Part shown: positions 1 through 33,523 of the stretch, piece by piece | How positions within the stretch are numbered: the stretch's first letter is position 1 | How the letters are laid out: every line of letters begins with the position of its first letter | Origin: a virus | Length of the DNA stretch: 33,523 nucleotides | Virus record (IMG/VR): IMGVR_UViG_3300009505_000044 | Coordinates: 1 to 33,523 of that record | Strand: one strand, 5' to 3' | Notes under the pieces: model-generated | The model's database searches: none | Told to the model about the DNA's origin: nothing | Seen by the model: only the letters and a program-made list of their open reading frames with translations | Program-made: the position numbers and the translations under genes

Positions 1-1
1 A

Positions 2-499
2 CGAATACTAAAAGATATTTGCAAATATATCTCCGAGGACGTCCCCGGTTCAGCATTGTACTGGAGTGTAGAAAACAACGGCATCGGCGAAGCAGCACTG
101 TTAGTAATACAAGACTACGGCGAGGAAAACATTCCTGGTTACTTTGTAAGTGAACCAATACGTAAAGGTCACGTTAGAAAGTTCCGTAAAGGATTTAACA
201 CTACACACGGTTCTAAGATTGGCGCTTGTACACGACTTAAGACTATGCTCGAAAACGGCAAGATGCGAATACACAGTAAAGTATTACTTGGCGAACTAAA
301 AGGCTATGTAGCAAGTGGTAATAGCTTTAAAGCAAAGCCGGGCGAAACTGACGACTTAATTAGTAGTGTACTATTGATTATTCGAATGATGACTGTATTG
401 AAAGATTGGGATCCAAGAATCTATAGTACGTTTACTACGGTCGAGGAAGACGACGACTACGAAACGCCACTCCCTATATTTGTCAGTCGTAGTTATTGA
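2..499 (+). CDS. 17: Terminase large subunit gp17, C-terminal part (cut by window edge)
   Basis: This is the 3' end of the DNA-packaging motor gene, open through the left edge, so the true start and the ATPase domain lie outside. The visible part matches the nuclease domain of T4 gp17. The segment VENNGIGEAALLVIQDYG corresponds to the strand and helix carrying a catalytic acid, and ETDDLISSVLLIIRMM near the end corresponds to the conserved C-terminal Asp of the RNase H-like fold. The enzyme cuts concatemeric DNA at the headful and pumps it into the prohead. It ends just before a late promoter serving the next gene. In T4 the next gene is the tail sheath (18); here it is not. I am confident of the family from motif recognition. 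Confidence 0.88.
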   Translation, partial: RILKDICKYISEDVPGSALYWSVENNGIGEAALLVIQDYGEENIPGYFVSEPIRKGHVRKFRKGFNTTHGSKIGACTRLKTMLENGKMRIHSKVLLGELKGYVASGNSFKAKPGETDDLISSVLLIIRMMTVLKDWDPRIYSTFTTVEEDDDYETPLPIFVSRSY

Positions 500-505
500 T
501 AAATA
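498..505 (+). promoter_or_regulatory. T4-type late promoter, GATAAATA variant
   Basis: GATAAATAC overlaps the terminase stop. It differs in one base from the T4 late consensus TATAAATA. A start about six bases downstream, near 511, leaves a short leader with AGGA placed well for the ATG at 530. The same motif precedes other late genes in this window. Confidence 0.6.
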
Positions 506-529
506 CTACAATACATTGTAGGATATCTA

Positions 530-3500
530 ATGTCTAAATATTTTGATAAATTTGAAAAACACATCAACAACGTAACTGCTAAGTTTATTAACGAGCAGAC
601 TACTGATATGTATAACGTGCGCACTAATCTAAAATCCTTAACCAAAATCGCTAAAAATAAATCGAAAAAATTTAGCTTTAGTGAATTAAAAAGCATTTGG
701 TTTTCTATTAATACTTTGGGAACCAAGGCTGCTGGGAAGTTAGTGGGTGTAGAAAATTTACCAGTGCTAGCTGATTGGGTTACAGTATCACAAGCTGCAC
801 TTATCGACGATTATCGCAGCCCGAGTAAAGCGAACATGAGTAGTGCCGGTGTTGATAATGTAGCTGACTATGTGCAAAAAGTATACGGCGGCGATGGAAA
901 CTTTGCTTTTAAAGAAATCAATCGTTACGCAAAAACTATAGTAGATAATATAGGCCAAGGTTTACAAGGAAAACAATTAGGCACAGTTGACACTACAAAA
1001 GATGTTGGCATAGGCTTTACTCTGCAACAGCTCGGGGACGCTATTGACATTGCTGACGGTAAAGATATTAGTGTTGTTGATGCGCTTAGCCAAGTAACAG
1101 GCAAAGAACTTACTGCCGCAGACGTCGAAACGGCCTTTCAAAAAGTTAGTGAACTAGGTAACCAAATAGATGATGACCTTAAACGCTTAACAGATGCAGC
1201 CGAAGAAAAAATAGTAAATATAAAGAAAACGTATAGAGATGCACCAGAGTATACTACTACGTTTAACAAACGTGTATTGAACAGTTTATCAATGTCGGAT
1301 ATATTTAGAACAGACACCGGCTCTAGAACTGTTGCGTATGCAGAATTGAAGAAATGGGCAACTACTGGCAACCCTTCCTGGCAACAGCAATTAGTTAGTT
1401 TAATTCCTACTATCGATGCTGTTGCTCCTATTATTAATAGCCTCAAAGGTAAGCAAAAAGATTTTGAGCTAACGCAGGAACAAAGAGCATTGATTCAAGC
1501 TGCTAAACAAGAAGCAGCTATACGTGATGCTATACGCCAAAAAGCAAAAGATAAAGTAGCTAGCGATGACGCAGCAAGCCAAGAAACAGATATTAGAAAC
1601 GCTATACGTCAAGCAGCTCAAGAAGCTGCGGACAGAAAAAGAGCAGGCGAAGAAGAAGCAGCTAATAGAAACTTTATACGAGCCGAAGCAAAGCGCATTG
1701 CTACCGAAAACAAACTAGCTGCTGAACAAGAAAAAGCTGTACGTAACGCAATACGTAACGCAGCTAAAAACGTAGGAGCAAGCGCTATAGCAGCAAGAGA
1801 TCAACACTTGTACGGCGCTGACGACGATACACCATATGACCAAAGATACGACGCAGACACAGATCAAGACTTCTTAGGACCAGATGACGACAAGCCATTT
1901 GATCCACGTTATGATGTAGATAAGGATCAAGACTTCTTAGGACCAGATGACGACAAGCCATTTGATCCACGTTATGATGTAGATAAAGATCAAGACTTCT
2001 TAGGCGATCCCGAAGTAGGGCCAGAAGGCGGTACAGGCGTTGGACGATCTGACCAACGTGGCGGCTACTTAGAAATGGCTAGACGTGAGTTTGATAAAGC
2101 GTTAGCTAACACTAAAGGACCTACAAGAGGCGGCGGCGCACTAGAAACAGCACGTCGTATTTACGATACTGCGATTAAAAATACACCCGGCCCTACAAGA
2201 GGCAACTACGGCGCTAGGCTAGAAATGTCTAGGCGTGCGTATTTACAAGCGATTAAAAACACACTAGATACTGGTCGCGGCCCTGGATTTAAAGAAATGG
2301 CACGCCGTGCTTTTGACACTGCTCTTAAAAATACACTAGACACTGGTAGAGGCTCCGGCGAGAATGAAGTAGATCGTCGTTACATTGACAGTTACATTGA
2401 CAATGTAAGAAGTGATATAAACAAGTGGATGGCAACAAACCGAGTACCTAATGACAGCACTGGTGGATTTGTAGGTGCAGCATCTCCCGATGCTGACAAT
2501 AGTGCTCGAGATCAAGTTGACGCAGCAATAGCAGTTCATAAAGAAATCGTTAATATGTTTGATGCTGAACAAGGCGAAGCTCGTGCTAGTTACATTTTGC
2601 GTCTAACCAGAGAGATTGACAACACTGAGAGTGAATTGTTAAATCCAGAAAACAGAGAAAAATATATAAACAATCTTAAAGAAACTTATGTTAAGTACAA
2701 AGCACAAGAAGATTTCATTAACAGCCAAAGCGGTAATTCAACTTTATATTATGGATTTAATCCTAGAAATCTAAACTCGATAGCAGTTACCGGCGGCGAA
2801 CCTGATTTTAATCTTTCTGATAGAATACTTTACTCTCTAAGTCTACTAACACAAGTAGTACCGGATGCTATTCAAAAGCATTCAAAAGAGCAAAGTGTAA
2901 TTGATGCTAATGAGCCGGTTGATCTTGACGTAGATCAACTAGATCAACAAGCAGCAAACCGCACTGCTAAGTTAGAGCAAGCAGTCCAAGAACTAGATGA
3001 TCAAGGCGCAGCAAGAGACGCTGCTGGCGAAGAAGAACTAGCTAACCGTGATGAAATAAGAGCCGACGCTCAAGAGACTGCTAAGAGAGAACAAGAGCGT
3101 CGCAGAATTATCTCCGGCCAGCTGAAAACATTCAAAGAGATCGAAGCCGAAACCACAAGCAACGAGGCAGCGTTTGACGCAGTAATCGAACCACTTAACG
3201 TACTAGTAAGCAATATTGAATCAGACGTAGCTGGAATCGAGATTGACGAGTTAGCTAACATGCAAATAATACTTGACGCTGAATTCAGCGAAAAAGCAAA
3301 AATTATTAGTAATGCTATTACCGGCAAGGAAGAGTTTGAAGAACTTGACGAGAGACTATACAAGGTTATTATCGAAAGACAAAAGCAGTTTATTGAAAAA
3401 ATCAATACAACTTTTGATAGACTCACAGCAGAAGCACAGAGCGAAGACGCTGACATTGATTCAGACTACATATTTGGTGTAGATACTACTAGACTAAGAG

Positions 3501-4675
3501 CAGATGTTGATGCGTTTTCTACAATAGACAATATGCCGAATAATTTTGTTTCCTCAACAACTAATCGTATTAATCAAATTGATGACTTAGTTGAAAAGAT
3601 GCAGAAACGTTACAAATTCTACAACGATGAATTTATGGTGTTACACAGGGAAGTTAACGAGGTAATATTGTCTAGTTGGGATGATATTACTAAGTTCGAT
3701 TACGACGATCTTGTTGATCTAAACGAAGACGTAGAAGATCTGTTTGAACTATCACAAACTACTGATCGTTCTGACAGACAACAACAGATTGTTGACAATA
3801 AGTACGATGCTGTTGAAACTAATGTTGGTAAATTAATTAGAAGAAAAGCATATAACTTCGCTGAAAGGTTACAAGACGTTCGTGATGAAATTGTTACAAA
3901 AACACGAATAGATGCTATTGATATCATCGAAGGCGATTTGGTTCTTACGCCCGAAGCGTTCGACGAACTGTATAATAGAAGAGATGAAGTTGCCGGACTT
4001 GTTGAAGAGTTTGACATACTACAAGAATTGTTAGAAACTGTCGAAGTAGAAGAACCTGGGTACTTTACACAGTTACGAGGGTGGTTTGATACACTTGCAG
4101 GATTCTACCAAAAGATTGAAGAGTACGCAACAGACACCGGTGGCCCTAGCAGACGTAAATCACCAAGCGATGCTTATCGATACTACTCACAGACTTTGAA
4201 CAAAGTGAAAAACCCAGACAGAGCAGGCAGCGCCGGCAGAGACGCTCCGAGTCCAGAAGCACGTGCCGAGCTTAAAGGCAAAGGCGCAGTCCGTTTCTGG
4301 GAGGGAAACAGGGACAATGAGGGACTACCGCTAGTAGATAAAGAAGGTAATCAGCTAGGATCGTTCTCAGATAGAAAAGCACAATTCAGGCGTGATATCG
4401 CTGCCATGGGCGTTGACGACGATGGCGGAGTAGTTGACAATGGAATTAAAAACGGAATAAGAAAGCTACTAGCATGGCGCCGTGTGTGGCAATTATACAC
4501 TAATAACTTTGTTGACAATCCTTCCCAAGATAAGTTTCTGAAACACATGTCAGAGCAAATGAAACGTAATAACAAAGGCAACAGTAATTTTTCTAGACAA
4601 GAAATACAAGCATTACGCAATAACAAAAGAGCTGTTGAATACTTAGATAAATTAAAGGACCAATACCATGGATAA
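530..4675 (+). CDS. Giant repeat-rich coiled-coil protein, probable virion or internal protein
   Basis: I do not recognise a family for this 1381-residue protein. It is hydrophilic and mostly helical. Residues about 315-420 are Ala/Arg/Glu-rich coiled coil with repeated AIRNAIRQ-like units. Residues about 431-492 hold three copies of a 21-residue acidic repeat (DDDKPFDPRYDVDKDQDFLG type). Residues about 510-612 hold four copies of a motif like LEMARRxxDxAIKNTxGxTRG. A GEEExANRxxIRAxA unit recurs near residues 375 and 830. There is no signal peptide or membrane segment. The start has AGGA upstream and a late promoter at 498, so late expression is likely. The N-terminus (KFINEQTT) could be a prohead-protease site. 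It occupies the place where T4 carries the tail sheath gene. A structural or injected role is inference. Confidence 0.75.
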   Translation: MSKYFDKFEKHINNVTAKFINEQTTDMYNVRTNLKSLTKIAKNKSKKFSFSELKSIWFSINTLGTKAAGKLVGVENLPVLADWVTVSQAALIDDYRSPSKANMSSAGVDNVADYVQKVYGGDGNFAFKEINRYAKTIVDNIGQGLQGKQLGTVDTTKDVGIGFTLQQLGDAIDIADGKDISVVDALSQVTGKELTAADVETAFQKVSELGNQIDDDLKRLTDAAEEKIVNIKKTYRDAPEYTTTFNKRVLNSLSMSDIFRTDTGSRTVAYAELKKWATTGNPSWQQQLVSLIPTIDAVAPIINSLKGKQKDFELTQEQRALIQAAKQEAAIRDAIRQKAKDKVASDDAASQETDIRNAIRQAAQEAADRKRAGEEEAANRNFIRAEAKRIATENKLAAEQEKAVRNAIRNAAKNVGASAIAARDQHLYGADDDTPYDQRYDADTDQDFLGPDDDKPFDPRYDVDKDQDFLGPDDDKPFDPRYDVDKDQDFLGDPEVGPEGGTGVGRSDQRGGYLEMARREFDKALANTKGPTRGGGALETARRIYDTAIKNTPGPTRGNYGARLEMSRRAYLQAIKNTLDTGRGPGFKEMARRAFDTALKNTLDTGRGSGENEVDRRYIDSYIDNVRSDINKWMATNRVPNDSTGGFVGAASPDADNSARDQVDAAIAVHKEIVNMFDAEQGEARASYILRLTREIDNTESELLNPENREKYINNLKETYVKYKAQEDFINSQSGNSTLYYGFNPRNLNSIAVTGGEPDFNLSDRILYSLSLLTQVVPDAIQKHSKEQSVIDANEPVDLDVDQLDQQAANRTAKLEQAVQELDDQGAARDAAGEEELANRDEIRADAQETAKREQERRRIISGQLKTFKEIEAETTSNEAAFDAVIEPLNVLVSNIESDVAGIEIDELANMQIILDAEFSEKAKIISNAITGKEEFEELDERLYKVIIERQKQFIEKINTTFDRLTAEAQSEDADIDSDYIFGVDTTRLRADVDAFSTIDNMPNNFVSSTTNRINQIDDLVEKMQKRYKFYNDEFMVLHREVNEVILSSWDDITKFDYDDLVDLNEDVEDLFELSQTTDRSDRQQQIVDNKYDAVETNVGKLIRRKAYNFAERLQDVRDEIVTKTRIDAIDIIEGDLVLTPEAFDELYNRRDEVAGLVEEFDILQELLETVEVEEPGYFTQLRGWFDTLAGFYQKIEEYATDTGGPSRRKSPSDAYRYYSQTLNKVKNPDRAGSAGRDAPSPEARAELKGKGAVRFWEGNRDNEGLPLVDKEGNQLGSFSDRKAQFRRDIAAMGVDDDGGVVDNGIKNGIRKLLAWRRVWQLYTNNFVDNPSQDKFLKHMSEQMKRNNKGNSNFSRQEIQALRNNKRAVEYLDKLKDQYHG
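1820..2008 (+). repeat. Three tandem 63-bp in-frame repeats
   Basis: The period is 63 bases (21 codons) inside the giant protein. The copy at 1883-1945 and the copy at 1946-2008 differ visibly by about one base until they diverge at the end. The first copy at 1820 is more diverged. The near-identity of copies 2 and 3 indicates recent duplication. Confidence 0.85.
2062..2364 (+). repeat. Four diverged in-frame repeats of about 25 codons
   Basis: The encoded units each contain a core like LEMARRxFDxAIKNT followed by a Gly/Pro/Thr/Arg-rich linker (GPTRG or DTGRG). The four copies are clear in protein but diverged in DNA, so they are older than the neighbouring 63-bp repeats. Confidence 0.8.
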
Positions 4676-5084
4676 CCTAAACGCAGTAGCAGAACAACTG
4701 TTCAACAAACTTAGAGGACAGTTTCCTTCTATTACTATAGGCACCGAAGACGGACAAGTAACTAACGTTCCAGGCGACGCACGCTTTTATGATTTTGAAT
4801 ATTCACGGGGCGGTGAAAGTTTAGGGCAATGTAGCTGTTCGATCGATGATGAAAAAATTACAGTAATGTATAGCGACAATCTAGTAGGCGACAAAGATGA
4901 TCATGTTAGACAAGACTGGTATAATTTCCTAAAGGATCTACGCCAATTTGCTAGAACTAGAATGCTCGGCTTTGATGTACGTAATATTAACAAGACCAAC
5001 AACACACGACGTGACTATAAAACTCTAGCGGCAAACAGACTACCTGAGTCAATTGACTTAGAAAAATATATCGAAAATCTATAA
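4668..5084 (+). CDS. Conserved phage protein of unknown function
   Basis: A 138-residue protein that overlaps the end of the giant gene by eight bases, with AAGGA upstream of the ATG, so the two are probably co-translated. It has a mixed alpha/beta look: a segment around TEDGQVTN..DARFYDFEY, a Gly-rich turn, then a basic stretch (RDYKTLAANRLPES). It resembles a small protein that I recall as recurring in marine T4-like phages, but no function is established to my knowledge. No membrane segment or signal is visible. A virion or assembly role is possible because of its late neighbour. This is a guess from context. Confidence 0.75.
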   Translation: MDNLNAVAEQLFNKLRGQFPSITIGTEDGQVTNVPGDARFYDFEYSRGGESLGQCSCSIDDEKITVMYSDNLVGDKDDHVRQDWYNFLKDLRQFARTRMLGFDVRNINKTNNTRRDYKTLAANRLPESIDLEKYIENL

Positions 5085-5092
5085 TTTTTTTA

Positions 5093-5121
5093 TTGACAGA
5101 CTAAGTAATATTGTGTAGTAT
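5093..5121 (+). promoter_or_regulatory. Sigma70-type promoter for gene 32
   Basis: TTGACA at 5093-5098, a 17-base spacer and TAGTAT at 5116-5121 lie between gene 5084 and gp32. An overlapping TATATA at 5119 is an alternative -10. The leader runs about 60 bases to the ATG at 5188. Confidence 0.6.
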
Positions 5122-5138
5122 ATAAACTGTGCTACACA
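5112..5138 (+). promoter_or_regulatory. Inverted repeat over the gene 32 -10 region and leader start
   Basis: TGTGTAG at 5112-5118 pairs with CTACACA at 5132-5138 across a 13-base loop. As DNA it could be an operator; as RNA it would only partly be transcribed. T4 gp32 represses its own translation through a leader structure, so this leader deserves attention. No link is shown. Confidence 0.35.
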
Positions 5139-5187
5139 CTAAAGGCACACACAAAACATATTAAAAGGCAATTGAAAGGCACTTATT

Positions 5188-6186
5188 ATGACATCTCTAG
5201 CAGAAATCCGTGCGAAGCTCGCACAACAAGACAACAACTCCGGCGGCAGCAGAGGCCCGAGTGGTCCAAACCCAATCTATCCATTCTGGAATATTCAAGA
5301 AGGACAAAACGCAACGTTCCGTTTCCTTCCTGACAGTGACCCTAATAACACTTTCTTCTGGAAAGAACGTTTGATGATTAAGCTTCCGTTCGCGGGGATT
5401 AAAGGGCAAACTGATAGTAAGCCTTTGATTGTACAAGTACCATGTATGGAAATGTATGGCGAATCTTGTCCAGTCCTGTCAGAGGTACGTGGATGGTTTA
5501 AAGACGCAAGCCTCGAAGACATGGGTCGTAAGTACTGGAAAAAGAAGTCTTACATTTTCCAAGGATTTGTAACTGACAACCCACTAACTGACGACGAAGC
5601 TCCGGAAAATCCAATCCGTCGATTTATCATCGGCCCGCAGATCTTCCAGATTATTAAGCAGGCTCTTATGGATCCTGATATGGAAGAACTACCGACTGAT
5701 TACACTCAAGGTATTGACTTCCGTCTTAATAAGACTAAGAAAGGCGAGTACGCAGACTACTCAACTTCTACCTGGGCACGTCGTGAACGTCCACTAAGTG
5801 ATGAGGAAATGCAAGCTGTTAACACCCACGGCTTGTTTAATCTTAATGACTTCTTGCCAGCTAAGCCAGACGAAACTGCGGTAAAGGTTCTTACTGAAAT
5901 GTTTGAAGCTTCTGTAGACGGCGAAGCATATGATGCGGAAGCGTGGGGAGCTTACTTTAAGGCTCCGGGTGTAGCAACTGGTGATCCAGTAAAATCAGCA
6001 GCACCTGCTCCGACACCTGCTCCGACACCTGCTCCTGCTCCGGCAGCAGCACCGGTTACTGAAGCAGCAAGTGATGTACCGTTTGATGTAGACCCTGCTC
6101 CAGCAGCAGCGCCTGCTCCAGCAGCTGATGCTTCTGCTAACTCAGCAGACATCTTGGCAATGATCCGTCAACGCCAACAAGGCTAA
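5188..6186 (+). CDS. 32: Single-stranded DNA-binding protein gp32
   Basis: This is the cooperative ssDNA-binding protein of the T4-type replisome, 332 residues against 301 in T4. The N-terminal basic helix (SLAEIRAKLAQQ) corresponds to the self-association region. The core (about 28-240) has the family hallmarks YPFWNIQEGQNATFRFLPD and VQVPCMEMYGESCPVL. Only C86 and C94 are obvious metal-ligand candidates, so the T4 zinc site looks degenerate. Residues about 273-315 are a Pro/Ala-rich tether, followed by a terminal helix ADILAMIRQRQ, where T4 has an acidic tail that binds partner proteins. The gene has its own promoter and a strong terminator, consistent with high, separately regulated expression. 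The identification is strong. Confidence 0.93.
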   Translation: MTSLAEIRAKLAQQDNNSGGSRGPSGPNPIYPFWNIQEGQNATFRFLPDSDPNNTFFWKERLMIKLPFAGIKGQTDSKPLIVQVPCMEMYGESCPVLSEVRGWFKDASLEDMGRKYWKKKSYIFQGFVTDNPLTDDEAPENPIRRFIIGPQIFQIIKQALMDPDMEELPTDYTQGIDFRLNKTKKGEYADYSTSTWARRERPLSDEEMQAVNTHGLFNLNDFLPAKPDETAVKVLTEMFEASVDGEAYDAEAWGAYFKAPGVATGDPVKSAAPAPTPAPTPAPAPAAAPVTEAASDVPFDVDPAPAAAPAPAADASANSADILAMIRQRQQG

Positions 6187-6194
6187 CAAACTAT

Positions 6195-6224
6195 AGTAGA
6201 GCCGAGGCGTTCGGCTCTACTTTT
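6195..6224 (+). terminator. Rho-independent terminator after gene 32
   Basis: The 10-bp perfect stem AGTAGAGCCG / CGGCTCTACT has a 7-base loop and is followed by TTTT. It sits just after the gp32 stop and separates it from uvsX. Confidence 0.9.
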
Positions 6225-6244
6225 CATTACATTAGGAATAACTC

Positions 6245-7333
6245 ATGACGACGAAGGCTTTTGATCCCTCAAAATTTAGAAAAAGTTTAACAAAATCTAT
6301 TTCAGGTATGAGTTCCGGTTTTAACGATCCTAAAGATTGGATCTCTACTGGTAACTATGCCCTTAACTATCTGCTTAGCGGTGACTTTTACAAAGGCATT
6401 CCGCTAGGTAAAGTATCAGTATTCGCTGGCGAATCCGGCGCTGGTAAATCTTATATTGTGTCAGGCAACATTGTAAAGTCTGCGCAAGAAAACGGAATCT
6501 TTGTAGTACTAATTGACTCTGAGAACGCACTTGACGAGTCTTGGCTACAAGCGCTTGGTGTTGATACAGGCGATGACAAGATTCTAAAACTTAACATGGC
6601 AATGATCGACGACGTTGCTAAAACTATTGCCACCTTTATGGCAGACTATAAAGTAATGCCTGAAGAAGATCGACCAAAGGTACTTTTTGTAGTTGACTCG
6701 CTTGGTATGCTTATGTCACCGACTGAACTTAATCAGTTCGAAGCTGGTGATATGAAAGGCGATATGGGCCGTAAAGCAAAAGCACTTAAAGCTCTTGTAA
6801 CAAACTGTGTTAACATGTTTGGCTCGTACAACGTAGGTATGGTAGTAACTAACCACACTTACGCATCGCAAGATATGTTTGATCCAGACGATAAAATCTC
6901 CGGTGGTAGCGGATTTGTATATGCGTCCTCGATGGTCGTTGCTATGAAGAAGCTGAAGCTGAAAGAAGACGCCGACGGTAATAAGACATCGCAAGTACAC
7001 GGTATTCGAGCTGCTTGTAAAGTTATGAAGACACGTTATGCTAAACCATTCGAAGCAGTCCAGGTTAAGATTCCATACGAGTCTGGCATGGACCCGTACA
7101 GTGGTTTGTTTGACATGTTCGAAGCAAAAGGTCTTGTTAAGAAGCAAGGCAATCGTTACTTGTACGTAGACCGTGATGGTAATGAAATCTTAGAATATCG
7201 TAAGAATTGGACTGGTGAATTTCTTGATCGTGTAATGTCAGAGTTTCTTTTGAACGAACAGGACAGTATAAATACCGTTGAAGATTTACAAGTCGACGAG
7301 GCTATCGAAGCCGAAGTTATTGAAACAGAGTAA
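6245..7333 (+). CDS. uvsX: UvsX, RecA-type recombinase
   Basis: The strand-exchange ATPase of T4 recombination-dependent replication, 362 residues (T4 391). Walker A is GESGAGKS at residues 62-69. Walker B is VLFVVDS ending at D151. The NH-TYA segment after it fits the RecA loop region, and SGGSGFVYASS is a typical L2-like motif of UvsX. The C-terminus is acidic (VDEAIEAEVIETE), as expected for tuning DNA binding. The start has TTAGGA upstream. It loads on ssDNA displaced from gp32 with the help of UvsY, whose likely gene is two genes downstream. A TATAAATA at 7267 lies inside the coding region. Confidence 0.95.
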   Translation: MTTKAFDPSKFRKSLTKSISGMSSGFNDPKDWISTGNYALNYLLSGDFYKGIPLGKVSVFAGESGAGKSYIVSGNIVKSAQENGIFVVLIDSENALDESWLQALGVDTGDDKILKLNMAMIDDVAKTIATFMADYKVMPEEDRPKVLFVVDSLGMLMSPTELNQFEAGDMKGDMGRKAKALKALVTNCVNMFGSYNVGMVVTNHTYASQDMFDPDDKISGGSGFVYASSMVVAMKKLKLKEDADGNKTSQVHGIRAACKVMKTRYAKPFEAVQVKIPYESGMDPYSGLFDMFEAKGLVKKQGNRYLYVDRDGNEILEYRKNWTGEFLDRVMSEFLLNEQDSINTVEDLQVDEAIEAEVIETE

Positions 7334-7344
7334 GGGGAATATCT

Positions 7345-7572
7345 GTGGACGAGAATCAAGTTACAGATACTTGGGGTATTTTTAAAGAATACCTTGACAA
7401 AAAAAGCATAACCGACGTAGCTGAACGCTACGTCGATTTGCTCGTAGACTATGGTGTTTCTGACGAAACGCTTAAAGACTGCTTAGGCCACGACGACCTT
7501 CTAGACGGGGCTATTGAATACTACTTAGATGAAGAAGAAAGCGAAAACGAAGTTAACGAGGATTGGGAATAG
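7345..7572 (+). CDS. Small acidic conserved protein after uvsX
   Basis: A 75-residue, strongly acidic protein (ends DEEESENEVNEDWE). The GTG start is chosen because AAGGGGA sits at the right distance and the reading frame follows uvsX by 11 bases. The helix-rich pattern (WGIFKEYLDKKSITDVAERYVDLLVDYG..LKDCLGHDD) resembles a small protein that I recall next to uvsX in marine T4-like phages. Function unknown. Being acidic and beside recombination genes, it could be a DNA mimic or an accessory of UvsX/UvsY, but nothing in the sequence proves it. Confidence 0.75.
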   Translation: MDENQVTDTWGIFKEYLDKKSITDVAERYVDLLVDYGVSDETLKDCLGHDDLLDGAIEYYLDEEESENEVNEDWE

Positions 7573-7617
7573 ATGATTTGGGTAATTGTAGAAGTTTTTA
7601 CAGGACCAGTTGAATAA
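7573..7617 (+). CDS. Possible 14-residue micro-ORF between the uvsX operon genes
   Basis: ATG at 7573 directly follows the stop of the acidic gene. Its TAA at 7615-7617 overlaps the next ATG (TAATG). The product would be MIWVIVEVFTGPVE. The exact stop-start packing on both sides suggests translational coupling to the uvsY-like gene rather than a functional peptide. No strong ribosome site is visible for it. Could be chance. Confidence 0.3.
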   Translation: MIWVIVEVFTGPVE

Positions 7618-8072
7618 TGGGATGGTATAGTGAGATATCTCGAGACTTAACTAAGATCCCAGATGCAGTAGCATTCTATAACGACGAGTTAGATAAAGCT
7701 AGAGCAGAAGTGAAACTCTATGGTAACATAGAAAAAGCTTCTGCTGCTATGCCTGGTATTGTTGAGTATCGTTTTAATCAGTTACAAGAGCTCGAAGCTA
7801 TTCTTAATTACTTAAATATAGAACTACGTAAATTACGTAGTAAATTTTTTAAGAAGTACTTAGAAAACTACCAACGAGCGTTAAGTAGTCGCGATGTAGA
7901 AAAATACGTCGACGGCGAAGCTGATGTAGTCGACTATGAAAAGCTTGTAAATGAATTTGCGCTTATTCGTAATAACTGGTTAGGCATTCTAAAAGGTCTT
8001 GATCAAAAGCAATGGCAAATAACTAACATTGTAAAGTTAAGAGTTGCTGGTATGGAAGACGCAAGTCTATAG
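7617..8072 (+). CDS. uvsY: UvsY-like recombination mediator
   Basis: A 151-residue helical protein two genes after uvsX. The C-terminal half (NEFALIRNNWLGILKGLDQKQ followed by ITNIVKLRVAGMED) lines up in pattern with the C-terminus of T4 UvsY, which ends in a similar helix, basic residues and an AG motif. The length is close to T4 UvsY (137). The N-terminal half has the Lys/Arg/Tyr-rich helices (LRKLRSKFFKKYLENYQRAL) expected for ssDNA binding. UvsY helps UvsX displace gp32. AGGA lies about ten bases before the ATG. The call rests on context and pattern, not a clear signature motif. Confidence 0.62.
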   Translation: MGWYSEISRDLTKIPDAVAFYNDELDKARAEVKLYGNIEKASAAMPGIVEYRFNQLQELEAILNYLNIELRKLRSKFFKKYLENYQRALSSRDVEKYVDGEADVVDYEKLVNEFALIRNNWLGILKGLDQKQWQITNIVKLRVAGMEDASL

Positions 8073-8243
8073 TGTATAATAAAGAAATAATTAAACAAAA
8101 CATTATACACTGGCCCGAGTTAAATATAAATTACTGGGGCATTAATAAATCCGTCATCGAATAATGTACTACAGTTCGATCGTCAGAGACTGTATGAAAT
8201 ATACCAGAATGACTTCCACGCCTTGGGATATGATGTTAAATAG
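8073..8243 (+). pseudogene. Broken gene remnant, perhaps sulfotransferase-like C-terminus
   Basis: No intact gene lies between 8072 and 8269, but the DNA still reads like protein. From 8071 one frame gives VYNKEIIKQNIIHWPELN and ends at the TAA at 8162. In another frame, 8166-8243 reads LQFDRQRLYEIYQNDFHALG and then YDVK and a stop. That ending (YxxDFxxxGYD) is typical of the last residues of sulfotransferase-family enzymes. The frame change and missing N-terminus indicate a decayed gene at the left edge of the sugar block. Family assignment is tentative. Confidence 0.4.
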
Positions 8244-8268
8244 TATATTAAAATATTGATAGGTAAAA

Positions 8269-8892
8269 ATGAAAAGAGTATTTGATTATTGGATGCCCGA
8301 CACCGACAACCATTTTGAAAGACTAATTACAAAACGTGTTAATAACGGAGGTCCGCCAGAATACCAAGACGACGTAAGAGACGAAGCATATAAGTATGTA
8401 ACTGACTTTGATGTTGCGGTAGACGCAGGTGCTAATGTAGGACTATGGGCAAAGCCACTAACACAGAAGTTTAATAAAGTAATTGCGTATGAGCCGTTAG
8501 AGCAAGTGTATTCTTGCTTAGAAAAAAATGTTGCCGGACTACCAGTTGAAATTCACAAATACGCAGTAGGCAATGATAACACCGTAGTGGAAATGGTGTA
8601 TGATAGTTCAAACACAGGCGGAAGCTTTGTTAGCGCTGTTGGCTCCGGCAGTATTCAAATCAAACGCATAGACGATTTAGATTTGCCTAAGTTTGGATTA
8701 TTTAAAATAGACTGCGAGCGACACGAACTTGAAGTTCTCAAAGGTGCAACAGAAACTATTCTAAAATATAAACCTATTATTGTATGCGAGCAGCAGGCAG
8801 ACACTAACTACTGCGCCGGCGATTATCTAAGATCGTTAGGAGCAACAGAAATTACAAATGTAAGAAAAGATTACATTTTTGGTTGGAACTAA
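8269..8892 (+). CDS. FkbM-family SAM-dependent methyltransferase
   Basis: A 207-residue enzyme likely to O-methylate a sugar. The SAM-binding motif I is VDAGANVGLW (about 51-60), followed by the acidic residue in IAYEPLEQ (E75). The typical FkbM segment IKRIDDLDLPKFGLFKIDCERHELEVLKGA lies at about 131-160, then PIIVCEQQ. Known FkbM proteins modify polyketides, glycolipids and surface sugars. Next to glycosyltransferases, methylation of an LPS or glycan residue is the best inference. The start has TAGGTAAAA upstream. The stop is one base before the next ATG, so the two are coupled. Confidence 0.85.
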   Translation: MKRVFDYWMPDTDNHFERLITKRVNNGGPPEYQDDVRDEAYKYVTDFDVAVDAGANVGLWAKPLTQKFNKVIAYEPLEQVYSCLEKNVAGLPVEIHKYAVGNDNTVVEMVYDSSNTGGSFVSAVGSGSIQIKRIDDLDLPKFGLFKIDCERHELEVLKGATETILKYKPIIVCEQQADTNYCAGDYLRSLGATEITNVRKDYIFGWN

Positions 8893-8893
8893 T

Positions 8894-10582
8894 ATGGAAA
8901 ACGTTAACCCATTTAAAATTTTCATTGGCTGGGACAGGCGTGAAGATATTGCTTACCAAGTTGCTAAGAAGAGTATCGAAGATCGTGCTTCGATACCAGT
9001 AGAGATTATTCCTCTGAAGCAGCACAAATTAAGAGACACAGGTATATACACTCGTCCTACAGATAAACTAGCAAGTACTGAATTTACTTTTACAAGATAT
9101 CTAGTACCTTATCTTGCTGACTACGAAGGTTGGGCATTGTTTATTGACTGTGATTTTTTATTCCTAGATGACGTAGCAAAGCTTGTAGAACAGATTGACG
9201 ATAGCTATGCTATTATGTGTGCGCAGCATCAGTACACTCCTAAGCCAGGTCGAAAGATGGACGGAAAACTCCAAACTATCTACCCAAAGAAAAATTGGTC
9301 AAGTATGATGCTGATTAACTGCGAGCATCCGAAAAATATAAATGAACTAACTTTAAATAATGTTAATAATGAAAACCTCAACGGTGCACACTTCCACAGA
9401 TTTTCTTGGTTGCCAGATAGCAGTATTGGACAAATAAGTCACGAATGGAATTGGTTAGTTGGTTGGTATAATGAGCCAGACGACGGAGCGCCGAAAGCAC
9501 TCCACTACACAGAAGGTGGGCCGTGGTTTGATAACTACAAGGATTGTGAATACGCAGCTGAATGGAATAGCGTAGCTATTGACTTTTATAAAAGCGAACT
9601 TGACCAAAGAAATAGTTCTATACGAGACCTTAGGAATCGTGATGTAACAATATCTGATATTAACTATTCTGATGATATCAAAGCACAAGTGACTGAGTTT
9701 ACACACAGCTTAGTTGACCCAGAAAATAAATTTTTTAAAAAAAAAGTAAATGAAGATATGAAAAAGAAAAGTAAAGTTGCTGCTATTAACACTAGCGAAA
9801 TTAACCTAACGCATAAAGGCGAGACGTTAGAATACGACGGTGTGTTATCTTCGCTAGCCTTTGGAAGTAACGGATACATAAGCAGTTGGGAAGACGAAAA
9901 AGAATCAGACAACGCACTGATTATTAGAGGTGTAGGTAAAAAATCAAGAGAAGCAATTCAGCATTGCTGGAACACTAATAGAGATTTCTATTACATCGAC
10001 ACTGGGTATTTTGGAAATCCTAAACTAAAAATGTATCATAGATTAACTAAAAATAATTTACAGTTTAGTAGTGAGCTTATTGATAGACCAGATGATAGAC
10101 TAGTGCGCACTAACACTAAAATTAAAAAGCATAACCCTGGGTCAAAAATTTTAATATGTCCGCCCAGTGATAAAGTTATGATGATTTTTGACATGCCTGA
10201 TGCAAAAACTTGGACACAACATATTGTAGAAGAAATAAAAAAATATACAGACAGGCCGATCGAAGTGAGACTGAAACCTGAGTCACGGACAGAACGACAA
10301 AATTCTAATACAATACAAGATGCGTTAGCTGACGCTCATTGCCTTGTAACTTACAATAGTATAGCAGCAACAGAAGCTTTGATAAACGGAGTGCCTGCTA
10401 TTGCTTTAGGACCTAATGCTGCTTCTATGTTGTGCCCTAACACTTTAGAAAATATCGATAATATAGAATATCCTGATACATCTTTAATATATTCTTATCT
10501 TTCAAACTTAGCATACAATCAGTTTACTGAGCGAGAATTACGTAACGGTACTGCTTGGCGAATAGTCAATGAAAGTAATTAG
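8894..10582 (+). CDS. Two-domain glycosyltransferase
   Basis: 562 residues with ATG at 8894, chosen over the upstream TTG because it follows the methyltransferase stop by one base. Residues about 1-260 form a GT-A-like domain: KIFIGWDRREDIAY at the start, then ALFIDCDFLFLDD with the DxD metal and sugar-nucleotide motif at D85-D87. Residues about 310-562 form a second domain. It carries ILICPPSD, YTDRPIEVRLKPE and HCLVTYNSIAATEALINGVP, which is the GT-B-like pattern shared with the two neighbouring genes at 10569 and 12354. So this gene is a fusion of a GT-A domain with the block's recurring domain. Acceptor and sugar are unknown. Confidence 0.82.
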   Translation: MENVNPFKIFIGWDRREDIAYQVAKKSIEDRASIPVEIIPLKQHKLRDTGIYTRPTDKLASTEFTFTRYLVPYLADYEGWALFIDCDFLFLDDVAKLVEQIDDSYAIMCAQHQYTPKPGRKMDGKLQTIYPKKNWSSMMLINCEHPKNINELTLNNVNNENLNGAHFHRFSWLPDSSIGQISHEWNWLVGWYNEPDDGAPKALHYTEGGPWFDNYKDCEYAAEWNSVAIDFYKSELDQRNSSIRDLRNRDVTISDINYSDDIKAQVTEFTHSLVDPENKFFKKKVNEDMKKKSKVAAINTSEINLTHKGETLEYDGVLSSLAFGSNGYISSWEDEKESDNALIIRGVGKKSREAIQHCWNTNRDFYYIDTGYFGNPKLKMYHRLTKNNLQFSSELIDRPDDRLVRTNTKIKKHNPGSKILICPPSDKVMMIFDMPDAKTWTQHIVEEIKKYTDRPIEVRLKPESRTERQNSNTIQDALADAHCLVTYNSIAATEALINGVPAIALGPNAASMLCPNTLENIDNIEYPDTSLIYSYLSNLAYNQFTERELRNGTAWRIVNESN

Positions 10583-11447
10583 CTATATTAGCACTATTCC
10601 TCCTAAAAACAAAAACGAAGAAAAGTTAAATCTATTAACCAACTTTGCTAACGGAGTAACACGCAACGGCGACAAGGGATTAATCCATCGAGGATTTGAG
10701 CCTTTGCCTTGTGATGTAGCAATCATTCAAGGCTGGCAGCATGAGCGAGGTAAAACAGCTTCGCACCTAGCGCTTCGTCAACAGCTTATTGATCGTATTC
10801 GTAACAAACATGTAATTACTGCTGACAGTAATTTATTTTTGTATGCCAACGCAACTAACAAGCCACATCACTATCTTCGTTACAGTATAAACGGAATCTT
10901 TCCAACTACTGGCAACTACTGCGACGATCGTATTAATCCAAAACGCTGGGAACAAATTAGTCGTGACTGTAATATACAGCTTAGTGATATGAAACACAAA
11001 GGCAAACATATTGTACTGTGTTGCCAGCGTGACGGCGGTTGGAGTATGGGCAACAGTTCAGTAATGCAATGGGCAATCAACTGTATTATCGAACTTAGAA
11101 AACACACCGATATGAAAATAATTATCAGAGGACATCCCGGTGATAAAAATGCTCCACGTTATTTAAGAGATAGCATGTTTTCTAAATATAAAGATGTAGT
11201 CGTAAGTAGATGGGGAATACCGCTCGAACAAGATTTACAAAAAGCATGGGCTGTTGTTAATCATAATAGCAGTAGTGTAGTCGGTCCAATTATAATGGGC
11301 TATCACGCATTTGTAACTGACCCACAAAAAAGTCAGTGTGCTGAAGTAGCAAACACTGACTTATCTAAAATACTATCACCTGATGAGTTTAATAGAGAAA
11401 AATGGCTCCAGCGCATTAGTATGTTCCATTGGACATTTGCTGAATGA
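10569..11447 (+). CDS. Glycosyltransferase-like protein, paralogue of the previous C-terminal domain
   Basis: 292 residues, overlapping the preceding gene by 14 bases. It shares with its neighbours the order IVLCCQRDGGW, HTDMKIIIRGHPGD and QKAWAVVNHNSSSVVGPIIMG, which looks like the C-terminal nucleotide-sugar half of a GT-B enzyme such as those of capsule or LPS synthesis. The N-terminal 120 residues are less conserved and may bind the acceptor. No membrane helix is visible, so it should act in the cytoplasm. The exact substrate cannot be told. Stop-overlap and common strand indicate one operon with the methyltransferase. Confidence 0.75.
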   Translation: MKVISYISTIPPKNKNEEKLNLLTNFANGVTRNGDKGLIHRGFEPLPCDVAIIQGWQHERGKTASHLALRQQLIDRIRNKHVITADSNLFLYANATNKPHHYLRYSINGIFPTTGNYCDDRINPKRWEQISRDCNIQLSDMKHKGKHIVLCCQRDGGWSMGNSSVMQWAINCIIELRKHTDMKIIIRGHPGDKNAPRYLRDSMFSKYKDVVVSRWGIPLEQDLQKAWAVVNHNSSSVVGPIIMGYHAFVTDPQKSQCAEVANTDLSKILSPDEFNREKWLQRISMFHWTFAE

Positions 11448-11462
11448 CACGACGGTTCGTGT
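11447..11462 (+). terminator. Small hairpin at the end of the plus-strand sugar genes
   Basis: ACACGA / TCGTGT form a perfect 6-bp stem with CGGT loop right at the stop codon. There is no U-tract, so it would be a weak terminator at best. A second hairpin (GTTACT / AGTAAC, 11479-11493) lies over the stop of the converging minus-strand gene. Confidence 0.35.
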
Positions 11463-11479
11463 TGGAGGCATATGCGTAG

Positions 11480-12325
11480 TTACTGCCAGTAACTTTCTTT
11501 TCTGTTTACAATTAAATCTTTAGGTAAACTTTTACCTGTTTCTTTTCTATCGCCCTTCATATGATCTATCCATGTACCTAAGACTGTATTAATTAAAGGA
11601 TGACCGCCGCCTCCGGTTTTTGCTTCTTTTAAATACATTTCAGCACTGTAGTCTAAAACATTTGGATCGTGCTTTTTCATTTTATTTAAAATATCACCAA
11701 ATACAAAACTGTCATGCCATTCTTCTAATTTAAAAATGCCGTTGTCTGCGTCTTCGTAGACTCTTTCAAATTCTTTAAGAAACTTGATACAGGATTTATC
11801 TTTTAGGTTCATACCGTAAAATCCACACTCGGGCCAGGTCTGAGAGCCTTTTCCTCTACCTACATACGTGAGCCACTGGTTGTCTGGCAGTAACTTAGCA
11901 AAGTCATCATAACTCCATTCAGTATGAACCAGCGTGTCAGCGTCCATCCATACACACCAGTCTGTTGATTTCTCACAAGCGTCAAGCACAGCATATACTT
12001 TGTTCGCAAACCGTACAGCGTCCCATTTAAACTTTTTATGCCAATCTCGTGGACGCCTTGCCTTGATATCTTCCGGCGGCACACCGTTAGCTTTGGGACT
12101 GTCCTTCCATTTGTCTTTAAATGCTACAAGTTTAGGTAATTCTTTTTTAGCATCGTAAACTATAACTTGATTAGGATCAGTAATGACAGGATCGCAATCT
12201 TCAGCGTAAACCAAAAGCTTAATACGTTTATCGACTTTTTGTTCAAAGCTGGTAATAAAATTTTGACCGTAAAGATCTAACCCAGGCTTATGAAAAGTGG
12301 TAAGTACTTGTATATTTTTCATCAT
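11480..12325 (-). CDS. GT-A-type glycosyltransferase
   Basis: 281 residues when started at the ATG at 12325, preceded by AGAAAG on the minus strand. A longer start at 12364 would overlap the divergent gene. The core VLDACEKSTDWCVWMDADTL contains the DxD motif (D128-D130) of metal-dependent glycosyltransferases. The N-terminal VLTTFHKPGLDLYG is the usual first strand and nucleotide-binding turn. The conserved WHDSFVFGDILNKM segment is also typical. It is the only minus-strand gene between 8269 and 20997 and faces the genes to its left, which suggests separate acquisition into the sugar block. Substrate unknown. Confidence 0.78.
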   Translation of the reverse strand: MMKNIQVLTTFHKPGLDLYGQNFITSFEQKVDKRIKLLVYAEDCDPVITDPNQVIVYDAKKELPKLVAFKDKWKDSPKANGVPPEDIKARRPRDWHKKFKWDAVRFANKVYAVLDACEKSTDWCVWMDADTLVHTEWSYDDFAKLLPDNQWLTYVGRGKGSQTWPECGFYGMNLKDKSCIKFLKEFERVYEDADNGIFKLEEWHDSFVFGDILNKMKKHDPNVLDYSAEMYLKEAKTGGGGHPLINTVLGTWIDHMKGDRKETGKSLPKDLIVNRKESYWQ

Positions 12326-12353
12326 ACATCTTTCTGTTGTAAGGTATTTAATA

Positions 12354-13202
12354 ATGAAATTCAATCTATGGACAAATCATGGCGCAATGAACAGCGCCCC
12401 TGTATTCAAAGCGTTTGAGATGGGCGCAAGAAAACTAGGCCACGACGTAGTACACAATAGCACCGACGGCGTTGACGTTATTTGGAGCGTACTATGGCAC
12501 GGCCGCATGGCAAAGAATCGAGAGATTTGGGATAAGGCTCGAGCACAAAATAAACCAGTAGTTGTAATTGAAGTAGGCAATATAAAGCGTGGCACTTATT
12601 GGAAAGTGGGTGTTAACGGCGTAAACAGAGACGCTTACTTTGCCCCTAACGGTTTTGACGGAGCACGCAAACACCTTCTTGACCTAAGAGCAAAGCCATG
12701 GCGTGACAATCAAGACGGCAACATACTATTAGTAACGCAGCACGATAAAAGCGAACAGTGGTGTAACATGCCTTCGCTTTCAACTTGGGTGTATAATACT
12801 ATTGAAGAAATTAGAGGTTACACTGATAGACAAATTATTGTACGTTCGCATCCACGTTGTCGAATGTCTGGTATTCAATACGAGTTTAAGAACGTTCGAG
12901 TACAAGAACCCGCGAAGCTAAAAGGCACATATGACGACTTTGATTTTAACTGTAAGCAAGCATGGGCAGTGGTCAACTGGTCAAGCAACCCTGCTATTGA
13001 AGCAGCAATAGAAGGCATACCTGTATTTGTAGGCCCAAGCAGCTTAGCGTATGACGTAGGCAATCACGATTACAGCACTATTGAGAATCCAATAAAGCCT
13101 GATAGAACACAATGGCTAAATGACTATGCGCATGTTGAGCATGACATTACAGAAATTCAACAAGGTATTCCAATAATTTACTTGACAAGTCACCTAAAAT
13201 AA
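12354..13202 (+). CDS. Glycosyltransferase-like protein, third paralogue
   Basis: 282 residues from the ATG at 12354, which has AAGGT at a good distance. The longer upstream frame lacks support. It has ILLVTQHDKSEQW, YTDRQIIVRSHPR and KQAWAVVNWSSNPAIEAAIEG followed by IPVFVG, the same three blocks found in the genes at 8894 and 10569. The N-terminal region (FNLWTNHGAMNSAPVFKAFE, GVDVIWSVLWHG) is shared with the plan of a GT-B acceptor domain. It starts 28 bases from the divergent minus-strand gene, so the two share a tiny promoter region. Probable role: transfer of a sugar in surface glycan synthesis. Confidence 0.75.
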   Translation: MKFNLWTNHGAMNSAPVFKAFEMGARKLGHDVVHNSTDGVDVIWSVLWHGRMAKNREIWDKARAQNKPVVVIEVGNIKRGTYWKVGVNGVNRDAYFAPNGFDGARKHLLDLRAKPWRDNQDGNILLVTQHDKSEQWCNMPSLSTWVYNTIEEIRGYTDRQIIVRSHPRCRMSGIQYEFKNVRVQEPAKLKGTYDDFDFNCKQAWAVVNWSSNPAIEAAIEGIPVFVGPSSLAYDVGNHDYSTIENPIKPDRTQWLNDYAHVEHDITEIQQGIPIIYLTSHLK

Positions 13203-13210
13203 TATATTAT
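13182..13210 (+). promoter_or_regulatory. Sigma70-type promoter placing its start at an ATG
   Basis: TTGACA (13182-13187), 17-base spacer, TATTAT (13205-13210). The expected start, seven bases after the -10, is the A of the ATG at 13217. No ribosome site lies between. It overlaps the end of the preceding gene. Confidence 0.65.
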
Positions 13211-13216
13211 GATATC

Positions 13217-14296
13217 ATGTATATCGAAGATATTATTCAAGACGCCGCGGCGCACGATCAAGTCTCGCCTAGCGATCGAGAGCTATTTGCTAGTTTTGCT
13301 CAGCAGATTCACAGTAAGCGATTAGCACTAACTGATCGCCAATATCATTTAGCTTGCCTTAAACTAGACCTATACAGTGACTTGTTTAAATTTCGTTCAG
13401 CGAAAGAGTTTCTGCTAAAGTACCCGCTTAGGACAATTGATCGAGAACGAAGTGTTAAAATTTCCAATAACGACGAGTTAGAAATAAAATATGTATTCAA
13501 TAAAAAGCTTATTAACTTTATTGAGACTTGTAAAAAATGGCATCAACACGACGACAAAAAACAATCATTACATTACTACGAGTTTACAGATGAAAGTTGC
13601 TTTCATATAGTAAACATACTACAGCATCATCAGTTTACAATCGAACCTGATTTACTAGACCGATTTGAACAGCTAAGAGATATGTACAACAATCTAGAAT
13701 CAGTTGTGCCTGGAATTTATAATAATAAAATTAAAAACATTCCTGAGACTGCTATTGAAAAGATGCACAAACAGTTTGGCGAACCTTGTGATGACAATAT
13801 GTTTATATACATGGATCGCCGTTATGATTTAGGACTAGTGCATTTCGATCAAGACTATATTGAACACGAAAACAACATAGTCGAAGCTATTGTAAATCGA
13901 AAGCTAGGCAACGTTACAGCCGTGGTGAATATCACTACAGAAGAAGCAACTATAGAGCAGTTAGGCGAAGCATTAAATATTTTAAAGAGAGATAAAGTTA
14001 GGGTTGCCCATAGCGGTTATTTCATTAGTATAGAGGAAGTCAATCTTGCTATTGATTTTGCACACAACTTATCCAAAACATTTAACGGTAAAGTTAGCGC
14101 TCCGGAGCGGTCTGAGATGCCCCAGGTAACTTCAGCAATTAACTCAATAGAACGAACATTTTCTTCTGATGATGCTACTCCTGTTATTGCTATCAATCCA
14201 ACTACTACTAGTATGTTTAGAAAAATGCCTTTACTAAATCTAGCTATATGCTATAATAATAAAGATAAGCCTTTCTTATACGCAGGAATTAATTAA
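13217..14296 (+). CDS. Unknown protein overlapping uvsW, possible helicase partner
   Basis: A 359-residue protein I cannot place. Its N-terminus (residues about 17-58: SPSDRELFASFAQQIHSK.., LTDRQYHLACLKL) resembles helical modules attached to phage helicases and other DNA enzymes. The middle is helical and basic (FIETCKKWHQHDDKK). The C-terminal half looks alpha/beta, with VTAVVNITTEEATIEQL and VRVAHSGYFISIEEV. The stop overlaps the uvsW start (TAATG), so the two proteins should be made in fixed ratio. It has its own promoter and apparently no leader. A role with UvsW in branch migration or origin unwinding is inferred from position only. Confidence 0.72.
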   Translation: MYIEDIIQDAAAHDQVSPSDRELFASFAQQIHSKRLALTDRQYHLACLKLDLYSDLFKFRSAKEFLLKYPLRTIDRERSVKISNNDELEIKYVFNKKLINFIETCKKWHQHDDKKQSLHYYEFTDESCFHIVNILQHHQFTIEPDLLDRFEQLRDMYNNLESVVPGIYNNKIKNIPETAIEKMHKQFGEPCDDNMFIYMDRRYDLGLVHFDQDYIEHENNIVEAIVNRKLGNVTAVVNITTEEATIEQLGEALNILKRDKVRVAHSGYFISIEEVNLAIDFAHNLSKTFNGKVSAPERSEMPQVTSAINSIERTFSSDDATPVIAINPTTTSMFRKMPLLNLAICYNNKDKPFLYAGIN

Positions 14297-15762
14297 TGAG
14301 ATCATGTAAACTTATTATTCAAGACGAAGTTAATATTAAGATCGAAGGACTTGATGTTGACATTCGTCGCAAACTAGCAAACGCACTGAAGTTTGAAGAT
14401 CCAACTGCTCGCTATCGTCCACAATATAAGCTAGGACGCTGGGACGGCAAGGTAGCATTCTTCGGCATTGGCGGAACCGGCTACGTTAATCACCTAGACG
14501 TAGTTGTTAAGATACTTGACGATAATAGAATCACAATCAGTGAGATCGACGACCAGCGTGAGGCTATTGACCTTAGCTTTGATGTAATTACAGAAAGCTA
14601 CTGGGCTGACCAAGATGTACGTTGGCCTAAAGGGCATCCGGCTGAAGGCGAACTAATTATGCTTCGCGACTATCAAGTTGACGCTATTAATAACTTTGCT
14701 AACAACCCGCAAAGCCTACAGCAGATTGCTACAGGCGCAGGTAAGACAATTACAACAGCTACACTATCGCACATGGGCGAGAAGTATGGGCGCAGTATTG
14801 TAATTGTTCCTAACAAAAGTCTTGTAGTACAGACTGAAGAAGACTACATTAACTGCGGACTCGACGTTGGTGTATACTTTGGTGATAGAAAAGATATGAA
14901 CAAGACTCACACTATTTGTACTTGGCAGAGTCTAAATACACTTGACAAGAAATACAAGGAAGGTGAGTCAGCACTGTCGCTTGATGAATTCTTAGAAGGC
15001 ATCACTTGTGTAATTGTTGACGAAGTACACCAAGCCAAAGCACCCGTTCTTAAAGATCTACTTACCCGTAATCTTAGGTTTGCGCCGATACGTTGGGGCC
15101 TAACTGGCACTGTACCAAAAGCAGCGCATGAGTTCGAAAGTATTCACGCAAGCATTGGGCCAGTGATTGGTCAAATCTCAGCAAAGGAACTACAAGACAA
15201 AGGCGTGCTGTCAGCGTGTCATGTTAATGTAGTACAGCTAGCAGACAACGTTACTTACTCTGACTACCAGAGTGAGTTGAAATATCTAACTACAAACAAA
15301 GCTCGTATCGAGTATATCGGCAAACTACTTACGCAGGTTAAAGAATCAGGCAACACACTTATACTTGTTGACAGAATTTCCGCAGGTGAGATGTTACAAG
15401 AACTTATTCCCGGTAGTGCGTTTGTTAAGGGCGATGTAAAACTTAAAGATAGAAAGGAAGCATACGATGAAATTAATGAAGGAACTAACCACGTGGTCAT
15501 CGCGACTTACGGGGTTGCAGCCGTGGGAATTAATATACCTCGCATTTTTAATCTTGTCCTTCTTGAGCCTGGCAAGTCGTTCGTACGTGTAATTCAAAGT
15601 ATCGGACGTGGTGTTCGTAAGGCTAAGGACAAAGACTTTGTGCAAATTTGGGATATTACCAGCAACTGTAAATTTGCGAAACGGCATCTTACTCAACGTA
15701 AGAAATTTTATAAAGAAGCCGAGTATCCATTTACTATAGAAAAATCTGATTGGAAAAACTAA
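14296..15762 (+). CDS. uvsW: UvsW, superfamily 2 DNA helicase
   Basis: 488 residues (T4 UvsW 503). Residues 1-115 match the small N-terminal DNA-binding domain, including YRPQYKLGRWDGKVAFF. Walker A is ATGAGKT at 145-151, the DEVH box is 242-245, and SAT-like motif III appears as GLTGT. Motif VI QSIGRGVRK starts at Q434. The enzyme remodels forks and recombination intermediates and in T4 ends origin replication by unwinding R-loops. It overlaps both neighbours by single-base stop-start fusions (TAATG), so the three genes form one translational unit. Confidence 0.94.
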   Translation: MRSCKLIIQDEVNIKIEGLDVDIRRKLANALKFEDPTARYRPQYKLGRWDGKVAFFGIGGTGYVNHLDVVVKILDDNRITISEIDDQREAIDLSFDVITESYWADQDVRWPKGHPAEGELIMLRDYQVDAINNFANNPQSLQQIATGAGKTITTATLSHMGEKYGRSIVIVPNKSLVVQTEEDYINCGLDVGVYFGDRKDMNKTHTICTWQSLNTLDKKYKEGESALSLDEFLEGITCVIVDEVHQAKAPVLKDLLTRNLRFAPIRWGLTGTVPKAAHEFESIHASIGPVIGQISAKELQDKGVLSACHVNVVQLADNVTYSDYQSELKYLTTNKARIEYIGKLLTQVKESGNTLILVDRISAGEMLQELIPGSAFVKGDVKLKDRKEAYDEINEGTNHVVIATYGVAAVGINIPRIFNLVLLEPGKSFVRVIQSIGRGVRKAKDKDFVQIWDITSNCKFAKRHLTQRKKFYKEAEYPFTIEKSDWKN

Positions 15763-16268
15763 TGCAAATTTTAACACTAGACAATACCTGCTTTAATCTA
15801 AATACTCTACCTGACGAGCTCGAAGAAGACATTCGATTTAGTATTCTTGATAACTCAAGTCCAGCTGAACCTGACTTTTTCTTTTTGCCACTTATCTTTT
15901 TAGAATCGTTTAACTCGCCGGCAATGGAATTAGACATCGGCGGAAATAAAATTGTTATGCCGCTTGATTGGCATGTTCTTGTCGGAGACCCAATGGCCGG
16001 CAACGACTTAGAAATCTTGCCCTTGACTAGTATTAACGATCGAGGGTTTGAAGCCTTTGTTTTTAATCCGTTATCGAGTTACACTCATAAATTTATGACA
16101 GTGTCGATTACAAACATATATAATGATGTAAAATGGTATTTTCCTAAGACTAAGAACGCACAGCTAATAACAACGCCCATCGAAGCAAAAGATGATCCGT
16201 TGTGTGCTTTCTTTATCAAGGACATTAACCGTCAAAGTGAAACATTACAGTTACACAACTTATTGTAA
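15762..16268 (+). CDS. Conserved phage protein of unknown function after uvsW
   Basis: 168 residues with the ATG at 15762 overlapping the uvsW stop; the frame can be extended 12 bases upstream but the fused start is more likely. It is mostly beta by pattern: MELDIGGNKIVMPLDWHVLVGD, LEILPLTSINDRGFEAFVFN, VKWYFPKTKNAQLITTPI. The ordered motifs PLDW, FEAFVFNPL and WYFP look conserved and I recall a similar protein in marine T4-like phages. No catalytic signature is visible. Tight coupling to uvsW hints at DNA metabolism, without proof. Confidence 0.75.
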   Translation: MQILTLDNTCFNLNTLPDELEEDIRFSILDNSSPAEPDFFFLPLIFLESFNSPAMELDIGGNKIVMPLDWHVLVGDPMAGNDLEILPLTSINDRGFEAFVFNPLSSYTHKFMTVSITNIYNDVKWYFPKTKNAQLITTPIEAKDDPLCAFFIKDINRQSETLQLHNLL

Positions 16269-16279
16269 AGGAATATAAT

Positions 16280-16636
16280 ATGGGAATTAAGGCAGGAAAG
16301 ATTTGGGGGAACACTGAGCTAGTACACGCTAACGGCGTACTAGAGTTTCACCGTATTGAATTCAATGCTGGATACAAGTGTTCCGAACATGCACACCAAT
16401 TTAAATGGAACGGCTTTTTTGTAGAGTCGGGAGAAATGATCGTACGGGTGTGGCAAGATGACGATCAGGAAGGCCTTGTTGACGAAACAATTCTTAAAGC
16501 TGGCGACTTTACTCAAGTTAAGCCAGGCAAGATACATCAGTTTGAAGGTTTAAAAGATGGCGTAGCTTTTGAACTATACTGGGCAGAATTTGCCCACGAT
16601 GATATTGTACGTCGCACTATTGGAACAAAAACATAA
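16280..16636 (+). CDS. Cupin-fold protein, possible sugar-modifying enzyme
   Basis: 118 residues forming a single cupin barrel. Cupin motif 1 gives EHAHQFKWNGFFVESGEM with H37 and H39 as metal ligands, and motif 2 gives LKAGDFTQVKPGKIHQF with H86. AAGGA precedes the ATG. Small cupins of this kind bind metals and include sugar isomerases, epimerases and regulators. Located upstream of kdsA and kdsB, a role in sugar processing is plausible, but the substrate is unknown. Confidence 0.78.
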   Translation: MGIKAGKIWGNTELVHANGVLEFHRIEFNAGYKCSEHAHQFKWNGFFVESGEMIVRVWQDDDQEGLVDETILKAGDFTQVKPGKIHQFEGLKDGVAFELYWAEFAHDDIVRRTIGTKT

Positions 16637-16647
16637 AGGATTATAAA

Positions 16648-16980
16648 ATGTTTAATTGGTTACTACGTTTGTTCGGCGCAGGCCGTGCAGAAGTAAAAGA
16701 AGCTGCTTCTAAAGTAAAAGCAGCAGCAGTAGACGAAGTTGCTGAGCGTCGCGAAGCAATGGAAACTAAAGCAGCAGCAGTTAAAGCTAAAGCTAAGACT
16801 AAAGTAGCAGCAGCAAAAGAAACTGTCACTACAAAAGCCAAAGCAGTAAAGTCAACTGCTGTTGATTTTGCTAGTATGAAAAAAGCAGATCTGTTAGCAC
16901 ATGCTAAAAAGCAGAAGGTCAAGGTTGCTGCTACTGCAACTAAAGCCGCTATTATTGCTGAACTTAACAAAGTAAAATAA
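16648..16980 (+). CDS. Histone-H1-like Ala/Lys-rich protein with SAP-like C-terminus
   Basis: 110 residues. After a short hydrophobic N-terminal helix (MFNWLLRLFG) come about 60 residues of Ala, Lys and Val with AAVKAKAKTKVAAAKETVTT-type repeats, the composition of H1-like bacterial DNA-binding proteins. Residues about 75-110 (MKKADLLAHAKKQKVKVAAT followed by TKAAIIAELN) fit a helix-loop-helix of the SAP/HeH type that binds DNA. AAGGA lies upstream. It probably coats or bridges DNA, either host chromosome or replicating phage DNA. The N-terminal helix could instead attach it to membrane. Low-complexity composition makes homology claims unsafe. Confidence 0.7.
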   Translation: MFNWLLRLFGAGRAEVKEAASKVKAAAVDEVAERREAMETKAAAVKAKAKTKVAAAKETVTTKAKAVKSTAVDFASMKKADLLAHAKKQKVKVAATATKAAIIAELNKVK

Positions 16981-16981
16981 T

Positions 16982-17242
16982 ATGCCATATCCGCCTGATC
17001 AGTCTCTTATTTACGAACGGGCCGACGGCGTAGTATATGCACGCTACCGGGATCCTCCATACAACAGTCGACCACGCTGGATTGTAGGCGGGGATCCCGA
17101 TGCTGTTGCTCGAGCTAAAGGACAACTTTTATCCTGGAATGACTGGGAAAAGATTAACAAGTTAGCAAAGACACACCCAGCACTTAAACAACAAATGTCT
17201 AAACTTTTAGATATATATTTTCTTATTAAGGACGAAAAATGA
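16982..17242 (+). CDS. Small hypothetical protein
   Basis: 86 residues, starting one base after the previous stop and ending in an ATGA overlap with the next small gene. It is Tyr/Pro/Arg-rich at the N-terminus (MPYPPDQSLIYERADGVVYA) with a helical C-terminus. I recognise no domain. The tight packing with the neighbours supports it as a real gene in the kdsA operon. Confidence 0.65.
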   Translation: MPYPPDQSLIYERADGVVYARYRDPPYNSRPRWIVGGDPDAVARAKGQLLSWNDWEKINKLAKTHPALKQQMSKLLDIYFLIKDEK

Positions 17243-17337
17243 GTTTACTTAACAAAACATCTACATGGATTGTATTTTATCTATGTGTAAGCTTTGCTAG
17301 CGTACTAAATTACAGTTACTGGATGCTCAACGTATGA
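17239..17337 (+). CDS. 32-residue single-pass membrane peptide
   Basis: Starts in an ATGA overlap with the preceding stop and ends in an ATGA overlap with kdsA. The product has one hydrophobic segment (WIVFYLCVSFASVL) with a short positive N-terminus. The double overlap makes it likely to be translated. Function unknown. Confidence 0.55.
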   Translation: MSLLNKTSTWIVFYLCVSFASVLNYSYWMLNV

Positions 17338-18116
17338 GAATTATAGCAGGACCTTGTCAGCATGAAAGCTTAGAACACAGCCTAATGATAGCAAAGCATT
17401 GTAAAGAAGTTTGCGAAAGTCGCGGCCAAGACATTGAATACATTTTCAAGGCAAGCTTCGACAAAGCAAATCGCACAAGTGCTAATGGCAAACGTGGTGT
17501 TGGCTTAGAGCAAACTATGCTCGACTTTGCAGAAATGAAACAGCAAATACCAGGCTTAAGAATTCTTACAGACGTACACGATGTTTCACAAATTAATAAA
17601 ATTAAAAATATTGTAGACGTGATTCAAATACCTGCTTTCCTTTGTAGACAAACTGATTTAATACAAGCAGCGTGCGAAACTGACTGCGTAGTAAATATCA
17701 AGAAAGGCCAATTCTTAGCACCGTGGGATGTCAAAGGCATTCTAAGTAAAACTGAAGGCGCTAAAGAAGTTTGGATAACAGAAAGAGGAACAAGTTTTGG
17801 ATATAACACTTTGGTTGTTGATTTCACTGGTATACTTTATATGCTTGAGCAGTTCAACGCTCCTGTTGTATTTGATGTTACCCACTCAGTACAGAAGCCA
17901 GGCGGTCAAGGTTCTAGCTCAGGCGGTAACCGGGATTATGTTGCTCCACTTGCCCGTGCTGCTAGCGCTATGGGCGTGGACAACTTTTTTCTAGAAGTAC
18001 ACGACGATCCTGACAACGCACCTAGCGACGGTCCTAACATGGTTAAGCTTGAAGACTTTAAACAAGTAATTAGAGAAATTGACTGGCACACTAACGGAGT
18101 ACACCATGCCGAATAA
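17334..18116 (+). CDS. kdsA: KdsA, 3-deoxy-D-manno-octulosonate-8-phosphate synthase, metal-dependent class
   Basis: Condenses phosphoenolpyruvate with arabinose 5-phosphate to make KDO 8-phosphate, the precursor of the KDO sugar in LPS. The 260-residue sequence has the family blocks IAGPCQHES, FKASFDKANRTS, LTDVHD, NIKKGQFLAPWD, DVTHSVQKPGG and EVHDDPDNAPSDGPNM. C8, H184, E221 and D232 match, with nearly the same spacing, the metal ligands of the Aquifex enzyme (C11, H185, E222, D233). The metal-independent E. coli type has Asn in place of the Cys, so this is the metal-dependent class. The next gene makes the following step. Confidence 0.95.
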   Translation: MRIIAGPCQHESLEHSLMIAKHCKEVCESRGQDIEYIFKASFDKANRTSANGKRGVGLEQTMLDFAEMKQQIPGLRILTDVHDVSQINKIKNIVDVIQIPAFLCRQTDLIQAACETDCVVNIKKGQFLAPWDVKGILSKTEGAKEVWITERGTSFGYNTLVVDFTGILYMLEQFNAPVVFDVTHSVQKPGGQGSSSGGNRDYVAPLARAASAMGVDNFFLEVHDDPDNAPSDGPNMVKLEDFKQVIREIDWHTNGVHHAE

Positions 18117-18810
18117 CACTGCTATTTTAATTCCAGCGAGGCTAGCAAGTACTCGCTTTCCTAAAAAGATGCTTGCTGATCTCAACGGCAAGAGTCTTAT
18201 TCGCACAGTGTACGACAAGTGCGTAGCTACTGGCCTTGATACGTTTGTTCTTACTGACAGTGCTGAGATTAAAAAAGAAATACCAGCTGAGCATGTACGT
18301 ATTACACCCGATGCTGACAACGGCACTGAACGTTGTGCGCACGGTGTCGAAGCACTATCCGGTAAGGGCTTTTTTAGACGTGCTACTGGAGTGTACAAAA
18401 GCTACATTAATGTTCAAGGCGACATGCCTGACATTACGCAAGATATAATCCTTTCTATTAAGCAAGGATTAGATAACGGTCACGACGTAGTTACAGCATA
18501 CACTGACATGGCTCCTGAGCTACGCACAGATCCTAACTCAGTTAAGATGATTCACAACGGCACACATGCTCACTGGTTCTGTAGAGCAAGCTTAGAGTAC
18601 GGCGATCATCACCTCGGTGTGTATGGCTACAATTGGAAGACATTAGTTAGCTATAAGTCTATGCCTCAGTCCCAAGAAGAAAAAATAGAGAAATTAGAAC
18701 AGTTGCGTTTTCTACAGAATGGTGTTAATATAAACATACGAAAGGTTGACTTCGACGGCATGGAGATCAACACACCAGAGGACTTAGAAAAGTGGCGAAC
18801 AAAGAATTAG
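18106..18810 (+). CDS. kdsB: KdsB, CMP-KDO synthetase (3-deoxy-manno-octulosonate cytidylyltransferase)
   Basis: Activates KDO with CTP to CMP-KDO. It overlaps kdsA by 11 bases, with GGAG seven bases before the ATG at 18106. The 234 residues carry AILIPARLASTRFPKKMLAD (nucleotide-binding loop with Arg and Lys), PDADNGTERCA, NVQGDMPDI (metal-binding Asp), HHLGVYGYNW, EKIEKLEQLRFLQNG and MEINTPEDLEKW, in the order of bacterial KdsB. It is slightly shorter than the usual 245-250. NVQGD is followed by M instead of the usual E. Pairing with kdsA makes CMP-KDO the likely product, though a related nonulosonate-type sugar is not excluded. Confidence 0.92.
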   Translation: MPNNTAILIPARLASTRFPKKMLADLNGKSLIRTVYDKCVATGLDTFVLTDSAEIKKEIPAEHVRITPDADNGTERCAHGVEALSGKGFFRRATGVYKSYINVQGDMPDITQDIILSIKQGLDNGHDVVTAYTDMAPELRTDPNSVKMIHNGTHAHWFCRASLEYGDHHLGVYGYNWKTLVSYKSMPQSQEEKIEKLEQLRFLQNGVNINIRKVDFDGMEINTPEDLEKWRTKN

Positions 18811-19262
18811 ATCTATTTAAAGAATTAATCCCAGCTATTGATATGGGAATCAAAGAACTGTATGACGCTGCTGGCGAGGATGGTAAGAAAGATATCAAAG
18901 GTGACTTGTGGAATCTTAATCGTTACATTAGCAGCGTTAGAGGCAATAGAGACAAGCAAGAACTAGCAGTATTTAAAATTAACGAATACTACAACAAGAA
19001 CTGGGCAGAGCTAGGCGCTAAGCATCCTAAGCTACAATGGCAAATACTTTGCGTTGCTGGCAAAACAGGTAAGAAAGAATTCCATCCTTGGATCGGACTA
19101 AAGAAGAAAAAAGGCACAGACTCAAAAGCAATTAACTTCCTTGCGAAGCTGTACCCTAATATGAAAATGGATGAGGTAGAAATACTTGCTGGAACGTATA
19201 CAACAAAAGAACTCAAGCAACTGGCTGAGGAACATGGCCTTGACCCAAAAGCCATCAAGTAA
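18792..19262 (+). CDS. Conserved phage protein of unknown function
   Basis: 156 residues starting at GTG 18792, overlapping kdsB by 19 bases. The N-terminus (KELDLFKELIPAIDMGIKEL) is helical. KHPKLQWQILCVAGKTGKK and then FHPWI form the most distinctive core. The C-terminus (SKAINFLAKLYPNMKMDEVE, then TTKELKQLAEEHGLDPKAIK) is a pair of helices ending in a Lys tail, with a faint likeness to the C-terminus of clamp-loader subunit gp62. I would not call it gp62. A replication accessory role is possible because of the neighbours. Confidence 0.68.
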   Translation: MANKELDLFKELIPAIDMGIKELYDAAGEDGKKDIKGDLWNLNRYISSVRGNRDKQELAVFKINEYYNKNWAELGAKHPKLQWQILCVAGKTGKKEFHPWIGLKKKKGTDSKAINFLAKLYPNMKMDEVEILAGTYTTKELKQLAEEHGLDPKAIK

Positions 19263-19938
19263 GACGCACGCCTGCGAATATTGCAGCAAGAGCTTCAGTA
19301 GAGAGAAGACGCTGTTTGCTCATATGTGCGAGCCTAAGCGACGCTGGTTACAAAAAGATGAAAAGCCTGTAGTGCTCGGTATGTGGGCATTTAACAGATT
19401 TTATAAACTTAGCGCAGGCAGTAAAAAAGATAAAACATACAGCGACTTTTGCAAGTCTAACTTTTATAATGCGTTTGTGAAATTCGGAAGCTATCTAAAT
19501 AATGTACAACCGCTCTACATGGAAAAATATATAGACCATGTAGTAACAAGTCAAGTGAGATTAGATCATTGGTGTCGTGATGATTTGTACGAAGCGTATG
19601 TACAAGACTTAATTCTCAAAGAAGACGTAGCAACAGCACTCGAACGATCTATTCAAACCATGACTGAATGGAGTACTGAAAATCAACCGTCGCCGTGGAA
19701 TCATTATTTTAAATATGTAAATCCAAATAGAGCAGTATGGCATATTAAAGACGGTAAAGTATCGCCGTGGTTGATTTTAAACTGCAACACAGGCAAGGAA
19801 ATGTTGTCTAAGTTTTCAGACGAACAACTTGAAATGATTACAACTATTATTAATCCAAAGCATTGGTCTATACAATTTAGAAGAAAACCAGCCGATGTTG
19901 AATTAGCAAAACAAGTAGCAAAAGAAAGTAAACTATGA
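19234..19938 (+). CDS. Zinc-finger conserved T4-like phage protein
   Basis: 234 residues from ATG 19234; a TTG at 19240 has better spacing to the GAGG at 19227, so the start is uncertain by two codons. The N-terminus holds a C2HC finger: C14, C17, H30 and C32 in CEYCSKSFSREKTLFAHMCE, followed by a basic patch (PKRRWLQKDE). The rest is helical, with WAFNRFYKLS, FVKFGSYLNNV and the C-terminal WSIQFRRKPADVE. Proteins of this architecture recur, as far as I recall, in marine T4-like phages with unknown role. Nucleic acid binding is likely from the finger. It overlaps the gene before it and shares an ATGA with def. Confidence 0.78.
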   Translation: MALTQKPSSKTHACEYCSKSFSREKTLFAHMCEPKRRWLQKDEKPVVLGMWAFNRFYKLSAGSKKDKTYSDFCKSNFYNAFVKFGSYLNNVQPLYMEKYIDHVVTSQVRLDHWCRDDLYEAYVQDLILKEDVATALERSIQTMTEWSTENQPSPWNHYFKYVNPNRAVWHIKDGKVSPWLILNCNTGKEMLSKFSDEQLEMITTIINPKHWSIQFRRKPADVELAKQVAKESKL

Positions 19939-20438
19939 ATCTGTTATATTACCCAAACAAGTTTCTAGATAAAAAACTAGATGCTGTTGAGATTGAAAAC
20001 ATGGATTTTGATCCAAACGAACTTAAAGCAGAAATGTCTGACATCATGCTTAGCAATCAAGGCATTGGCTTGAGCGCAAGTCAAGTAGGACTTAACAAGC
20101 AGCTATTCATTATGGGCAACACTCGTGATGATATTGTAATGGTTATTAATCCTCGAGTACTTGAACACACCGAGCGCACTACGCTTGATCACGAAGGCTG
20201 CTTGAGCTTCCCTAATTTGTTTATGACTGTAACTCGCCCGGCTGAGATCCTTGTTGAATACTACGACGAAAATCTTGAGCTCGTCACACAACCAGTTAGC
20301 GAATACAGCGCACGTTTGTTCTTGCATGAATTTGATCACTTAAACGGTATTACGTTTAAAGATCGAGTTACTAGAATGAAGTACGACTTGGCAAAAAAGA
20401 AAGCTGACAAACTTACTAAAAAGTTAAACCGTGTTTGA
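19935..20438 (+). CDS. def: Peptide deformylase
   Basis: Removes the formyl group from new N-terminal methionines. All three family motifs are intact: GIGLSASQ (43-50), EGCLS (87-91, Cys89 metal ligand) and HEFDHLNG (131-138, His131 and His135 ligands, Glu132 catalytic). The 167-residue length is typical of bacterial enzymes. Phage deformylases are known in marine cyanophages, where they are thought to speed maturation of phage-encoded proteins. Whether this phage uses it for viral or host proteins cannot be told. It is overlapped on both sides (ATGA with the finger gene; GTG of the next gene inside its end). Confidence 0.95.
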   Translation: MNLLYYPNKFLDKKLDAVEIENMDFDPNELKAEMSDIMLSNQGIGLSASQVGLNKQLFIMGNTRDDIVMVINPRVLEHTERTTLDHEGCLSFPNLFMTVTRPAEILVEYYDENLELVTQPVSEYSARLFLHEFDHLNGITFKDRVTRMKYDLAKKKADKLTKKLNRV

Positions 20439-21000
20439 TATTGACATTGACTTTGCTGACCGTTCTGTAATACTTGAAAAATTACAGCACAGGGTTGCTA
20501 TGCTGTCGCAAGACAAAAAGCATAACACTGGGATCTATCCAACTGAGATCCCACACAACCCTGTGACCGGCAATGCTACTATTGATTACAAAGAAGCCGA
20601 TGATCGCGGCTACTTTAAACTTGACTTTCTAAACGTTAGCATCTATAAAGATGTTCGCGATAATGATCATCTAGATCAACTTGTTAATACTGAACCTTTG
20701 TGGGACTTGTTAGCTGCGCCTGAGTTTAGCGATCAAGTATTCCATCTTAATGGACACAACGACATCCTGCGCAAACTACAGCCAAAGACCCTTGAACAGT
20801 TAGCAGCTACACTAGCAATAATACGCCCTGCTAAGCGACACTTAGTTGATTCTGATTGGGATACTATTTTAAAAGAAGTATGGGTTAAGCCCACAGGCAA
20901 CGAATACTTTTTTAAGAGAAGCCATTCGTTCTCATACGCTATGGCTGTTATGGTACATATGAATTTGCTATGTGAGAAAATTTCCCACGGTTACGATTAG
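20431..21000 (+). CDS. Miniature DnaE-like (DNA polymerase III alpha) protein
   Basis: 189 residues that read like a condensed bacterial replicative polymerase core. The N-terminus FDIDIDFADR matches the palm motif PDFDVDF that carries two catalytic Asp in E. coli DnaE (D401, D403), here D3 and D5. YFKLDFLNVS matches VKFDFLGL with the third catalytic Asp (D555), here D65. QVFHLNGHNDILRKLQPKTL with LAIIRP matches VFQLESRGMKDLIKRLQP with LFRPGP, and FKRSHSFSYAMAVMVHMNLL matches [20 protein letters not shown]. About 90 residues between the Asp pairs are missing, as are PHP, tau-binding and other domains. The GTG start overlaps def. Whether it polymerises DNA, or binds DnaE partners to block them, is unknown. 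Confidence 0.72.
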   Translation: MFDIDIDFADRSVILEKLQHRVAMLSQDKKHNTGIYPTEIPHNPVTGNATIDYKEADDRGYFKLDFLNVSIYKDVRDNDHLDQLVNTEPLWDLLAAPEFSDQVFHLNGHNDILRKLQPKTLEQLAATLAIIRPAKRHLVDSDWDTILKEVWVKPTGNEYFFKRSHSFSYAMAVMVHMNLLCEKISHGYD

Positions 21001-21368
21001 TTTTTTGGCTTACGAACTAACTGAACGCTTTTTCTTTTAATTCTTTTTACTGTAAGGTCTTGTAAGTTTACGCAAGGACCAAATGATATTTTTACATCCT
21101 TGGTATTCATCGACTGCATACAATACGACAACGGTTGAATCTCGCTACGGATGAATATATTAATAGGTATTAGTCTATTAGACTCCCACCACCATGCGTG
21201 ACCTAATTCTAAAAATCGCATCTTCTCATCGTCTGTTCGAAGGTCTGTAAACACATACATGTTGGTAACTAGCGAGTCTTGGTTGGCAATGATACCAACA
21301 TACTCGTTACCGCCGTATGTGACTACGCTTATAAATGGAAACTCTTTTTCAATATTTTTTAATAACAT
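20997..21368 (-). CDS. Conserved minus-strand T4-like phage protein
   Basis: 123 residues. The conserved-looking core is VVTYGGNEYVGIIANQD, FLELGHAWWWESNRLIPINIF and a basic end (RIKRKSVQLVRKPKN). The combination of a WWWESNRLIPINIF stretch with a DVKISFGPCVNL segment is one I recall from marine T4-like phages, where it is also a small unassigned gene. It converges on the DnaE-like gene with a 4-base stop overlap and starts 19 bases from the divergent virion gene at 21388. No ribosome site is obvious. Function unknown. Confidence 0.75.
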   Translation of the reverse strand: MLLKNIEKEFPFISVVTYGGNEYVGIIANQDSLVTNMYVFTDLRTDDEKMRFLELGHAWWWESNRLIPINIFIRSEIQPLSYCMQSMNTKDVKISFGPCVNLQDLTVKRIKRKSVQLVRKPKN

Positions 21369-21374
21369 AAATTC

Positions 21375-21382
21375 TATAAATA
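21375..21382 (+). promoter_or_regulatory. T4-type late promoter, exact TATAAATA
   Basis: TATAAATA followed by CTTAC and ATG. With the T4 spacing (start five bases past the box) transcription would begin at 21388, the A of the ATG. Confidence 0.7.
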
Positions 21383-21387
21383 CTTAC

Positions 21388-22200
21388 ATGCAAAACACGC
21401 CAGTATATTTAGTAAATCAAAGAACTGACATTATATCTAATGAGTCTGGATTTGTGACGGAGTTTAGAAAAGTGTACGAAAAACAATTAAAAGTATATAA
21501 AGGCATTGATAACACCCTGCAGTTTAGGCTTCTAAACTCAGATCAAAAGCCGCAAGACGTTAGTGGCCTTACGCCGTACTTTGTAGCATACGATGAAAAT
21601 AGAGCTACAGTGATCGAGCGCATTGGCGTTAACGGACAGCAGGCACCTTGTGATAGTAGCACTAGTACTGCTATCAAAAACAAAGGCTTGTTCGAAGTAG
21701 TGCTATCTGCGCAGGATTTACAAAACTTAGATTGCCAGTTCCTATCTTACAGCATTTACTTTAAGAACGCACAAAACGAAACTGTGCTAACATATGTTGA
21801 CGCACACTTCGGCGGCACAAATGTAATTAAACTGTTAGATACAATTTATCCTGATCCACGCCCTACAACTGAAGTAACGCAGTTTACTGAACAGCTTATA
21901 TTTGGTGATAGTACTGAATCATGGTATAGTGAATCAGCATACGCAAAACCTGAAACTAACAATAATGAAGCGCTACATACTGCTGCGTTTTACACACAGG
22001 GCTATGCTAGTGATATTATTATCCAAGCAACACTTGAAAATCAAGTAACCGACACAACTGAGTGGACTGATGTTAAGATTATCTCGTTCGATGGTTCCAC
22101 AACACCAGTACACACAAACTTCTACGGCGTATATACTTACATACGATTTGTTGCTAAAGCAGACCCAGAAGACATTACAAAGATACTAGTGAGAAACTGA
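21388..22200 (+). CDS. Probable virion structural protein
   Basis: 270 residues from ATG 21388. The upstream extension of the frame antisense to the minus-strand gene is unlikely. The beta-rich protein (LKVYKGIDNTLQFRLLNSDQ, VIKLLDTIYPDPRP, IIIQATLENQVTDTTEWTDV) looks like a baseplate or tail accessory protein of two immunoglobulin-like or jelly-roll domains. An exact late promoter supports a structural role. The stop shares a base with the next start (TGATG). I recognise the type as recurring in marine T4-like phages but cannot name the T4 counterpart. Confidence 0.75.
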   Translation: MQNTPVYLVNQRTDIISNESGFVTEFRKVYEKQLKVYKGIDNTLQFRLLNSDQKPQDVSGLTPYFVAYDENRATVIERIGVNGQQAPCDSSTSTAIKNKGLFEVVLSAQDLQNLDCQFLSYSIYFKNAQNETVLTYVDAHFGGTNVIKLLDTIYPDPRPTTEVTQFTEQLIFGDSTESWYSESAYAKPETNNNEALHTAAFYTQGYASDIIIQATLENQVTDTTEWTDVKIISFDGSTTPVHTNFYGVYTYIRFVAKADPEDITKILVRN

Positions 22201-22445
22201 TGTTAATTAGAGAATTATTTGAACGTACTATTCCGCCCCAAGATCAAATCGCAGCACCCGAAGCTTGGCTAAAGTTAACTAGCGAAGCTAGAGAATATTT
22301 TGCTCAAATAGGATATCCAGACTGGGACGATCGAATAGATCTTGCCGATGCACAAAATGCCCTAGACCAAGGCAACAAGGAACAAGCCGACGACGACACT
22401 ATGTACAGTATTATATCCTTAGTTCGATACTTAAGAAAAAAGTAG
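22200..22445 (+). CDS. Small protein with capsid-targeting-like N-terminus
   Basis: 81 residues, translationally fused to the virion gene (TGATG). The N-terminus MLIRELFERTIPP resembles the T4 Alt N-terminus (MELITELFDE) and contains LFE, a fit to the prohead protease site LxE. The rest is helical and acidic with WLKLTSEAREYFAQIGYPDW and no known domain. A head-internal protein is the inference. Confidence 0.62.
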   Translation: MLIRELFERTIPPQDQIAAPEAWLKLTSEAREYFAQIGYPDWDDRIDLADAQNALDQGNKEQADDDTMYSIISLVRYLRKK

Positions 22446-22465
22446 CCAACTCAACAATATTTAAC

Positions 22466-22493
22466 TTGACTATCAACACATTTCTGCTATAAT
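22466..22493 (+). promoter_or_regulatory. Strong sigma70-type promoter for the primase
   Basis: TTGACT (22466-22471), 16-base spacer, perfect TATAAT (22488-22493). The expected start seven bases further is the A of the ATG at 22500. No ribosome site fits. Confidence 0.75.
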
Positions 22494-22499
22494 TAGAGT

Positions 22500-23486
22500 A
22501 TGAATGTAGTCCAAGATGTCATTACTCAATACTTGCCGTCAAAACAAAAGACCACGCCATCTGGGTGGACTTCGTTCAATGCTCCGTGTTGTCATCATAA
22601 CGGTCATGCTACTGACAAAAGGCAACGTGGAGGAATTATCAAAGGGTCGGACGGCGGCGTATCATATCACTGTTTTAATTGTGGATATAAAACTGGGTGG
22701 CAACCCGGCAGGAATCTTTCGTATAAGCTAAGGCGCTTTCTTCAATGGCTTAATGTTGACGATGACATTATTAACAAACTTGCCCTTGAAGTAATGCGTG
22801 AAAACGAAGGCGTGGAAGTAAAGCAACTTAATGTTAACCTCCCTAGCTTTACAGCAGTTCAGTTGCCACCCAACTCTTTAAAAGTACAAAATGTTACAGA
22901 TTATAATAACAAATATTATGTATCTATTCTTGAGTACATGCAGCAACGACACCTAAACACAGACGATCATGATTTTTATTGGTCGAGTGATTTAGGATAT
23001 CGAGATAGACTTGTTATCCCATTTTATTATAAAAATGAATTAGTGGGATGGACAGGCCGAACTATCTCGCCTAATCAAAAGGTAAAGTATCTTTCCGAAC
23101 AACAGCCCGGCTACTGTTTTAATCTTGACGCACAAACAGACAACAAATTGTTTGCTATCGTGTGCGAGGGAGTAGTTGACGCCATTCATGTTGATGGCGT
23201 TGCGCTTATGGGCAGTGAAGTAAGCGACCAACAGGCAATGATGATTAATCAACTTAATAAACAAATCATTGTAGTTCCTGATCGAGATAAGAAAGGTCGT
23301 GAACTTATTCCTTATGCTATTGAGCAAGGTTGGAGTGTTAGTATGCCCAACTGGAGTAAAGATATTAAAGACATTTCAGATGCGGTTGACAAATACGGAA
23401 AAGTGTATACACTATATAGTATTGTAACACAAGCAGAGTCGTATGCTGTTAAAATTAAATTACAGGAGAAGAAATGGTTTGGTTAA
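22500..23486 (+). CDS. 61: DNA primase gp61
   Basis: 328 residues (T4 gp61 342), primer synthesis for lagging strands with gp41. The N-terminal zinc-binding domain shows PCCHHNGH (C30/C31, H33, H36) and YHCFNCGY (C58, C61). The TOPRIM domain follows: IVCEGVVDAIHVDGVALMG with the catalytic Glu, then IIVVPDRDKKG with DxD. Between them RLVIPFYYKNELVGWTGRTI is typical of DnaG/gp61-type primases. The ATG sits at a predicted transcription start. The 39-residue gene and helicase gp41 follow, so primase and helicase are probably made together. Confidence 0.93.
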   Translation: MNVVQDVITQYLPSKQKTTPSGWTSFNAPCCHHNGHATDKRQRGGIIKGSDGGVSYHCFNCGYKTGWQPGRNLSYKLRRFLQWLNVDDDIINKLALEVMRENEGVEVKQLNVNLPSFTAVQLPPNSLKVQNVTDYNNKYYVSILEYMQQRHLNTDDHDFYWSSDLGYRDRLVIPFYYKNELVGWTGRTISPNQKVKYLSEQQPGYCFNLDAQTDNKLFAIVCEGVVDAIHVDGVALMGSEVSDQQAMMINQLNKQIIVVPDRDKKGRELIPYAIEQGWSVSMPNWSKDIKDISDAVDKYGKVYTLYSIVTQAESYAVKIKLQEKKWFG

Positions 23487-23593
23487 TTAATGTGTTATCA
23501 TGGCCAATTAGAAAAATTAAACAAGAGATTAAATTTCGTAAGCGATTAAAAGAGCTTCGAGATCAGGATCCTTTTGTGTACGAAGATAGATAG
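23474..23593 (+). CDS. 39-residue basic protein between primase and helicase
   Basis: ATG 23474 with AGGAG six bases upstream, overlapping the primase end by 13 bases. The product starts hydrophobic (MVWLINVLSWPIRKI) and continues basic (KQEIKFRKRLKELRDQDPFV). This N-terminal amphipathic helix plus FRKRLKELRxxDPF pattern is one I recall upstream of gp41 in marine T4-like phages. Possibly a membrane or helicase-associated peptide. Confidence 0.72.
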   Translation: MVWLINVLSWPIRKIKQEIKFRKRLKELRDQDPFVYEDR

Positions 23594-23604
23594 GAAAGAA
23601 ATAT

Positions 23605-25029
23605 ATGGAAACAACTCAGAACAACGACTACGGATATGATATACAAAAGGTATATCTAGAAATGCTTATGACAGACGCAGAGTCGTTTGTTAGATGTCAA
23701 AGTGTTTTTAATCCTGAGGCATTCGATCGCAAGCTACAGTCAGCAGCACAGTTCTTAAATGACTATGTCATTGAGCACAATGCGCTGCCTACGTTTCAGA
23801 TGGTTAATGCAAGTACGCAAAGTAACTTGACCGACCCGGGAGCTCTGCGTGAAGAACACTATGATTGGTTGTTAGCTGAGTTTGAAGTTTTCAGTAGACA
23901 CAAGGCACTTGAAGCAGCAATTCTTAAAAGTGCCGATCTACTTGAGAAAGGCGAGTATGGCCCTGTTGAGGATCTAGTAAAGAAAGCAGTACAGATTGGT
24001 CTACAAAAAGATCTAGGTACTGACTACTTCGCAGATCCCAAAGCACGACTCGAAGCAATTAAAGATAAGAACGGACAAGTAAGCACAGGTTGGTCTAGCC
24101 TCGACACTAAACTGTACGGTGGCTTTAACCGAGGTGAGCTAAACATCTTCGCAGGCGGCTCTGGTTCTGGTAAGAGTTTGTTTATGGCAAATCTCGGAGT
24201 GAACTGGTGTCTCAAAGGCATGAACGTTCTGTATCTTACTTTCGAGCTGTCGGAGAACTTGGTTAGTATGCGTGTAGACTCTATGACTACAGGCGTGCCT
24301 AGCAAGAACGTTTTCAAAGACATTGATGACGTCGAGATGAAAGTTAGAATGATCGGCAAAAAAGCCGGTGCGTTCCAGGTCAAGTATATGCCAAGTGGTA
24401 AAACTGCTAATGATCTACGAAGCTATATTAAAGAGTTTGAAATTAAAACAGGTAACAAGATTGATGTAGTGCTGGTTGACTATCTTGATCTTATGATGCC
24501 AATGAGTGTTAAGGTTTCGCCGAGTGATATGTTTATTAAGGACAAATACGTATCGGAAGAACTGCGTAACTTGGCAATGGATCTAAACTGTGTATTTGTT
24601 ACAGCGTCGCAGTTGAACAGAGGCGCAGTAGAAGAAGTAGAGTTTGATCACTCGCACATCTCCGGTGGCTTGAGTAAGATTAACACAGCAGACAACGTGA
24701 TTGGTATTTTTACAAGTCGTGCTATGCGTGAACACGGACGCTATCAGATTCAGTTAATGAAGACACGTTCGTCTAACGGGGTTGGATCAAAAGTTGATCT
24801 TGGGTTTGATGTTGACACACTGCGCATTGTTGATATTGACGAGAACGACGAGTATGACTCCGGCAAAGCTACAACATCTAGTGTTGTAGATAAAATTAGA
24901 CGTGGTAACGCAAGCAACGAAACTACCTCGTCTAATCCAACAGACGGAGTTTCGGCTCCTAAAATTAAAACAGAGACAGACAGCACGCAACTAAGATCTT
25001 TCCTAAACAATCTAGGTTCTGACGAGTGA
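23605..25029 (+). CDS. 41: Replicative DNA helicase gp41 (DnaB family)
   Basis: 474 residues (T4 gp41 475), the hexameric 5'-3' helicase that pairs with gp61. The N-terminal 150 residues form the helical domain. Walker A is GGSGSGKS (184-191) and Walker B is VVLVDYLDLM with D292. The QLNRGAVEEV segment and the arginine-rich SRAMREHGRYQIQLMKTRSS near the end carry the DNA-binding and arginine-finger regions. The C-terminal tail (about 425-474) is Ser/Thr-rich and variable, as in T4, where it contacts partners. AGGAAAG precedes the start. Confidence 0.95.
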   Translation: METTQNNDYGYDIQKVYLEMLMTDAESFVRCQSVFNPEAFDRKLQSAAQFLNDYVIEHNALPTFQMVNASTQSNLTDPGALREEHYDWLLAEFEVFSRHKALEAAILKSADLLEKGEYGPVEDLVKKAVQIGLQKDLGTDYFADPKARLEAIKDKNGQVSTGWSSLDTKLYGGFNRGELNIFAGGSGSGKSLFMANLGVNWCLKGMNVLYLTFELSENLVSMRVDSMTTGVPSKNVFKDIDDVEMKVRMIGKKAGAFQVKYMPSGKTANDLRSYIKEFEIKTGNKIDVVLVDYLDLMMPMSVKVSPSDMFIKDKYVSEELRNLAMDLNCVFVTASQLNRGAVEEVEFDHSHISGGLSKINTADNVIGIFTSRAMREHGRYQIQLMKTRSSNGVGSKVDLGFDVDTLRIVDIDENDEYDSGKATTSSVVDKIRRGNASNETTSSNPTDGVSAPKIKTETDSTQLRSFLNNLGSDE

Positions 25030-25045
25030 TAAATAATTTATCACT
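25025..25045. promoter_or_regulatory. Perfect palindrome containing a late promoter box
   Basis: AGTGATAAAT / ATTTATCACT with one central A. It contains GATAAATA (25028-25035), the late-promoter variant also seen at 498. The start expected at 25041 gives a 16-base leader with AAGGA before the ATG at 25057. The dyad is at the end of gp41, so it could also act in RNA. Confidence 0.6.
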
Positions 25046-25056
25046 AAGGAATCAAA

Positions 25057-27438
25057 ATGTTTTTACGTCAGTTAATAGAACAGTCAGAAGGGTCTGAGTT
25101 TGATAAAAAACTTATAGATCTTTTTGGCGACGAGCAGGCAGCTAATCGTGCTATTGCTATGCTGCTATTTTCTGTTAGTCCGAATCTTATGTACAATAAG
25201 TTTACAGCAACTGACGATCATAAGTCAGACATGATATCAGCATTTGCTCGCTATCCTAGAGTATCTAATTTATCAATGTTACTTAAACTGCTAAACTCCC
25301 ATTTAGCTAACGACTCGCAAAATTTACTAGTAAAAGAATACTATAATTTTTCAAAACAAGAAATTGCCGACGGCATGAAGCAAATTAAAGACGATCGCAA
25401 CAAAGGCGTAAGCGGAGTCGATCGTCTTTATAATTCTGATAGCTATGTAACACCGGCAGATAATCAAGTGCCGCTGACACCAACAAAGCCAGTAGACAAG
25501 CCAACTAGTGGCAGTTCTGGTTATTCTCATCGTAATGTTCCGTCTTTGGCAAAACGTGAGTTAGTAAAGCCGTATAAAGAATATTCAGACAAGCCAATTG
25601 ACCGGAGTGACTGGGATCCGTTTGATGTACCTCATTACGACATGATTCCAAAGTATCCCGAGGGGGCAAACGTATCTGGTGTTTACGGTAACATCTCAGA
25701 CGGCGACACACTATACAAAGCTTACGTAAAGTATGTTGTTGGTATTGCGCTAGGCAGAAACCTTTCTGATCGCTTAGCAGTTTTTAATAACGACGCACGG
25801 GGTGAAAGCTTTCTACAAGCATCTATTGACAAAGATCCTTTTTATCCCGGCGACGTGGACATCAACCAAGCTATCAACATGTGGAACGATCAGACATCGT
25901 ACGCAAAAGGACAACAAAAAGGCAACATGGTTGCTGTGGGCGACGACTACGAATACTATCAATCTAAACTTCACCAGTTAACTGACATACCTAGATATAT
26001 GTGGATCACGCCTGAGCTAGCAGACATAGTGCGCAAGAACTATAAAGCAGATCAAGACGATGCTCGTGCAGGTGCTCTAGATGTAGGTCTTTCTAGCACA
26101 GGTCCTCAACGTCGTACAGTAAACACTAGCACGCAGCAACATTGGGTTGAATATGATCTAGAAGTGTTTGCTGCTAATCTAGACACGCTGAATAAACTAG
26201 GCGGTAGTGATAAACTAAACACTATTAAAGATCCTATGCTACAGCTAGCAATGATGGGCGATCCGAGACAAAAGAAGATTGCAAAATACGGTAGATGGGA
26301 TCAAGTAAGATTTGAAGTAACTCCTACAGGTTACCTCGGAGTATATAAAAATAGCGTCGGTACTGGCGACAGCAAATCTGGTGATAGCACAGCAGTAACA
26401 CTAATGGATCGAGCGCTTGGCTTAGATCAAACTGCTATATCTAAAACACTAGCACACGAAATGCGACACAGAGCATTTCAAATGATTATGGCTATTCCAG
26501 AGCTACGTGACGCAATGCCAGATGACCTGCGCAAAGGCGGAGTATGGTGGAATAGCTGGGGAGGTCTATGGGATAAGTCAGACAAAGGTGCAACTGCTGA
26601 GCACGCTATGATTTACACAATGGACTGGGGAACACAGGTTCCGAACCGTCGAATGTCATTCTTTGATAACGACCTGTTCAATACACAAGATTATCCACTT
26701 AGCTACTGGCGTGACCTTTACTACAAAACAAGCAAGGTAGTCGGCGACTTCCTAAAGAAAGTTGGCGCAAAAGAAATTACGCCAGCTAACTTAGATGTAA
26801 TAGATCCTGACAACCCAGAGCGCAACGAACAACGTGACAATGCAAACGCAACTCTATTACAGCTAACACCCGGCCTAGCCGAAATGTATCGTTATATTAT
26901 CGAAACAGGACAACTGCCTGCGCTGGAAGCTGTTGAAGATGTTTATAACTTTTTTGATAAGCTTGCTACTATACAAGGTGAGATGGCACTAAAAATACAG
27001 TATAGAAAACAGCTAGTAGGACGCATATCTCATCTGCTAGGCGATCTTAAATACGGTGATTTTGCCAGGGCGCACAAAATGGGTATTCCTCGGGCTAAAG
27101 AAACTTTAAAACAGTTTCAGAAAAAATCAGTAGAAGAACTAGCTAGGGAAGAAAGATTTGGATTATTAAACCCTGTTAGGACTGTAGCTGAGATGATCGA
27201 TAGGTATGTAAAAATAGTTGATGACATTGAAGCTGGACTAAATCAGTTCCAAGATGTTACTATACTTCGACCGAGCGTATTCCGATCTAAACTCAGCAAA
27301 GGTGAAATTAAGCCTGTGTCGTTTGGAGAAATCAAAAAGTTATTGCCGTACACGCTAGGTGATCTGCCAGACTACAACAGCGGTTTTACTGCGACAGACG
27401 ACGCACCGTTAGACCAAATACCGTATGTTCCAGAGTAA
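25057..27438 (+). CDS. Large late protein with HExxH metalloprotease motif
   Basis: 793 residues. The N-terminus MFLRQLIEQSEG resembles capsid-targeting peptides of T4 internal proteins, with LIE as a possible prohead-protease site. At residues 467-471 lies HEMRH in SKTLAHEMRHRAFQMIM, a zinc metalloprotease signature. E515-H516 in GATAEHAMIY is a candidate third ligand about 45 residues on. The region between is unlike a named family. Residues about 120-175 are a Pro/Ser-rich linker, and the C-terminus (about 640-760) is helical. A late promoter variant precedes it. I infer a virion or injected protease; catalysis is not shown. Confidence 0.7.
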   Translation: MFLRQLIEQSEGSEFDKKLIDLFGDEQAANRAIAMLLFSVSPNLMYNKFTATDDHKSDMISAFARYPRVSNLSMLLKLLNSHLANDSQNLLVKEYYNFSKQEIADGMKQIKDDRNKGVSGVDRLYNSDSYVTPADNQVPLTPTKPVDKPTSGSSGYSHRNVPSLAKRELVKPYKEYSDKPIDRSDWDPFDVPHYDMIPKYPEGANVSGVYGNISDGDTLYKAYVKYVVGIALGRNLSDRLAVFNNDARGESFLQASIDKDPFYPGDVDINQAINMWNDQTSYAKGQQKGNMVAVGDDYEYYQSKLHQLTDIPRYMWITPELADIVRKNYKADQDDARAGALDVGLSSTGPQRRTVNTSTQQHWVEYDLEVFAANLDTLNKLGGSDKLNTIKDPMLQLAMMGDPRQKKIAKYGRWDQVRFEVTPTGYLGVYKNSVGTGDSKSGDSTAVTLMDRALGLDQTAISKTLAHEMRHRAFQMIMAIPELRDAMPDDLRKGGVWWNSWGGLWDKSDKGATAEHAMIYTMDWGTQVPNRRMSFFDNDLFNTQDYPLSYWRDLYYKTSKVVGDFLKKVGAKEITPANLDVIDPDNPERNEQRDNANATLLQLTPGLAEMYRYIIETGQLPALEAVEDVYNFFDKLATIQGEMALKIQYRKQLVGRISHLLGDLKYGDFARAHKMGIPRAKETLKQFQKKSVEELAREERFGLLNPVRTVAEMIDRYVKIVDDIEAGLNQFQDVTILRPSVFRSKLSKGEIKPVSFGEIKKLLPYTLGDLPDYNSGFTATDDAPLDQIPYVPE

Positions 27439-27449
27439 AAAATTCATAA

Positions 27450-27465
27450 TAGTATCATTATACTA
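27450..27465 (+). terminator. Small hairpin after the HExxH gene
   Basis: TAGTAT / ATACTA with a CATT loop, 12 bases past the stop at 27438. Only AT-rich, without a U-tract, so a weak candidate. Confidence 0.3.
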
Positions 27466-27519
27466 CGCAGCTATATAGGAAAAATTTTACACACGCCAGG
27501 TCGTGCGGTATAAAACAAC

Positions 27520-27571
27520 ACGTTAAAATACCCCGTAAGACGTGGTTGTATTTTTTAGACTATTTTAACGT
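27520..27571 (+). terminator. Inverted repeat, possible terminator for the HExxH gene
   Basis: ACGTTAAAATA at 27520-27530 is repeated inverted at 27561-27571. Nested inside, AAAATAC (27525-27531) can pair with GTATTTT (27548-27554) followed by TTTTTT, which resembles an AT-rich rho-independent terminator. The strand it serves could be either; the nested version suits the plus strand. Confidence 0.4.
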
Positions 27572-27779
27572 CGTCGAAGCTGCTAATGATCAGCGCAGCA
27601 ATGCTAGCGTCACGCTCGGATTCAAACAGTATTTGATTATATGCTATTGCTTCGCTCTCAATGTTGTGATTGACAAACAAGTAGTCTACTAGACTCTGAA
27701 TACGTATGCCGAAGCTGTACTCTGCAAATAAGTCAACAATAGGATGCGGATCGATCATTGTTATAATTAAAGCAGTCAT
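27555..27779 (-). CDS. Small hypothetical protein
   Basis: 74 residues on the minus strand, downstream of the 434-residue gene but after its terminator. The composition is sensible (FAEYSFGIRIQSLVDYLFVN, ESERDASIAALIISSFDDV) but no ribosome site is clear; an internal ATG at 27758 is an alternative start. Unknown function. It could be a chance frame. Confidence 0.4.
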   Translation of the reverse strand: MTALIITMIDPHPIVDLFAEYSFGIRIQSLVDYLFVNHNIESEAIAYNQILFESERDASIAALIISSFDDVKIV

Positions 27780-27793
27780 ACAAGTAGTTATTC

Positions 27794-27827
27794 AAAAAAA
27801 TAGGGGGTGCCCTAAGACAACCCCCTA
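27794..27827 (-). terminator. Rho-independent terminator of the minus-strand late unit
   Basis: TAGGGGGT / ACCCCCTA form an 8-bp stem with an 11-base loop. On the minus strand it is followed by TTTTTTT (27800-27794). It sits 25 bases after the stop of the 27852 gene and is clearly oriented for it. Confidence 0.9.
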
Positions 27828-27851
27828 AGTTTCGCCCTCTCCCGGTGTTTC

Positions 27852-29156
27852 TTATTCTGCTTCGAGCCTTGCTCGTAATGCTTCCATTCTTTGCGTTAGT
27901 TCTTCTTCGTCTACAGGCTGGTAATTGCCTGTCCGAACAAAATCTTTTAGTGCGTTTATTTGTTCACCAGTAAGATCTGCTAACCATGCTGCTTGATTAC
28001 CAAAGCCTTCTTTAATGTACGCACGCATACGCTTTACGCTCTCACGGTCATTATCTGTAGGCTCTTGGATAGCAATCACTACATCACTAGCTGTCATGCC
28101 AGTTGTTACTCCAAACACTGATGCCGGAACAAACACAAACGCTACACGAAAAGCCTTTTGCATAACCGTTTCAAGAGCATTCAACGGCTTGCCAGTAAAT
28201 ACACTTAATTCATGCGGCTGATAGTTTGCCTTGTAGTAGTCGCCCATATCGCCTGGTTCTTTTGTCAGCGCAGCTTTGCCCTTCTTACTTGGTTTAATGT
28301 TAGGATCTATAGGTTCAGCTTGAGGTTTTTCAAGACGTGGCATGTTGTCTAGGTCTAGGATGTCATCCTTTCTCCGACTGGATTGAGGTTTTTCAAGTTG
28401 TGGCATGTATTCCATGTCTCTGCGAAACTGCTTTAGCTCATCAGCCTTACGTGCTTTGGCTTTTTGCTTGGCTCCTCTGCCTAGCAGTCTAGCTGCTAGT
28501 GCCAACGGATTTTCATCTAGCTGTACGTCTTCTTCAACATCGTCACGTTGCTCTAGTGCTGCTGCAGCAACAAAACCCATCAAGCCGGCAGCCGCAGCAA
28601 TAGCAACAGTGTTGCGGACAACAACACTCACAGCTTCTACGTCAGTGGCATTAGCTGCTTTTTGAGCAGCCGCTTTGATTTCTCCAGCGTCTTTAACTGC
28701 TTCACGCCACACACGACGATTCATTGATTTAGCGTCTTCAACTTGTGCTTTGATACGTGTCATACGCTTGGCAAGCATACGCACTTGGTTAATACTAATA
28801 CCTGTGCTCTTGAGTGCATCACGCACCATGTCTTCTGGTAGTTGATCAATAGCACGCAGTAGGCCTTCAGCTTGATCAAGCTGAGTAAGTATCTGTCGAC
28901 GATCTTTTAGATTTTTCACTGCTTTGAGCACAGTAATGCGCTGTGCAATCTCAGCGTCAATGCCGGGCGGCAATTCTGTAGCAGGTGTTAGCGCACGGCT
29001 GCTTGGAATAATGTCGTCCTCTGGATCTGGCATAATTCTAGCTGTTTTTTTGCTGCCCTGTCCAAGACTTGCTGCTGCTCGCATAGCAGTACTCAGTGGG
29101 TTTTCATTTAGTTGACTTTCTACCAACTGAATGTGTTTTTTGAGATCGTCACTCAT
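27852..29156 (-). CDS. Membrane-associated late protein with duplicated N-terminal motif
   Basis: 434 residues. The N-terminus (DLKKHIQLVESQLNENPLST) has LVE, a fit to prohead protease sites. The unit QLNENPLSTAMRAAA at 15-29 recurs as QLDENPLALAARLLG at 212-226, each followed by a Gly/Lys/Arg-rich stretch. A hydrophobic Ala/Val segment at about 176-201 (VSVVVRNTVAIAAAAGLMGF) and another at about 337-352 could insert in a membrane. A MPxLEKPQ motif occurs twice (251, 272). An exact late promoter with a canonical AAGGAG leads it. I infer a virion-internal or injected membrane protein. No family is recognised. Confidence 0.68.
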   Translation of the reverse strand: MSDDLKKHIQLVESQLNENPLSTAMRAAASLGQGSKKTARIMPDPEDDIIPSSRALTPATELPPGIDAEIAQRITVLKAVKNLKDRRQILTQLDQAEGLLRAIDQLPEDMVRDALKSTGISINQVRMLAKRMTRIKAQVEDAKSMNRRVWREAVKDAGEIKAAAQKAANATDVEAVSVVVRNTVAIAAAAGLMGFVAAAALEQRDDVEEDVQLDENPLALAARLLGRGAKQKAKARKADELKQFRRDMEYMPQLEKPQSSRRKDDILDLDNMPRLEKPQAEPIDPNIKPSKKGKAALTKEPGDMGDYYKANYQPHELSVFTGKPLNALETVMQKAFRVAFVFVPASVFGVTTGMTASDVVIAIQEPTDNDRESVKRMRAYIKEGFGNQAAWLADLTGEQINALKDFVRTGNYQPVDEEELTQRMEALRARLEAE

Positions 29157-29174
29157 TATATACTCCTTATTGAG

Positions 29175-29182
29175 TATTTATA
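29175..29182 (-). promoter_or_regulatory. T4-type late promoter, exact TATAAATA (minus strand)
   Basis: TATAAATA on the minus strand, followed at the T4 spacing by a start near 29169 and AAGGAG just before the ATG at 29156. A clean late-promoter and ribosome-site pair for the 434-residue gene. Confidence 0.8.
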
Positions 29183-29197
29183 AGAAGTTCAGACGTT

Positions 29198-29308
29198 TTA
29201 CAGTGATAGATGAGGCAACAGCAGTTGACTACCCCACACGTAGACAACAAAGATCACTGTTAGCCCGGTCAACACTGCAATGATAGCACGGTGCACAAAG
29301 CTACGCAT
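29198..29308 (-). CDS. 36-residue single-pass membrane protein
   Basis: Starts two bases after the stop of the 29311 gene on the same strand. The product (MRSFVHRAIIAVLTGLTVIF and on) has a positively charged start and one long hydrophobic span, then a short polar end. Translationally coupled to the coiled-coil membrane gene. A role in lysis or membrane remodelling is possible from size and neighbours only. Confidence 0.6.
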   Translation of the reverse strand: MRSFVHRAIIAVLTGLTVIFVVYVWGSQLLLPHLSL

Positions 29309-29310
29309 AG

Positions 29311-29697
29311 CTACATGCCATCTTTAGAATTGTAGCTGTGCGGATCAGCTGACCCTGACAGATCCTGCCTTAGTGGTGCTACTATATAACGAAGCTGTAT
29401 TTCCACACCTTGTACCTGTCTTTCAACTTGTGACACTCTATTTTGCAGTAGAATTTGATTGCTTTGAACCCCGTCAACAGTGTCAACCACATCTGTGATA
29501 GCAGATTGATTGTCACGAATATCACGCTCGTCATTGACCAACCGTTCAACCGACACTCTCTCAGTCAACGCTGCCACGTCCCGCTCAATAGTACTCACAG
29601 TTTGACTCTGCTGAGCAAAGAACCATATTGCTGCTGAGCTCTGCATGATAATAGCAACTACAAGCGCAATAGGTAATCTTAGTTTCGAAACATCCAT
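29311..29697 (-). CDS. Membrane-anchored coiled-coil protein, spanin-like topology
   Basis: 128 residues with an excellent TGGAGGG ribosome site. Residues about 8-28 (LPIALVVAIIMQSSAAIWFF) form an N-terminal membrane anchor, followed by about 80 residues of heptad-like sequence (TIERDVAALTERVSVERLVN, QILLQNRVSQVERQVQGVEI). This layout is that of an inner-membrane spanin (Rz type) or of a T4-type membrane coiled-coil protein. No partner lipoprotein with a lipobox was found next to it, so the lysis role is unproven. The small membrane gene follows immediately. Confidence 0.65.
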   Translation of the reverse strand: MDVSKLRLPIALVVAIIMQSSAAIWFFAQQSQTVSTIERDVAALTERVSVERLVNDERDIRDNQSAITDVVDTVDGVQSNQILLQNRVSQVERQVQGVEIQLRYIVAPLRQDLSGSADPHSYNSKDGM

Positions 29698-29747
29698 TTG
29701 AGAGCCCTCCAGTTAACAAATAGCACTTGTATTTAACCGAATCCACG

Positions 29748-29792
29748 GGGTTAGCTTGCGTTCAAAATATTTTTTGCCAGGGTTAGCTCGCG
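29748..29792. repeat. Two 13-bp direct repeats in the divergent intergenic region
   Basis: GGGTTAGCTTGCG at 29748-29760 and GGGTTAGCTCGCG at 29780-29792, period 32 bases, about three helical turns. They lie between the divergent genes at 29697 and 29841 with several GTTAA-containing words around them, and could be regulator sites. Confidence 0.55.
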
Positions 29793-29828
29793 GCGTTGAT
29801 AATTTTTATCCCCGTTAACCAGCAGCTA

Positions 29829-29834
29829 TATAAT
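29829..29834 (+). promoter_or_regulatory. TATAAT -10 box placing the start at an ATG
   Basis: TATAAT with the ATG at 29841 at the expected start position. The -35 region (TTATCC) is poor, so this promoter is less sure than those at 13182 and 22466. Confidence 0.4.
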
Positions 29835-29840
29835 ACTGTT

Positions 29841-30083
29841 ATGAAAAGTCAAACTACACAATTTCTCGAATGGGCACAGATGCTAACTGGCTGTTCAGCT
29901 GCACTGATTGTAAGCTTGAACTTGGGCAACACTTGGGTATTCTGGGCTATGGTGCTGTTTGTGATCAAAGACTCAATGATGGGTGTGTTTGCTACACTAA
30001 ACAGTTACCCTGGCATCATAACAAGCTCAGTGATATATGTGATCATTGATCTAATTGGAGTATGGCGTTGGCTACCAGTATAG
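29841..30083 (+). CDS. Small multi-pass membrane protein
   Basis: 80 residues from ATG 29841. Hydrophobic spans at about 16-28, 30-50 and 57-76 (WVFWAMVLFVIKDSMMGVFA, GIITSSVIYVIIDLIGVWRW). The YPGIITSSVIYVIIDLIGVW end has a loose likeness to the C-termini of PnuC-type transporters, and the size also fits a holin. Neither is secure. It overlaps the next gene by 22 bases. Confidence 0.6.
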   Translation: MKSQTTQFLEWAQMLTGCSAALIVSLNLGNTWVFWAMVLFVIKDSMMGVFATLNSYPGIITSSVIYVIIDLIGVWRWLPV

Positions 30084-30373
30084 TACACTATACTAAAACT
30101 GTGCGTTCAGTATGGCTTGACAACCTAGCAAACACCTACTTGCCGCTAGAACCAGATGACGACTGTGCTGACAGTATGATTGACCTTATACCCGCTACAA
30201 CACAAGGTGGTAAACAGGTAGCTGAGTATTTGGCATGGCTGCGAGAGAACGGTGAATACACAGTCACGAGCACTGAGTACACTCGTGTATACATTACTGA
30301 ACAACAGATGACTTACGTACTGATGCGTTGGAACGGTATACGATACGCTACTGACAAATGGAAGACTGTATAA
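30062..30373 (+). CDS. Hypothetical protein
   Basis: 103 residues, soluble and mixed alpha/beta, with no recognised domain (AEYLAWLRENGEYTVTSTEY..VYITEQQMTYVLMRWNGI). GGAG lies close to the ATG at 30062 and a TTG at 30068 has better spacing, so the start is uncertain by two codons. Followed by strong hairpins at 30382-30455 that probably end its message. Confidence 0.6.
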   Translation: MALATSIVHYTKTVRSVWLDNLANTYLPLEPDDDCADSMIDLIPATTQGGKQVAEYLAWLRENGEYTVTSTEYTRVYITEQQMTYVLMRWNGIRYATDKWKTV

Positions 30374-30381
30374 CACTGTAT

Positions 30382-30431
30382 TAAGTGCTAGGAGTTTTCT
30401 GGCTTCGCCCGAAATTCCCCTTACGCACTTA
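30382..30431 (+). terminator. Long imperfect hairpin
   Basis: Outer stem TAAGTGC / GCACTTA, then a partly paired middle (AGGAGTTTTC with GAAATTCCCCT) and an inner GGC-TTC-GCC hairpin. It follows the 30373 stop within about 10 bases. No U-tract, so a structured RNA element is also possible. Confidence 0.45.
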
Positions 30432-30432
30432 T

Positions 30433-30455
30433 ACGCCAGCGCAAGCGCTAGGCGT
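30433..30455 (+). terminator. GC-rich hairpin, probable terminator
   Basis: ACGCC-AGCGC pairs with GCGCT-A-GGCGT with one bulged A and a tiny loop, followed by CTATTTCTT. Of the hairpins in this region it is the best terminator candidate for the 29841-30373 genes. Confidence 0.55.
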
Positions 30456-30486
30456 CTATTTCTTGAAGCCGGGAGAGCTACTACTA

Positions 30487-30502
30487 TGTAGAGCGCTCTA
30501 CA
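30487..30502. repeat. Perfect 16-bp palindrome
   Basis: TGTAGAGCGCTCTACA, perfectly symmetric. Immediately followed by ACCC-GAAAT-GGGT. May be a protein-binding site or hairpin. Confidence 0.6.
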
Positions 30503-30701
30503 CCCGAAATGGGTCTTACAGGGTAAAAAAATTTGCTGCGCAAAAAATTCTAGGGTAGTACTTATAGATTCGGGGTGGTGATTTTGTATCGGTGTATTTT
30601 AAATAAGCTTGTAATAGAGTTTTAGAGTTTTAAAAATTTTAAAGTTTTAGAGAAAAAGGCTTGTAGCTGTAGTATATAAAATTTTATGTATATTATATAC
30701 G

Positions 30702-30733
30702 CCCCCGCCCCCTGGTACACTATGCCCCGCCCC
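30702..30733 (-). other. Four C-runs: potential G-quadruplex on the minus strand
   Basis: C-runs of 5, 5, 4 and 4 at 30702-30706, 30708-30712, 30725-30728 and 30730-30733, so the minus strand carries G5-G5 and G4-G4 pairs separated by single bases and one 12-base loop. Unusual in an AT-rich region and just before the early array. Confidence 0.45.
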
Positions 30734-30790
30734 GAGAGAAAAATATTTTCAGCAAGCTAATTTTTTTTTAAAAAAGATTGATTTTTTCTC

Positions 30791-30819
30791 TTGACTTCTC
30801 AGCTCACACGTACTATATT
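30791..30819 (+). promoter_or_regulatory. Early promoter 1 (type II)
   Basis: TTGACT, 17-base spacer, TATATT. Preceded by CAGCAAGCTAA (30750-30760) and an A/T dyad. Leader ATAACAACACAGCAGAGAGCA leads to the ATG at 30855. Confidence 0.8.
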
Positions 30820-30854
30820 ATATACATAACAACACAGCAGAGAGCACGCACACT

Positions 30855-31142
30855 ATGAGAACTATTGCAGCTACTACTAAAACAGCCCGCAACTATGTAC
30901 GTAACACCCTTGCTACCAGCGACGTACGAGTAAGCGGCTCGTGGACTGACAACAACAGCATGCCTGGGCATCGCAACGTTACGTTCCGTGTTGAGTATGA
31001 CAAGCAGAGTGACATGAATGATGCGTTCAAACATATCGCAATGGGTCTTGCGTTTGAACGCATCCCTGTAAAGTATCGGGCTATCGGCTCCCGCGGCAAT
31101 GCTGCTTACTTGCGCCTCAATCGTGTGCCCTTCGAGGGCTAA
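30855..31142 (+). CDS. Early-cassette hypothetical protein 1
   Basis: 95 residues, basic. Rich in Arg and Asn with RNYVRNTLATSDVRVSGSWT, FRVEYDKQSDMNDAFKH and FERIPVKYRAIGSRGNAAYL. No domain is recognised. The purine-rich leader AGAGAG is a little far from the ATG. Bracketed by its own promoter and a strong terminator, it is the first of the array of short early genes, so a host-directed role is inferred. Confidence 0.68.
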   Translation: MRTIAATTKTARNYVRNTLATSDVRVSGSWTDNNSMPGHRNVTFRVEYDKQSDMNDAFKHIAMGLAFERIPVKYRAIGSRGNAAYLRLNRVPFEG

Positions 31143-31154
31143 GCTACAGTAGGC

Positions 31155-31181
31155 AAGGGGGAGTAAACAGCACTCCCCCTT
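31155..31181 (+). terminator. Terminator of early cassette 1
   Basis: AAGGGGGAGT / ACTCCCCCTT, a 10-bp perfect stem with a 7-base loop. The conserved box TTCAGCACGCTTAA begins at its 3' end (31180). Confidence 0.85.
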
Positions 31182-31222
31182 CAGCACGCTTAACGTTTAT
31201 CTAAAAGTTTAAACGATAGTTG

Positions 31223-31258
31223 TTGACTCTTGTATCAATAGAGTTTATATTAATAAAC
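31223..31258 (+). promoter_or_regulatory. Early promoter 2 (type I) with dyad over the -10
   Basis: TTGACT (31223), 17-base spacer, TATATT (31246-31251). GTTTAT / ATAAAC (31243-31258) form an inverted repeat across the -10 and start point, a plausible operator. Confidence 0.8.
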
Positions 31259-31282
31259 ATAACAGCAAAGAGAGCACACACC

Positions 31283-31477
31283 ATGTCCGAGTTAATGTCC
31301 GAGTTTATTGTTGGTTTTCTTTTGGTTGCGTGGGTAGCATACGGTGTATACACCTTAGCCCGGCGCATAATTGATCCTGTGTATGCGGCTCGTAAGGATC
31401 GTGAGCATGTGAAGCGTCAACGTGACACTATTCGAAATGCTGATTACGAGCGGGCAAGGGATTATCGTCGTAAGTAA
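31283..31477 (+). CDS. Early-cassette membrane protein
   Basis: 64 residues from ATG 31283; the longer frame starting at 31220 merely translates the promoter repeat. One membrane span (about 7-26: EFIVGFLLVAWVAYGVYTLA) is followed by a very basic, charged tail (RKDREHVKRQRDTIRNADYE). Expected to sit in the inner membrane with the tail in the cytoplasm. The GAGAG leader serves the start. Function unknown; small membrane proteins in T4-like early regions often target host metabolism or exclusion. Confidence 0.7.
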   Translation: MSELMSEFIVGFLLVAWVAYGVYTLARRIIDPVYAARKDREHVKRQRDTIRNADYERARDYRRK

Positions 31478-31486
31478 GTTGTGAAC

Positions 31487-31508
31487 AAAGGGTGCTTCGG
31501 TGCCCTTT
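31487..31508 (+). terminator. Terminator of early cassette 2
   Basis: AAAGGGTGC-TTCG-GTGCCCTTT, a stem with a C(UUCG)G tetraloop, merging at its 3' end into TTTAGCACGCTTAA, the conserved box variant. Confidence 0.75.
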
Positions 31509-31548
31509 AGCACGCTTAACGTTTATCTAAAAGTTTATACGATAGTTG

Positions 31549-31577
31549 TTGACTCTTGTATCAATAGAGTCTATATT
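31549..31577 (+). promoter_or_regulatory. Early promoter 3 (type I)
   Basis: TTGACT (31549), 17-base spacer, TATATT (31572-31577). Nearly identical to promoter 2: 31508-31600 matches 31182-31274 with three differences in 93 bases. Confidence 0.8.
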
Positions 31578-31608
31578 AATAAACATAACAGCAAAGAGAG
31601 TAGCACCT

Positions 31609-31950
31609 ATGAACAACGACATGACGCAAGCACAAGTAGAAGCAATCCTCAACGAAGCTCATCAAGCAGCGGAACATGAGGTCAACGCCCTGCACGAAAA
31701 ACACGGTGACTGTTGGGGAGCTTGCGGATTCTCCTGGGTACACATCAGCGGAGTAAAAGGCAACTCCAAGTTGGGCCGTAAGCTCAAGGCTGCTGAAGTA
31801 CGCCAAGACTACACTCGCACATTCCAAGTATGGAACCCGGGCGGCTACGGTGGACAGAACATTGAGATTAAAGAAGCAGGCGCACAAGCATATGCCAAAG
31901 TGCTCAAGAGCTACGGCTTTACTGCTTACGCTGGCTCACGTATGGATTAA
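31609..31950 (+). CDS. Early-cassette protein with CGFSWVHI motif
   Basis: 113 residues from ATG 31609; the upstream extension is promoter repeat. The pattern HGDCWGACGFSWVHI..GNSKLGRKLKAAE and the terminal GFTAYAGSRMD resembles a widely scattered family of small phage proteins of unknown function, which I recognise by pattern only. The Cys and His residues could bind a metal, but no clear site is visible. Promoter and terminator bracket it. Confidence 0.72.
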   Translation: MNNDMTQAQVEAILNEAHQAAEHEVNALHEKHGDCWGACGFSWVHISGVKGNSKLGRKLKAAEVRQDYTRTFQVWNPGGYGGQNIEIKEAGAQAYAKVLKSYGFTAYAGSRMD

Positions 31951-31963
31951 CGATTGCTGTGTT

Positions 31964-31986
31964 GGGGAGTTGCTTAGGCGCTCCCC
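31964..31986 (+). terminator. Terminator of early cassette 3
   Basis: GGGGAG / CTCCCC with partial inner pairing, 3' side leading into TTCAGCAAGCTTAA (31987-32000). Confidence 0.75.
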
Positions 31987-32000
31987 TTCAGCAAGCTTAA

Positions 32001-32018
32001 ATCTTTTTTAAAAAAGAT
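32001..32018. repeat. 18-bp AT palindrome upstream of promoter 4
   Basis: ATCTTTTTTAAAAAAGAT, perfectly symmetric, 11 bases before the -35. A copy with a one-base insertion lies at 32579-32597 before promoter 5, and a degenerate one precedes promoter 1. May be an UP element or binding site. Confidence 0.7.
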
Positions 32019-32029
32019 GATATTAATGG

Positions 32030-32058
32030 TTGACTTCTGAGCTCACACGCACTATATT
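32030..32058 (+). promoter_or_regulatory. Early promoter 4 (type II)
   Basis: TTGACT (32030), 17-base spacer, TATATT (32053-32058). Leader AACAACGCAAAGAGG precedes the ATG at 32088. Confidence 0.8.
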
Positions 32059-32087
32059 ATATATATAACAACGCAAAGAGGCACATG

Positions 32088-32561
32088 ATGACTGTAATGA
32101 CTCCCCAGGACTACTACGCAGATTTTATGGCTATCCGCGGTATGCGCTCTCCTACTGCCAAGCGAGTTCGTATGTTGACTGAACTGCTCAGCGGCTACAA
32201 GGACAACTGGATTGTCACAGGTGTAACCAAAGAAGCGCTCAGAGTGTTTGAACAGAACGACTTCCGCAAAGTATCACGTATGGGCATCAACCGCAGTCAC
32301 CTTGTAGATCGTCACAAGACCTACACTGCTATGATCGAAGGTCCAGAGATGGGTGCAGAGGAATGGTGGCAGTTCTACCGTGACAACGACAAGACTGTTC
32401 TTGCTACCAGCTCCGAGAACATGACCAATAACTTCAGTCACGCCTACACTGTAGACACTGAACTGGGTCTGTTCCGTACACGAGGATTTGCTTGGACGCA
32501 CAACAAGGCAGAAGCCGAGTTCCTTGAACAGATGTACAACGCCTTCATGCTCATCGAGTAG
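32088..32561 (+). CDS. Early-cassette hypothetical protein
   Basis: 157 residues. The second of two ATG codons (32085 and 32088) is better spaced from GAGG. The protein is helical and charged with YYADFMAIRGMRSPTAKRVR, FEQNDFRKVSRMGINRSHLV, EEWWQFYRDND and FAWTHNKAEAEFLEQMYNAF. No domain is recognised. It is the longest cassette gene in the array. Unlike its neighbours, no GC-rich hairpin follows it, so its message may run into the next cassette. Confidence 0.7.
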   Translation: MTVMTPQDYYADFMAIRGMRSPTAKRVRMLTELLSGYKDNWIVTGVTKEALRVFEQNDFRKVSRMGINRSHLVDRHKTYTAMIEGPEMGAEEWWQFYRDNDKTVLATSSENMTNNFSHAYTVDTELGLFRTRGFAWTHNKAEAEFLEQMYNAFMLIE

Positions 32562-32608
32562 GCGTTAAACAAGCTTAAATCTTTTTTCAAAAAAGATCAC
32601 TTTTTCGG

Positions 32609-32637
32609 TTGACTTCTGATCCAAGACACACTATATT
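32609..32637 (+). promoter_or_regulatory. Early promoter 5 (type II)
   Basis: TTGACT (32609), 17-base spacer, TATATT (32632-32637). Preceded by AAGCTTAA and the AT palindrome at 32579-32597. Confidence 0.78.
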
Positions 32638-32666
32638 AAGTATATAACAACAGCAAGGAATACACG

Positions 32667-32750
32667 ATGTCTTTGGAAAACTTTTTCTTCGCAGTAGCAG
32701 GTACAGCGTTTATGGGTATTGTTGTAGTAGCGTTCTTTACCATTCTGTAA
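32667..32750 (+). CDS. 27-residue membrane peptide
   Basis: ATG 32667 after AAGGAA. The product (MSLENFFFAVAGTAFMGIVV and VAFFTIL) is almost a single membrane span. Being framed by its own promoter and a textbook terminator makes it a real gene in spite of its size. A small membrane-acting early peptide; function unknown. Confidence 0.72.
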   Translation: MSLENFFFAVAGTAFMGIVVVAFFTIL

Positions 32751-32775
32751 CCAGACACTTCTCTCTCCCAAAACT

Positions 32776-32800
32776 AAGGACCTCCGGGTCCTTTCTTTTT
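32776..32800 (+). terminator. Terminator of the 27-residue gene
   Basis: AAGGACC-TCCG-GGTCCTT followed by TCTTTTT, a classic rho-independent terminator. The box TTCAGCACGCTTAA (32799-32812) follows. Confidence 0.88.
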
Positions 32801-32842
32801 CAGCACGCTTAATCTTTCATCTAAAAGTTTATACGATAGTTG

Positions 32843-32870
32843 TTGACAATCGCATGTAAGGTGCTATTGT
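32843..32870 (+). promoter_or_regulatory. Early promoter 6 (type I upstream, diverged core)
   Basis: TTGACA (32843), 16-base spacer, TATTGT (32865-32870). The upstream block CTAAAAGTTTATACGATAG is that of promoters 2 and 3, but the spacer and -10 differ, so part of the unit has been exchanged. Confidence 0.7.
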
Positions 32871-32898
32871 AAAAATATAAACAGCAAAGGAGCACAAG

Positions 32899-33087
32899 AT
32901 GAAAACCTTCGTATACGTAGTAACTATCGCTTCCACCGAATGGTCCGACATCGCCCGTGTTTTCACTAACGAAGCAGACGCAGACGCTTTCATCCAATAC
33001 TGTAAGGAAGTAGACCCAAACCCTAAATGGGAATACGAAAAGCATCACAAAGAGATCGACGGAGATCCACAAGATACATTTATCTAA
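32899..33087 (+). CDS. Early-cassette hypothetical protein
   Basis: 62 residues with AAAGGAG upstream. The sequence MKTFVYVVTIASTEWSDIAR then FTNEADADAFIQYCKEVDPN suggests a beta strand pair with a helix, acidic overall. No family recognised. Framed by promoter and terminator. Confidence 0.68.
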   Translation: MKTFVYVVTIASTEWSDIARVFTNEADADAFIQYCKEVDPNPKWEYEKHHKEIDGDPQDTFI

Positions 33088-33093
33088 CAAATA

Positions 33094-33114
33094 GGGGGAG
33101 CTAACCACTCCCCC
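33094..33114 (+). terminator. Terminator of the 62-residue gene
   Basis: GGGGGAG-CTAACCA-CTCCCCC, directly followed by TTCAGCAAGCTTAA (33115-33128). Confidence 0.85.
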
Positions 33115-33146
33115 TTCAGCAAGCTTAACTTTTTTTGATTTTTCGG

Positions 33147-33175
33147 TTGACAAACCTAGTGCGACGCACTATATT
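33147..33175 (+). promoter_or_regulatory. Early promoter 7 (type II)
   Basis: TTGACA (33147), 17-base spacer, TATATT (33170-33175), leader AACAACACAGCAAAACGGAG to the ATG at 33210. Confidence 0.8.
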
Positions 33176-33209
33176 AAGTACATAACAACACAGCAAAACG
33201 GAGCACAAA

Positions 33210-33428
33210 ATGCTTGTTACACGTACGCACCCGTTTACGGGCAAAGTTATTACTCGCAAAGTTAGCTGCACGCAAGCGCAATACGATTTATGGCAATCGG
33301 GTGTGCTAATACAAGATGCTATGCCCGGCGTGTCTATACACGATCGCGAGTTTATGCTTAGAGGGATCGACGACTGGGACCAAGTGCTAGACGACTACGA
33401 GATTAACGCAGCAACACGACAAGGCTAA
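33210..33428 (+). CDS. Early-cassette protein of a widespread small family
   Basis: 72 residues with CGGAG upstream. The pattern TRTHPFTGKVITRKV, AQYDLWQSGVLIQDAMPGVS and DREFMLRGIDDWDQVLDDYE resembles small phage and plasmid proteins having TGK..., IQ-x-xMP and REF-x-x-xGI motifs, seen widely with no known role. Recognised by pattern only. Framed by its own promoter and terminator. Confidence 0.72.
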   Translation: MLVTRTHPFTGKVITRKVSCTQAQYDLWQSGVLIQDAMPGVSIHDREFMLRGIDDWDQVLDDYEINAATRQG

Positions 33429-33436
33429 TCTGCTAT

Positions 33437-33459
33437 GGGGCTAGTAATGCGCTAGCCCC
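33437..33459 (+). terminator. Terminator of the 72-residue gene
   Basis: GGGGCTAG-TAATGCG-CTAGCCCC, followed by TTCAGCAAGCTTAA (33460-33473). Confidence 0.85.
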
Positions 33460-33482
33460 TTCAGCAAGCTTAATCTTTTCGG

Positions 33483-33511
33483 TTGACATTTGGTTCAAGA
33501 CCTACTATATA
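33483..33511 (+). promoter_or_regulatory. Early promoter 8 at the window end
   Basis: TTGACA (33483), 17-base spacer, TATATA (33506-33511). Its gene lies past the window. It shows that the array continues. Confidence 0.75.
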
Positions 33512-33523
33512 TAATACATAACA

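Follow-up and report, generated by a model that had tools for sequence, protein, structure and literature searches.

What kind of genetic device is formed by the final 2.8 kb of this viral DNA, where eight promoters and seven complete small genes follow one another, all on the + strand? The window, i.e., the whole stretch of DNA analyzed, is an entire viral contig of 33,523 nt. It codes for replication proteins of the T4-like type, namely gp32 (the ssDNA-binding protein), UvsX, UvsW, a primase and a DnaB-type helicase; the nearest relatives of its UvsW are found in the jumbo phages Phosso, Atu_ph07 and PA5oct, and the arrangement of its genes between the recombinase and DnaB resembles that of Phosso. 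The source is a very large uncultured bacterial virus of a jumbo lineage. The array is a variable stretch of small accessory genes in a phage with T4-like core genes; it has no DNA similarity match in annotated phages, and a 434-aa protein encoded upstream has no relatives among viral contigs. Judged by its sequence, the array is very likely a hypervariable gene region, probably an early one, of this uncultured jumbo phage.

The original prediction had placed eight promoter units in 2.8 kb, and these are borne out: between 30601 and 33523, the + strand carries eight promoters and the − strand has none (Table 1). The strict pattern TTGAC-N17/18-TATATT occurs seven times in the 33.5-kb window (six times in the array and once elsewhere) as against 0.08 copies expected from dinucleotide shuffles; the number found by a loose scan for generic sigma-70 promoters does not stand out from chance (8 vs. 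6.4). By sequence match, a strong sigma-70-like promoter is present in every intergenic unit. That each promoter is followed by a single short gene holds for the seven complete ORFs, which code for 27–158 aa, whereas the gene of promoter 8 is cut off by the contig end. The uniform order of elements proposed for every unit likewise stands overall, with the qualifications that the box upstream of the promoter carries 0–2 mismatches, that the −10 element is a variant in unit 6 (TATTGT, with a spacer of 16 nt) and in unit 8 (TATATA), and that not every unit opens with a hairpin: there is none at the end of the 32085–32561 gene and none comparable ahead of unit 1.

Table 1. Features of the promoter array and its upstream edge, in window positions; L288 is the related contig compared in the text.
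Feature	Position	Strand	Remark
Conserved noncoding element, ~100 nt, directly preceding cassette 1 at the edge of the array	30505..30613	+	81% identity in L288
Cassette 1 flank: box (2 mismatches), T/A-rich block, −35 at 30791 (TTGACT-17-TATATT), leader	30748..30854	+	aligns with L288 promoter 1
Cassette 1 gene, 95 aa, pI 10.4, without family	30855..31142	+	
GC-rich hairpin, without direct T run	31155..31181	+	z −3.5
Cassette 2 flank: box, class-A A/T block, −35 at 31223, leader	31180..31282	+	
Cassette 2 gene, 64 aa, single membrane span and basic tail	31283..31477	+	
GC-rich hairpin, TTCG loop	31487..31508	+	
Cassette 3 flank: box (1 mismatch), class-A block, −35 at 31549, leader	31506..31608	+	
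Cassette 3 gene, 113 aa, phrog_22149 (family F1), recurrent array cargo	31609..31950	+	
GC-rich hairpin	31964..31986	+	z −3.3
Cassette 4 flank: box, class-B block, −35 at 32030, leader	31987..32084	+	
Cassette 4 gene, 158 aa; end without hairpin	32085..32561	+	
Cassette 5 flank: degenerate box, class-B block, −35 at 32609, leader	32565..32666	+	
Cassette 5 gene, 27 aa, single membrane span	32667..32750	+	
Hairpin then TCTTTTT, sole standard intrinsic terminator of the array	32776..32793	+	
Cassette 6 flank: box, class-A block, −35 at 32843 (TTGACA-16-TATTGT), leader	32799..32898	+	
Cassette 6 gene, 62 aa, acidic	32899..33087	+	
GC-rich hairpin	33093..33115	+	
Cassette 7 flank: box, T-rich block, −35 at 33147, leader	33115..33209	+	
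Cassette 7 gene, 72 aa, phrog_20898 (family F22)	33210..33428	+	
GC-rich hairpin	33437..33459	+	z −3.1
Cassette 8 flank: box, T-rich block, −35 at 33483; gene past contig end	33460..33523	+	

Beyond the promoter hexamers, the units have in common a 14-nt box, TTCAGCAMGCTTAA, which starts 23–44 nt upstream of all eight −35 elements and is exact in five units, with one mismatch in unit 3 and two in units 1 and 5. The A/T-rich block that is also part of the flanks is probably an UP element. The flanks had been taken to be identical, and this is closely approached by those of cassettes 2 and 3 (31177–31274 and 31503–31600), which share 97% identity over 98 nt although the genes behind them are unrelated; it does not extend throughout the array, where two classes of flanks are interleaved, one at 31223, 31549 and 32843 (ATCTAAAAGTTTAWACGATAGTTG) and the other at the remaining five promoters.

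The comparison of the same locus in a related phage gave the outcome foreseen for it, with conserved flanks and different cargo. The relative, IMGVR_UViG_3300023175_002928 (L288), was found in a box scan by a longer version of the box alone, with three exact copies; the pattern of box plus TTGAC gave six chance matches in viral contigs. The locus is shared in order and orientation through the DnaB end (81% nucleotide identity), a match to the 30062–30373 gene, the noncoding element and promoter 1, after which L288 has five complete cassettes and then a sixth promoter. Its flanks are of the same type (hairpin-TTCAGCAAGCTTAA-TTGAC), and from box to −35 the flank of window cassette 8 is 93% identical to four of them (97% over 34 nt in blastn). 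The cargo of L288 comprises hydrophobic peptides of 31, 34 and 33 aa, an HNH_3-like protein and an AAA ATPase, with its cassettes 1 and 2 representing a duplicated cassette with related cargo. None of the five complete L288 cargo genes significantly matches the window cargo (best blastp E 0.02); as both contigs stop inside the array, cargo further along could be common to them. The flanks being alike and the genes behind them entirely different, the array appears to work as a rack on which small genes are swapped.

Such a rack calls to mind the cassette arrays of integrons, with which it shares single-gene units in a row, repeated boundaries and exchangeable cargo. The compactness of the box, its position at unit boundaries and the presence of an HNH_3-like protein as cargo in L288 might even suggest site-specific capture, either by a phage or host recombinase that reads the 14-nt box or by a cargo HNH endonuclease that drives the spread of cassettes. 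However, no integrase was found among the window proteins scanned, no attC-type site was identified, and each unit of the array, unlike those of integrons, has its own promoter. Moreover, two units (1 and 5) have a degenerate box, and in the wider relatives, where shuffling occurs all the same, the box did not turn up as an element of the arrays. Capture of this kind is therefore highly unlikely.

A stem-loop lies directly upstream of the promoter at 6/7 gene ends in the window and at 5/5 in L288. The claim that nearly every gene ends in a hairpin terminator stands as to the hairpin, which is GC-rich, has a stem of 7–10 pairs and in most cases folds better than shuffled sequences, but much less so as to the terminator. 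Only the hairpin at 32776–32793 is directly followed by a T run, and hence one of the six in the window fits the stem-plus-T-run consensus; after each of the other five comes (TT)CAGCA, and their stems continue into the box, the first bases of which partly extend the stem. These elements are therefore termed hairpins here rather than terminators, with termination as a putative role. The same two peculiarities, the lack of a T run and the lengthening of the stem by the box, would suit a reading in which hairpin and box together serve the processing or stability of RNA, or the loading of a phage factor, with transcripts crossing several cassettes. The T runs at one window hairpin and one L288 hairpin (gap 9884–10053), along with a T-rich stretch slightly further downstream of the remaining hairpins, speak against this reading, which may be regarded as somewhat improbable.

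What we consider very probable from the sequence evidence is that the array is built of stand-alone one-gene cassettes, whose cargo is exchanged between repeated flanks common to the units of this genome and to a close relative. A unit comprises the hairpin of the preceding gene, the 14-nt box, the A/T-rich block, the strong sigma-70 promoter, a short leader containing a ribosome site, and a single small gene. Each could be read independently by the host RNA polymerase, so that the gain, loss or replacement of a cassette would leave its neighbors expressed. The exchange itself would proceed most simply via homologous recombination between the flanks. Besides L288, a direct case is offered by two further relatives, L234 and L237, in which the flanks are near-identical up to the −35, beyond which one has three genes with three promoters and the other a single unrelated gene, with homology picking up again in the next promoter after the replaced stretch.

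The setting of these cases is a broad family. A profile search with DnaB recovered 80 related contigs, several of which have comparable one-stranded promoter arrays roughly 3–22 kb downstream of DnaB (e.g., about 18 promoters in 12 kb in G005); these arrays face DnaB, whereas those of the window and L288 face away from it. With the AAA ATPase of the array as query, 80 more loci were recovered, in which 352 promoters lie on the gene (+) strand vs. 14 on the other. The array cargo of the relatives has 30 families in common, and their order is shuffled: 37 of 148 adjacencies are kept between relatives, the mean Kendall tau is 0.28 and most pairs are indistinguishable from random, with collinear exceptions such as G005 and G035, which keep 6/6 adjacencies. 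Thus, the cassette idea of the original prediction is upheld by conserved flanks with other cargo in L288, by the L234/L237 replacement and by a common pool of cargo in near-random order. The layout is less general: the promoter recurs in the relatives, but a GC-rich hairpin precedes only about 18% of their promoters (control inside genes, 10%), and a promoter is often followed by two or more genes, two on average. The strict unit of hairpin, promoter and single gene, as far as the sequences indicate, belongs to the subgroup of the window, and most relatives keep the promoter without the hairpin. The genomes of two jumbo phages in culture, Phosso and Atu_ph07, contain only 4 and 7 strict promoters, respectively, and by this pattern neither has such an array.

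This looser organization of the relatives, with few hairpins, about two genes per promoter and a median gap of 17 nt from stop codon to −35, is what might be expected of an ordinary dense early region, in which transcripts are nested and overlapping, flanks are kept by constraint on promoter and ribosome site, and accessory genes turn over generally rather than through the flanks. Synteny breaks are indeed only weakly enriched at promoter junctions. Among junctions for which both neighbors have orthologs, 48% of those at promoters retain their adjacency, compared with 62% of the rest, with per-pair sign counts of 77 vs. 65 phage pairs; hence, promoter junctions are not strong hot spots. Blocks of homology start at promoters in both phages in 27 of 88 instances, as against 0.8 expected, an excess partly explained by the conservation of the promoters themselves. 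Within one phage of the wider family, flanks resemble each other only slightly more than they do between phages, which also speaks against the cassette reading, as do the collinear arrays. However, the box and the A/T blocks, which lie outside the hexamers and the ribosome site, are repeated in the window and L288, the 98-nt flanks of cassettes 2 and 3 are 97% identical in front of genes that are unrelated, and the L234/L237 replacement is bounded by conserved flanks. An ordinary dense early region is thus rather unlikely to account for the locus. Cassette exchange is well supported by L288 and L234/L237, while a family-wide preference of exchange for promoter junctions is only suggestive, since the two direct cases are clear and the protein-level adjacency test is weak.

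Parallels might be struck with arrangements in other phages. Host-takeover modules, such as that of the Bacillus phage SPO1, cluster small early genes behind strong host-type promoters, and the array resembles them in this clustering of small genes behind such promoters. SPO1, however, is unrelated to the phage of the array, and to our knowledge its module is not known as a cargo-shuffling array with repeated flanks. A closer parallel is with the promoter-early stem-loops (PeSLs), to which one account (PMC4503421), citing Arbiol et al. 2010 (doi 10.1093/gbe/evq006) and Comeau et al. 2014 (doi 10.1093/gbe/evu129), attributes the shuffling of genes in T4-like phages. PeSLs join an early promoter and a stem-loop between accessory genes and are dense in regions of intense shuffling, much as in the array, which is probably early as well; modular exchange bounded by the motif is also seen in L288 and L234/L237, with only a weak family-wide junction preference. 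In contrast to PeSLs, the array occurs in another lineage (jumbo phages, near Phosso/Atu_ph07 by UvsW), has the additional 14-nt box and mostly hairpins without a T run, and in most of its relatives the promoter is repeated without a hairpin. PeSLs have reportedly been presented as ‘mobile regulatory cassettes’ of T4-type phages. The window array would work like PeSLs, to which it is likened by description. The principle of shuffling is known from T4-like phages, whereas the array and its wide spread in a jumbo lineage appear new. The array takes that principle beyond the T4-type phages, into jumbo phages of a widespread lineage, and suggests a way for small genes to move without loss of expression.

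The cargo agrees with what had been proposed for it: single membrane spans (the 64-aa and 27-aa products), small basic (pI 10.4 and 10.0) and acidic (pI 4.1–5.0) proteins, and members of families found in scattered phages, phrog_22149 and phrog_20898, both PHROG families of unknown function. Searches of the window cargo gave no Pfam hit above the cut-off and no defense family in PADLOC, and the 158-aa protein of cassette 4 has no relatives among viral contigs. No window cargo matches a known function in PHROG, Pfam or PADLOC, and any role in host takeover is putative. The phrog_22149 protein has a confident predicted fold, with which a fold search matched only uncharacterized phage proteins and no solved relative; its relatives in cultured phages of Roseobacter, Pelagibacter and Caulobacter lie within tightly packed gene runs, and therefore the gene is not tied to cassettes. 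The promoter flank and the array ATPase together provide a sequence handle for harvesting hundreds of small cargo genes, which plausibly constitute the host-directed and anti-defense repertoire of these jumbo phages.

A bolder proposal, which we hold to be doubtful, is that a widespread clade of jumbo phages possesses a dedicated and anchored exchange platform, with the ~100-nt element at its edge, homogenized flanks that fit any slot, a common cargo pool including an HNH nuclease, and some promoters with a stem-loop inside the −35/−10 spacer. The boundary element has no match in Rfam, and RNAalifold yields no consensus RNA structure for it; its profile has matches in >30 relatives, and in about 20 relatives phrog_22149 recurs near it.

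The array of eight small-gene cassettes is bordered just upstream of its first cassette by a noncoding element that is conserved across relatives, with conserved blocks in the order CCGAAATGGGT..AAAAAAATT..GCGCAAAAAATT..AAGTACTTACAGA..GGTGGTGATTTT. More than 30 related phages share this boundary element (including contigs L288, L108, L127, L131, L132, L139, L154 and L176), in some cases as two copies, and it lies downstream of the DnaB-type helicase gene and at the array edge wherever an array is seen. A search of Rfam with the element gave no match and no consensus RNA structure was found for it; it is possibly an origin or another DNA site. In the window and L288 the array itself is oriented away from the DnaB gene; in the other relatives it faces that gene. 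Because the boundary element, unlike the array, keeps its orientation between the two sets, comparison of the loci argues that the array is inverted in the subgroup of the window and L288.

Some promoters carry an inverted repeat between the -35 and -10 boxes, with a sequence specific to each promoter (e.g., TTGACATAGCAGGTTTTACCTGCTATAAT). Such repeats are more frequent than in both controls, namely shuffles and half-swaps, among 299 promoters that form an independent set: 18 of these have arms of at least 6, as against 7.5 (maximum 13), and the repeats are commoner in promoters directly following the preceding stop codon (p 0.012). The repeat might represent a stem-loop that has been built into the promoter.

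Coordinates of features in the window and related contigs (L-numbers)
Feature	Contig	Position	Strand
Noncoding boundary element, ~95–110 nt	window	30505-30613	
Promoter with spacer inverted repeat	window	33147	
Promoters with spacer inverted repeat	L187	5761, 9740, 10149, 12770	
Promoter with spacer inverted repeat	L206	6941	
Promoter with spacer inverted repeat	L222	1259	
Promoter with spacer inverted repeat	L273	1274	
AAA-type ATPase, about 340 aa	L187	8240-9259	
AAA-type ATPase, about 340 aa	L288	247-1251	-
phrog_22149 protein	window	31609-31950	
Putative heme oxygenase	L044	2646-3179	-

Among the cargo, a well-conserved AAA-type ATPase with a weak match to AAA_16 recurs in the arrays (hundreds of viral contigs). 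The array-bearing relative L044 also codes for a putative heme oxygenase, judged from its translation. The phrog_22149 protein of the third cassette has a confidently predicted fold (pLDDT 93.5) that matches no solved structure, its structural matches being uncharacterised phage proteins only; it is also encoded by Roseobacter, Pelagibacter and Caulobacter phages.
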